Source: a virus
Length of the DNA: 28,209 nt
Virus record (IMG/VR): IMGVR_UViG_3300020467_000029
Span: 1 to 28,209 of that record
Reading direction: 5' to 3' (one strand)
In this document: one piece after another, positions 1-28,209 of the stretch
Layout of the letters: each line of letters starts with the position of its first letter
Position numbering within the stretch: the stretch's first letter is position 1
Notes under the pieces: model-generated
The model's input: only the letters and a program-made list of their open reading frames with translations
What the model was told of the DNA's origin: nothing
The model's database searches: none
Position numbers and translations under genes: made by a program

Positions 1-2
1 TA

Positions 3-104
3 TTACCAACTGACAACAAGAAAATGGTTATGGATAAACTGCTTGTGGCATTTAAAGATGGCGCAGTATTCGATCCAATAAAGTTTCTTGATACTGTCAA
101 ATAG
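3..104 (+). CDS. 3' end of an unknown CDS, cut by the window edge
   Basis: An open frame runs from the left edge to a TAG at 102-104 and encodes the last 33 residues of a protein. The tail is mixed charged and hydrophobic (KKMVMDKLLVAF, then FDPIKFLDTVK) and looks protein-like, with no low-complexity sequence. I do not recognise the family. It runs in the same direction as the early genes to its right, so it probably belongs to the early or replication side of the genome. Thirty-three codons without a stop is weak evidence by itself. The main support is the orientation and the structured non-coding stretch that begins straight after the stop. Confidence 0.4.
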   Translation, partial: LPTDNKKMVMDKLLVAFKDGAVFDPIKFLDTVK

Positions 105-113
105 AACCCATGG

Positions 114-159
114 TAGGCTTAATGTAGGGACAAGTTCTGAAACCCAATGACCTAAAGCC
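114..159 (+). ncRNA. Hairpin element, copy 1 of a tandem RNA-like motif
   Basis: The 20-nt core GGGACAAGTTCTGAAACCCA lies at 127-146. GGG 127-129 can pair with CCC 143-145, leaving the same 13-nt loop as copy 2. An outer stem is available as GGCTT 116-120 with AAGCC 155-159, or TAGG 114-117 with CCTA 151-154. The core differs from copy 2 at one position only, inside the loop, while the outer stems differ in sequence. That is the pattern of a conserved RNA structure, but a DNA-level protein-binding iteron cannot be excluded. I recognise no known riboswitch or ncRNA class. Confidence 0.4.
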
Positions 160-163
160 GACT

Positions 164-213
164 TAACTAACAGAGTGAGATCAGAAAAATCATCATGCTC
201 ATTCTGTTAGTTA
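164..213 (+). repeat. 16-bp stem-loop between the two hairpin elements
   Basis: Positions 164-179 and 198-213 form a 16-bp inverted repeat, with a single G-T wobble at 175/202 and an 18-nt loop. No T-tract follows, so it is not a canonical intrinsic terminator. It sits between the two copies of the conserved hairpin element and may be part of the same transcript. As DNA it could also be a protein-binding or replication-related cruciform. The pairing is seen directly; the role is unknown. Confidence 0.45.
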
Positions 214-263
214 CTTATTTAATTAGTGGTATCAGCTAAGTAGCCGAATCCAGCTTGAAAGAG

Positions 264-301
264 CCTATATTGGGACAACTTCTGAAACCCATTTATATAG
301 G
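264..301 (+). ncRNA. Hairpin element, copy 2 of a tandem RNA-like motif
   Basis: CCTATAT 264-270 pairs with ATATAGG 295-301, and TGGG 271-274 pairs with CCCA 288-291. This gives 11 bp with a 3-nt bulge (292-294) and a 13-nt loop, ACAACTTCTGAAA. The core at 272-291 matches copy 1 at 19 of 20 positions. Both copies are followed by a strong intrinsic terminator (371-426) and then a CDS, which resembles a tandem-aptamer leader. The biological role is inference. Confidence 0.42.
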
Positions 302-370
302 AAGCACCCCTGAGTATGCTGACTAAGTTTATACCAGGTGTAATGGGCAAACTAATAAAAAGCCACTAAT

Positions 371-426
371 TGGGAGTAAATGGGGAAAGTACCAGTGACG
401 TGCTGGCATTTACTCCCACTTTTTTT
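371..426 (+). terminator. Strong intrinsic terminator ahead of the 149-aa gene
   Basis: A perfect 12-bp stem pairs TGGGAGTAAATG (371-382) with CATTTACTCCCA (407-418). A second small stem, CCAG/CTGG, sits inside it, and a T-rich tract follows from 420. This is a classic rho-independent terminator for rightward transcription. It ends only about 20 nt before the start of the next CDS, so it either ends the upstream non-coding transcript or works as an attenuator for that gene. Confidence 0.8.
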
Positions 427-447
427 AACAATAACAAAGGAAAGCCA

Positions 448-897
448 ATGTCTAAATTAACAGTTAGGGAGCAAGATGCTCTTACTCAAAAAATTATTGA
501 TAGAATACAAGATATAGAAATACAAAATGCTAAAGCAGATTTTAAACCTATCAAAAAACAATTTGATGATATTAAAAATAGATTTCAGCATCTTCATAAT
601 GAAAAAGAAGATATAGAAAGAAAACTTGATATCTTAAGTGAAGGACATGAAAAATTAAGAGACAAATTTAACAAAGATAGAAGGTTTGCCAGACTTTCTC
701 AAATTACTCACCATCATTGGCGTGGTGATGTGTTGGACGAATGGGCTATTCGTAAAGAAGATTGTTGTGACACTAGAGCTAACATTTCCAGAGATGTTAT
801 AATAGCAACATTAAAAACTAAAGAAGATGTAGAAAAACTAATATCTGAACTTGTTGTTGTTTACCAACCTCGCAAAAAGCTAAAGATAGCTAGTTAG
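448..897 (+). CDS. Unknown coiled-coil protein (149 aa)
   Basis: I choose the ATG at 448 because AAAGGAAAG lies just upstream and because the longer frame to 370 would run through the terminator. The first ~85 residues are strongly helical and charged, with heptad-like K/E/D spacing typical of a coiled coil. The C-terminal half (QITHHHWRGDVLDEW, then KEDVEKLISEL) looks like a small folded domain. I recognise no family and see no catalytic motif, signal peptide or membrane segment. The gene converges on the RuvC-like gene and overlaps its end by 8 nt. It stands directly behind the tandem hairpins and terminator, so its expression may be controlled by attenuation. Confidence 0.8.
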   Translation: MSKLTVREQDALTQKIIDRIQDIEIQNAKADFKPIKKQFDDIKNRFQHLHNEKEDIERKLDILSEGHEKLRDKFNKDRRFARLSQITHHHWRGDVLDEWAIRKEDCCDTRANISRDVIIATLKTKEDVEKLISELVVVYQPRKKLKIAS

Positions 898-1363
898 ATT
901 TATAGATTCCCCAGTAGGCTATCAAACTGGCTTCAGCAATTCCATCTTGGTTTTTCTGTTGCCAGAGATGGCTGCCATTGGGCATTAACTCTGATGCTCT
1001 TTTTCTAGCAAAGTCTTTGTCTGAAGTACAATTAAGGTCTTTTTTCCAAGTTCTTGATGCTACTTCTGTATATGACCAGCCTCCAGCTACTAAAAGACCT
1101 AGATAAACACCATAACCCATGCCAGTAGCAAATGTGCTTACCAATCCTTGCTTTGGCATAGCTTGTTGTTTTTCTATATATACATGGTCAGGATCATGTT
1201 CATCTAGCATTGACATTAATGTCCACATATCTAGGAATCTTTTAGTCTTAGCTTTAGTCTTTAACTGGAATATAGGTGCTTTTTCAGCATGAACTGTTAA
1301 AGTTTCATTATTAAAAAAGGATAATCCTCCTGATAACCCAGGATCAATTCCGCATATTATCAT
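890..1363 (-). CDS. RuvC-like Holliday junction resolvase
   Basis: This 157-aa protein has the RuvC/RNase H-fold pattern. GIDPGLSGG at the N-terminus supplies the first acidic residue (D7), VYIEKQ supplies E64, and DGIAEASLIAYWG near the end supplies D140 and E144 in the place of the usual HD.ADA motif. Length and motif spacing fit phage RuvC or poxvirus A22-type endonucleases, which cut four-way DNA junctions made during recombination or replication before packaging. It is co-transcribed with the upstream XRE gene, whose 3' end it overlaps by 20 nt, and converges on the 149-aa gene. Function is assigned by motif recognition only. Confidence 0.85.
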   Translation of the reverse strand: MIICGIDPGLSGGLSFFNNETLTVHAEKAPIFQLKTKAKTKRFLDMWTLMSMLDEHDPDHVYIEKQQAMPKQGLVSTFATGMGYGVYLGLLVAGGWSYTEVASRTWKKDLNCTSDKDFARKRASELMPNGSHLWQQKNQDGIAEASLIAYWGIYKSN

Positions 1364-1580
1364 TTATCGCCTCCACATTGATTTGACAGTTGAGGGCTTC
1401 TGCCCAACAATACAAATTAAATGCTGTTGGCTTTCTGTTTCCAGTTTCCCATTTCGCCACTAAGCCAGTAGCACAGCCGATTATATGATCTAATTCATTC
1501 TGTGATATTCCTAGTTTATATCGTCTGGTGGTAAACTGTGAGATTACATCAGTAATCCATTCTTGTTCTTTAGTTTGCAT
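1344..1580 (-). CDS. XRE-type HTH regulator (Cro-like candidate)
   Basis: This 78-aa protein is made of little more than a Cro/C1-type helix-turn-helix. QNELDHIIGC (helix 2), then GLVAKWETGNRKPT (recognition helix and the conserved WE.G.R.P turn) occupy residues ~27-52. GAGGTG stands just ahead of the ATG. It is the first gene of a leftward pair with the RuvC-like resolvase and diverges from the 1693 gene across a 112-bp region with two operator-like palindromes. By analogy with lambdoid switches it may be the Cro counterpart of the CI-like protein at 2277. Which regulator binds which palindrome cannot be read from sequence. Confidence 0.85.
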   Translation of the reverse strand: MQTKEQEWITDVISQFTTRRYKLGISQNELDHIIGCATGLVAKWETGNRKPTAFNLYCWAEALNCQINVEAINDNMRN

Positions 1581-1597
1581 TTCACACCTCTTATGTG

Positions 1598-1627
1598 AAT
1601 ATGACTAGATAACTAGGTATTTTTCAA
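1598..1627 (-). promoter_or_regulatory. Leftward promoter for the XRE/RuvC pair
   Basis: On the - strand, TTGAAA (plus 1622-1627) and CATATT (plus 1598-1603) are separated by 18 nt and lie upstream of the XRE start at 1580. The palindrome at 1603-1618 fills the spacer, so a bound regulator would block RNA polymerase. Confidence 0.5.
1603..1618. promoter_or_regulatory. Operator candidate O1
   Basis: GACTAGATAACTAGGT is an imperfect palindrome. It matches 12 of 14 defined positions of the consensus GCCTAnATAnCTAGGC derived from four sites in this window. It lies in the spacer of the leftward promoter. Its centre is 42 bp from that of O2, about four helical turns. Confidence 0.6.
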
Positions 1628-1633
1628 TAGCAC

Positions 1634-1661
1634 TTGACTTATATGCCTAAATAACTATTCT
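1634..1661 (+). promoter_or_regulatory. Rightward promoter for the winged-helix/CI-like genes
   Basis: TTGACT (1634-1639) and TATTCT (1656-1661) with a 16-nt spacer form a sigma70-like promoter. It lies 31 nt before the GGAGGTG ribosome-binding site at 1680 of the 1693 gene. Operator candidate O2 overlaps the spacer and -10. Confidence 0.5.
1645..1660. promoter_or_regulatory. Operator candidate O2
   Basis: GCCTAAATAACTATTC matches 12 of 14 defined positions of the four-site consensus, with the right half degenerate. It overlaps the spacer and -10 of the rightward promoter, where binding would repress transcription of the regulator genes. Confidence 0.5.
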
Positions 1662-1692
1662 TAACATATTAATTACTACGGAGGTGCAACTC

Positions 1693-2268
1693 ATGGGTAA
1701 GTTTAATGACTATCCATTAGAACTCAGGATTTCTAGAGCCACCATAATGAAGGGCAAGATGATTCTTGAGCAAATACAAAACAATAGAAACAATAATAAA
1801 TGGCTGCAATACACCAATTCAACCAGATCACGCTTCAATTTTGCCACATGGCTTGTTCATTCTTTTTATTCAAATAGATTATTAACCCCAGGAGTTATGG
1901 CAACTGAAATGGGAGTCAGCCGTAAAACCATAGATGAAATAGCATCTGATTGGTTAGCAGAAGGGTGGCTTATTAAAGAAAAAGGTACTGGAATCCATAT
2001 CCATAAAGTATTTTTTCACCCATCAGATGAAGTTTTGGAAATAAATAATGAATGGTTTGAATGGTATGAAGAAACAATTATGCCAATGGTATCTAAGGCT
2101 TATGATTTATGGAAATCTAGTCTTGAAAGTAGAAAAGATTTGCAATATGAATCACAATTCAATACAACCACAGGTTCTAACTTGAGTGGTATTGAAGATA
2201 ATGTCGCTTCTTTTATTCTAAATACTAAACAGAAACAAAGAAGCAAAAAGGATAAAACGACTACATAA
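1693..2268 (+). CDS. Winged-helix DNA-binding protein
   Basis: The ATG at 1693 is preceded by a full GGAGGTG (1680-1686), so I prefer it to the GTG at 1684, which lies inside that ribosome-binding site. The 191-aa product has a clear helix-turn-helix at residues ~64-90: LTPGVMATEMGVSRKTIDEI, followed by a basic wing (GWLIKEKGTGIHI), as in MarR/DtxR-like winged helices. The rest is helical and the C-terminus is very basic (KQKQRSKKDK). It is the first gene after the operator-controlled rightward promoter and is 8 bp from the CI-like gene. A transcription regulator is most likely; a replication initiator is a weaker alternative. Confidence 0.75.
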   Translation: MGKFNDYPLELRISRATIMKGKMILEQIQNNRNNNKWLQYTNSTRSRFNFATWLVHSFYSNRLLTPGVMATEMGVSRKTIDEIASDWLAEGWLIKEKGTGIHIHKVFFHPSDEVLEINNEWFEWYEETIMPMVSKAYDLWKSSLESRKDLQYESQFNTTTGSNLSGIEDNVASFILNTKQKQRSKKDKTTT

Positions 2269-2276
2269 GGTGCAAA

Positions 2277-2843
2277 ATGGCAGACACACTAGAAATAGTG
2301 CATAGCTGGGTTCTAAATACTCTTAGCAAAAAAGGGTGGAGTGCTAGAAAATGGGCAATTGAAGCTGGTGTAGCTCCTTCCACCTTGCAAAGATTTATTA
2401 AGGAAAAACCGTGGTGTTTATCACAAGTTGTAATTGTCAAGCTTGGAGCAATTAGCAAATCATACCCAGACTTTCCTAATCCTCAAGCTCTTGTTTCCAA
2501 AGTAAAACATTTACCAATAATGGTATTTAAAAAAGGTGCGTTAATGGAAACAGAAAAAACAATAGTTACCACAGAAGATATTTCTCCTAAAGCTTTTGCT
2601 ATTCCAGTTCAATGGAACACTATGGACTTAGCTGGCTATCATATAGGAGATACAATAGTTGTTGATCCTGACATAAAACCAACAGATGGTAAATGTGTCC
2701 TGATACAATTTCAAAATAAAATACAGATTATGGAATACAGAACACCATACTTGCTTCCTAGATCGGCACAAAGCCAACAAGAAATAGATGTAGGATTGGT
2801 TGATATAATGGGAGTTGTTGTTCAGTTAATCCGTAAAGTCTAA
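2277..2843 (+). CDS. CI-like repressor with degenerate S24/LexA domain
   Basis: The 188-aa protein has an N-terminal HTH (residues ~22-45: SARKWAIEAGVAPSTLQRF) and a C-terminal domain of the LexA/UmuD/CI peptidase S24 fold. GYHIGDTIVVDPD, then GKCVLIQFQNKIQIMEYR and the closing IMGVVVQLIR are typical S24 strands. The nucleophile position of the usual G-[DN]-S-M motif reads WNTM, giving Thr115 instead of Ser. No Lys stands where LexA-type proteins have VKR (here IMEYR). Self-cleavage is therefore doubtful, and induction may use an antirepressor or another signal. It is probably the lysogeny repressor and acts on the palindromic operators nearby. The start follows AAGGTG. Confidence 0.8.
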   Translation: MADTLEIVHSWVLNTLSKKGWSARKWAIEAGVAPSTLQRFIKEKPWCLSQVVIVKLGAISKSYPDFPNPQALVSKVKHLPIMVFKKGALMETEKTIVTTEDISPKAFAIPVQWNTMDLAGYHIGDTIVVDPDIKPTDGKCVLIQFQNKIQIMEYRTPYLLPRSAQSQQEIDVGLVDIMGVVVQLIRKV

Positions 2844-2854
2844 AAAAATTTAAT

Positions 2855-2860
2855 TATAAT
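2855..2860 (+). promoter_or_regulatory. -10 box of the recombination/integration operon promoter
   Basis: A perfect TATAAT lies directly against the best operator palindrome (2861-2876), upstream of the 2891 gene. No good -35 is visible at the expected distance (2832-2837 reads CGTAAA), so the promoter may need an activator, perhaps the protein bound at the palindrome. Confidence 0.45.
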
Positions 2861-2876
2861 GCCTATATATCTAGGC
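2861..2876. promoter_or_regulatory. Operator candidate O3 (best match)
   Basis: GCCTATATATCTAGGC is the strongest copy, with outer GCCTA/TAGGC half-sites in perfect inverted symmetry. It abuts a TATAAT and would cover the transcription start of the operon that begins at 2891, linking the recombination and integration genes to the immunity regulator. Confidence 0.65.
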
Positions 2877-2890
2877 AAATGAGGTGTAAT

Positions 2891-3154
2891 ATGTATAAAA
2901 TGACTAGAAAAGACATCAAATGGTTTGCAGAGGAAATTGCTCCAATGATCTATCCACACGATATGAATGAGTTTGCTCAAAAAGTTAAAGCCAAATCAAG
3001 AAATAGCAGATTCGACATATATACATTCTTGGAAGTTTCAAAACTAGCTTGGGAAGGTCGCAATAGTCCTCATGCTCAAGAAGATTGGTTGGGTATCAAA
3101 CTTAAACAACAATATGAGGAGGGTAAAAATGGCACTAACAAAACAGCAGCTTAG
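2891..3154 (+). CDS. Unknown small protein (88 aa)
   Basis: I choose the ATG at 2891, five bases after GAGGTG (2881-2886); the ATG at 2879 overlaps that ribosome-binding site. The protein is a compact soluble helical domain (KDIKWFAEEIAPMIYPHDM, then KVKAKSRNSRFDIYTFLEV) with several aromatic residues and a disordered Lys/Asn-rich tail. I do not recognise it. It is first in the operon with the YqaJ exonuclease, whose start it overlaps by 26 nt, so it probably serves DNA recombination or its control. Confidence 0.75.
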   Translation: MYKMTRKDIKWFAEEIAPMIYPHDMNEFAQKVKAKSRNSRFDIYTFLEVSKLAWEGRNSPHAQEDWLGIKLKQQYEEGKNGTNKTAA

Positions 3155-3998
3155 TGAACGTAAAAACTTTATAGGTTCATCAGAAGCTAAGATTATAGCC
3201 GATGGTTCATTCTCTGATTGGGCAAAGCTCATATCAGAAAAGAAAGGTGAGCAAGAACGTCTTGTTACCAAACAATTACAGTTCATGTTTGATACTGGTA
3301 ATTTTATGGAGCCGTATGTTCTAGATAGCTTTGCTTTAATGACTGATATGAAAGTAGGTGCTAGAGGAACTGGCAAAACAATAGACCATGAAGGAGTGCC
3401 AATACATTCCACTTATGATGCTATTGCCTCAGATGGAAACCCAGTAGAAGCAAAGACTCATTGGGGTTTTATGAATATGGACGAATTGTGTGATCTTTAT
3501 GCTCCACAATGTCAACATCATATGCACACAAGAGCAAAAGATCATTGTTATATAGCTGTATTTTTTGGAGTTCATTGCCGTATGGAATACAGAAAATTAC
3601 AGAGAGATGATGCTTGGCTTCAAATGTATTTAGACCAATGTAAACAGTTTTGGCATTGGTACACAAAAGACATTATGCCTGATGCGTTTTCAATGCTTCC
3701 ACCAGTTGACTGGACAGATCAAATTACAATCAACATGAATGAGCTTGAGTGCTGGGATTCCAAAATGCAATCACAGATGAATCTCAATGCCCAGGATATT
3801 ATTGAAGCCTCAAAAGCCAATAAGATTGCTGATACGGCTAAAACAGAAATTAAACATTATTTGCCTGATAACTGTCGCAAAATGGTGTTGGATCTGTCAG
3901 GCAACCTAGAAGGCGATAAGATTATCGTTACTAGGAGCAAATCCAATACTGTAACACTTAAACATCAACCAAAGAAGGAAAATAAAGATGGCAACTAA
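3129..3998 (+). CDS. YqaJ-family (lambda-exo-like) exonuclease
   Basis: The 289-aa product has the YqaJ/lambda exonuclease nuclease core: IGSSEAKII near the N-terminus (as in the family IGGSDA block), E61 in NFMEPYVLDSF, D97 in STYDAIASDG, E107-x-K109 in VEAKTH, then the Gln/His-rich helix CQHHMHTRAKDHCYIAVFFG. These enzymes resect double-stranded ends 5'-3' to give single strands for an annealing partner. I choose the ATG at 3129, after GAGGAGGG; longer versions would extend further into the upstream gene. The annealing protein follows directly with an 11-nt overlap, giving a Red-like pair. Confidence 0.88.
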   Translation: MALTKQQLSERKNFIGSSEAKIIADGSFSDWAKLISEKKGEQERLVTKQLQFMFDTGNFMEPYVLDSFALMTDMKVGARGTGKTIDHEGVPIHSTYDAIASDGNPVEAKTHWGFMNMDELCDLYAPQCQHHMHTRAKDHCYIAVFFGVHCRMEYRKLQRDDAWLQMYLDQCKQFWHWYTKDIMPDAFSMLPPVDWTDQITINMNELECWDSKMQSQMNLNAQDIIEASKANKIADTAKTEIKHYLPDNCRKMVLDLSGNLEGDKIIVTRSKSNTVTLKHQPKKENKDGN

Positions 3999-4623
3999 AA
4001 ACTCAGCTAAATCGGTTTGGGCTACCTTGTCTGCAATAGACGTATCTGACCATATAGAAAAGAAAGGTCAGTTCAGCTATGTCTCATGGGCATGGGCTTG
4101 GGCATTGGTAAAGCAACATTATCCAACTGCTACATTTGAAAAGCATACTTTCAATGATAATCAAAATAATATATTACCTTTTATGAGAGATTCTTTAACA
4201 TTTACTTATGTATCTGTTTCAGTAACTATTGAAGGTATTACTCAATCAGAAATTTATCCAGTATTAGGCAATAGAAATGAGCCTCTAAAAGCAGCAACAT
4301 CATTTCAAGTCAATACTGCCTTACAAAGAGGTCTTGTTAAGTGTTTAGCTTATCATGGTCTTGGCACTTCCATATATGCTGGTGAGGATTTACCAGTTAT
4401 GGATAAAGATTATCTTGATATTAAGAAAGCTACTAAAAGTGAACAAGATCATGCTCATTATCAACGTATAGATTCAGCATTAGGTGCTTGTAAGGATAAA
4501 GACGAGCTTATTGCAACTTGGAAATCAGAGGCACCTGTAATAGCCAAGCTGGATAACAAAGTTGTTAGTAAGCTTCAAGGTCATTACAAGACTTATCTCA
4601 ATAAACTTAAAGCGGCTGCTTAA
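3988..4623 (+). CDS. Sak/DUF1071-type single-strand annealing protein
   Basis: The 211-aa protein starts with the signature of the DUF1071/Sak group: VWATLSAIDVSDHIEKK, followed by YVSWAWAWALVKQHYP. AATSFQVNTALQRGLVKCLAYHGLG in the middle matches the family's conserved GDA.TNALKRC-type segment, and a charged helical C-terminus follows. These are Rad52-like proteins that anneal complementary single strands made by the exonuclease. It starts inside the exonuclease gene (11-nt overlap, with AAGGAAA upstream), and its TAA overlaps the next ATG by one base. It probably acts in phage recombination, replication or genome circularisation. Confidence 0.82.
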   Translation: MATKNSAKSVWATLSAIDVSDHIEKKGQFSYVSWAWAWALVKQHYPTATFEKHTFNDNQNNILPFMRDSLTFTYVSVSVTIEGITQSEIYPVLGNRNEPLKAATSFQVNTALQRGLVKCLAYHGLGTSIYAGEDLPVMDKDYLDIKKATKSEQDHAHYQRIDSALGACKDKDELIATWKSEAPVIAKLDNKVVSKLQGHYKTYLNKLKAAA

Positions 4624-4961
4624 TGGATAGACGATACCCATTATCGTATCTTTTAGAGACTTTCTGTGGTTTAGATTCAAATACAAAGAATCTAAATCGC
4701 TGGAAAGCTTTACTAAGAAAATCAACTGTGCCAATAATTCTAGATAGTGGTAATTGGCTAATTAAAGAAAAAGACTTTTATAACTTCTTGAAGGGTAGGG
4801 AACATTGCTTCAAGTACGAAAAAGAAAAGATAGAAAAAGCTTATATATTCAAGGAACAGTCCAAACCCCAAACGGAAACATCAGGGTTAAACAGTCTGCA
4901 AAAACTACTAGCCGTAAAGAAGCAGAAAAACTTGCTCATGAAATCTATGGACAAATATTAG
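4623..4961 (+). CDS. Probable excisionase (winged-helix), overlapping the integrase
   Basis: The first ~60 residues look like an AlpA/Xis-type winged helix: YLLETFCGL (helix), NLNRWKALL with the usual Trp, then PIILDSGNWLIKEKDFYNFL, the wing and final helix. Such proteins bend attP/attL DNA and steer the integrase toward excision. The frame runs 112 aa to 4961, overlapping the integrase by 157 nt. The Lys-rich tail past residue ~61 is therefore read from sequence that is clearly integrase in another frame. The start is coupled to the preceding stop (TAATG). The order Xis-Int is typical of phages. Confidence 0.6.
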   Translation: MDRRYPLSYLLETFCGLDSNTKNLNRWKALLRKSTVPIILDSGNWLIKEKDFYNFLKGREHCFKYEKEKIEKAYIFKEQSKPQTETSGLNSLQKLLAVKKQKNLLMKSMDKY

Positions 4962-5821
4962 ATCAGGCATATGGACGAGGACACTCCCCAAACTATAGCT
5001 TTAGAGATGCTTCGATTGATTACCTTAATGCAAAGGAGTCAATCGACAGATCAACCGAAGCAAGAATACGATTTCTTGATCTATATTTCGGGAGTACCCG
5101 TTTGTCTGACATTAACAATGGAATGTTCAACGAAGTACTTAATAGAGTTAAGCCAGGAATCAAACCCTCTTACTTTAATAGAATCCGATCATGCCTTGTC
5201 GCAATCCTCAACTACGGCTCCAAACAAAGAAGCCCAAATATTGCCATTCAGAAAATTGAAAGACGAAAAGTAGGAAAGCCAAAACCAGTCTTTCTTCCAT
5301 ATAACGAACAAGAAAGATTAATTGATGCTTTTAACCCAATTCTCCAACCACTTATCATTTTCCTTTGCTATACAGGAGCTAGAATTGGCGAAGCCGTCTG
5401 TCTATTATGGAAGGACGTTGATATGGATAAACGGACTATCACATTCTGGGACACCAAGAACGGCGATTTTAGGTCTATCCCCATGCACGACAGAATATAC
5501 GAAAGCCTACGTTTGCTTAACAGAGAACGGGAAGGTCCAGTATTCCTATCAACTTCACTTAAGCCCTTCAGGTATTTCTATACAAGAAGTGGTAACCCTT
5601 TGGGGAAAACTCATAGTAGGGCTGTCGAAAAAGCCCTGGGTAAACATAGAAGATTTAAAGTTCACAACTGGAGATCACATTGGGCATCTACCCATGCGTT
5701 AGCTGGTATTAACGACAAGAAGCTAATGGCTCTTGGTGGTTGGAATGATACTAAATCTGTAGCCCATTATATTAAGCTAAACCCTGAACAGCTTAGAGAC
5801 GATATTAACAAAATGAAATAA
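4805..5821 (+). CDS. int: Tyrosine integrase
   Basis: The 338-aa protein carries the full tyrosine recombinase set: R193 in YTGARIGEAV, K218 in the DTKNG beta-hairpin, H287-x-x-R290 in VHNWRSHWAS, W313 in ALGGW and the nucleophile Y322 in SVAHYIK. An arm-binding N-terminal strand region (residues 1-45) and a SAM-like core-binding domain (~62-150) come first. The start is a TTG at 4805 with GGTAGGG upstream; a later start would remove the N-terminal domain. It inserts the phage into a host tRNA gene, using the attP core at 6436-6485 about 0.6 kb downstream. A short hairpin follows the stop. Confidence 0.93.
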   Translation: MLQVRKRKDRKSLYIQGTVQTPNGNIRVKQSAKTTSRKEAEKLAHEIYGQILDQAYGRGHSPNYSFRDASIDYLNAKESIDRSTEARIRFLDLYFGSTRLSDINNGMFNEVLNRVKPGIKPSYFNRIRSCLVAILNYGSKQRSPNIAIQKIERRKVGKPKPVFLPYNEQERLIDAFNPILQPLIIFLCYTGARIGEAVCLLWKDVDMDKRTITFWDTKNGDFRSIPMHDRIYESLRLLNREREGPVFLSTSLKPFRYFYTRSGNPLGKTHSRAVEKALGKHRRFKVHNWRSHWASTHALAGINDKKLMALGGWNDTKSVAHYIKLNPEQLRDDINKMK

Positions 5822-5842
5822 CCCTCACGACAGTAGTGGGGA
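5822..5842 (+). other. Short hairpin after the integrase
   Basis: C5823-C5828 pairs with G5836-G5841 (six pairs, one T-G wobble) around a 7-nt loop. No T-tract follows, so it is a poor terminator. It may only protect the int mRNA 3' end. Part of it (5831-5843) recurs inverted at 6560-6572. Confidence 0.35.
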
Positions 5843-5853
5843 AGGAAAGTAAA

Positions 5854-6063
5854 ATGACATTACAAAAACTGATTGATGAAACAAAAATTGTTTCTTTTGT
5901 AAACGATTATAAAGCTGATGACACAGAGGCATTAGGCGTACTTATAGCAAAACATTTTAAACATGATGGTCAACAAATATTCCAAACAATGTTTTATGCT
6001 ATGGAAGATGCAAACTTTCACACTTTTAACGAAGAAGCAGTAAAATTGTGGAAAAAGTCTTGA
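5854..6063 (+). CDS. Unknown small protein (69 aa)
   Basis: I choose the ATG at 5854 because GGAAGGAAAG stands immediately upstream; the GTG at 5836 would put that ribosome-binding site inside the gene. The product (MTLQKLIDETKIVSFVNDY, ending EEAVKLWKKS) is a soluble helical domain with no motif I recognise. It follows int by 32 bp on the same strand, so it may be read through from the integration operon or expressed by itself. Confidence 0.65.
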   Translation: MTLQKLIDETKIVSFVNDYKADDTEALGVLIAKHFKHDGQQIFQTMFYAMEDANFHTFNEEAVKLWKKS

Positions 6064-6079
6064 TTTAAGAGCCATACAG

Positions 6080-6118
6080 TAGGGGTAACGATAGCCTCTG
6101 GTATGATTGTACCCCCTA
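6080..6118 (+). other. Intergenic stem-loop
   Basis: TAGGGGTA (6080-6087) pairs with TACCCCCTA (6110-6118), 8 bp with one bulged C and a 22-nt loop. It lies between the two small genes, and no T-run follows. It could affect translation of the 6133 gene, which starts 15 nt later. The role is not known. Confidence 0.35.
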
Positions 6119-6132
6119 AAATGGAGAAAATA

Positions 6133-6342
6133 ATGACAAATAAAATTAAAAATATAAAACATAATGGTATAATTGATGTTTGGAATTTCTGTGGTTTTGA
6201 AGAATATCCAAAAGAATATGGCAAACGAATATATATAGATGTGTCAGCACTAGCAGATGCTTCTTTGCACGAAATACAAAGCAATAAAAGATATAAAAAC
6301 TATGATGTTGAGCTTTGTGGTGTAAAAAGATGGGAATGGTAA
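6133..6342 (+). CDS. Unknown small protein (69 aa)
   Basis: Of three in-frame ATGs (6103, 6121, 6133), the third has GGAGA a few bases upstream, and the first lies inside a stem-loop. The product begins with a basic segment (MTNKIKNIKHNG) and has several aromatics (DVWNFCGFEEYPKEYG) and a WEW C-terminus. I recognise no family. It is the last rightward gene before attP; its stop is directly followed by the first integrase arm-site repeat. In many temperate phages this position holds a small accessory or directionality gene, but nothing in the sequence proves that here. Confidence 0.6.
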   Translation: MTNKIKNIKHNGIIDVWNFCGFEEYPKEYGKRIYIDVSALADASLHEIQSNKRYKNYDVELCGVKRWEW

Positions 6343-6364
6343 TTGTCCCCAAATTGTCCCCAAA
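6343..6364 (+). repeat. Left pair of arm-type integrase site candidates
   Basis: Two exact tandem copies of TTGTCCCCAAA (6343-6353 and 6354-6364) stand about 70 bp left of the tRNA-derived core. The same unit recurs as a pair on the other side (6639-6660). Paired short direct repeats on both sides of a core are what P- and P'-arm sites of tyrosine integrases look like. Confidence 0.6.
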
Positions 6365-6371
6365 AGCCAAT

Positions 6372-6387
6372 GCCTAGATATATAAGT
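6372..6387. promoter_or_regulatory. Operator candidate O4, inside the attP region
   Basis: GCCTAGATATATAAGT matches 11 of 14 defined positions of the operator consensus; its left half is a perfect match. It lies between the left arm sites and the att core. No promoter clearly belongs to it, although the AT-rich core could act as a -10. It might link repressor binding to attP architecture, or be a chance match. Confidence 0.4.
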
Positions 6388-6435
6388 AAAATTATAAATG
6401 GAAATATGTATTAATAACAATGGGTTAACTAGGTC

Positions 6436-6485
6436 TGGTGCCGCCAACTGGATTTGAACCAGTGACCTCGTCATGACCACAAGTT
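6436..6485 (-). other. attP core: 3' half of a host tRNA gene
   Basis: Read on the - strand, this ends with a T-arm (ACTGG, loop TTCAAAT, CCAGT), an acceptor strand TGGCGGC, discriminator A and CCA. Only the 3' half is present, so it is not a working tRNA gene. It is the segment that restores the host tRNA after insertion. The isotype cannot be fixed without the 5' half. Pelagiphages are known to use tRNA genes, including tRNA-Leu. Phage genes on both sides show it is attP rather than attL or attR. Confidence 0.8.
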
Positions 6486-6513
6486 ATTCAAAATTATATT
6501 TTATAAAACACAT

Positions 6514-6561
6514 AAAAAAAAGACTCAAATGTTAGGCGCACTAACACTTTGAGCCTCTTTT
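6514..6561 (-). terminator. Bidirectional terminator next to the att core
   Basis: CTCAAATGTTAG (6524-6535) pairs with CTAACACTTTGAG (6541-6553), 12 bp with one bulge and a 5-nt loop. On the - strand it is followed by eight T (plus-strand A-run 6514-6521), an excellent leftward terminator. On the + strand a weaker CTTTT follows. It would keep late transcription out of attP and the early region. Confidence 0.75.
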
Positions 6562-6638
6562 CCCCACTACTGCCGAGTTGGGCAATATTTAGAAATCTAA
6601 TCATATTTGACGTATGAAGATCAATTCACATTACTTTT

Positions 6639-6660
6639 GTGTCCCCAAATTGTCCCCATT
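6639..6660 (+). repeat. Right pair of arm-type integrase site candidates
   Basis: GTGTCCCCAAA (6639-6649) and TTGTCCCCATT (6650-6660) match the left-arm unit TTGTCCCCAAA at 10/11 and 9/11 positions, in the same orientation and the same tandem spacing. They lie about 155 bp right of the core, consistent with a P' arm. Confidence 0.55.
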
Positions 6661-6677
6661 TATGTGAATGGAAAAAT

Positions 6678-6711
6678 AAAGGGACAGACTTAACATTAAA
6701 TCTATCCCTTT
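6678..6711 (-). terminator. Late-operon terminator
   Basis: AAAGGGA (6678-6684) and TCCCTTT (6705-6711) bound a near-perfect hairpin. On the - strand the two internal C-A mismatches become U-G wobbles, so the leftward RNA forms about 16-17 continuous pairs. A T-rich tract (TTTATTTTTCC) follows. The strand preference fits termination of the leftward late transcript after the endolysin. Confidence 0.65.
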
Positions 6712-6759
6712 GAAGGTGCAGTTAAACAATACTCAATTAAACAAAATAAAGGTATTCAC

Positions 6760-6951
6760 ATGAAAAAAAATAAACATTACACAAATTCAAAAAATGTTGA
6801 ATTTAAAAAGTTAATGGAAGAATGTGCAAAAAACTCAATACCAGAAGAAGGTGTCTTTGAAGATATAGCATTTGATCCTGATGAATCCATTATGCACAGA
6901 TCAAAGCCATCATCAGAAATAGGAGTTAAAAGTAGCTTAGGTAGTCTCTAA
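6760..6951 (+). CDS. Small unknown protein (63 aa)
   Basis: This open frame has AAAGG seven bases before its ATG and encodes a soluble charged peptide (basic start MKKNKHYTNSKN, acidic middle EEGVFEDIAFDPDES). It runs opposite to the endolysin and overlaps its 3' end by 15 nt. It is alone in orientation on this side of attP, so it might be a lysogenic accessory gene. No family is recognised, and short length keeps confidence moderate. Confidence 0.5.
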   Translation: MKKNKHYTNSKNVEFKKLMEECAKNSIPEEGVFEDIAFDPDESIMHRSKPSSEIGVKSSLGSL

Positions 6952-7461
6952 CATTTCTAATGCTGTTTTTCTTGTTTCATAACATCGCCTATCCCAACCT
7001 TTGCCAAATGTATCATAGGTACTTAATGTTCTGTAAAAGCTTGATCTTTGAGCCGTATATGTCTCAATAACACCCTTAACTGTAGTAGGGTAGTCTTGAA
7101 TAGCTTGTAAAGTAGCTGGACCTATATGACCATCTACAGACGTTCTTAAGAATCCCTGAAGAATTTTAGATGCTCTTGAGACACCAGCATTAACTGCAAA
7201 ATCAAATACTGCCCAATCTAATCCACTAGGCAATTCATCGCCTTTGACTTTATCCCAGTATTTTCTCTTATATATTTCGCCTACAGCTTCTAATGGCATA
7301 TCCTTTACTTCTTGTATAGTACATTCTCTGCCAAGATAAGTTTCATATACCTTTTTAGTCACCCCAAAATTAGTGGCTCCTCCTGGATCACGGCTATCAT
7401 TTACAAAACCACCCTCATGTTTTAGAACTAGCTCTAAGGCTTTATCAAAGTTACCTATCAT
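6937..7461 (-). CDS. Endolysin, GH108 family muramidase
   Basis: The 174-aa protein begins with the GH108 signature: LKHEGGFVNDSRDPGGATNFGVT, with catalytic Glu16 in HEGG. The C-terminal half (FAVNAGVSRASKILQGFL, then VDGHIGPATLQAI) matches the peptidoglycan-binding domain usually paired with GH108 (PG_binding_3). It hydrolyses the glycan backbone of peptidoglycan at lysis. No N-terminal signal or anchor is visible, so it should need the holin to reach the wall. The holin gene stops inside its start (ATGA, 4-nt overlap). It is the last gene of the leftward late operon; two terminators lie beyond. Confidence 0.9.
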   Translation of the reverse strand: MIGNFDKALELVLKHEGGFVNDSRDPGGATNFGVTKKVYETYLGRECTIQEVKDMPLEAVGEIYKRKYWDKVKGDELPSGLDWAVFDFAVNAGVSRASKILQGFLRTSVDGHIGPATLQAIQDYPTTVKGVIETYTAQRSSFYRTLSTYDTFGKGWDRRCYETRKTALEMLETT

Positions 7462-7823
7462 TTTTTTAACTTTGCTATAGATTTAAGACCAAAGGAAGCT
7501 GCAATAGATGCCAGTATTCCATAGCTTAACCATTCAGGACAATCTTCCCTTAAAAACTTAAATCCATCAGATATATATGGTTGCAACGCTGGTATAAAAC
7601 ACGCAACTATTAATAATATAAAGGTAATAGTCCATGCTTCGTCCTTCCAACTATTGTCAGAAGCGTCCATTGCCTTTTCGTCCCATGATCCTTCTTGCTC
7701 AACACGTTTTACTTGTGCTTGTACTTTTGCAACTTCTAATTGTTGTTTAGCTTTGGCTTTCTCTTGTTTGCCCTGAAGCCAAGTCGTGGCAATATTGGCT
7801 ATAGGTCCCAGTAGTTGTATCAT
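7458..7823 (-). CDS. Holin, GTA-type 3-TM family
   Basis: The 121-aa protein resembles the holin of gene-transfer agents (GTA_holin_3TM). It has an amphipathic start (MIQLLGPIANIATTWL), a charged coiled coil (QGKQEKAKAKQQLEVAK...), the conserved NSWKDEAWTITFILLIVACF entering the first clear membrane helix, and a second helix (WLSYGILASIAASFGL) near the C-terminus. It should form inner-membrane lesions that release the endolysin. Its position directly before the endolysin with a 4-nt overlap supports the assignment. Confidence 0.78.
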   Translation of the reverse strand: MIQLLGPIANIATTWLQGKQEKAKAKQQLEVAKVQAQVKRVEQEGSWDEKAMDASDNSWKDEAWTITFILLIVACFIPALQPYISDGFKFLREDCPEWLSYGILASIAASFGLKSIAKLKK

Positions 7824-8023
7824 TAATATACCCTCACTTTCTTTTCATCTATTCTTGGAACTAATTTACATATACATTTGTAGGTAGCCTTTTCCCCAAT
7901 AGCTGTATCAAATGTTTGGTCACTTAAATATTTTGTATAGAATGTGCAATCTGCCACATTTCTAAAATAGATTGCTCCTTGAGCTACTCCATTTAGGTAA
8001 CAAGCCAACATAAATGCTGTCAT
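7823..8023 (-). CDS. Small secreted or membrane-linked protein (66 aa)
   Basis: A hydrophobic N-terminus (MTAFMLACYLNGVAQGAIYF) could be a signal anchor. The remainder has Cys residues in ADCTFY and KCICKLV and a basic C-terminus. No lipobox is clear, although MLACYLN could be tested as one. Located in the lysis block between the holin and a membrane protein with 1-nt and 4-nt overlaps, it could be a spanin-like or lysis-control protein. That is inference from position; I do not recognise the family. Confidence 0.7.
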   Translation of the reverse strand: MTAFMLACYLNGVAQGAIYFRNVADCTFYTKYLSDQTFDTAIGEKATYKCICKLVPRIDEKKVRVY

Positions 8024-8490
8024 ATCAAACCTCTCTTTCTAGCTATAATTGCAAGAACTGTAATAACGCCACTAAACAAAGCAGTTATTAAAATTCCTAA
8101 AATGACTTTTAAAATTATGTCTTGGATTTTTTCTTTTTGTTTTTGTCTATCTATCTGTGCTTTTTTTCTTTGCTTTCTAGCTTCAGCACAATATAGTTGG
8201 TAATCAGTCCAAAGTCCTGCTCTACCATATAACTGCATATACTCTCTAAGTTTTTCATTTTTTACACGGATTTGTTCTAATGCCATGAACTCCTCAAGGT
8301 CATTGTCCGTTCTACCTAATAAATTAGTCCAAATACTATTACGTTTTTTATGCAAGTCTCTTTGTAACTGTTCTTCAGCACCAACAAATTTGCTTATGGC
8401 ATTTCCTGCCGAAGCTATATCTTTACCATTTTCGAGTGTTTGTTTGATGACGGCGAAGGCACTATTTGCGATCATTAGCATTTCAAGCAC
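8020..8490 (-). CDS. C-terminally membrane-anchored coiled-coil protein
   Basis: The 156-aa protein has a hydrophobic start, a long charged helical region (residues ~40-120, rich in E/R/K/Q) and a strong membrane helix near the C-terminus (VILGILITALFSGVITVLAIIA) followed by RKR. This is the layout of a tail-anchored inner-membrane protein with a cytoplasmic helical body. It is the fourth gene from the end of the late operon, within the lysis block. A role in lysis or host-membrane interaction is likely; no family is recognised. Confidence 0.72.
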   Translation of the reverse strand: MLEMLMIANSAFAVIKQTLENGKDIASAGNAISKFVGAEEQLQRDLHKKRNSIWTNLLGRTDNDLEEFMALEQIRVKNEKLREYMQLYGRAGLWTDYQLYCAEARKQRKKAQIDRQKQKEKIQDIILKVILGILITALFSGVITVLAIIARKRGLI

Positions 8491-8493
8491 AGA

Positions 8494-8724
8494 TCACCTC
8501 ACATTCAAAACCTTGTCTAATTTATCTTCTAATCTATGCAAGGCTTCCATTACACGACCAGAAGTGTCACGCAAATCTTCTTTAGATGCGTATTCTTCTC
8601 TTGTTTTATTAAGTAGTATTTGTATTCTTTTTACCTCTTTTACTAAATATGTAAAAACCCATGCCATTGGCATAATTACTAATGTGATAATTGCTGACCA
8701 TAATGTTGGAACATCAAGCTCCAT
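8494..8724 (-). CDS. Small membrane/coiled-coil protein
   Basis: I choose the ATG at 8724, which overlaps the upstream stop (TGATG) and has AGGAG upstream; a longer frame to 8757 would sit inside the previous gene. The 76-aa product has one membrane helix (LWSAIITLVIMPMAWVFTYLV) followed by a coiled coil (LLNKTREEYASKEDL, then VMEALHRLEDKLDKVL). That is the layout of phage i-spanin-like or holin-accessory proteins (N-in membrane helix, helical body). Function is inferred from topology and location. Confidence 0.72.
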   Translation of the reverse strand: MELDVPTLWSAIITLVIMPMAWVFTYLVKEVKRIQILLNKTREEYASKEDLRDTSGRVMEALHRLEDKLDKVLNVR

Positions 8725-9251
8725 CACTGAGCAATCTCCTGAACACTTATAAAACATAAATCATGTGTATTAGCTTGAAACGTAGCGTTACCACCACCAT
8801 TTGCTGAAGCAACATAAATTTTGTATATAACGGCACTTGTAGTAGCTGGATTATCAAGCCAACTAAATGAAACACTATGAAGAATACCAGTAGTATTATT
8901 AGAGTAACAAGCATAATTAGCAACTTTTCCATAGTCTAAATCAGAAACAGCAAAACTAGCTCCACCAACACTTCTATATAAGTATAGTTCTACTGCGTTA
9001 CCAGCTATGGCACTATTCCACCCACCTTGCCCACTAAAGTTTACCAGCAACTTACTTGTTGAAAGATGGGGAGTTATTGTTACAAATACATTGCTTGCAT
9101 TTGCAGTTTGACCTGATGTTGCACCACCAAATGTGTGTCCACTTATACCTTCTTGGAATTGTGCTACTTGCGTTTGAATTATACTACCAGCAGGCAAACT
9201 TGTGGCTGGTAAAGTAGGCTGACCAGTAAAGTTTAGTTTTGTTAATGCCAT
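8724..9251 (-). CDS. Short tail adhesin-like protein (175 aa)
   Basis: A beta-rich protein without Cys-rich or catalytic motifs. A short N-terminus (MALTKLNFTGQPTLPATSLPAG) resembles an anchor, followed by a Ser/Thr/Gly-rich beta domain: VFVTITPHLSTSKLLVNFSG, YLYRSVGG, AVIYKIYVAS, ending SVQEIAQ. The C-terminal domain is clearly related to that of the next gene upstream (9253-10080), so the pair arose by duplication. It is likely a virion tail or receptor-binding component. The start follows AGGA and lies one base after the neighbour's stop codon. Confidence 0.75.
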   Translation of the reverse strand: MALTKLNFTGQPTLPATSLPAGSIIQTQVAQFQEGISGHTFGGATSGQTANASNVFVTITPHLSTSKLLVNFSGQGGWNSAIAGNAVELYLYRSVGGASFAVSDLDYGKVANYACYSNNTTGILHSVSFSWLDNPATTSAVIYKIYVASANGGGNATFQANTHDLCFISVQEIAQ

Positions 9252-9252
9252 G

Positions 9253-10080
9253 CTATCCTCCGATTTCCATTACTTCTATTCTAGTCGGTACAGCTACTTC
9301 AGAGCTTTCACCACGACCTCCTATAACACATTGATTATCAGTACTTGCTATTTGTATTTTATAAGTAATTGAAGAAGTAGATGATGGACTATCAAGTGTA
9401 GATTGTGAAAATGGGTGCATTTGATAACTTTCTTTTAGTAAAGCTGCCATAAAAACATTGTAAGTGTTACCTGAAGTTCCACTACCTATTTCTGTTGAAT
9501 CTCTAAAAACTTTTACCATAGCTCTTGAACCACCAAGAGTACCGCCACCTGAAACTGAAAGAGAGCCTGAAACTCTTACTAAAATTTTAGAAGAAGTATA
9601 GCTTGGTGTAATATCCACAGACACTCCACAATCAGCAAAAGATGAGCCACCAGTTCCTACAAATCTATCAGTTCTTCCACCTTCTTTAAATTGCAACACA
9701 GCTCCAGTTCCAAGTTTACTTCCTACAATTCCAGCATTATCAGCAACCTTAACATTAGTAATTGCACCACTACCAATCTTGTTAGCAGTCACACTACCAT
9801 CTGTCGGAGTTGATACAGTACCTACATTGCCAAACACTCTGACAAAATCAATCGTATCTGAAGAAGATAACGTAGCACCTACAGTAAGAACTGCACCATT
9901 CAAACTCATAGTTGAGCTACCCTGGATAACACCATTAATGCTAACTAAAAGATTGTTTACACTTTCAGGATAATAGTTAGCCGAATTAAGTTGCAATGTG
10001 TAGTTAGCAGTAGCACTAGCTGTAAGGCTATCTAATTCTATAAACCTACCTTGTGTTGGTTGTTGTCCTATAAAGGGCAT
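9253..10080 (-). CDS. Tail fibre/adhesin with MPFIG-type N-terminus
   Basis: The 275-aa protein has three parts. Residues 1-85 form a beta domain of the kind that attaches short fibres (MPFIGQQPTQGRFIEL, then NNLLVSINGVIQ). Residues ~90-130 form a repetitive linker typical of trimeric fibres (PTDGSVTANKIGSGAITNVKVA). A C-terminal beta domain (VDITPSYTSSKILVRVSG, ITYKIQIAST, IEVMEIGG) is shared with the 175-aa neighbour. The N-terminal part is shared with the gene at 11037. It probably binds the host surface. No enzymatic motif is visible. Confidence 0.78.
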   Translation of the reverse strand: MPFIGQQPTQGRFIELDSLTASATANYTLQLNSANYYPESVNNLLVSINGVIQGSSTMSLNGAVLTVGATLSSSDTIDFVRVFGNVGTVSTPTDGSVTANKIGSGAITNVKVADNAGIVGSKLGTGAVLQFKEGGRTDRFVGTGGSSFADCGVSVDITPSYTSSKILVRVSGSLSVSGGGTLGGSRAMVKVFRDSTEIGSGTSGNTYNVFMAALLKESYQMHPFSQSTLDSPSSTSSITYKIQIASTDNQCVIGGRGESSEVAVPTRIEVMEIGG

Positions 10081-10083
10081 GGC

Positions 10084-10374
10084 TTACTCCGTTGGCTTTG
10101 TTGGAAACTTAAAGTCTTTATCACTCATTGACTTAAATGTTTTAGTTATATCTCTTAATTCTTGTCTGTATGTTTTCCATTTAGCAGACATTGTTACATC
10201 TGAATTGCCCATGTAATCTGTTTCAGCTAATAAGCTATTTCTTTCTCTACGTAATTGTGCCAAAAGCAAAGCTGGTTGTGCATCATTCCATGTTTTTTCT
10301 TCGGCATCTCTTTCTTTTTCTTCTTTGGCAGTAAACTGAACTCTTTTACCATCAATTAATTTGTACCTAGTCAT
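10084..10374 (-). CDS. Tail assembly chaperone-like protein
   Basis: The 96-aa protein carries the Phage_tail_APC pattern: LRRERNSLLAETDYM followed by KWKTYRQELRDI. In that family the conserved R..LL..tD ... YRq.LRdi segment is found in small proteins encoded next to tail fibres and proposed to help fibre assembly. The N-terminus (MTRYKLIDGKRVQFTAKEE) is the usual leader. It stands in the middle of the adhesin block, 4 bp before the 275-aa fibre gene. Confidence 0.75.
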   Translation of the reverse strand: MTRYKLIDGKRVQFTAKEEKERDAEEKTWNDAQPALLLAQLRRERNSLLAETDYMGNSDVTMSAKWKTYRQELRDITKTFKSMSDKDFKFPTKPTE

Positions 10375-10387
10375 TATATTTTCCTAA

Positions 10388-11035
10388 TTAAATATTATAT
10401 CCGTAAACTGAAATCTCACCTTCAGCAAAATTTCCACCACTTGGATAGATTTTTAAGCCAGTTGCTACTGGATTATCACTTGCTGTTGCGTTCCAAAAAG
10501 TAAACCAACCATGCATTCCGTGATGATCTGAAGCGTTTGTAGTTTGACCAGACCACCAAAACTGCCCATTTCTTTTTCTTGCTGGACTTATATTAGTGTG
10601 ACCAGAAACAGCACCAACTCTTGCGTTCATAAGAGTAACTTCACAGAACAAATCTGCTTCACCATAAAATGCGTGATTGTCTGGCATATAAAGTTGTGAA
10701 CCAGTTCCATTGTCGGCTGTAGTAATCATAGCTGATGATGCTGCTCTGTTTCCCCATTCACCAGTATATACTGAACAAGCCATATCTGCTGGTGAATCTC
10801 CACCAGTAGTTAACCTTATTCCTAAGAGGTGGTTAGCATCTCCTCTTGTCCTAGTAAAAATTTTATAATGTAAGAAATCGGTAGTAAAAATATTATTTGC
10901 TAAGACTTGTCCTACATCAGATGTCCAAGTATTATGAAAAACTTTTGATAAATCTCCAGTACCAGTAACAGTCCCAGTAAAAGCATAGGTATCTGCTAGG
11001 TTCATTGACTCAGCTTGAATTTTGCTTAATGCCAT
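10388..11035 (-). CDS. Short tail fibre/adhesin (215 aa)
   Basis: A beta-rich Gly/Ser/Thr/Asn protein with a short N-terminal segment (MALSKIQAESMNLADTYAF) commonly seen on small marine phage tail proteins, then a compact beta domain with many aromatics and His (SDHHGMHGWFTFWNAT). The C-terminus is SVYGYNI. No link to the neighbouring C-terminal domains is obvious, so it may be a different receptor-binding head. It lies between two MPFIG-type fibres in the same operon, one base from its upstream neighbour. Confidence 0.7.
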   Translation of the reverse strand: MALSKIQAESMNLADTYAFTGTVTGTGDLSKVFHNTWTSDVGQVLANNIFTTDFLHYKIFTRTRGDANHLLGIRLTTGGDSPADMACSVYTGEWGNRAASSAMITTADNGTGSQLYMPDNHAFYGEADLFCEVTLMNARVGAVSGHTNISPARKRNGQFWWSGQTTNASDHHGMHGWFTFWNATASDNPVATGLKIYPSGGNFAEGEISVYGYNI

Positions 11036-11036
11036 T

Positions 11037-11843
11037 TTATACTCCTATTAACTTATAAGCACCAAAAAAACTCATGTGTCCACGAGCATCAGTCGCATCT
11101 AGGTCTGGAGTCGCAGCACTATCATCACAATAAACAAAAACTTCATAATAATCAGTAGTATTAGCGACATCAGTTACTTGTAAATTTATAGAAACTTGAT
11201 TTGCATAATTAGTAGAAGGATTAAATCTATTAGCAAAAAATTTTGCACCATTTTTCTTTATAAATATAAAACTGTCTCTTATTTGACTATTATCAAGTCC
11301 TAAAATATGAACTTGAGCATATAAAAAATAAGTTCCAGCTACCCCAGGTGTAAATCTGTAGTTTGTTGAATGGTCATACTTCCCATCTGTATCATAAATT
11401 TCTTCATCAAATTCTACTTTTGCGTCTGATGCATCAGGAATATCTTTGTCGCCTGACAATTTTGCTAAAAATGCTGGAGTGTTAGTTTGTGAATTACTAA
11501 CTGGCAATACACCAGCAACCTTAGATGTAAGGTCTACTGCACTATTAGCTATCTTTGCTGTGCTTACAGAACCATCAGGGGGTACAGTTGTTTGAATAGC
11601 TTTTCCTAAAAAGATTACATAAAAATCATCTGAACTAGCTACATTACCAGTCATAGTCAAAGCAGTACCACTAACAGAATAAGCATCTGTAGGTTCTTGC
11701 CTTACATTATTAACATAAACTGCAATCTCATTTGCATTGGCTACTGCATGACTAAGAGTGTAGTTAGCACCACCATTTCCAGTAATATCTTGCTTGGCAA
11801 AACTTGTGAAATTTACGTCAGGTGTATTTCCAATAAAAGGCAT
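11037..11843 (-). CDS. Tail fibre with C1q-like C-terminal domain
   Basis: The 268-aa protein has the same N-terminal anchor type as the 9253 gene (MPFIGNTPDVNF, ANYTLSHAV, NEIAVYVNNVRQEP), a linker (PPDGSVSTAKIANSAVDL), and a C-terminal ~130-residue domain with C1q/TNF-like features: YRFTPGVAGTYFLYAQVHI, then SFIFIKKNGAKFFANRF and the closing SFFGAYKLIGV. C1q-like domains form trimers and serve as binding heads in several phage fibres. No enzymatic residues are expected. It is probably a receptor-binding short fibre. Confidence 0.75.
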   Translation of the reverse strand: MPFIGNTPDVNFTSFAKQDITGNGGANYTLSHAVANANEIAVYVNNVRQEPTDAYSVSGTALTMTGNVASSDDFYVIFLGKAIQTTVPPDGSVSTAKIANSAVDLTSKVAGVLPVSNSQTNTPAFLAKLSGDKDIPDASDAKVEFDEEIYDTDGKYDHSTNYRFTPGVAGTYFLYAQVHILGLDNSQIRDSFIFIKKNGAKFFANRFNPSTNYANQVSINLQVTDVANTTDYYEVFVYCDDSAATPDLDATDARGHMSFFGAYKLIGV

Positions 11844-11851
11844 ATTAAATC

Positions 11852-12205
11852 CTATGTGCTAATTTCTTGAACATAACTTACAATTACGTCTAATGAAGAT
11901 GCCGTGTCGGTTTCAAAAAAGAACCTATCTCCAGCTAAAAGATTTATTCCTGAATCATAAACAAAAGCTGATCCACTTGGTATTGTCATATCTTTAACAA
12001 TATAAAACTTTGTTTCCCCAGCAGGATCATTGTCTGTGTTTCCGTTTAATAGAAAGCATGAAACAGTAATTGCATTTGATGTAATATTTGCCATGTTTAT
12101 TGTTTTTACAAAATGAAACCCAGTAGGGAAGTTTGACCCATTTGGCAGATCATTTATACCAGTTCCCAATCCAGCTAGTTTTATTTGTTTAAAATTTTGT
12201 GCCAT
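11852..12205 (-). CDS. Small virion/tail beta protein (117 aa)
   Basis: A single beta-sandwich-like domain: FKQIKLAGLGTGIND at the start, then strands such as FHFVKTINMANITSNAITVS, GSAFVYDSGINLLAGDRFFF and VIVSYVQEIST. The pattern (T/G-rich, ending in V-x-Y-x-Q-E) recalls small tail proteins of marine podoviruses that line up beside fibres. I do not know its precise role; attachment or fibre base is the best guess. It lies 9 bp after the main tail fibre gene in the same operon. Confidence 0.65.
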   Translation of the reverse strand: MAQNFKQIKLAGLGTGINDLPNGSNFPTGFHFVKTINMANITSNAITVSCFLLNGNTDNDPAGETKFYIVKDMTIPSGSAFVYDSGINLLAGDRFFFETDTASSLDVIVSYVQEIST

Positions 12206-12214
12206 TAGTTACTC

Positions 12215-13510
12215 CTAAAGTGCTATAGCCATTGCAATCGCAAAGCCTTTTTCTGCGAAACTGCTAGTATCAGTAGCTTCTATGTTTGCCCATGCAGAGC
12301 CGTTGTAATACCTCAGTTTATTTGAGCTATTATTAAAATATAAATCTCCAGCACCAACAGTTCCCCCCGTAGGATCAGACCCAGATGCTCCATGATAAAT
12401 ATTAGAAAACTCTGTCTTGGAAGCGGCAGCTTGTTCTGCCCAGTATTTTGCAGAATATAAACCAGTACTTCCTACGGCAGTATTAGAATTAAAGCTATCT
12501 CCACCACCTATTGCCCAGTTTTTAGCTGATCCACTAGTAACAGTAGAGCCACTTATTGCATAATTTTTAGCAGACCAATCACTATCGTCAGCAGTTCCAG
12601 CTACATAAACTGCCCATTCTTTAGCAGAACCCTTTCCTGAAGTTCTCATGCTATAGCCACCACTTCCTCCTATTGCCCAGGATTTGGCTGAATCATCAGA
12701 TGTGCTAGTTACAAGTGAGTCAGTTTCTGTTGCATAATTCTGTGCTTTAGTCGCATTGGCACTTGCATTTTGTATTGCCACTCTATCTGTGTATGCTTGT
12801 TGCACTTGTGTACTTATGCTATTAACACCTGATATAGCTGTGTGTATTCCAGCAAGATTACTTATGCCATTTGATGTTGTTGTGCCATCTTGTAAATGTG
12901 CAACTGTTGTAACATCTGCTGATATTCCAGCTACTGTTGTAATATTTCCTGATATTGTAGCAACTGTTCCAGTATCAGCTACATTACCTCCAACTTCTGC
13001 ATCTCCAGTCGAAGCATTAAAAGCCAAATATTTACCTTTACGAGATGTGTTTGATGGCAATGTTATTGAAGTTAACGTATCTGTAGTCGGTAAACTTAAT
13101 GCTCTTGCATTATTAGTTTCAAGTTGTTGCATTACTGCATAGATTTTATCTAAGTCAGTATTTAAACTTGATATATTAAAAGGACCTGATGTGGCAAAGT
13201 CACTTGTTCTTGATATTTCTATGTCTCTTGAAATTGTAACTGTTACGTTTGTATAAACAGAGCCTAAAGTAATATTTCCACCAGAAAAACCATCATCTAC
13301 AGCAGTTCCTATAACTGCAAACGTACCAGCACCTGTGCCTCTGCTTATTGCCGTATCAACACCAGCACTACTTGTTATTGTTACCTTAATGTCATCAAGA
13401 GCAAAGAATGGAAAGTCAATAGGGTAGGTAGTGACGTTAGCTGTGTTGCCTCCACCACCTATGTCATGCTGTATTCGTGCATCGTTGTCTGCAATAGATA
13501 TAGTAGCCAT
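12215..13510 (-). CDS. T7-type tail fibre protein
   Basis: The 431-aa protein starts with the T7 gp17-type N-terminal domain that binds the tail: a polar lead, then VTTYPIDFPFFALDDIKVTI, VFTNVTVTISRDIEI-like strands and the region FATSGPFNISSLNTDLDKIY. The middle is a long helical, Ala-rich rod with repeating WAIGG/WA-type units (AKSWAIGG, AKEWAVYV, AKNYAISG, AKNWAIGG, AKYWAEQA), as in other T7-like fibres. A short C-terminal region holds NKLRYYNGSAW. The large receptor-binding tip usual for gp17 is absent; adhesins in the next genes may supply it. A conserved 19-bp motif lies just upstream (13541-13559). Confidence 0.85.
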   Translation of the reverse strand: MATISIADNDARIQHDIGGGGNTANVTTYPIDFPFFALDDIKVTITSSAGVDTAISRGTGAGTFAVIGTAVDDGFSGGNITLGSVYTNVTVTISRDIEISRTSDFATSGPFNISSLNTDLDKIYAVMQQLETNNARALSLPTTDTLTSITLPSNTSRKGKYLAFNASTGDAEVGGNVADTGTVATISGNITTVAGISADVTTVAHLQDGTTTSNGISNLAGIHTAISGVNSISTQVQQAYTDRVAIQNASANATKAQNYATETDSLVTSTSDDSAKSWAIGGSGGYSMRTSGKGSAKEWAVYVAGTADDSDWSAKNYAISGSTVTSGSAKNWAIGGGDSFNSNTAVGSTGLYSAKYWAEQAAASKTEFSNIYHGASGSDPTGGTVGAGDLYFNNSSNKLRYYNGSAWANIEATDTSSFAEKGFAIAMAIAL

Positions 13511-13540
13511 AATTATTACCTTTACTCATATTGCACCTTC

Positions 13541-13559
13541 TTGTTAATTCACATCACTA
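13541..13559 (-). promoter_or_regulatory. Late promoter candidate ahead of the tail fibre (motif copy B)
   Basis: On the - strand, TAGTGATGTGAATTAACAA matches the copy at 25515-25533 at 18 of 19 positions. Its end is 30 bp upstream of the tail fibre start, and it overlaps the last codons of the internal virion protein gene. Placement before a key late gene suggests a phage promoter or processing site. It does not fit a sigma70 consensus. Confidence 0.35.
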
Positions 13560-16500
13560 TTAAATATTCCGTCCATAATAGGGTCTGCCCAAAATAAATT
13601 TCCTCCAGGAGTAATAAAACGTGCAGATTTTGCTGTATTAGCATCTGCTTCCATTCTGATAATATCACTTGCAACTGCTCCAGCAGTAGACAAATTACTT
13701 GCTCCAGGACCAAAAATAGCTCCAAATTTAGCTCCACTTGGTATTGGCTTTTCTGTTGCACTACCAAACATTGATCTCATACCTAATTTATAATCTGATA
13801 TTTTTTCTAAACTATTGTTAACATCAGTAAACCAACCTAATGCACCACTTCTGTCTATGGCATTAATTAACTTGTCATTATAAGTATCTTTACTGTCATC
13901 TATACCATATTGGATATTTTTAATTTCATTAACTATTGCCGCAACCCCAACAAGCAAGGCTAACCCTTGCCAAAAAGCAGCATCTTTTTCTTGCAGACCA
14001 GCAGTTAAAAGGCGCACCATTGAGCCTTGTCCATAACCCTTAAACTGCGTCATTAGTGATCCAAGTTCGGTAGATGTCCATAAAGCTCTATCACCAGCTC
14101 CTGGGGTTATAATCGTTCTTTCAACTGTCTGATTTAAAGCATTTCTAAACTTTAATCGTGCAGTAGCATCAGTCCATAAATCTGTTTCAGGAAGCCATTC
14201 CCCATCTTCACGTCTTGCATGATTTTGCATTTGTAATTGCATACGTGAGTGCATCTGCTGATCTATACCATTTGCAAGAAATTTTTCTCTATCCCTTGCT
14301 GAAAGCGTAGACCAATCTTGCATTATATTTCCAGTCATACGAAGCATTATGACATTACCAGCAAACTCTTTCATAAACTGGTTCCAATAGTTTAAGCCAT
14401 TAAGCATAAAGAAAATACTAACACTTTGGTTCATGTTTCTTTCCCAAGCAAAACGACTACCAAACATATCTCCAATATCTGTAAATTGTGCAGATCGTAA
14501 TCCAAGATAAGCGTCTGCTGATATACCAGCTTGGTTTAATTCTTTTTTAGATAATTGTTTTATAACTGTTCTGGAATTTTTAAAAAAATGCCTTAAACCT
14601 TTTTCATTAGTTGCCTTTAATCCCTCAACCATAACTGTACGCATTACATCAGGAACAGAGCTAACAACGGCACTACCCATGCCCACAAGAACATTAAATG
14701 ATTTCAATGTTCTAACTGCACGACTAGATAAAGCATGAGGGTCTTTGGCAGCTCCGTATGTTCCTCTAACCCTATCTCTTAAACCTCTTATATCTCTTAA
14801 ATCATCTTGTAATTGCTTGGCTAGTTTTTGCCTCTCAGCAGTAGTGGGTGCTTGTTTTATCATGATTTCATATTCATCTGTGATTTGTTTAATTACATTA
14901 CCCATAGAAACATCGCCAAACATTCTTGTCAGTTCAATATCCACTCCCATTGTTGTTGTGTGATGTCTTAAAATAGCCTCTACATCATTTTCCAAAAAAT
15001 CAACTACAAGTCTGTCAGGTATTTCAAATGTTCTTGCTTTTGTAGATGAGGCTTGAGTTATCCAGTCAATGCTATCAACACCTTCATCTAAATTGTAATA
15101 AGGCTTACTGCGTGTAACTTGATCCATCATTTCGTTTGCAAACTTAGTAGCTTGTGCATTAGACAAACCATATTGATTTCTTGCCCAGTTTTTTACTATT
15201 TGCAAAAATGCTTGAGAATTATCCATGATTTTATCAACACGCCATATTCTAGGTAAAAACCCATCGGCAGTATTAACATTAACACCATTAGCTTGTACTC
15301 TAGCTAAATTTACTTTGGCTTGTGCCAACTGTGCTTCCAAAGCTGTTTTTGATGCTCCACTTGATTTGCTTATTTGATCTTCAAGTTTTTTGATTTGTTT
15401 TTGTAAGGCTCTTTCAAATAACTTAACTTCTGTAGCTTGTTTTTTAATAAGGTCTAAATGCTCTCTAGCCTTAGAAGCTGCACTATTAACATAAGGTGTA
15501 GCACCATCAATAACTAAATCGCCATTATTTCTTAAAGCATTAGATACTCTTTCTCTAAATTGATATTCTGTTAAACCAGTAGGTTTATTTAACCAGTCCT
15601 TACCTTTAAGTTTTAACATTTGTATTGAACGACTTATATCACCTTCTTTAGCCATAAACCCACGATAAGATAAATATTGTTCGTCCATCATTCTCATTAC
15701 ATTAACTAGGCTTGGAACATACGTTGTTCTAAACGTAGATTCTACAGATTGATCCATAGCCTCTTGTCCAGCTACTTTTTTCTGTATTAGTCCACCCATA
15801 TCAACAATTTGGCTTACAATACTTCTTACAATAGGGTTAGGGCTTTGAGTTAATCTAATAACGGGATTCCAAGGTAACTTTTCTATGCCAACTCCAGTTT
15901 CTTTTAAGGCATCTCCTTCCATTGATTGCCACATAGACTGTCTTTGTCTTTCAGGACTTACGTTAGCTCCAACTGGTTTCCATGTATTTGTTTTAACATC
16001 TTTAACTGGATTGAAAGGCTTAGACTTTGTTTTTGTTGTTACTTTTGCTGTTGGGTCTACAGATTCAGTCCATAAAACACCACCTTTGCCATCATTAAAG
16101 TAAATTCTATTACTGTATTTACCAAGAACTGCACTTAATGATCCACCAATAAGACTTGCACCAGTTAAAACAACAGCAGATTGTCCTAAAGTTCTAGTTT
16201 CAATTTGCGTTGACAATAAAAATTCTTCAGGTGCTAAAAGTGTTGCAGTAAATAAAGCACCACCAGTAAATCTTTTACCTAATCTAGCTGACCTTAATAC
16301 TTTCAAAGGAGCCAAAGGTGCAAAGATTGATGGGGTAGCAACAGTTGTAACTACTTGAGGAACCCATTGATCTGTATTTGCTAATATATTCTGATCTTCT
16401 ATATCTATTTTTAGGTTTTCTAGCCTTTGTGCCGTTTCACCACGACTACCACTATTTAAAAATCGCCAATAACTTCCTTCAAAACCTTTTAATTGTGGGT

Positions 16501-16744
16501 CAGATAAAGGATCATATCCTTCTTCATCGTCATATTCAGGATCAAATATCATTCTTGATAAAGATTCATAGGGTGCAAATTGCCTAAATGCAGATGCCCA
16601 TACTTCTTTACTTGAGGGTATGTATGGAGTGTAATCATCATAAAACAATAAACTTTCTGAAAATGGCTCAGAAACCTTTTGTCCAGTTGAAACACCAACA
16701 TCGGCTCTTAATTGTTCTTGGCTATATGGCTTTAAATATGACAT
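13544..16744 (-). CDS. Internal virion protein, T7 gp16-like position (ejection protein)
   Basis: The 1066-aa protein occupies the gp16 slot of T7-like genomes, between a gp15-like protein and the tail fibre. It has hydrophobic, membrane-active-looking segments (residues ~130-205: VVTTVATPSIFAPLAPLKVL, then SAVVLTGASLIGGSLSAVL; also GLALLVGVAAIVNEI near the C-terminus) and a coiled coil (~430-485). The lytic transglycosylase domain of T7 gp16 is not visible. The likely role is to form part of the trans-envelope channel for DNA entry. Size and order are the main evidence; sequence similarity to T7 is not apparent by eye. Confidence 0.72.
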   Translation of the reverse strand: MSYLKPYSQEQLRADVGVSTGQKVSEPFSESLLFYDDYTPYIPSSKEVWASAFRQFAPYESLSRMIFDPEYDDEEGYDPLSDPQLKGFEGSYWRFLNSGSRGETAQRLENLKIDIEDQNILANTDQWVPQVVTTVATPSIFAPLAPLKVLRSARLGKRFTGGALFTATLLAPEEFLLSTQIETRTLGQSAVVLTGASLIGGSLSAVLGKYSNRIYFNDGKGGVLWTESVDPTAKVTTKTKSKPFNPVKDVKTNTWKPVGANVSPERQRQSMWQSMEGDALKETGVGIEKLPWNPVIRLTQSPNPIVRSIVSQIVDMGGLIQKKVAGQEAMDQSVESTFRTTYVPSLVNVMRMMDEQYLSYRGFMAKEGDISRSIQMLKLKGKDWLNKPTGLTEYQFRERVSNALRNNGDLVIDGATPYVNSAASKAREHLDLIKKQATEVKLFERALQKQIKKLEDQISKSSGASKTALEAQLAQAKVNLARVQANGVNVNTADGFLPRIWRVDKIMDNSQAFLQIVKNWARNQYGLSNAQATKFANEMMDQVTRSKPYYNLDEGVDSIDWITQASSTKARTFEIPDRLVVDFLENDVEAILRHHTTTMGVDIELTRMFGDVSMGNVIKQITDEYEIMIKQAPTTAERQKLAKQLQDDLRDIRGLRDRVRGTYGAAKDPHALSSRAVRTLKSFNVLVGMGSAVVSSVPDVMRTVMVEGLKATNEKGLRHFFKNSRTVIKQLSKKELNQAGISADAYLGLRSAQFTDIGDMFGSRFAWERNMNQSVSIFFMLNGLNYWNQFMKEFAGNVIMLRMTGNIMQDWSTLSARDREKFLANGIDQQMHSRMQLQMQNHARREDGEWLPETDLWTDATARLKFRNALNQTVERTIITPGAGDRALWTSTELGSLMTQFKGYGQGSMVRLLTAGLQEKDAAFWQGLALLVGVAAIVNEIKNIQYGIDDSKDTYNDKLINAIDRSGALGWFTDVNNSLEKISDYKLGMRSMFGSATEKPIPSGAKFGAIFGPGASNLSTAGAVASDIIRMEADANTAKSARFITPGGNLFWADPIMDGIFNSDVN

Positions 16745-19700
16745 TTAGTTTTCTAACCATAAGGATAAATCTAAACCTAAAGTTCTAAGCATAGTGTTTT
16801 TAAAAGAAGCCTCTTTGTCAGTTAGATTAATTATAGCATCATCTTGTTGACCTATTGGTAAAACCGAAACAACAACTCTATTATATAAATCTTGCAAACC
16901 TTTAATTGCTGAGTCTGGATTATTATCAATAAGGTATCTTTGATAAAGAGCTAAAACTTGCTGACGTTCCATTCCAGGGATTCCATAAACAAATTTTCTA
17001 AAGTCATTATCTTCTATATTCTGAATAGCATCTTGCCATGCTTTATTATTTCTAGATGTTTCCCAATCAAATTTAAAATTTTTAAATATTGTTTTAGGTG
17101 TTCCATGTGCATTTACAATATTAATTGTGTATGTTGGCACTTTGCCGTAATTATAATTAGGAACAATTCTATAATTTTTATCTAAATGACCTTCCCTAAA
17201 ACCATCATGTTTATTCCACGCAATATCCATTGCATTTATACTATCGTAAACATGATTATACAAATCTTCATGTGTTAAAGTTACAGGTAAAGATGTTCCA
17301 GTAAGTTTATCTACTGGTACTGTAGATTGAAACTGCCTTAAAGGAGGATTAAAAGTCCAATGCAGTTTACCTTCTCCATCTTTAGAAATGCCAATCTGGT
17401 CAAAAACTTTCATTAAAGTAAGACTCATAGCATCTTGTAAACCTTTTTCTCCATCAGCCACTTGATTGCCGTCTGTTACATAATTCCAAAAACCATCAGA
17501 TAATAACTGTACTAATCTAGGATCACTTAGAACTGTATCTGCAATATCTTCAAAACCATTTGATTGCATAAAATCATTTAGCAATTTACGTTCTTGTTCT
17601 GTTTTTGGTGAACTGCCATAATCTCCAGTAGCAGCACTATACATTTGACCTAAAGTATAATGTTTTAATATAAAATCTTTTACAATATTGCTTGTTCCAA
17701 CAAATTTTTTAAATTGCCTTACAACAAAATCATTTTCAGATTCATTATCAATTTTATATTCTTTAAAAATTCTTTGTGCAGAAGCTTTGTCTAATGTGGA
17801 CTTTTTGTTAGTCCATTCCATGCCATAACGTCTAGCATTAAATAATACGTTAGGATTTATTCCAACTTTATCTAAAACAAGTTTTAATCTGTCCCCTTTG
17901 CCATTCATTTGAAAAGTTTCATTAAGCCTTGTAAAAGCCATTGTAATATCAGAAAAACTCTGTTCGTCATTAATTGTTCCCAAAGCATCAAAAGCATCAA
18001 TTAATGATGGGTGCAATGTATTATGATCTACTGTCCATTGCATTGCCTTTTTTAAACTCATTTCTCGTATATCTTTATTTTCATGCAATATATCTAAAGG
18101 ATAATTTTGATTATTAAATTTAATGCTATTGGGAAGTAACTTAGCATCTTGTATTTGTTTAATATCGTTTCGATTTCCAATGTCACCTTTTTTTAATAAA
18201 GCTATTGTGTTCTTAACATCATATCTATCTTGAGTATTCGTTACATATCTTTTGGCATAAGCTCTTACCATTTCATCATATGATTTAACAGTCATTAACG
18301 GGTCTTTATTATGAGTTTTTTCTCCAATAACTCCTTTATTTATAAGATTTTCTTTTTGATTTTGAAATACAGCAGGAGAAATTGTGTAACTAGATTCCAT
18401 TCCCATTTCAGCAAAAAATGGAGAATAGGCAGTTGCTGTTCTATCTTTTAAATCTGTAAGAGTTCTTTTTAACCAAGCTTTAATAAAATCCCTTCTTTCG
18501 GGACCTCTGAATTTTCCTTCTTTTATTCTTTGTTGTGCTTGCCTAATTGCTCTAGCACTTAAACTAGAATTACCTGTTTCTATATCAAAAATAATATCTA
18601 GATTGACTTCTTTTTCAATAGCCAAAGCTTTATTTGTTATTTCTATTTGTCTGTTTTGAGACATTAGCTTTATTTGGTTTTGATGAGTAATGTTCATGCC
18701 AGAACTCTCTATTTCAATAACAGAAGGTATATCTCTAGCTATAATTCTTGAGTAAAACTCATCAAATAAATCTTGTGAAGAATCTAATTCTTCCTTATCT
18801 CTTTGTGTATCTATATCAATTAATCTTTTGATAGTATTATTGCCTTCTTGCCTTATGGCATCTACATTTAATGTAGTTTTTTCAGATTCTTGACTAATGG
18901 CATTTACCATTTCTTTTAAATCACGTTCTCCTATACCAAACGCATGAGCAGCAGTTATAGCATCTTTGGTAACTCTTGCTTGTAGACTGGTTTTGTAAAG
19001 GTTTTTAACTTCTTCAAATTTTTCAACACTTAAATTAGCTTTAAATATATCAAATAGTTTTTGTTCTTCTTTATCAAAATGGTCATTTGTTACTGAAGGT
19101 ATGCCACCCCCAGCATCATCTGCACTTTCAGTTAATATGTATTTGGCTTTTTCATCTATGAGATTAATCATAGCTTTATTAGCTGTAATTAAAGCTTTTG
19201 TTTTTACATTCTTTAAATGCTCTGCTGAAGCTTGCCTTGAATAAGAGCCAATAATATTATTAACAGTAGGTTGTATATTATCCCAAACTTCAGGTGCAAT
19301 AGTACCTTTTAAAGTATTTGCATATGATTCAAGCTCTACTTGAACAACAGTTTTAGATTTATCAGTATTAAATGCACCCTGATTTTTTAAAAAAGAATTA
19401 TCAGCATAGTTTTTTAAATCATTTTGAACATTTAATCCGTAAGCATTTATTGCAAATTGTCTAAATCTTGCTTGAGCTTTAGCCAAATTAGCTTTGTTAT
19501 ACATATCAGGTTTAAAAGCAGAATTAAGAGTAACTAAATCAAGTGGAATAAGTTTACCATCTTTAGTTCTGTTTCCAAGATGAATACCTTGAGATTCAGC
19601 TTCTAAAAGAGCATTATCTAGCTGACTTTGATCTACAGTTTGAGTAATGTTAGTAATAGCATTAGCTATATTCTGACTTGCTTGTGCCATAGCCAAACCA

Positions 19701-19768
19701 CCACTATCAGGAACAATATTGCTTGGTCTAACTATATTTTGTCTTTGTGTTGTTCTTTTAATAGCCAT
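16745..19768 (-). CDS. Internal virion protein, T7 gp15-like position (ejection protein)
   Basis: The 1007-aa protein is almost entirely helical and charged, with many Asn, Lys and Gln and no membrane helix or enzyme motif. It begins with MAIKRTTQRQNIVRPSNIVP and is followed by long amphipathic helices. This is the expected look of a gp15-like core protein, which forms the periplasmic tunnel during DNA ejection. It abuts the gp16-like gene directly (stop at 16745, next start at 16744) and follows the gp14-like gene by 4 bp. The assignment rests on order, length and composition. Confidence 0.72.
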   Translation of the reverse strand: MAIKRTTQRQNIVRPSNIVPDSGGLAMAQASQNIANAITNITQTVDQSQLDNALLEAESQGIHLGNRTKDGKLIPLDLVTLNSAFKPDMYNKANLAKAQARFRQFAINAYGLNVQNDLKNYADNSFLKNQGAFNTDKSKTVVQVELESYANTLKGTIAPEVWDNIQPTVNNIIGSYSRQASAEHLKNVKTKALITANKAMINLIDEKAKYILTESADDAGGGIPSVTNDHFDKEEQKLFDIFKANLSVEKFEEVKNLYKTSLQARVTKDAITAAHAFGIGERDLKEMVNAISQESEKTTLNVDAIRQEGNNTIKRLIDIDTQRDKEELDSSQDLFDEFYSRIIARDIPSVIEIESSGMNITHQNQIKLMSQNRQIEITNKALAIEKEVNLDIIFDIETGNSSLSARAIRQAQQRIKEGKFRGPERRDFIKAWLKRTLTDLKDRTATAYSPFFAEMGMESSYTISPAVFQNQKENLINKGVIGEKTHNKDPLMTVKSYDEMVRAYAKRYVTNTQDRYDVKNTIALLKKGDIGNRNDIKQIQDAKLLPNSIKFNNQNYPLDILHENKDIREMSLKKAMQWTVDHNTLHPSLIDAFDALGTINDEQSFSDITMAFTRLNETFQMNGKGDRLKLVLDKVGINPNVLFNARRYGMEWTNKKSTLDKASAQRIFKEYKIDNESENDFVVRQFKKFVGTSNIVKDFILKHYTLGQMYSAATGDYGSSPKTEQERKLLNDFMQSNGFEDIADTVLSDPRLVQLLSDGFWNYVTDGNQVADGEKGLQDAMSLTLMKVFDQIGISKDGEGKLHWTFNPPLRQFQSTVPVDKLTGTSLPVTLTHEDLYNHVYDSINAMDIAWNKHDGFREGHLDKNYRIVPNYNYGKVPTYTINIVNAHGTPKTIFKNFKFDWETSRNNKAWQDAIQNIEDNDFRKFVYGIPGMERQQVLALYQRYLIDNNPDSAIKGLQDLYNRVVVSVLPIGQQDDAIINLTDKEASFKNTMLRTLGLDLSLWLEN

Positions 19769-19772
19769 GATT

Positions 19773-20216
19773 TTAACCTAAAAATTTGTATTTCTCTGGC
19801 ATTGCACTATAAGCTTCAGAGCCACTTTCCATAGCTTTGCCAACACCTGAATATATTGCCGCTTTACCTTTGGTTTTTGATGCTCTTGCACTTAGTTTGT
19901 ATTGCCTTTGCTTAGATGCACCCATTAGCTTAATCGCACCTACATCAGATTTTGCCAATCTTGTTTCTCTGCGTTTTATATTTGCCATTGATCCACCAGC
20001 ACCTACAGACACACCACCCCCAGCACTTGATGCTGATATAGAGGCAAGTTGTTCTCTTAATTGTGCCGTTCTATTTATTGCTTCCTGATCTGCTTCAATC
20101 CCAGCCATCTCAGCTTGTTCCATTGCAGCTTGAGCATCATTTGCATAAGCTTTTTGAGCCTGCCTTGCCGAAGCTAAAGACATAACAGCCGATAATGCCA
20201 TTCCTTGCCAACCCAT
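19773..20216 (-). CDS. Internal virion protein, T7 gp14-like
   Basis: The 147-aa protein starts with a hydrophobic/Ala-rich segment (MGWQGMALSAVMSLASARQA), then an Ala/Glu-rich helix (AQAAMEQAEMAGIEADQEA), a Gly/Ser loop (SSAGGGVSVGAGGSMANIKR) and a basic helical end. That pattern is common to gp14-like ejection proteins, which insert in the outer membrane and are the first to leave the virion. Its start overlaps the preceding tail tubular B stop by 1 nt. Position before the two large internal proteins supports it. Confidence 0.75.
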   Translation of the reverse strand: MGWQGMALSAVMSLASARQAQKAYANDAQAAMEQAEMAGIEADQEAINRTAQLREQLASISASSAGGGVSVGAGGSMANIKRRETRLAKSDVGAIKLMGASKQRQYKLSARASKTKGKAAIYSGVGKAMESGSEAYSAMPEKYKFLG

Positions 20217-22141
20217 TAGACTTCCACCTCTAATAATATACCATTTAACGTCATTGGTAATGGCTCCTCTTGTGTTATAGTTACTCTGCCTTCCTTAGAC
20301 CACCCAAGCAGATACACCTCTTTTCTTTGCGTTAAAGCACTTGGCTCTAATGAAAAATCATCTGTTACATTTCTTAGCAAAATTCTTGTACCTCCAGCTT
20401 TCACATTAAGTGTTGATACAAGATCAAGTACGGCTCTGACTATTCTGCGTTTCTGACCAACACTAACTCCGTCTGGTAATTGCATTTCAGGAGGTAGGGT
20501 GGTTATTTCAGGAGTATAAGCCAAACCAATTTCAACAGAAGTTACAGCTTCATCTAGTGTAACTACACCACTTCCGTTAGTTGTAAATGTTCCAAGAGAA
20601 TAATTTCCTGATCTGACCTGAACGGCAGTATTGGGCAAATGGGCTACAGTCCAGGTAGCTGTTGCACTACCAGTTTGCTGAGATGCCATATCTGTATAGT
20701 AATCGTTTTGAAATAATTCTAATGATGTAACAGTAGAACTATTAATTGTTCTCTCAACAACTGCGTATATCTGTCTGTTTACATTGGATATATTTTTAAA
20801 ATTACCCGTTGTATCATATCTAACCCAGCCTTGTACTTTTTCTTTTCTAATAGACATAAATACGGGCATATGACCATCTGAGTTAAGTAAATATAAATAA
20901 CCTTCCATTTGATCTGAAGATTCTCTTTGGGCTTCAATAGAAGTTGGTGTGCCAATAATATGCTCTGATAATAATGTAATTGAATCTGAGTTATAGGCTT
21001 GTGATATATCAGAAAATATAAATTCACGAATAGCACCTTTAGATTTGGTTAGAAAAACAATAGCACCATCAAATTCTTTTGGTTGTACTGTTCCTGATCC
21101 ATAACTTGTTTGCTTTTTAACTGTTATAGTAGAAGGAGTTAACGGCTTATTTTCAGATGTTGGAACATATAATTCTTGCTCTGATGTAAATATTGTTAAA
21201 TATCTAAATGACTGCATACCCTTTATTTCAGATACTTGTGCTTCAGCTATCTGTATCTGAATAGAATTATCATCTGCACCAGTACCTACATCAAAGTTTG
21301 TAAATTCTCCAATCTTTGACATAAATAAAAAATTAGGCAAATCCCTACTGCCACCAAATATTAACCTCTGATCGTGAAATTGAACTGTTCGTGCATATCC
21401 TCTCACAGAAGAAAATACTGGCTCTTGCCAATCTGTAATAGCAGTAGTATCAGCTATTGCTCCTGATAATGTGGCTGTTACTACTGTAGCACTTGTATAT
21501 CCACTTATTAGGGCATGACGTACTACAGAAGCTGAATCGACTAAACGTAAATACATTCCGTTATAAGCTGATGTAAAAGCATCGGCACTAGCTGTTAAAG
21601 TTACCGATCCACTTGTTCCACTAGGAGTAAGTGTTATGCTAGATGTAGCAAATTTATAATAAGGTTGAAAGCCAAGACCTGATGAAGTATCAAAGGCAAA
21701 AGCAGTAACGGCAAAGTTACTTGAGCTTGTTCTAGTTATTTTTTGCATAGCCATATCAGGGTGGGTTACAAACATTGTATCTCCACTTTGGCTTACTACT
21801 AATGATCCAATTTGTGCAGTTGCCCAAGGCATACTTGTTAAAGTCTGCAATATTGCCGTTGGATTGGAAATATCTACAATTCGTAGTTTTCCATTGCTAA
21901 ATAGAAGTAAATAGGCTTCATCTTCGTCATATATGTATGCTTCCGTCTGATAAGACTCATTTGCGAGGGTCTGAAGGTATCTAAGCCCTGGTCGCCTAGT
22001 GCAACCACCCTGAGCCTTTAACCTCACGTTACGGAGTCTGTATGCTCCATTACGATAGGCTTCGGCATCTACCCTAGATGACAAAAGAGGGGATAACTCC
22101 CCTGATGAAAAATTTGTAGTGAATTGTCTTAATAATGCCAT
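20216..22141 (-). CDS. Tail tubular protein B (nozzle)
   Basis: The 641-aa protein has the clear start of T7 gp12-like nozzle proteins: FTTNFSSGELSPLLSSRVDA followed by YRNGAYRLRNVRLKAQGGCTRRPGLRY. Beta-propeller-like repeats follow (RLIFGGSRDLPNFLFMSKIG, the family's IFGGS..P..v..S..g signature) and a C-terminal beta region. It forms the tubular tail end below the gatekeeper and holds the fibres. It sits 4 bp after tail tubular A, the standard order. Length is a little below T7 gp12 (794 aa). Confidence 0.9.
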   Translation of the reverse strand: MALLRQFTTNFSSGELSPLLSSRVDAEAYRNGAYRLRNVRLKAQGGCTRRPGLRYLQTLANESYQTEAYIYDEDEAYLLLFSNGKLRIVDISNPTAILQTLTSMPWATAQIGSLVVSQSGDTMFVTHPDMAMQKITRTSSSNFAVTAFAFDTSSGLGFQPYYKFATSSITLTPSGTSGSVTLTASADAFTSAYNGMYLRLVDSASVVRHALISGYTSATVVTATLSGAIADTTAITDWQEPVFSSVRGYARTVQFHDQRLIFGGSRDLPNFLFMSKIGEFTNFDVGTGADDNSIQIQIAEAQVSEIKGMQSFRYLTIFTSEQELYVPTSENKPLTPSTITVKKQTSYGSGTVQPKEFDGAIVFLTKSKGAIREFIFSDISQAYNSDSITLLSEHIIGTPTSIEAQRESSDQMEGYLYLLNSDGHMPVFMSIRKEKVQGWVRYDTTGNFKNISNVNRQIYAVVERTINSSTVTSLELFQNDYYTDMASQQTGSATATWTVAHLPNTAVQVRSGNYSLGTFTTNGSGVVTLDEAVTSVEIGLAYTPEITTLPPEMQLPDGVSVGQKRRIVRAVLDLVSTLNVKAGGTRILLRNVTDDFSLEPSALTQRKEVYLLGWSKEGRVTITQEEPLPMTLNGILLEVEV

Positions 22142-22145
22142 TCAT

Positions 22146-22775
22146 TCAATCCGTTGATTCCCCTTCGATCTTTGCATAAATACCTGATCCAAGTCTTATT
22201 CTATGAAATCTGCTAAGAGCAACTTGCTGTGTTGTAACTTGCTGTGCATCTCTGGCTTTGGCTCTACGAAACTGCAAATCTGCCATTTCTCTGTAAGATT
22301 TAGCAATATCTGCTTTTCGTGTAACTGATAAAGCCAAAACTGAAGCAAGGCGATATATGACCCATAAGGTAAAAGCTGGTGTCCAATATTGAGTATCAAC
22401 TCTGTAGATATAGTTTAAAACTACTGTGTCGTTTTCACTAGCATTTATGTATATGTATTTTTCATAAATATCGTATGTCTGAACTTGATCGCCAATAGTT
22501 ACAGTCTGCACTTGAATAACGGCAGGCTCTGTGGGTAGGGCATAAGCAGCGTCCCAACGATCTACTGGTACATCAGCTAATCTTGATAAGATAATCTGAC
22601 CAGTTGCGAAGTTCCAGTTATTCTGTGCAAGGCAATCTTCGACAATATCTTCATAGCTTGTATTCATAACCAATGCTTCATCTGTTGCATCGGTAAATGA
22701 TGACAAAGGCTCCATGCCCACTAAGACCATTGCTCTTTGTGCTACTTCAATATCGGTCTTTGCTGTATTTGGCAT
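22146..22775 (-). CDS. Tail tubular protein A (gatekeeper)
   Basis: The 209-aa protein fits the T7 gp11-like adaptor. It has an N-terminal helical bundle with IEVAQRAMVLVGMEPLSSF and the conserved YEDIVEDCLAQNNWNFAT segment, then a beta region (YALPTEPAVIQVQTV) and C-terminal helices (VIYRLASVLALSVT, EMADLQFRRAKARDAQ). It joins the portal to the nozzle. Its ATG overlaps the stop of the 57-aa gene by one base, so translation is coupled. Confidence 0.9.
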   Translation of the reverse strand: MPNTAKTDIEVAQRAMVLVGMEPLSSFTDATDEALVMNTSYEDIVEDCLAQNNWNFATGQIILSRLADVPVDRWDAAYALPTEPAVIQVQTVTIGDQVQTYDIYEKYIYINASENDTVVLNYIYRVDTQYWTPAFTLWVIYRLASVLALSVTRKADIAKSYREMADLQFRRAKARDAQQVTTQQVALSRFHRIRLGSGIYAKIEGESTD

Positions 22776-22948
22776 TAAAAAGGCACTTCCCCAGCTTTTG
22801 CCGCTGAACTATAATTAGTTAAAATTTGTTTCTTTAATGCTGGAGATAATTTTCTATAATCTTTTACAGATAAGCCTTGCACTTTTAAAAAACTTACAAG
22901 ACCTCTCCTATCTGTATAATCCATGCCCATAGTTTTTATTTTATTCAT
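22775..22948 (-). CDS. 57-aa protein with a KTMG motif
   Basis: This small gene is coupled on both sides: its ATG overlaps the upstream stop by one base (TAATG) and its TAA overlaps the tail tubular A start. The product begins MNKIKTMGMDYTDRRG and continues with helices (GLVSFLKVQGLSVKDYRKL, LKKQILTNYSS) to a VPF end. The opening IKTMG and the closing NY...PF resemble the 65-aa protein at 25531. Several nearby small proteins carry the same TMG tetrapeptide. Function is unknown; a virion or assembly role is likely from location. Confidence 0.75.
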   Translation of the reverse strand: MNKIKTMGMDYTDRRGLVSFLKVQGLSVKDYRKLSPALKKQILTNYSSAAKAGEVPF

Positions 22949-23445
22949 TACTTAATCTTTTTATATTCGCCAGTTGTTTTAGTTAATGTTCCAGCACCAA
23001 GAGATTTAGGTCTCATTATGTAAGCAATAAGACCAGCAGGTGTTAATAGTCTTGGAGATTTAAATACCTTTTTAATAGTTGATCCCATTGTTTTCTTTTG
23101 TTTAACATTAGGAATACCTCTATCTTTTAATGTACTTTTTGGCTTTGACTTTTTACCTTTCCATTCGGTCTGCATACCTCCTAACATTCCAGCATGAAAA
23201 GCTGCACCTCTTTCTGCAAAACCTTGACTCATTTCATCAACTTGTTGTAGTCGTTGCTCAACAGTCATGTCTTTGGTAACATCTCTTTTATTTCTCCAAA
23301 AGCCTTTATTTGGATTTGCCATGTTAACTTGTTCATTTAAAGGATTTTTTAATCCAAATTGTGTAGCTACTTTTCTACGTGAGGAACCAGGTTTATATTG
23401 TGGTGCTAAATTTTTTCGTCTTAAATCATATGTTTTTTCGTCCAT
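22948..23445 (-). CDS. Basic morphogenesis-region protein (165 aa)
   Basis: A very basic, poorly structured-looking protein (many K/R/P/N) with no membrane helix. Its C-terminal ~55 residues hold KKTMGSTIKKVFKSPRLL followed by TPAGLIAYIMRPKSLGAGTL, a segment clearly paralogous to the end of the neighbouring 172-aa protein. Proteins of this type between capsid and tail genes are candidates for DNA-contacting or ejected virion components (compare the small ejected proteins of T7). That is inference from charge and position. It ends one base into the next start. Confidence 0.75.
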   Translation of the reverse strand: MDEKTYDLRRKNLAPQYKPGSSRRKVATQFGLKNPLNEQVNMANPNKGFWRNKRDVTKDMTVEQRLQQVDEMSQGFAERGAAFHAGMLGGMQTEWKGKKSKPKSTLKDRGIPNVKQKKTMGSTIKKVFKSPRLLTPAGLIAYIMRPKSLGAGTLTKTTGEYKKIK

Positions 23446-23447
23446 AT

Positions 23448-23966
23448 CTACCTCGGAAAATTAGGATTACGATTAATATTTTTCTTTAAAGTAGCATCGC
23501 CAACTTTCTTAGGTTGCATTAAAAAGCCAACAATTCCAGGAACAGATATGTTTTTAATACCAGTCATAACTTTGCCCATTGTCTTTGCAACTTTTAATTT
23601 TTTTGTCATAATGTCTTTTTGAAAAGCTGGTTCTAATCTTTGATTCCTTTTACCAAAATTAGCTATATCTTTATTGACTTTGTTAAGTCTATTTGCAGTT
23701 TCAGAGTAATTTTTACCTGTGTTTAAACTAATTTTAGGATTAGGTTTATTAGGGTTGTTATAAACTGGTTTTCCAGTTTGATATGATTTATTAAATTGAT
23801 CTATCCTTTTGGGATAAGTTCTCTCAAAACTATATTTATAACCTCTATCTACATAGCTTCTTGAATGTATGTCAGCTTTAATTTTTTTAGATTGCAATTC
23901 TAAATTGTATTTTTTAGCAACTTTATTTCTTAAATTTGGCTTGTTGGACAATCCTTGTTGACTCAT
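23448..23966 (-). CDS. Basic morphogenesis-region protein (172 aa), paralogue of the neighbour
   Basis: A strongly basic protein rich in K, N, R and Y. It ends with KVAKTMGKVMTGIKN followed by SVPGIVGFLMQPKKVGDATL, matching the pattern TMG...P(a)GI...(L/I)M.PK..G..TL of the 165-aa neighbour. A strong AGGAGG precedes the ATG. The shared C-terminus may be a docking signal for packaging into the head or for scaffolding contacts, while the variable basic part could bind DNA. I recognise no database family. Confidence 0.75.
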   Translation of the reverse strand: MSQQGLSNKPNLRNKVAKKYNLELQSKKIKADIHSRSYVDRGYKYSFERTYPKRIDQFNKSYQTGKPVYNNPNKPNPKISLNTGKNYSETANRLNKVNKDIANFGKRNQRLEPAFQKDIMTKKLKVAKTMGKVMTGIKNISVPGIVGFLMQPKKVGDATLKKNINRNPNFPR

Positions 23967-23975
23967 ATAAACCTC

Positions 23976-24140
23976 CTATGTGTTAGGTGCGTTATATATG
24001 TTTAAGGGATCATTGGGATTGTAAGTCCTATCCTTTCCCATAGTTTCATTCTTACGATCTAACATTGCCTGATATTTTTTATGAGCCTTTATTCCTTCAG
24101 GTGTATATGGGAATTTCTTACCATCACTTGCTGTTGGCAT
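23976..24140 (-). CDS. 54-aa conserved-looking small protein
   Basis: The product starts MPTASDGKKFPYTPEGIKAH and continues KKYQAMLDRKNETMGKDRTY. The opening D.KKFPYTPEGI looks like a widespread small protein of marine podoviruses, although I cannot check this. It overlaps the upstream 46-aa gene by 17 nt in another frame, and TMG appears again. The stop is followed by the AGGAGG of the next gene. It probably belongs to the virion assembly set. Confidence 0.7.
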   Translation of the reverse strand: MPTASDGKKFPYTPEGIKAHKKYQAMLDRKNETMGKDRTYNPNDPLNIYNAPNT

Positions 24141-24264
24141 TGACCTTATCTCCTAGTTTTGCTTTGTCTCCAAATTTCACAGTATAGACTGCTCCACTTG
24201 CTGTTCTAACTGAGGAAGTAGCCTCTACGGCTACCTCCTTCTTTTTGATTGGTTTTTTAGCCAT
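24124..24264 (-). CDS. 46-aa basic small protein
   Basis: The ATG overlaps the preceding stop by one base (TAATG), so translation is coupled. The product has a Lys-rich start (MAKKPIKKKEV) and a short beta-like stretch (SGAVYTVKFGDKAKLGDKV), a pattern seen in very small capsid-associated proteins. It overlaps the next gene by 17 nt. Function is unknown. Confidence 0.6.
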   Translation of the reverse strand: MAKKPIKKKEVAVEATSSVRTASGAVYTVKFGDKAKLGDKVNANSK

Positions 24265-24524
24265 TATCTACTATCCGTAGTCATGCTGACTATATCTCCA
24301 GTATCAACAACAGAGCCGTTATTACTGAGGACAGTACACATACCAAAACCATTAGATGCGTAGATAAAAATAACATCGCCAACATTCATTTCGTTGACCA
24401 TGCTATTAAAATACCCTTCAGCATCAATAGTGTTAAGTGCATCGCCACTACTTTTATAGTGCCAAATATGGAACCCATTACCTGAATAGGAAACCAAACT
24501 TAAATCTGACTGAACAAACGCCAT
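24264..24524 (-). CDS. Small virion protein candidate after the capsid gene (86 aa)
   Basis: A compact beta-rich domain: MAFVQSDLSLVSYSGNGFHI, WHYKS, GYFNSMVNEMNVGDVIFIY, then ASNGFGMCTVLSNN and a Ser/Thr tail. The gene directly follows the major capsid gene (9 bp apart) with a good GGAGG. A gene in this place encodes a decoration, cement or head-fibre protein in many phages, so that role is inferred. The fold looks like a small SH3/OB-like barrel. I am unsure of the family. Confidence 0.7.
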   Translation of the reverse strand: MAFVQSDLSLVSYSGNGFHIWHYKSSGDALNTIDAEGYFNSMVNEMNVGDVIFIYASNGFGMCTVLSNNGSVVDTGDIVSMTTDSR

Positions 24525-24533
24525 GTTTACCTC

Positions 24534-25373
24534 CTAATTCTTAAGTTCTAATTCAAATACACCTTCAGCATCAATTAAGACTGAGTTCTGTTGCATTTTG
24601 TTTAATACAAAATAACTGTCCTTATCGTTGTGATATTGCATATTTGAGGTTATATCTGACCCTATTGCATGGGCAATAGCATCTGAATGGTAAGCAAAAC
24701 ACTCTTTATGAGTAGTTCCTGCCGCTCCTGATCCGTTCATTCCAGATAGACCTGAATGTGGAAACCACATAAAGCCTAACCATCTCTTGGCAGTCATGCC
24801 AGTAGGGAAAGGAAGATCATTTTCGCCAACATATTCAGCTCTTGAGAATTGGTCTATAGCCATTAGCTGTGACCATTGTTCCCAACCGACAACACAGTAT
24901 CTTCTGCCATCGTCTGGAACTTCGTTGTTACCGAACTTTTCCATTAACTCTAAACACCAAGTTAATGTAATGCCGTTAGAAGTTTCATCATGCGCTGATG
25001 TTGTTGTTGTCAACTGATTGATAATTAACTCATCAGTTTTACGTCCAAGTGCATACGCACCTGACTGTTGAGCTACCATCATTTCATCATGGTTAATTCT
25101 TAACTGATCTAGGTCATCAACCCATTCACCAGCGAAGTAATCTTCCAATGTGACATTGACGTTAGTGTGTGCAAGATTCATAGGTGCTATCGAACCCTGT
25201 CTTGCCTTAGTCGTAGCAAATCCTTTACCGATTTTTTGAAATGTAGTTTTGTTTTTAACTCCATTTCTTGTTCGAACTGTGTTTCTAAGCTTAGAACCCA
25301 TTCTCTGGTAAGCCATGTGAACCCCAGACTCGAACTCCTCAATAAAGGAGGTGCTTATGGTTGGTAAAGCCAT
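24534..25373 (-). CDS. Major capsid protein
   Basis: The 279-aa protein stands after scaffold and before the tail genes, the usual capsid slot. It opens with TSFIEEFESGVHMAYQRMGS and holds conserved-looking capsid blocks: LEDYFAGEWVDDLDQLRIN, the helix AYALGRKTDELIINQL, RRYCVVGWEQWSQL, the loop GMTAKRWLGFMWFPHSGL, and a C-terminal FVLNKMQQNSVLIDAEGVFE. HK97-fold capsid proteins of small podoviruses look like this. No N-terminal delta domain is evident, which fits the presence of a separate scaffold. ACGGAGG is ahead of the ATG. Confidence 0.88.
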   Translation of the reverse strand: MALPTISTSFIEEFESGVHMAYQRMGSKLRNTVRTRNGVKNKTTFQKIGKGFATTKARQGSIAPMNLAHTNVNVTLEDYFAGEWVDDLDQLRINHDEMMVAQQSGAYALGRKTDELIINQLTTTTSAHDETSNGITLTWCLELMEKFGNNEVPDDGRRYCVVGWEQWSQLMAIDQFSRAEYVGENDLPFPTGMTAKRWLGFMWFPHSGLSGMNGSGAAGTTHKECFAYHSDAIAHAIGSDITSNMQYHNDKDSYFVLNKMQQNSVLIDAEGVFELELKN

Positions 25374-25514
25374 TTAAGCCTCCGTTAGAAAGTTAAAATT
25401 TACTACTATTCTGGTTGTTCGCTTACCTACTATGTTGAAGTTGTTCCAAATTTGGGCTTCTAAGTAAGATGGACGAGCCTTCTAGCAATTCTAATCTTTC
25501 AGAAAACGAAAACT

Positions 25515-25533
25515 TTGTTAATTCACATTACTA
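25515..25533 (-). promoter_or_regulatory. Late promoter candidate ahead of the capsid gene (motif copy A)
   Basis: On the - strand, TAGTAATGTGAATTAACAA lies in the 157-bp gap before the major capsid gene, starting at the stop codon of the 65-aa gene. It recurs at 13541-13559 with one mismatch. T7-like phages often place a promoter before the capsid gene. The gap (25374-25530) otherwise holds only the capsid ribosome-binding site. Confidence 0.4.
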
Positions 25534-25728
25534 AAAGGGTAATTGGCTTTTTAAATAATTTTTATAATTTTCAATTACTAAATGTTTTCTTTTGGGGTCT
25601 TTTAAAAAGTTATCAAATTCATTTGGCGTAAGAATATTTTCTTCTTTTGTCATATAATCTCTAAAGCCACTATCTGAATAAGCAGTTTTCTTAAAACCCA
25701 TAGTTTTAGGTTTCTTTATTGTCCTCAT
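25531..25728 (-). CDS. 65-aa basic protein with a KTMG motif
   Basis: It overlaps the scaffold stop by 4 nt (ATGA). The product starts MRTIKKPKTMGFKKTAY and has helical segments (TPNEFDNFLKDPKRK, HLVIENYKNYLKSQ) and ends in LPF. Its layout (M..IK..KTMG at the start; NY...PF at the end) resembles the 57-aa protein beside tail tubular A, suggesting duplication. Location between scaffold and capsid points to a head assembly role, but no family is recognised. Confidence 0.72.
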   Translation of the reverse strand: MRTIKKPKTMGFKKTAYSDSGFRDYMTKEENILTPNEFDNFLKDPKRKHLVIENYKNYLKSQLPF

Positions 25729-26513
25729 GCACGTTTCCTAGCAAGTTGAGTTGCCATTGCTCTGACTTTAGCAACATAGGCTGGGTCTCCACCATTTTTC
25801 CAATATTTAGGATCAGCTTGTGCAGACTGTAAATCCTCTTTTGTAACAGTTTCCTGAAACTCTGTAGGAGAAGTCATGTTAAACTTTGGCTGTCCATTTA
25901 ACTGCATGATTTCTTCAAAGGCTTGTACCATTCCAGCAGTAGCTGGTATCGATGCAAACACCTTATAAGCATCTTCAGATAAAGATGAACTTGCCCAAGT
26001 ATCAACACGTTCTAAACGTCTGTCTGCGTGTTCACCCAATATTTGGCTTTCTTCATTCCAGTCAGGACCTGACATAGCTTGCATATTTGTATATTCGGTT
26101 ACAAACTCTCCAAACTCATCATTAGTTAAAGCCATACTATGAGCTTTATCCCTAAACCAACTAAGCATAGGATCATCTTGATTGATCTCAATAGGATTAC
26201 CTTCTTCATCAGATAATTCTAAAGTATAATCCCCTGGACTTACTGGAACCTCTTTGGCAGCTTCTTCATTAAGTTCGCCCACAAGTTCTTGCTTGATTTC
26301 ATCACGCCTTGTATGAAATTTGTTTTCCAAATTCTTATAAGACGTAGCCAGTTGCTCGGGTGTTTCAAATTTACTTGGGAGCCAGTCAGGTCTTTCGACT
26401 TCATTTTGCTCCCCTGAGTCTTGGGAGATTGTGCTTTCGACATTGACCTCTTTGACTTCTTCTTGTTGATTGGTGCTTTCATTGCTTTCTGTAGTTGTTT
26501 GTTCATCAGACAT
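25725..26513 (-). CDS. Capsid scaffolding protein
   Basis: The 262-aa protein is strongly acidic at the N-terminus (Glu/Gln/Ser/Thr-rich, low complexity), has helical centre segments, then a mixed C-terminus with a basic end (YVAKVRAMATQLARKRA). An acidic disordered start plus helical body and basic C-terminal tail is the standard build of scaffolding proteins, whose basic tail binds the inside of the capsid shell. The order portal, scaffold, capsid agrees. DWLPSKFETPEQLATSYKNL resembles the conserved W.P.kF.t.e.l..aY..Le segment of such proteins. Confidence 0.88.
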   Translation of the reverse strand: MSDEQTTTESNESTNQQEEVKEVNVESTISQDSGEQNEVERPDWLPSKFETPEQLATSYKNLENKFHTRRDEIKQELVGELNEEAAKEVPVSPGDYTLELSDEEGNPIEINQDDPMLSWFRDKAHSMALTNDEFGEFVTEYTNMQAMSGPDWNEESQILGEHADRRLERVDTWASSSLSEDAYKVFASIPATAGMVQAFEEIMQLNGQPKFNMTSPTEFQETVTKEDLQSAQADPKYWKNGGDPAYVAKVRAMATQLARKRA

Positions 26514-26522
26514 ATTAACTCC

Positions 26523-26783
26523 TTATTGTCCTTGTTTACGTCCCATTTCAGTTCTATGTTTCATTAGGGCTACGACCCATCTCTGACCTTCAAAGTGAGC
26601 AAGACTTTCAATTCCCAATCCCGCACCGTGAATGTTATTTGTTGTAATGTTTTCCAAATACTGAAGGAAAGATTTGCCAATGCCCGAACCAAAAAGAGCA
26701 TGGGCTTTACTATTAAGATCAGCTTCAACTTCAGTAGTGTACGACCTACCATCGACTGAGGCATTTATTTTCTCCTTTGTCAT
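26523..26783 (-). CDS. Bbp19-like small head protein
   Basis: The 86-aa product has the pattern FGSGIGKSFLQYLENIT (residues 31-47) and later LAHFEGQRWVVALMKHR (61-77). This resembles Bbp19-type phage proteins, which show F.t..G...L..L and a closing eG.R.vv..i segment. They are encoded between portal and scaffold in many podoviruses and are thought to be virion-associated. The portal stop overlaps its start by 4 nt (ATGA). The identification is by eye and moderate. Confidence 0.6.
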   Translation of the reverse strand: MTKEKINASVDGRSYTTEVEADLNSKAHALFGSGIGKSFLQYLENITTNNIHGAGLGIESLAHFEGQRWVVALMKHRTEMGRKQGQ

Positions 26784-28209
26784 TGTCCTAGAGTTCCTTG
26801 TTGTTGCTGTTGCATTAACTGCATAGCCATATCAATGTTCCCTTGTACTTCTTGCCGTGAAGCAAGTAGTTCTTCTTTAACACCAAACTTTGATGCCAAA
26901 TACTTAATAACCTTTTCTTGATTATATAAAGCTGGAGTAATCTCTGGTCCGAATGTACCAGCTACTGTTTGCTGAAATCTTACAAAGTCTGCTACGTCTT
27001 GTTGATCTTGCGCCCTTAATAACGGAGATACTGGAACAATCCTTATTTCTCTGCCGTCAACTTTTGGTATATCAAGTAAACCTTGTTCTTTATAAATAGA
27101 TACAATTCTTTCAACCAATGGGTGCAAAAATTCTTTCTGCATACGACCTGCAACTGCTCCCATATCTCTTGCCACGTCAGCAAGCCTTTCTGAAACTTCT
27201 GTTGCTGATAATGGTGTTTTTGCATTTGGTCTTGAATCAAGTTCATCAATAAAAAGAGCCTTCCTGACATTTCTTCTCATATCTTCCAAGATTAATTGCC
27301 CAACATCAAATCTTGCTGGACTTTGTAATGATTCTAAACTAGAGCCAGGGGAACGTGGTATAAATGTTCCTGGCTGAATAGTTATGTTGTCAGGATTAAA
27401 TACTCCGTCATCATCATAGACATAAGCACCACCTATAGCCATTTCTGCATTTTCAAGTATTAACTGTACTGTAAGATTCAAAGTTTTAATTGCTGGCATG
27501 GCTTGTAGTATCGGACCTCTACCCCAAACCTCCATACCTGATTTAGACCATCTAGTAGTTAACCATGGCAAACTACCACGACCTACAAGTTTCTTTTTAA
27601 ATAAAACGTGTTTGTCAGTTTCTGAAATTAAATAATAAGTAAATTCATCTTTAAACTGATCGTCACTATCATACATAGTTGCTTCAACTAATTTAGTCTT
27701 ACGTCTAGGATCACGTTTTTGAGCATTAACCATTTCAGGAGAATACTTTGCTTGAGGATAACGAAGTTTAATATCTGTAATATCACATTCGTTATTCCAT
27801 CTAAACCAGTCAGTTACCATATCCATAGCACCTGATAATAAAGCTATGTTAGTAGGTGGTACGGCAGTAAAATGGAGATCGCCAACAAATCGACCAGACT
27901 CAACAAGCATATTCATAGTGCCTATGCCCAAGTCTTGTAAGCCTTCATGGAACTCTGAGTTAAAATTACTGTTACGCAATCCCTCATGTAACAACTCTGT
28001 TATATCATCAAGCTCTTTTAAAAGCTGATTTGAGATCATGTCGGAGGGGTATTCAGGACCTGGAGCCAGTTTAAATGCTCGACCATTTGGAGGAAAAAAG
28101 CCAAGCTGAAGCCTTGAGGCAAATCTAGGTAGCCCAGTTACTGCCGTTTCGTCATATATATTTTCTGTACGTCTTTGACCAGCAAATTCTCCAAAAAAGC
28201 TTTCTCTAT
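26780..28209 (-). CDS. Portal (head-tail connector) protein, 5' end beyond the window
   Basis: The frame stays open past the internal ATG at 28039 to the right edge, with protein-like sequence (FFGEFAGQRRTENIYDETAV, then RFASRLQLGFFPPNGRAF), so the gene is partial with about 475 residues visible. Portal features include VAPPTNIALLSGAMDMVTDW-like wing segments, SKSGMEVWGRGPILQAMPAI, then LNLTVQLILENAEMAIGGAY, and the late PLSATEVSERLADVARDMG and QKEFLHPLVERIVSIY helices, all typical of the T7 gp8-like head-tail connector family. It forms the 12-mer through which DNA is packaged and ejected. The Gln-rich end (MQQQQQGTLGQ) is common in the family. Confidence 0.9.
   Translation of the reverse strand, partial: RESFFGEFAGQRRTENIYDETAVTGLPRFASRLQLGFFPPNGRAFKLAPGPEYPSDMISNQLLKELDDITELLHEGLRNSNFNSEFHEGLQDLGIGTMNMLVESGRFVGDLHFTAVPPTNIALLSGAMDMVTDWFRWNNECDITDIKLRYPQAKYSPEMVNAQKRDPRRKTKLVEATMYDSDDQFKDEFTYYLISETDKHVLFKKKLVGRGSLPWLTTRWSKSGMEVWGRGPILQAMPAIKTLNLTVQLILENAEMAIGGAYVYDDDGVFNPDNITIQPGTFIPRSPGSSLESLQSPARFDVGQLILEDMRRNVRKALFIDELDSRPNAKTPLSATEVSERLADVARDMGAVAGRMQKEFLHPLVERIVSIYKEQGLLDIPKVDGREIRIVPVSPLLRAQDQQDVADFVRFQQTVAGTFGPEITPALYNQEKVIKYLASKFGVKEELLASRQEVQGNIDMAMQLMQQQQQGTLGQ

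Follow-up and report, generated by a model that had tools for sequence, protein, structure and literature searches.

An integrase accompanied by a tRNA-type attP has been described in marine phages, including the SAR116-linked groups G16 and G18, in the relevant portion of Mizuno et al. 2013 (PMC3861242), where G16 genomes are given as about 35 kb with 35% GC. For the mycobacteriophages Ms6 and L5, the pertinent portion of PMC1762012 reports that one and the same integrase can be directed to a different tRNA gene by altering the attP core. Among actinobacteriophages, the corresponding portion of PMC10865867 reports that close relatives use different tRNA attB sites and that paired putative arm sites flank the core. 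In this study, we analysed a 28,209-base virus record (the window, meaning the whole stretch at its full length), which is classed as linear, is without end repeats and may fall short of a whole genome. With a probability of roughly 87% on the sequence comparisons below, positions 6343-6660 represent the attP of a temperate podovirus-like SAR116 phage, whose integrase would recombine the core with the host tRNA-Thr(GGT) gene in its 3' half, most likely by exchange at about tRNA positions 38-44. The site is very probably the point at which this marine bacterial virus splices into host DNA.

The features of a lambda-type (bivalent) attP (P-COC'-P') found at this locus were an adjacent tyrosine integrase, its N-terminus modelled as three strands plus a helix, a pair of arm sites to either side of the core, and identity of that core to the host attB (39/39 bases). 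Unlike a lambda-type attP, the window has four arm sites in the same orientation, arranged as two tandem pairs, around a core consisting of a tRNA end. The SAR116 phages of PMC3861242 are likewise described as having an integrase and an attP identical to a SAR116 tRNA gene, and the principle of our host inference is that of the same paper, our comparison with G16 and G18 being one of descriptions only. Unlike Ms6 and L5, for which the pertinent part of PMC1762012 deals with engineered point changes, the window and its relative L031 represent a natural whole-core replacement combined with inversion, and, unlike some actinobacteriophage cores that fail to restore the tRNA according to the part of PMC10865867 on this subject, the window core restores it exactly to the CCA. 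As a kind of element, the tRNA attP is already known; the natural swap and inversion with a base-exact right-arm distance appears to be the new part, and our literature search recognised no tRNA core flipped between close phages, which is not proof of absence.

Gene order, integrase and arm repeats

The early genes of the window encode a RuvC-like nuclease, an HTH protein, an S24-type repressor, a YqaJ-type exonuclease, a Sak-type annealing protein and the tyrosine integrase. The repressor (S24 peptidase/CI-like; 2277-2843, plus strand) matched PF00717 (E=2.2e-5) and the UmuD-like (1.3e-7) and transcriptional repressor (4.4e-5) PHROG families, and would be a member of a lysogeny module. A 112-residue ORF overlapping the integrase start (4623-4961, plus strand) had no family matches in Pfam and PHROG; its position would suit a directionality factor (xis), none of which was identified in those searches. 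The late genes lie on the minus strand, from a head-tail connector at the right end through to the endolysin (GH108 plus PG-binding; 6937-7461; PF05838, E=2e-28; PHROG endolysin, 8.6e-49). The attP region sits between the convergent integrase and endolysin genes, and gene order across the site is the same in relatives L031-L035. A 79-residue ORF without a family (6103-6342) has a stop codon that directly abuts the left arm; related sequence is present in L032 and absent from L031, and thus the cargo between integrase and attP varies. The phages collection held no close record for the window, only a 103-base match to HTVC203P.

The integrase gene (4805-5821, plus strand, TTG start) encodes a protein of 338 residues with matches to PF00589 (E=2.3e-17) and to the PHROG integrase family (2e-48). 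Residues R193, K218, H287, R290, W313 and Y322, which we take to be the catalytic residues from the pattern of lambda Int, were invariant across 17 aligned relatives, and the catalytic set is complete. The integrase model comprises, in order, three strands plus a helix, a helical domain and a catalytic domain. Its N-terminus (strands at 3-6, 13-21 and 24-31, helix at 37-56) belongs to a putative arm-binding domain that is only modestly modelled (mean pLDDT 74.8, pTM 0.46). Foldseek matches of the model included lambda Int (1z1g/1z1b), the TM score to full-length lambda Int being about 0.5.

Flanking the core on the plus strand are four putative integrase arm-type sites. The left (P) pair consists of two exact copies of TTGTCCCCAAA at 6343-6353 and 6354-6364, an 11-bp spacing, and the right (P') pair of GTGTCCCCAAA at 6639-6649 (10/11 bases) and TTGTCCCCATT at 6650-6660 (9/11); the initial annotation had claimed two copies on each side with these identities and in a single orientation, and the coordinates bear it out. 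The left and right arms share the 19-mer TGTCCCCAAATTGTCCCCA without mismatch (6344-6362 and 6640-6658). No exact direct repeat within 400 bp is longer than this one at any point in the window, and first-order Markov shuffles of the window gave a direct repeat longer than 15 bp in 0 of 200 cases. All four plus-strand occurrences of TGTCCCCA are inside the arms, and there are none on the minus strand. Potentially, the N-terminal domain of the integrase binds the two pairs of 11-bp sites and its other domains bind the core, such that the protein would bridge arm and core sites as in lambda, with attP bent into an intasome.

The tRNA-derived core and its host

The attP core (6436-6474, minus strand) is a 39-bp sequence identical at 39/39 positions to residues 38-76 of tRNA-Thr(GGT), that is, from position 38 to the CCA. 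Beyond the core, tRNA positions 33-36 (TGGT) match as well, and positions 32 and 37 mismatch. The core had already been recognised as the 3' half of a tRNA, but the span then assigned to it, 6436-6490, overshoots by about 16 bp towards the anticodon, and its minus-strand orientation, the reverse of that in all the relatives seen, was missed. No complete tRNA gene was found in the window, as expected of a core that is half a gene. The phage-specific side of the core (6475-6513) is without similarity to relatives and would represent the C half-site. Strand exchange would most likely occur in the 3' strand of the anticodon arm, at about positions 38-44, and the recombination product would have host tRNA-Thr positions 1-37 joined to phage-supplied positions 38-76; as the phage supplies position 38 to CCA exactly, the tRNA gene would be restored upon insertion. 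An 8-base palindrome, GTCATGAC, is located at 6470-6477, exactly at the edge of attP-attB identity.

A scan with 38 bases of the core against one genome per species for 84,980 species identified 29 contigs, none of them SAR11. By their titles 28 are SAR116 and one is an Alphaproteobacteria bacterium (L029), the 5' flank of which resembles that of SAR116 L005. ARAGORN was applied to 17 of the 29 loci and in each placed the match at the end of a tRNA-Thr(GGT) gene, and the upstream tRNA sequence was the same in all 29 as far as the contigs reach. Among 136 genomes of the SAR116 order, the core was exact in 29 and within 3 mismatches in 40. An exact SAR116 tRNA-Thr(GGT) end in the core indicates that the host is a SAR116 bacterium and not SAR11, which had been suggested from the window and was rejected on the titles of the 29 core-bearing contigs. 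The description of the core as a direct host marker is valid at clade resolution (SAR116, with the 39-mer exact in the same 29 of 136 genomes). Besides correcting the SAR11 guess, the core assigns a clade-level host to an uncultured phage with no need of cultivation or CRISPR data. A 32-mer of the tRNA end had no matches in viral_contigs.

The window integrase had no match at E<=1e-20 in the 136 SAR116-order genomes, and attL and attR were therefore not seen there; the integrase family profile had two matches at E<=1e-40 in 385 alphaproteobacterial genomes. The tRNA-Thr(GGT) and tRNA-Val genes are occupied by other elements in some SAR116 genomes. The 3' part of tRNA-Thr(GGT) is repeated 2.3-2.5 kb downstream in G014, G015, G026 and G049 (L114-L117), with one copy degraded in G049, and no integrase was noticed among the ORFs of at least 90 residues, which suggests old, decayed islands at tRNA-Thr. 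Similarly, the 3' part of tRNA-Val(GAC) is repeated 6.4 kb downstream in G015 (L118), where a PF00589 integrase gene adjoins the tRNA gene, and 2.4 kb downstream in G051 (L119). These islands have repeats longer than the core and an integrase, where present, that is 26% identical, and are thus not integrated copies of the window phage.

Core inversion and the probable position of strand exchange

Related integrases are encoded at nineteen viral loci. A second scan with the alignment as query returned the same 19, and a search with the conserved terminator-side block returned only contigs already seen; L036 and L037 end inside the integrase and were excluded from every count. A tRNA 3' end is located downstream of the integrase on the same strand in all 17 relatives with a visible attP, and only the window is inverted. 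L031, whose integrase is 86% identical to that of the window, has the arm 19-mer TGTCCCCAAATTGTCCCCA on both sides of a core formed by the end of tRNA-Val(GAC) (45/45 bases, exact in 23 of the 136 SAR116 genomes). L032 has a tRNA-Val(TAC)-like end, for which there was no match within 3 mismatches in the 136 SAR116-order genomes. L033-L035 have tRNA-Ala(GGC)-like ends, the cores of L034 and L035 being exact among the listed SAR116 genomes and that of L033 not being among the matches listed. The more distant L038-L049 (integrase 41-49% identical) have tRNA-Gly(GCC).

To either side of the core the window can be aligned with L031 (6341-6380 and 6514 onwards), but the core itself does not align. 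Window positions 6472-6513 and L031 positions 7142-7183 are identical at 13 of 42 positions, which is at the level of chance (shuffle mean 10.6), and the stretch that begins at 6514 and runs up to the right arms shares 143 of its 147 bases with L031. Relative to tRNA position 41, the two right-arm sites begin at +169/+180 in the window as well as in L031, and at +169/+181 in L032, whereas the left-arm distance is 127 in the window versus 84 in L031, a change of 43 bp or about four helical turns. Since the core is inverted between the window and L031 and yet their right-arm distances are equal, position 41 is singled out as the centre; more broadly, the window falls within the distance range of its near relatives (169 to 179) only for a centre between positions 41 and 46. 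The choice of position 41, based on the identity edge, preceded the calculation of the distances. The edge of attP-attB identity is at position 38 in three phages (the window, L033 and L034); in L035 it lies at 36 and in L031 at 31, and in none of the six near relatives does the identity stop short of 38. Together, the edge at 38 and the equal right-arm distance suggest a 7-bp overlap at tRNA positions 38-44 (6468-6474, minus strand, putative centre 6471), the length of 7 bp being assumed from known tyrosine integrases. Because the window mismatches at positions 32 and 37, within the anticodon loop (32-38) over which attP equals attB at class I sites, the site was filed as an anticodon-arm type and not as strict class I.

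Helical phase alone would also permit centres at about 35, in the anticodon loop, or 57, in the T loop. We regard exchange in the anticodon loop (32-38), in the manner of class I and with the mismatches at 32 and 37 tolerated, as doubtful but deserving of serious consideration. The class I crossover is given as the 7-bp anticodon loop in the pertinent part of PMC1762012, L031 and the tRNA-Gly group match the host over the whole loop, and the phase fits to within about 1.5 bp. However, position 37 differs from the host in each of the window, L033 and L034, only three of the seven loop positions match in L033 and L034, and a centre at 35 would give a right-arm distance of 163 in the window versus 175-185 in the others. 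Exchange in the T loop (class II) is considerably less probable: the core does cover the T arm exactly, but the identity to at least position 38 in six near relatives is more than a T-loop site needs, and a centre at 57 would give a right-arm distance of 185 in the window versus 153-163 in the others.

The core behaves as an exchangeable cassette, the arms and the right-arm distance being kept and the tRNA target and orientation changed between the window and L031. In the window arrangement, the integrase gene would adjoin the restored tRNA, and in L031 the terminator/endolysin side would. We lean, with modest conviction, towards the view that attP is modular in this lineage, with a conserved arm frame, a fixed right-arm distance and a tRNA core that can be exchanged or flipped. 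Nearly the same integrase would thereby move between SAR116 tRNA-Thr and tRNA-Val, swapping the prophage end that faces the restored tRNA, and the inversion would serve as a ruler that locates the centre at 41 to 46 from sequence alone. The window and L031 are a close natural pair, with the arms the same and the tRNA core different and inverted, and could be used to test the tolerance of the integrase for a new overlap and a reversed core with the arm geometry fixed.

Arm sequences in relatives, integration state and hairpins

A repeat in the same orientation is common to the left and right flanks in 17 of 18 attP regions (the window plus 17 relatives), with at most 2 of 300 shuffles, which kept base composition only, reaching the score; L045/L046, L047/L048 and L033/L034 are near duplicates, and therefore 17/18 is not a count of independent phages. 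The exception is L042, in which 100 of 300 shuffles reached the score and the inverted arm score exceeds the same-orientation one (10 vs 9); in L033 the two scores tie (14/14). The arm unit is TGTCCCC in the window and L031, TGACACA in L032, TGGCACA in L033, L034 and L039, and TGACACA/TGTCACA in L035, with other variants, including TGACAAA, elsewhere. As the unit differs among phages and its left and right versions mostly agree within each, both sides have changed in concert. The attP with arm-type repeats around a tRNA-derived core that was proposed in the initial annotation is thus upheld, by comparative data far stronger than the window alone.

The 19-mer TGTCCCCAAATTGTCCCCA was also found in six other viral contigs (L126-L131), and in four of these an integrase ORF or the 3' end of a tRNA lies next to it. 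Its neighbours in L131 are a tyrosine integrase ORF, another pair and a tRNA-Gly end; L129 and L130 have a tRNA-Val end beside it, and L127 a weak integrase match (24.4 bits, under the cut-off of 27.1); no integrase or tRNA-end neighbour was recognised beside it in L126 and L128. This distribution supports a role as an integrase arm site and shows that the arm sequence is not peculiar to the window phage. Tandem repeats of 11 bp typify iterons and operators too, and the TGTCCCC repeats could in principle be sites for a regulator or for replication instead. Such a role is very improbable, however, given that the repeats in relatives are always paired around the tRNA core downstream of the integrase, that they changed in concert on both sides, and that the same 19-mer lies beside unrelated integrases or tRNA ends. 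In L129-L131, phages that are otherwise different, the arm motif and the tRNA end run antiparallel to each other, an arrangement shared with the window.

That the contig is an integrated element and its tRNA fragment attL or attR, a prophage boundary, is scarcely credible and was rejected: the portion of PMC4383910 concerned treats a tRNA 3' fragment beside an integrase gene as what usually marks an island end, but this fragment has phage genes and an arm pair to its left and to its right, the gene order across it is shared with L031-L035, no host DNA lies beside it, its flanks had no convincing match to the fetched host tRNA-Thr loci beyond the core, and the second core copy that the initial annotation had named as the mark of such a boundary is absent from the window, the next best match being 22/39. 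One continuous P-core-P' flanked by the integrase and endolysin genes, in the order conserved in those relatives, supports unintegrated phage DNA, in agreement with the earlier reading of an uninserted attP. The accompanying proposal that the sequenced DNA was virion or circle is likely rather than proven, as tandem prophages would look alike.

A hairpin followed by T8 (6517-6558, minus strand; -22.7 kcal/mol, z -4.8) lies in a block conserved in relatives and is probably the terminator of the late/lysis operon; a simple terminator scan did not list it. In L031, the hairpin and U-rich tail within about 10 bases of the CCA could end transcription of the tRNA, and with the inverted core of the window that hairpin would fall across the crossover from the tRNA end. 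A second strong hairpin with a T-rich tail is located beyond the right arms (6678-6711, minus strand) and is kept in relatives, placing two terminators in series behind the endolysin operon. In addition, a perfect 13-base inverted repeat, CAGTAGTGGGGAA at 5831-5843 and TTCCCCACTACTG at 6560-6572, has one copy in a leader just past the integrase stop and the other beside the attP terminator, and could permit RNA pairing of the integrase 3' end with the attP region. Both copies of this repeat are present in L031 and L032.

Follow-up and report, generated by a model that had tools for sequence, protein, structure and literature searches.

Why should five small proteins from one phage head module contain the same tripeptide, and what might that peptide do? 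The question is raised by a stretch of viral DNA of 28,209 nucleotides (IMG/VR record IMGVR_UViG_3300020467_000029), referred to here as the window, whose head module is T7-like and pelagiphage-like. Five small head-region proteins of the window each have a single Thr-Met-Gly (TMG) in their ORF translation. As first described, all of these are basic (pI 9.3–10.5); all are encoded on the minus strand. The features concerned are listed below, with c-numbers denoting families of small head-module proteins.

20216..22141, minus strand: nozzle, tail tubular B-like (gp12-like, phrog_376); a possible docking partner, as the analogy with T7 gp7.3 suggests
22146..22775, minus strand: adaptor, tail tubular A-like (gp11-like, phrog_394)
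22775..22948, minus strand: 57-residue basic protein (c27) with IKTMG close to its N-terminus and an NY...PF end; probably a remote relation of the 65-residue family
22925..22936, minus strand: KTMG codons of the 57-residue protein
22948..23445, minus strand: 165-residue basic protein (c28), KKTMG; the KTMG precedes a hydrophobic C-terminal segment, through which the 172-residue protein is its paralogue
23083..23094, minus strand: KTMG codons of the 165-residue protein
23448..23966, minus strand: 172-residue basic protein (c28), AKTMG
23574..23585, minus strand: KTMG codons of the 172-residue protein
23976..24140, minus strand: 54-residue protein (c29), NETMG flanked by exchangeable N- and C-terminal modules
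24036..24047, minus strand: ETMG codons of the 54-residue protein
24534..25373, minus strand: major capsid protein (Phage_capsid_2 / phrog_3437), anchor for collecting relatives
25531..25728, minus strand: 65-residue protein (c31), PKTMG; fixed N-terminus MRTIKKPKTMG and a C-terminal part that varies among relatives
25696..25707, minus strand: KTMG codons of the 65-residue protein
25725..26513, minus strand: scaffold (Phage_T7_Capsid assembly family)
26523..26783, minus strand: 86-residue protein (c33) between portal and scaffold, ending HRTEMGRKQGQ
26780..28209, minus strand: portal, incomplete because the contig stops within it

The sole other TMG among the window genes lies in a 1066-residue gp16-like protein at position 14953; two more are found within short frames at 114 and 6417. 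When the five carriers are shuffled, a mean of 0.085 proteins contain TMG, and the probability of at least three doing so is 5e-6. If any tripeptide is permitted, five-fold sharing among the eight small head ORFs arises in 0.8% of shuffles. By itself, the window is suggestive; it is the relatives that make the shared motif decisive.

The carriers had been described as otherwise unlike each other. This holds for about three groups rather than for five independent cases, because the 165- and 172-residue proteins are paralogues, with a homologous C-terminal segment of 44 residues (E = 4e-5), and the 57- and 65-residue proteins are probably related. The matching NY...PF ends noted for the latter pair are real, and the 57-residue protein can be aligned end to end, at 27%, with the L007 member of the 65-residue family. 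This resemblance is weak, and the profile of the 65-residue family missed the 57-residue protein; from their sequences, the two are probably distant relatives. The five carriers drew no useful match in Pfam or PHROGs, and the AlphaFold model of the 172-residue protein is poor (pLDDT 56) and uninformative on any site.

Relatives were gathered with the major capsid protein as anchor. The phages that carry the tag form a clade of ocean viruses of bacteria, called clade A here. Across 53 related contigs, the motif broadens to [KR][TSKN]MG, which 17 of the 38 families of small head-module proteins carry, or close to half. TMG is present in all five window proteins, but the [KE]TMG initially put forward was too narrow: the true motif is wider, and relatives have it in many further small proteins. 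When each family is represented by a single member, the count is about 13.4 of 36 (shuffles: mean 0.5, maximum 4). Several motif families are metagenome singletons whose ORFs were called by a simple method, and a few could be distant homologues that were split into separate families. The density of the broad motif per 1000 residues is 4.09 in small head proteins and 0.13 in the rest of the proteome; TMG itself, for which a count across the remaining proteome had been proposed, is likewise rare there and strongly enriched in small head proteins (1.54 versus 0.16). An unbiased scan of all tetrapeptides places KTMG first by family count (7 versus 0.45 expected). After [KR][TSKN], the runner-up dipeptide is found in 7 families, compared with 17 for MG, and the reversed or substituted control motifs GM, LG, IG, FG, MA, MS and MK show no enrichment by family. 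The motif can be N-terminal (c31, c27, c37 and c66), central (c29 and c44) or C-terminal (c36 and c43). Scanning IMG/VR for KKPKTMG yielded 34 contigs, of which approximately half to two thirds belong to the same clade; the others resemble chance matches or unrelated Lys-rich ORFs.

Homologues also keep the motif: it is present in 33 of 34 distinct c29 proteins, in 7 of 7 c31 proteins and in all full-length c28 proteins. In c28, M1 and TMG are the sole invariant residues among 8 aligned members, at 21–42% identity. The Met and Gly of the motif form the most conserved columns of c29 (0.97) despite module swapping, and in c31 the N-terminal tag is joined to unrelated C-terminal parts. The sister clade (about 50% capsid identity) has 0 motifs in 25,480 residues of small ORFs, and further loci have 0 in 11,673 residues. 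Outgroup homologues are mostly without MG: HTVC022P has MPMGKGTYGSKKGRPSNKLKGGQ where L027 has MPMGPGTYGSKKGRPPKKKSKTMGKPSLTAAQ, and MAKRGLYANI, CGRSKGEKR and EYKKRGGKY in the outgroup correspond to MVAKKMGLYANI, CGR[KTSN]MGDGR and QYKKMGGKY, respectively, in the clade. The tag is selected at the protein level, and at this level the idea of a shared signal on small head-module proteins is well supported by both enrichment and conservation in homologues. A possible addition to the set, the 86-residue protein c33, is at most marginal, with MG in under half of its clade A homologues, LG, KG or QG in the others, and KG in the sister clade.

One carrier gives a hint of where the tag may act. Clade A phages encode a small protein (c36) directly before the portal gene; its gene is not in the window, since that position falls beyond the contig end. 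In relatives, it has MG near the C-terminus in 19 of 19 clade A members. The sister-clade pre-portal protein mostly ends in TLG or LLG, and that of HTVC203P/HTVC024P in TLLG; in the latter phages, a second, longer protein has an SLLG end and the phrog_831 C-terminal region in common with it. The HTVC counterparts by position match phrog_831, whereas c36 has no phrog_831 hit among PHROGs; querying the PDB with the HTVC203P pre-portal sequence gave nothing useful. The phrog_831 proteins of HTVC010P-type pelagiphages resemble c36 in gene position, small size and a C-terminal hydrophobic-Gly tag, but have Leu-Leu-Gly instead of Met-Gly, and the tag was seen on two proteins only.

In T7, the C-terminal loop of gp7.3 is anchored to the nozzle gp12, while its basic N-terminus surrounds the channel DNA (PMC11784390). 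Like gp7.3 (with gp6.7, a minor virion protein encoded before the portal), the clade A pre-portal protein is small, basic and similarly placed. However, gp7.3 is without an [ML]G end motif, whereas the clade A protein always ends in the motif; no significant sequence match between the two was found, nor were T7 counterparts of the clade A accessory carriers. Because T7 gp7.3 is without the motif and c36 without a significant match, it is by protein position and general features that c36 is connected with the nozzle.

Given these observations, [KR][TSKN]MG may well be a clade-specific short linear docking motif that recruits small head-module proteins to one virion component. Its carriers are small, mostly basic and probably disordered. 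The motif would be read by one shared site on that component, and during assembly a changing set of small proteins would gather there. The foremost candidate site is the seat of the C-terminal tail of the gp7.3-like pre-portal protein, since the motif invariably closes that protein too (MG; in related clades mostly TLG or LLG). Accessory proteins could share the seat, touch packaged DNA via their basic parts and perhaps exit with the DNA. The varying location of the motif counts against docking, as some docking motifs would not tolerate placement at the N-terminus, in the middle and at the C-terminus.

A more general address-tag system is conceivable, if rather speculative. Unrelated small proteins, including old and widespread families, would each have gained [KR]xMG, load onto a single virion site, perhaps the portal-tail channel, and be delivered with the DNA; the tag would drift between clades (MG, TLG, LLG) together with its receptor. 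The internal proteins of T-even phages are a highly diverse set in which only the targeting sequence (CTS) is conserved (PMC3012670). Like the CTS of T4 IPI–III, the clade tag is one short conserved element on diverse small proteins encoded with head genes. The CTS is N-terminal; it guides its carrier to the core of the prohead, and a prohead protease processes it. The clade tag, by contrast, comprises four residues at the N-terminus, in the middle or at the C-terminus, in a T7-like head. Should it serve for loading, it would amount to a T7-like counterpart of the T4 targeting sequence. Marine phages have many tiny basic head-module proteins without assigned function, and a shared tag hints at which of these act together and predicts which are virion proteins.

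Other explanations place the motif at the nucleotide level or in common descent. A nucleotide signal with ACNATGGG in it, be it a phage promoter, a start codon inside the gene or a ribosome site, is very improbable: the DNA word AAAACTATGGG, which includes ATG, does occur twice exactly, but the Gly, Thr and Lys/Arg codons at the motif vary as in the background, with synonymous sites free. Furthermore, ACNATGGG is strand-biased (54 forward versus 5 reverse), nearly all on the coding strand, and a Shine-Dalgarno-like sequence lies upstream of 157 of 325 gene starts but of only 1 of 106 motif ATGs. Codon variation and strand bias rule out a T7-promoter-like motif ACTATGGG, and the motif ATGs, being without ribosome sites, are not internal translation starts; the short c44 ORFs are complete genes that start with GTG. 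A Shine-Dalgarno sequence for the next gene is possible for the C-terminal carriers c36 and c43 only, not for other families. Shared ancestry as the only cause, with duplication and recombination from a few KTMG-bearing ancestors leaving the motif as a relic, is unlikely. It would fit the kinship of both window pairs and the clear recombination of c29 modules; a relic is not expected, however, as the only invariant feature of a family as divergent as c28. In addition, c43 and c44 (DUF5872-type), c37, the LTAKQK-type c29 and c36 all have MG in the clade, while their outgroup homologues mostly do not, and the remaining motif families rule out the two pairs as the whole explanation.

The protein-level alternatives concern processing and DNA. 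T4 gp21 removes targeting sequences, and the motif could be a site at which a phage or host protease cuts small head proteins after Gly in maturation, an option we regard as doubtful. The c31 tag does look like an 11-residue N-terminal leader with changing cargo, and wherever a clade A head module reaches far enough, a protein of 130–145 residues (c35) with invariant His28 and Cys92 is encoded between the terminase and pre-portal genes. Its confident model (pLDDT 84) best matches YiiX (Z 7.7 over 119 residues) and the B. cereus cysteine peptidase 3kw0 (Z 6.9 over 113), which are permuted NlpC/P60-like; the next unrelated row has 4.3. Yet Z values under 8 are middling by the tool's own note, and Foldseek against the PDB gives E above 1 for both. 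Moreover, c35 is also present in loci without the MG motif (L074, L080–L082, L171 and L175), no link between c35 and the motif was found by co-occurrence across loci, the residues after Gly vary, and cleavage of c36 and c43 would shed only 3–11 C-terminal residues. Nucleic-acid contact, with a basic residue ahead of a compact Met-Gly turn in DNA-condensing proteins rich in lysine, is a possibility to which we give limited weight. It agrees with the high pI of the window carriers, the Lys-rich sequence flanking the tag, and Lys-Met-Gly-rich small proteins that other aquatic phages (e.g. DSL-LC04 and CRP-2) encode close to head or adaptor genes. What stays invariant, however, is Met-Gly rather than the basic residues; the motif is missing from the Lys-rich head proteins of sister phages and from most outgroup homologues, and in the pre-portal protein hydrophobic-Gly (TLG/LLG) takes its place.

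Several clade A carriers (c43 and c44) belong to or resemble DUF5872, which like DUF6321 is a family of small proteins that both marine phages and large DNA viruses have. For c43, the DUF5872 profile match scores 40.4 bits, above the curated cut-off of 27.5. Most outgroup members seen are without the MG of the clade A carriers. A DUF6321 protein (c38) adjoins c43/c44.

A T7-like head–tail module lies on the minus strand of the 28.2-kb window, a virus record that also encodes an integrase and an endolysin. Its members, in module order, are:

Minus strand: truncated portal; the contig ends within it
Minus strand: 86-aa protein, after the portal
Minus strand: scaffold (Phage_T7_Capsid)
Minus strand: 65-aa protein, between scaffold and major capsid protein
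Minus strand: major capsid protein (Phage_capsid_2)
Minus strand: second 86-aa protein, then 46- and 54-aa proteins, after the major capsid protein
Minus strand: 172-, 165- and 57-aa proteins, after the 54-aa protein
Minus strand: gp11-like adaptor, then gp12-like nozzle, after the 57-aa protein
Minus strand: gp14-like and gp16-like internal proteins, after the nozzle

Among named phages, Pelagibacter phage EXVC031P Hodr has the closest capsid protein (48%), so the virus is pelagiphage-like. Within this T7-like genome, the integrase (phrog_1, 4805-5821) points to a temperate lifestyle.

As originally predicted, TMG occurs in the 57-, 165-, 172-, 54- and 65-aa proteins, each time at the predicted position; the remaining genes of the window hold a single other TMG, in the gp16-like protein. 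Shuffling gives an expectation of 0.085 of the five proteins on average, and a window-only significance of about 0.8% once any tripeptide is allowed. All five are basic; the 165- and 172-aa proteins are related via a 44-residue C-terminal segment, and the 57- and 65-aa proteins are weakly related.

A capsid-protein search returned 53 loci with 73-95% identity, here called clade A, and a sister group at close to 50%. A second search with a distant clade A member recovered the same clade A contigs, then a gap down to 52%, so the limits of clade A are clear within this collection. The sample was enlarged by 20 longer stretches, taken from 15 of these contigs. Genes came from a simple ORF picker and were clustered by BLAST; the small head-module set comprises 335 ORFs in 38 clusters.

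Within this set, a ranking of tetrapeptides by their enrichment in family count puts KTMG first and RSMG second. The general form [KR][TSKN]MG is present in 17 of the 38 families, at 4.09 per 1000 aa; the remainder of these genomes has 0.13. Counting one member per family, with suspected relatives merged, it occurs in 13.4 of 36 families, compared with 0.5 (maximum 4) in shuffles; reversed and substituted control motifs do not exceed expectation in the number of families. Selection acts at the peptide level, since third codon positions are variable, the strands differ 54:5 and ribosome sites are almost absent at motif ATGs.

The motif is kept in the relatives' homologues of the 172-, 165-, 54- and 65-aa proteins. 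Of the 34 distinct proteins in the 54-aa family, 33 retain MG, although both flanking parts change: the N-terminal part reads DGKxFPYT.., CxxCPTPxKC.. or almost nothing, and the C-terminal part LTAKQKxLP.., KTESPYNKLRSDNAPNT, PRHANPNHPMN.. or nothing. The 65-aa family has a fixed start, MRT[IV]KKPK[TS]MG, with differing remainders. M1 and TMG are the sole invariant residues of the 172- and 165-aa proteins and six others in their family. All 19 distinct products of the pre-portal gene (c36) carry MG close to the C-terminus, at a spacing that varies.

Outside clade A, [KR][TSKN]MG is absent from 25,480 aa of small ORFs in the sister clade, whose phages have fewer small head-module ORFs, and from 11,673 aa of further loci. 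Most homologues of clade A carriers elsewhere lack it. KTMG is inserted in L027 relative to HTVC022P. Family c37 reads AKKMGLYANI in clade A and AKRGLYANI in HTVC168P, HTVC022P and a cyanophage; c44 reads CGR[KTSN]MGDGR, whereas homologues read CGRSKGEKR, CGRKSASGSKR or CGRQKGEKR; c43 reads QYKKMGGKY, whereas CRP-2 and C72C1 have EYKKRGGKY and EYKRRGGTW. DSL-LC04 is an exception, with MG present (EYKAMGGGW). These results show a short motif, specific to the clade and selected in the protein, that many small head-module proteins carry. The original prediction of a shared signal is supported, its observation now extending to many more proteins.

Shared ancestry alone accounts for two pairs of carriers but fails for the whole set. 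Contact with DNA is possible, the carriers being basic, although the invariant part is Met-Gly. The motif may also be a cleavage site: c35 of clade A has a confident permuted NlpC/P60-like model with invariant His and Cys. However, c35 is also present in loci without the motif, and a cut in c36 or c43 would take off only a few residues. The 139-aa c35 (L004:1365-1784), between terminase and pre-portal gene, has homologues in many clade A loci and in some sister loci (L074, L080-L082, L171, L175); the window lacks it, as its contig stops within the portal. With invariant His28/Cys92 and a predicted YiiX-like permuted NlpC/P60 fold (Z 7.7), c35 may be a head-module cysteine protease or amidase.

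A docking or ejection role of the carriers is plausible. They would share a common virion receptor, for which the seat of the pre-portal protein is the best-rated candidate. The T4 capsid targeting sequence would be the functional analogue of the motif (PMC3012670). In T7, a C-terminal loop anchors gp7.3 to the nozzle; the protein surrounds the end of the DNA inside the channel and, like gp6.7, exits together with the core proteins (PMC11784390). The clade A pre-portal protein (c36) is a candidate counterpart of gp7.3; it matches neither gp7.3 nor phrog_831 significantly.

Most sister-clade pre-portal proteins end in TLGA or TLGV; some end in LLG, and a few show neither ending. In HTVC203P and HTVC024P the pre-portal protein ends TLLG and a second protein SLLG, the latter in HTVC203P matching the same phrog_831 C-terminal region. 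The two adjoining pre-portal proteins (L139:32167-33010, HTVC203P gp59 and gp60; L143:17381-18501, HTVC024P gp58 and gp60) have the C-terminal region GRxxxI[LM]T...[TS]LLG in common, which makes this another lineage whose proteins share an end tag.

Upstream of the scaffold gene in L007, L008, L009, L021 and others, DUF6321, DUF5872 and related small proteins (c38, c43, c44) adjoin. Several of them match PHROG profiles 727, 3477, 11180 and 28131, aligning to separate parts of a single long profile, which suggests that other phages have them in fused form. Other aquatic phages encode, close to structural genes, small Lys-Met-Gly-rich proteins in which K.MG is repeated several times (L180:1106-1420, CRP-2; L182:1181-1408, DSL-LC04). 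The KTMG of the 1066-aa gp16-like protein (14945-14953) sits in a conserved stretch, [RK][HN]H[TV][TK]TMG[VMT]DIE, found in many clade A genomes (L085, L090, L094, L095, L097, L098, L100, L101); this probably reflects structural coincidence, though mimicry of the stretch by the small proteins is conceivable. In the gp14-like protein (19773-20216), I[KR][LF]MG recurs in clade A homologues and some sister-clade loci.
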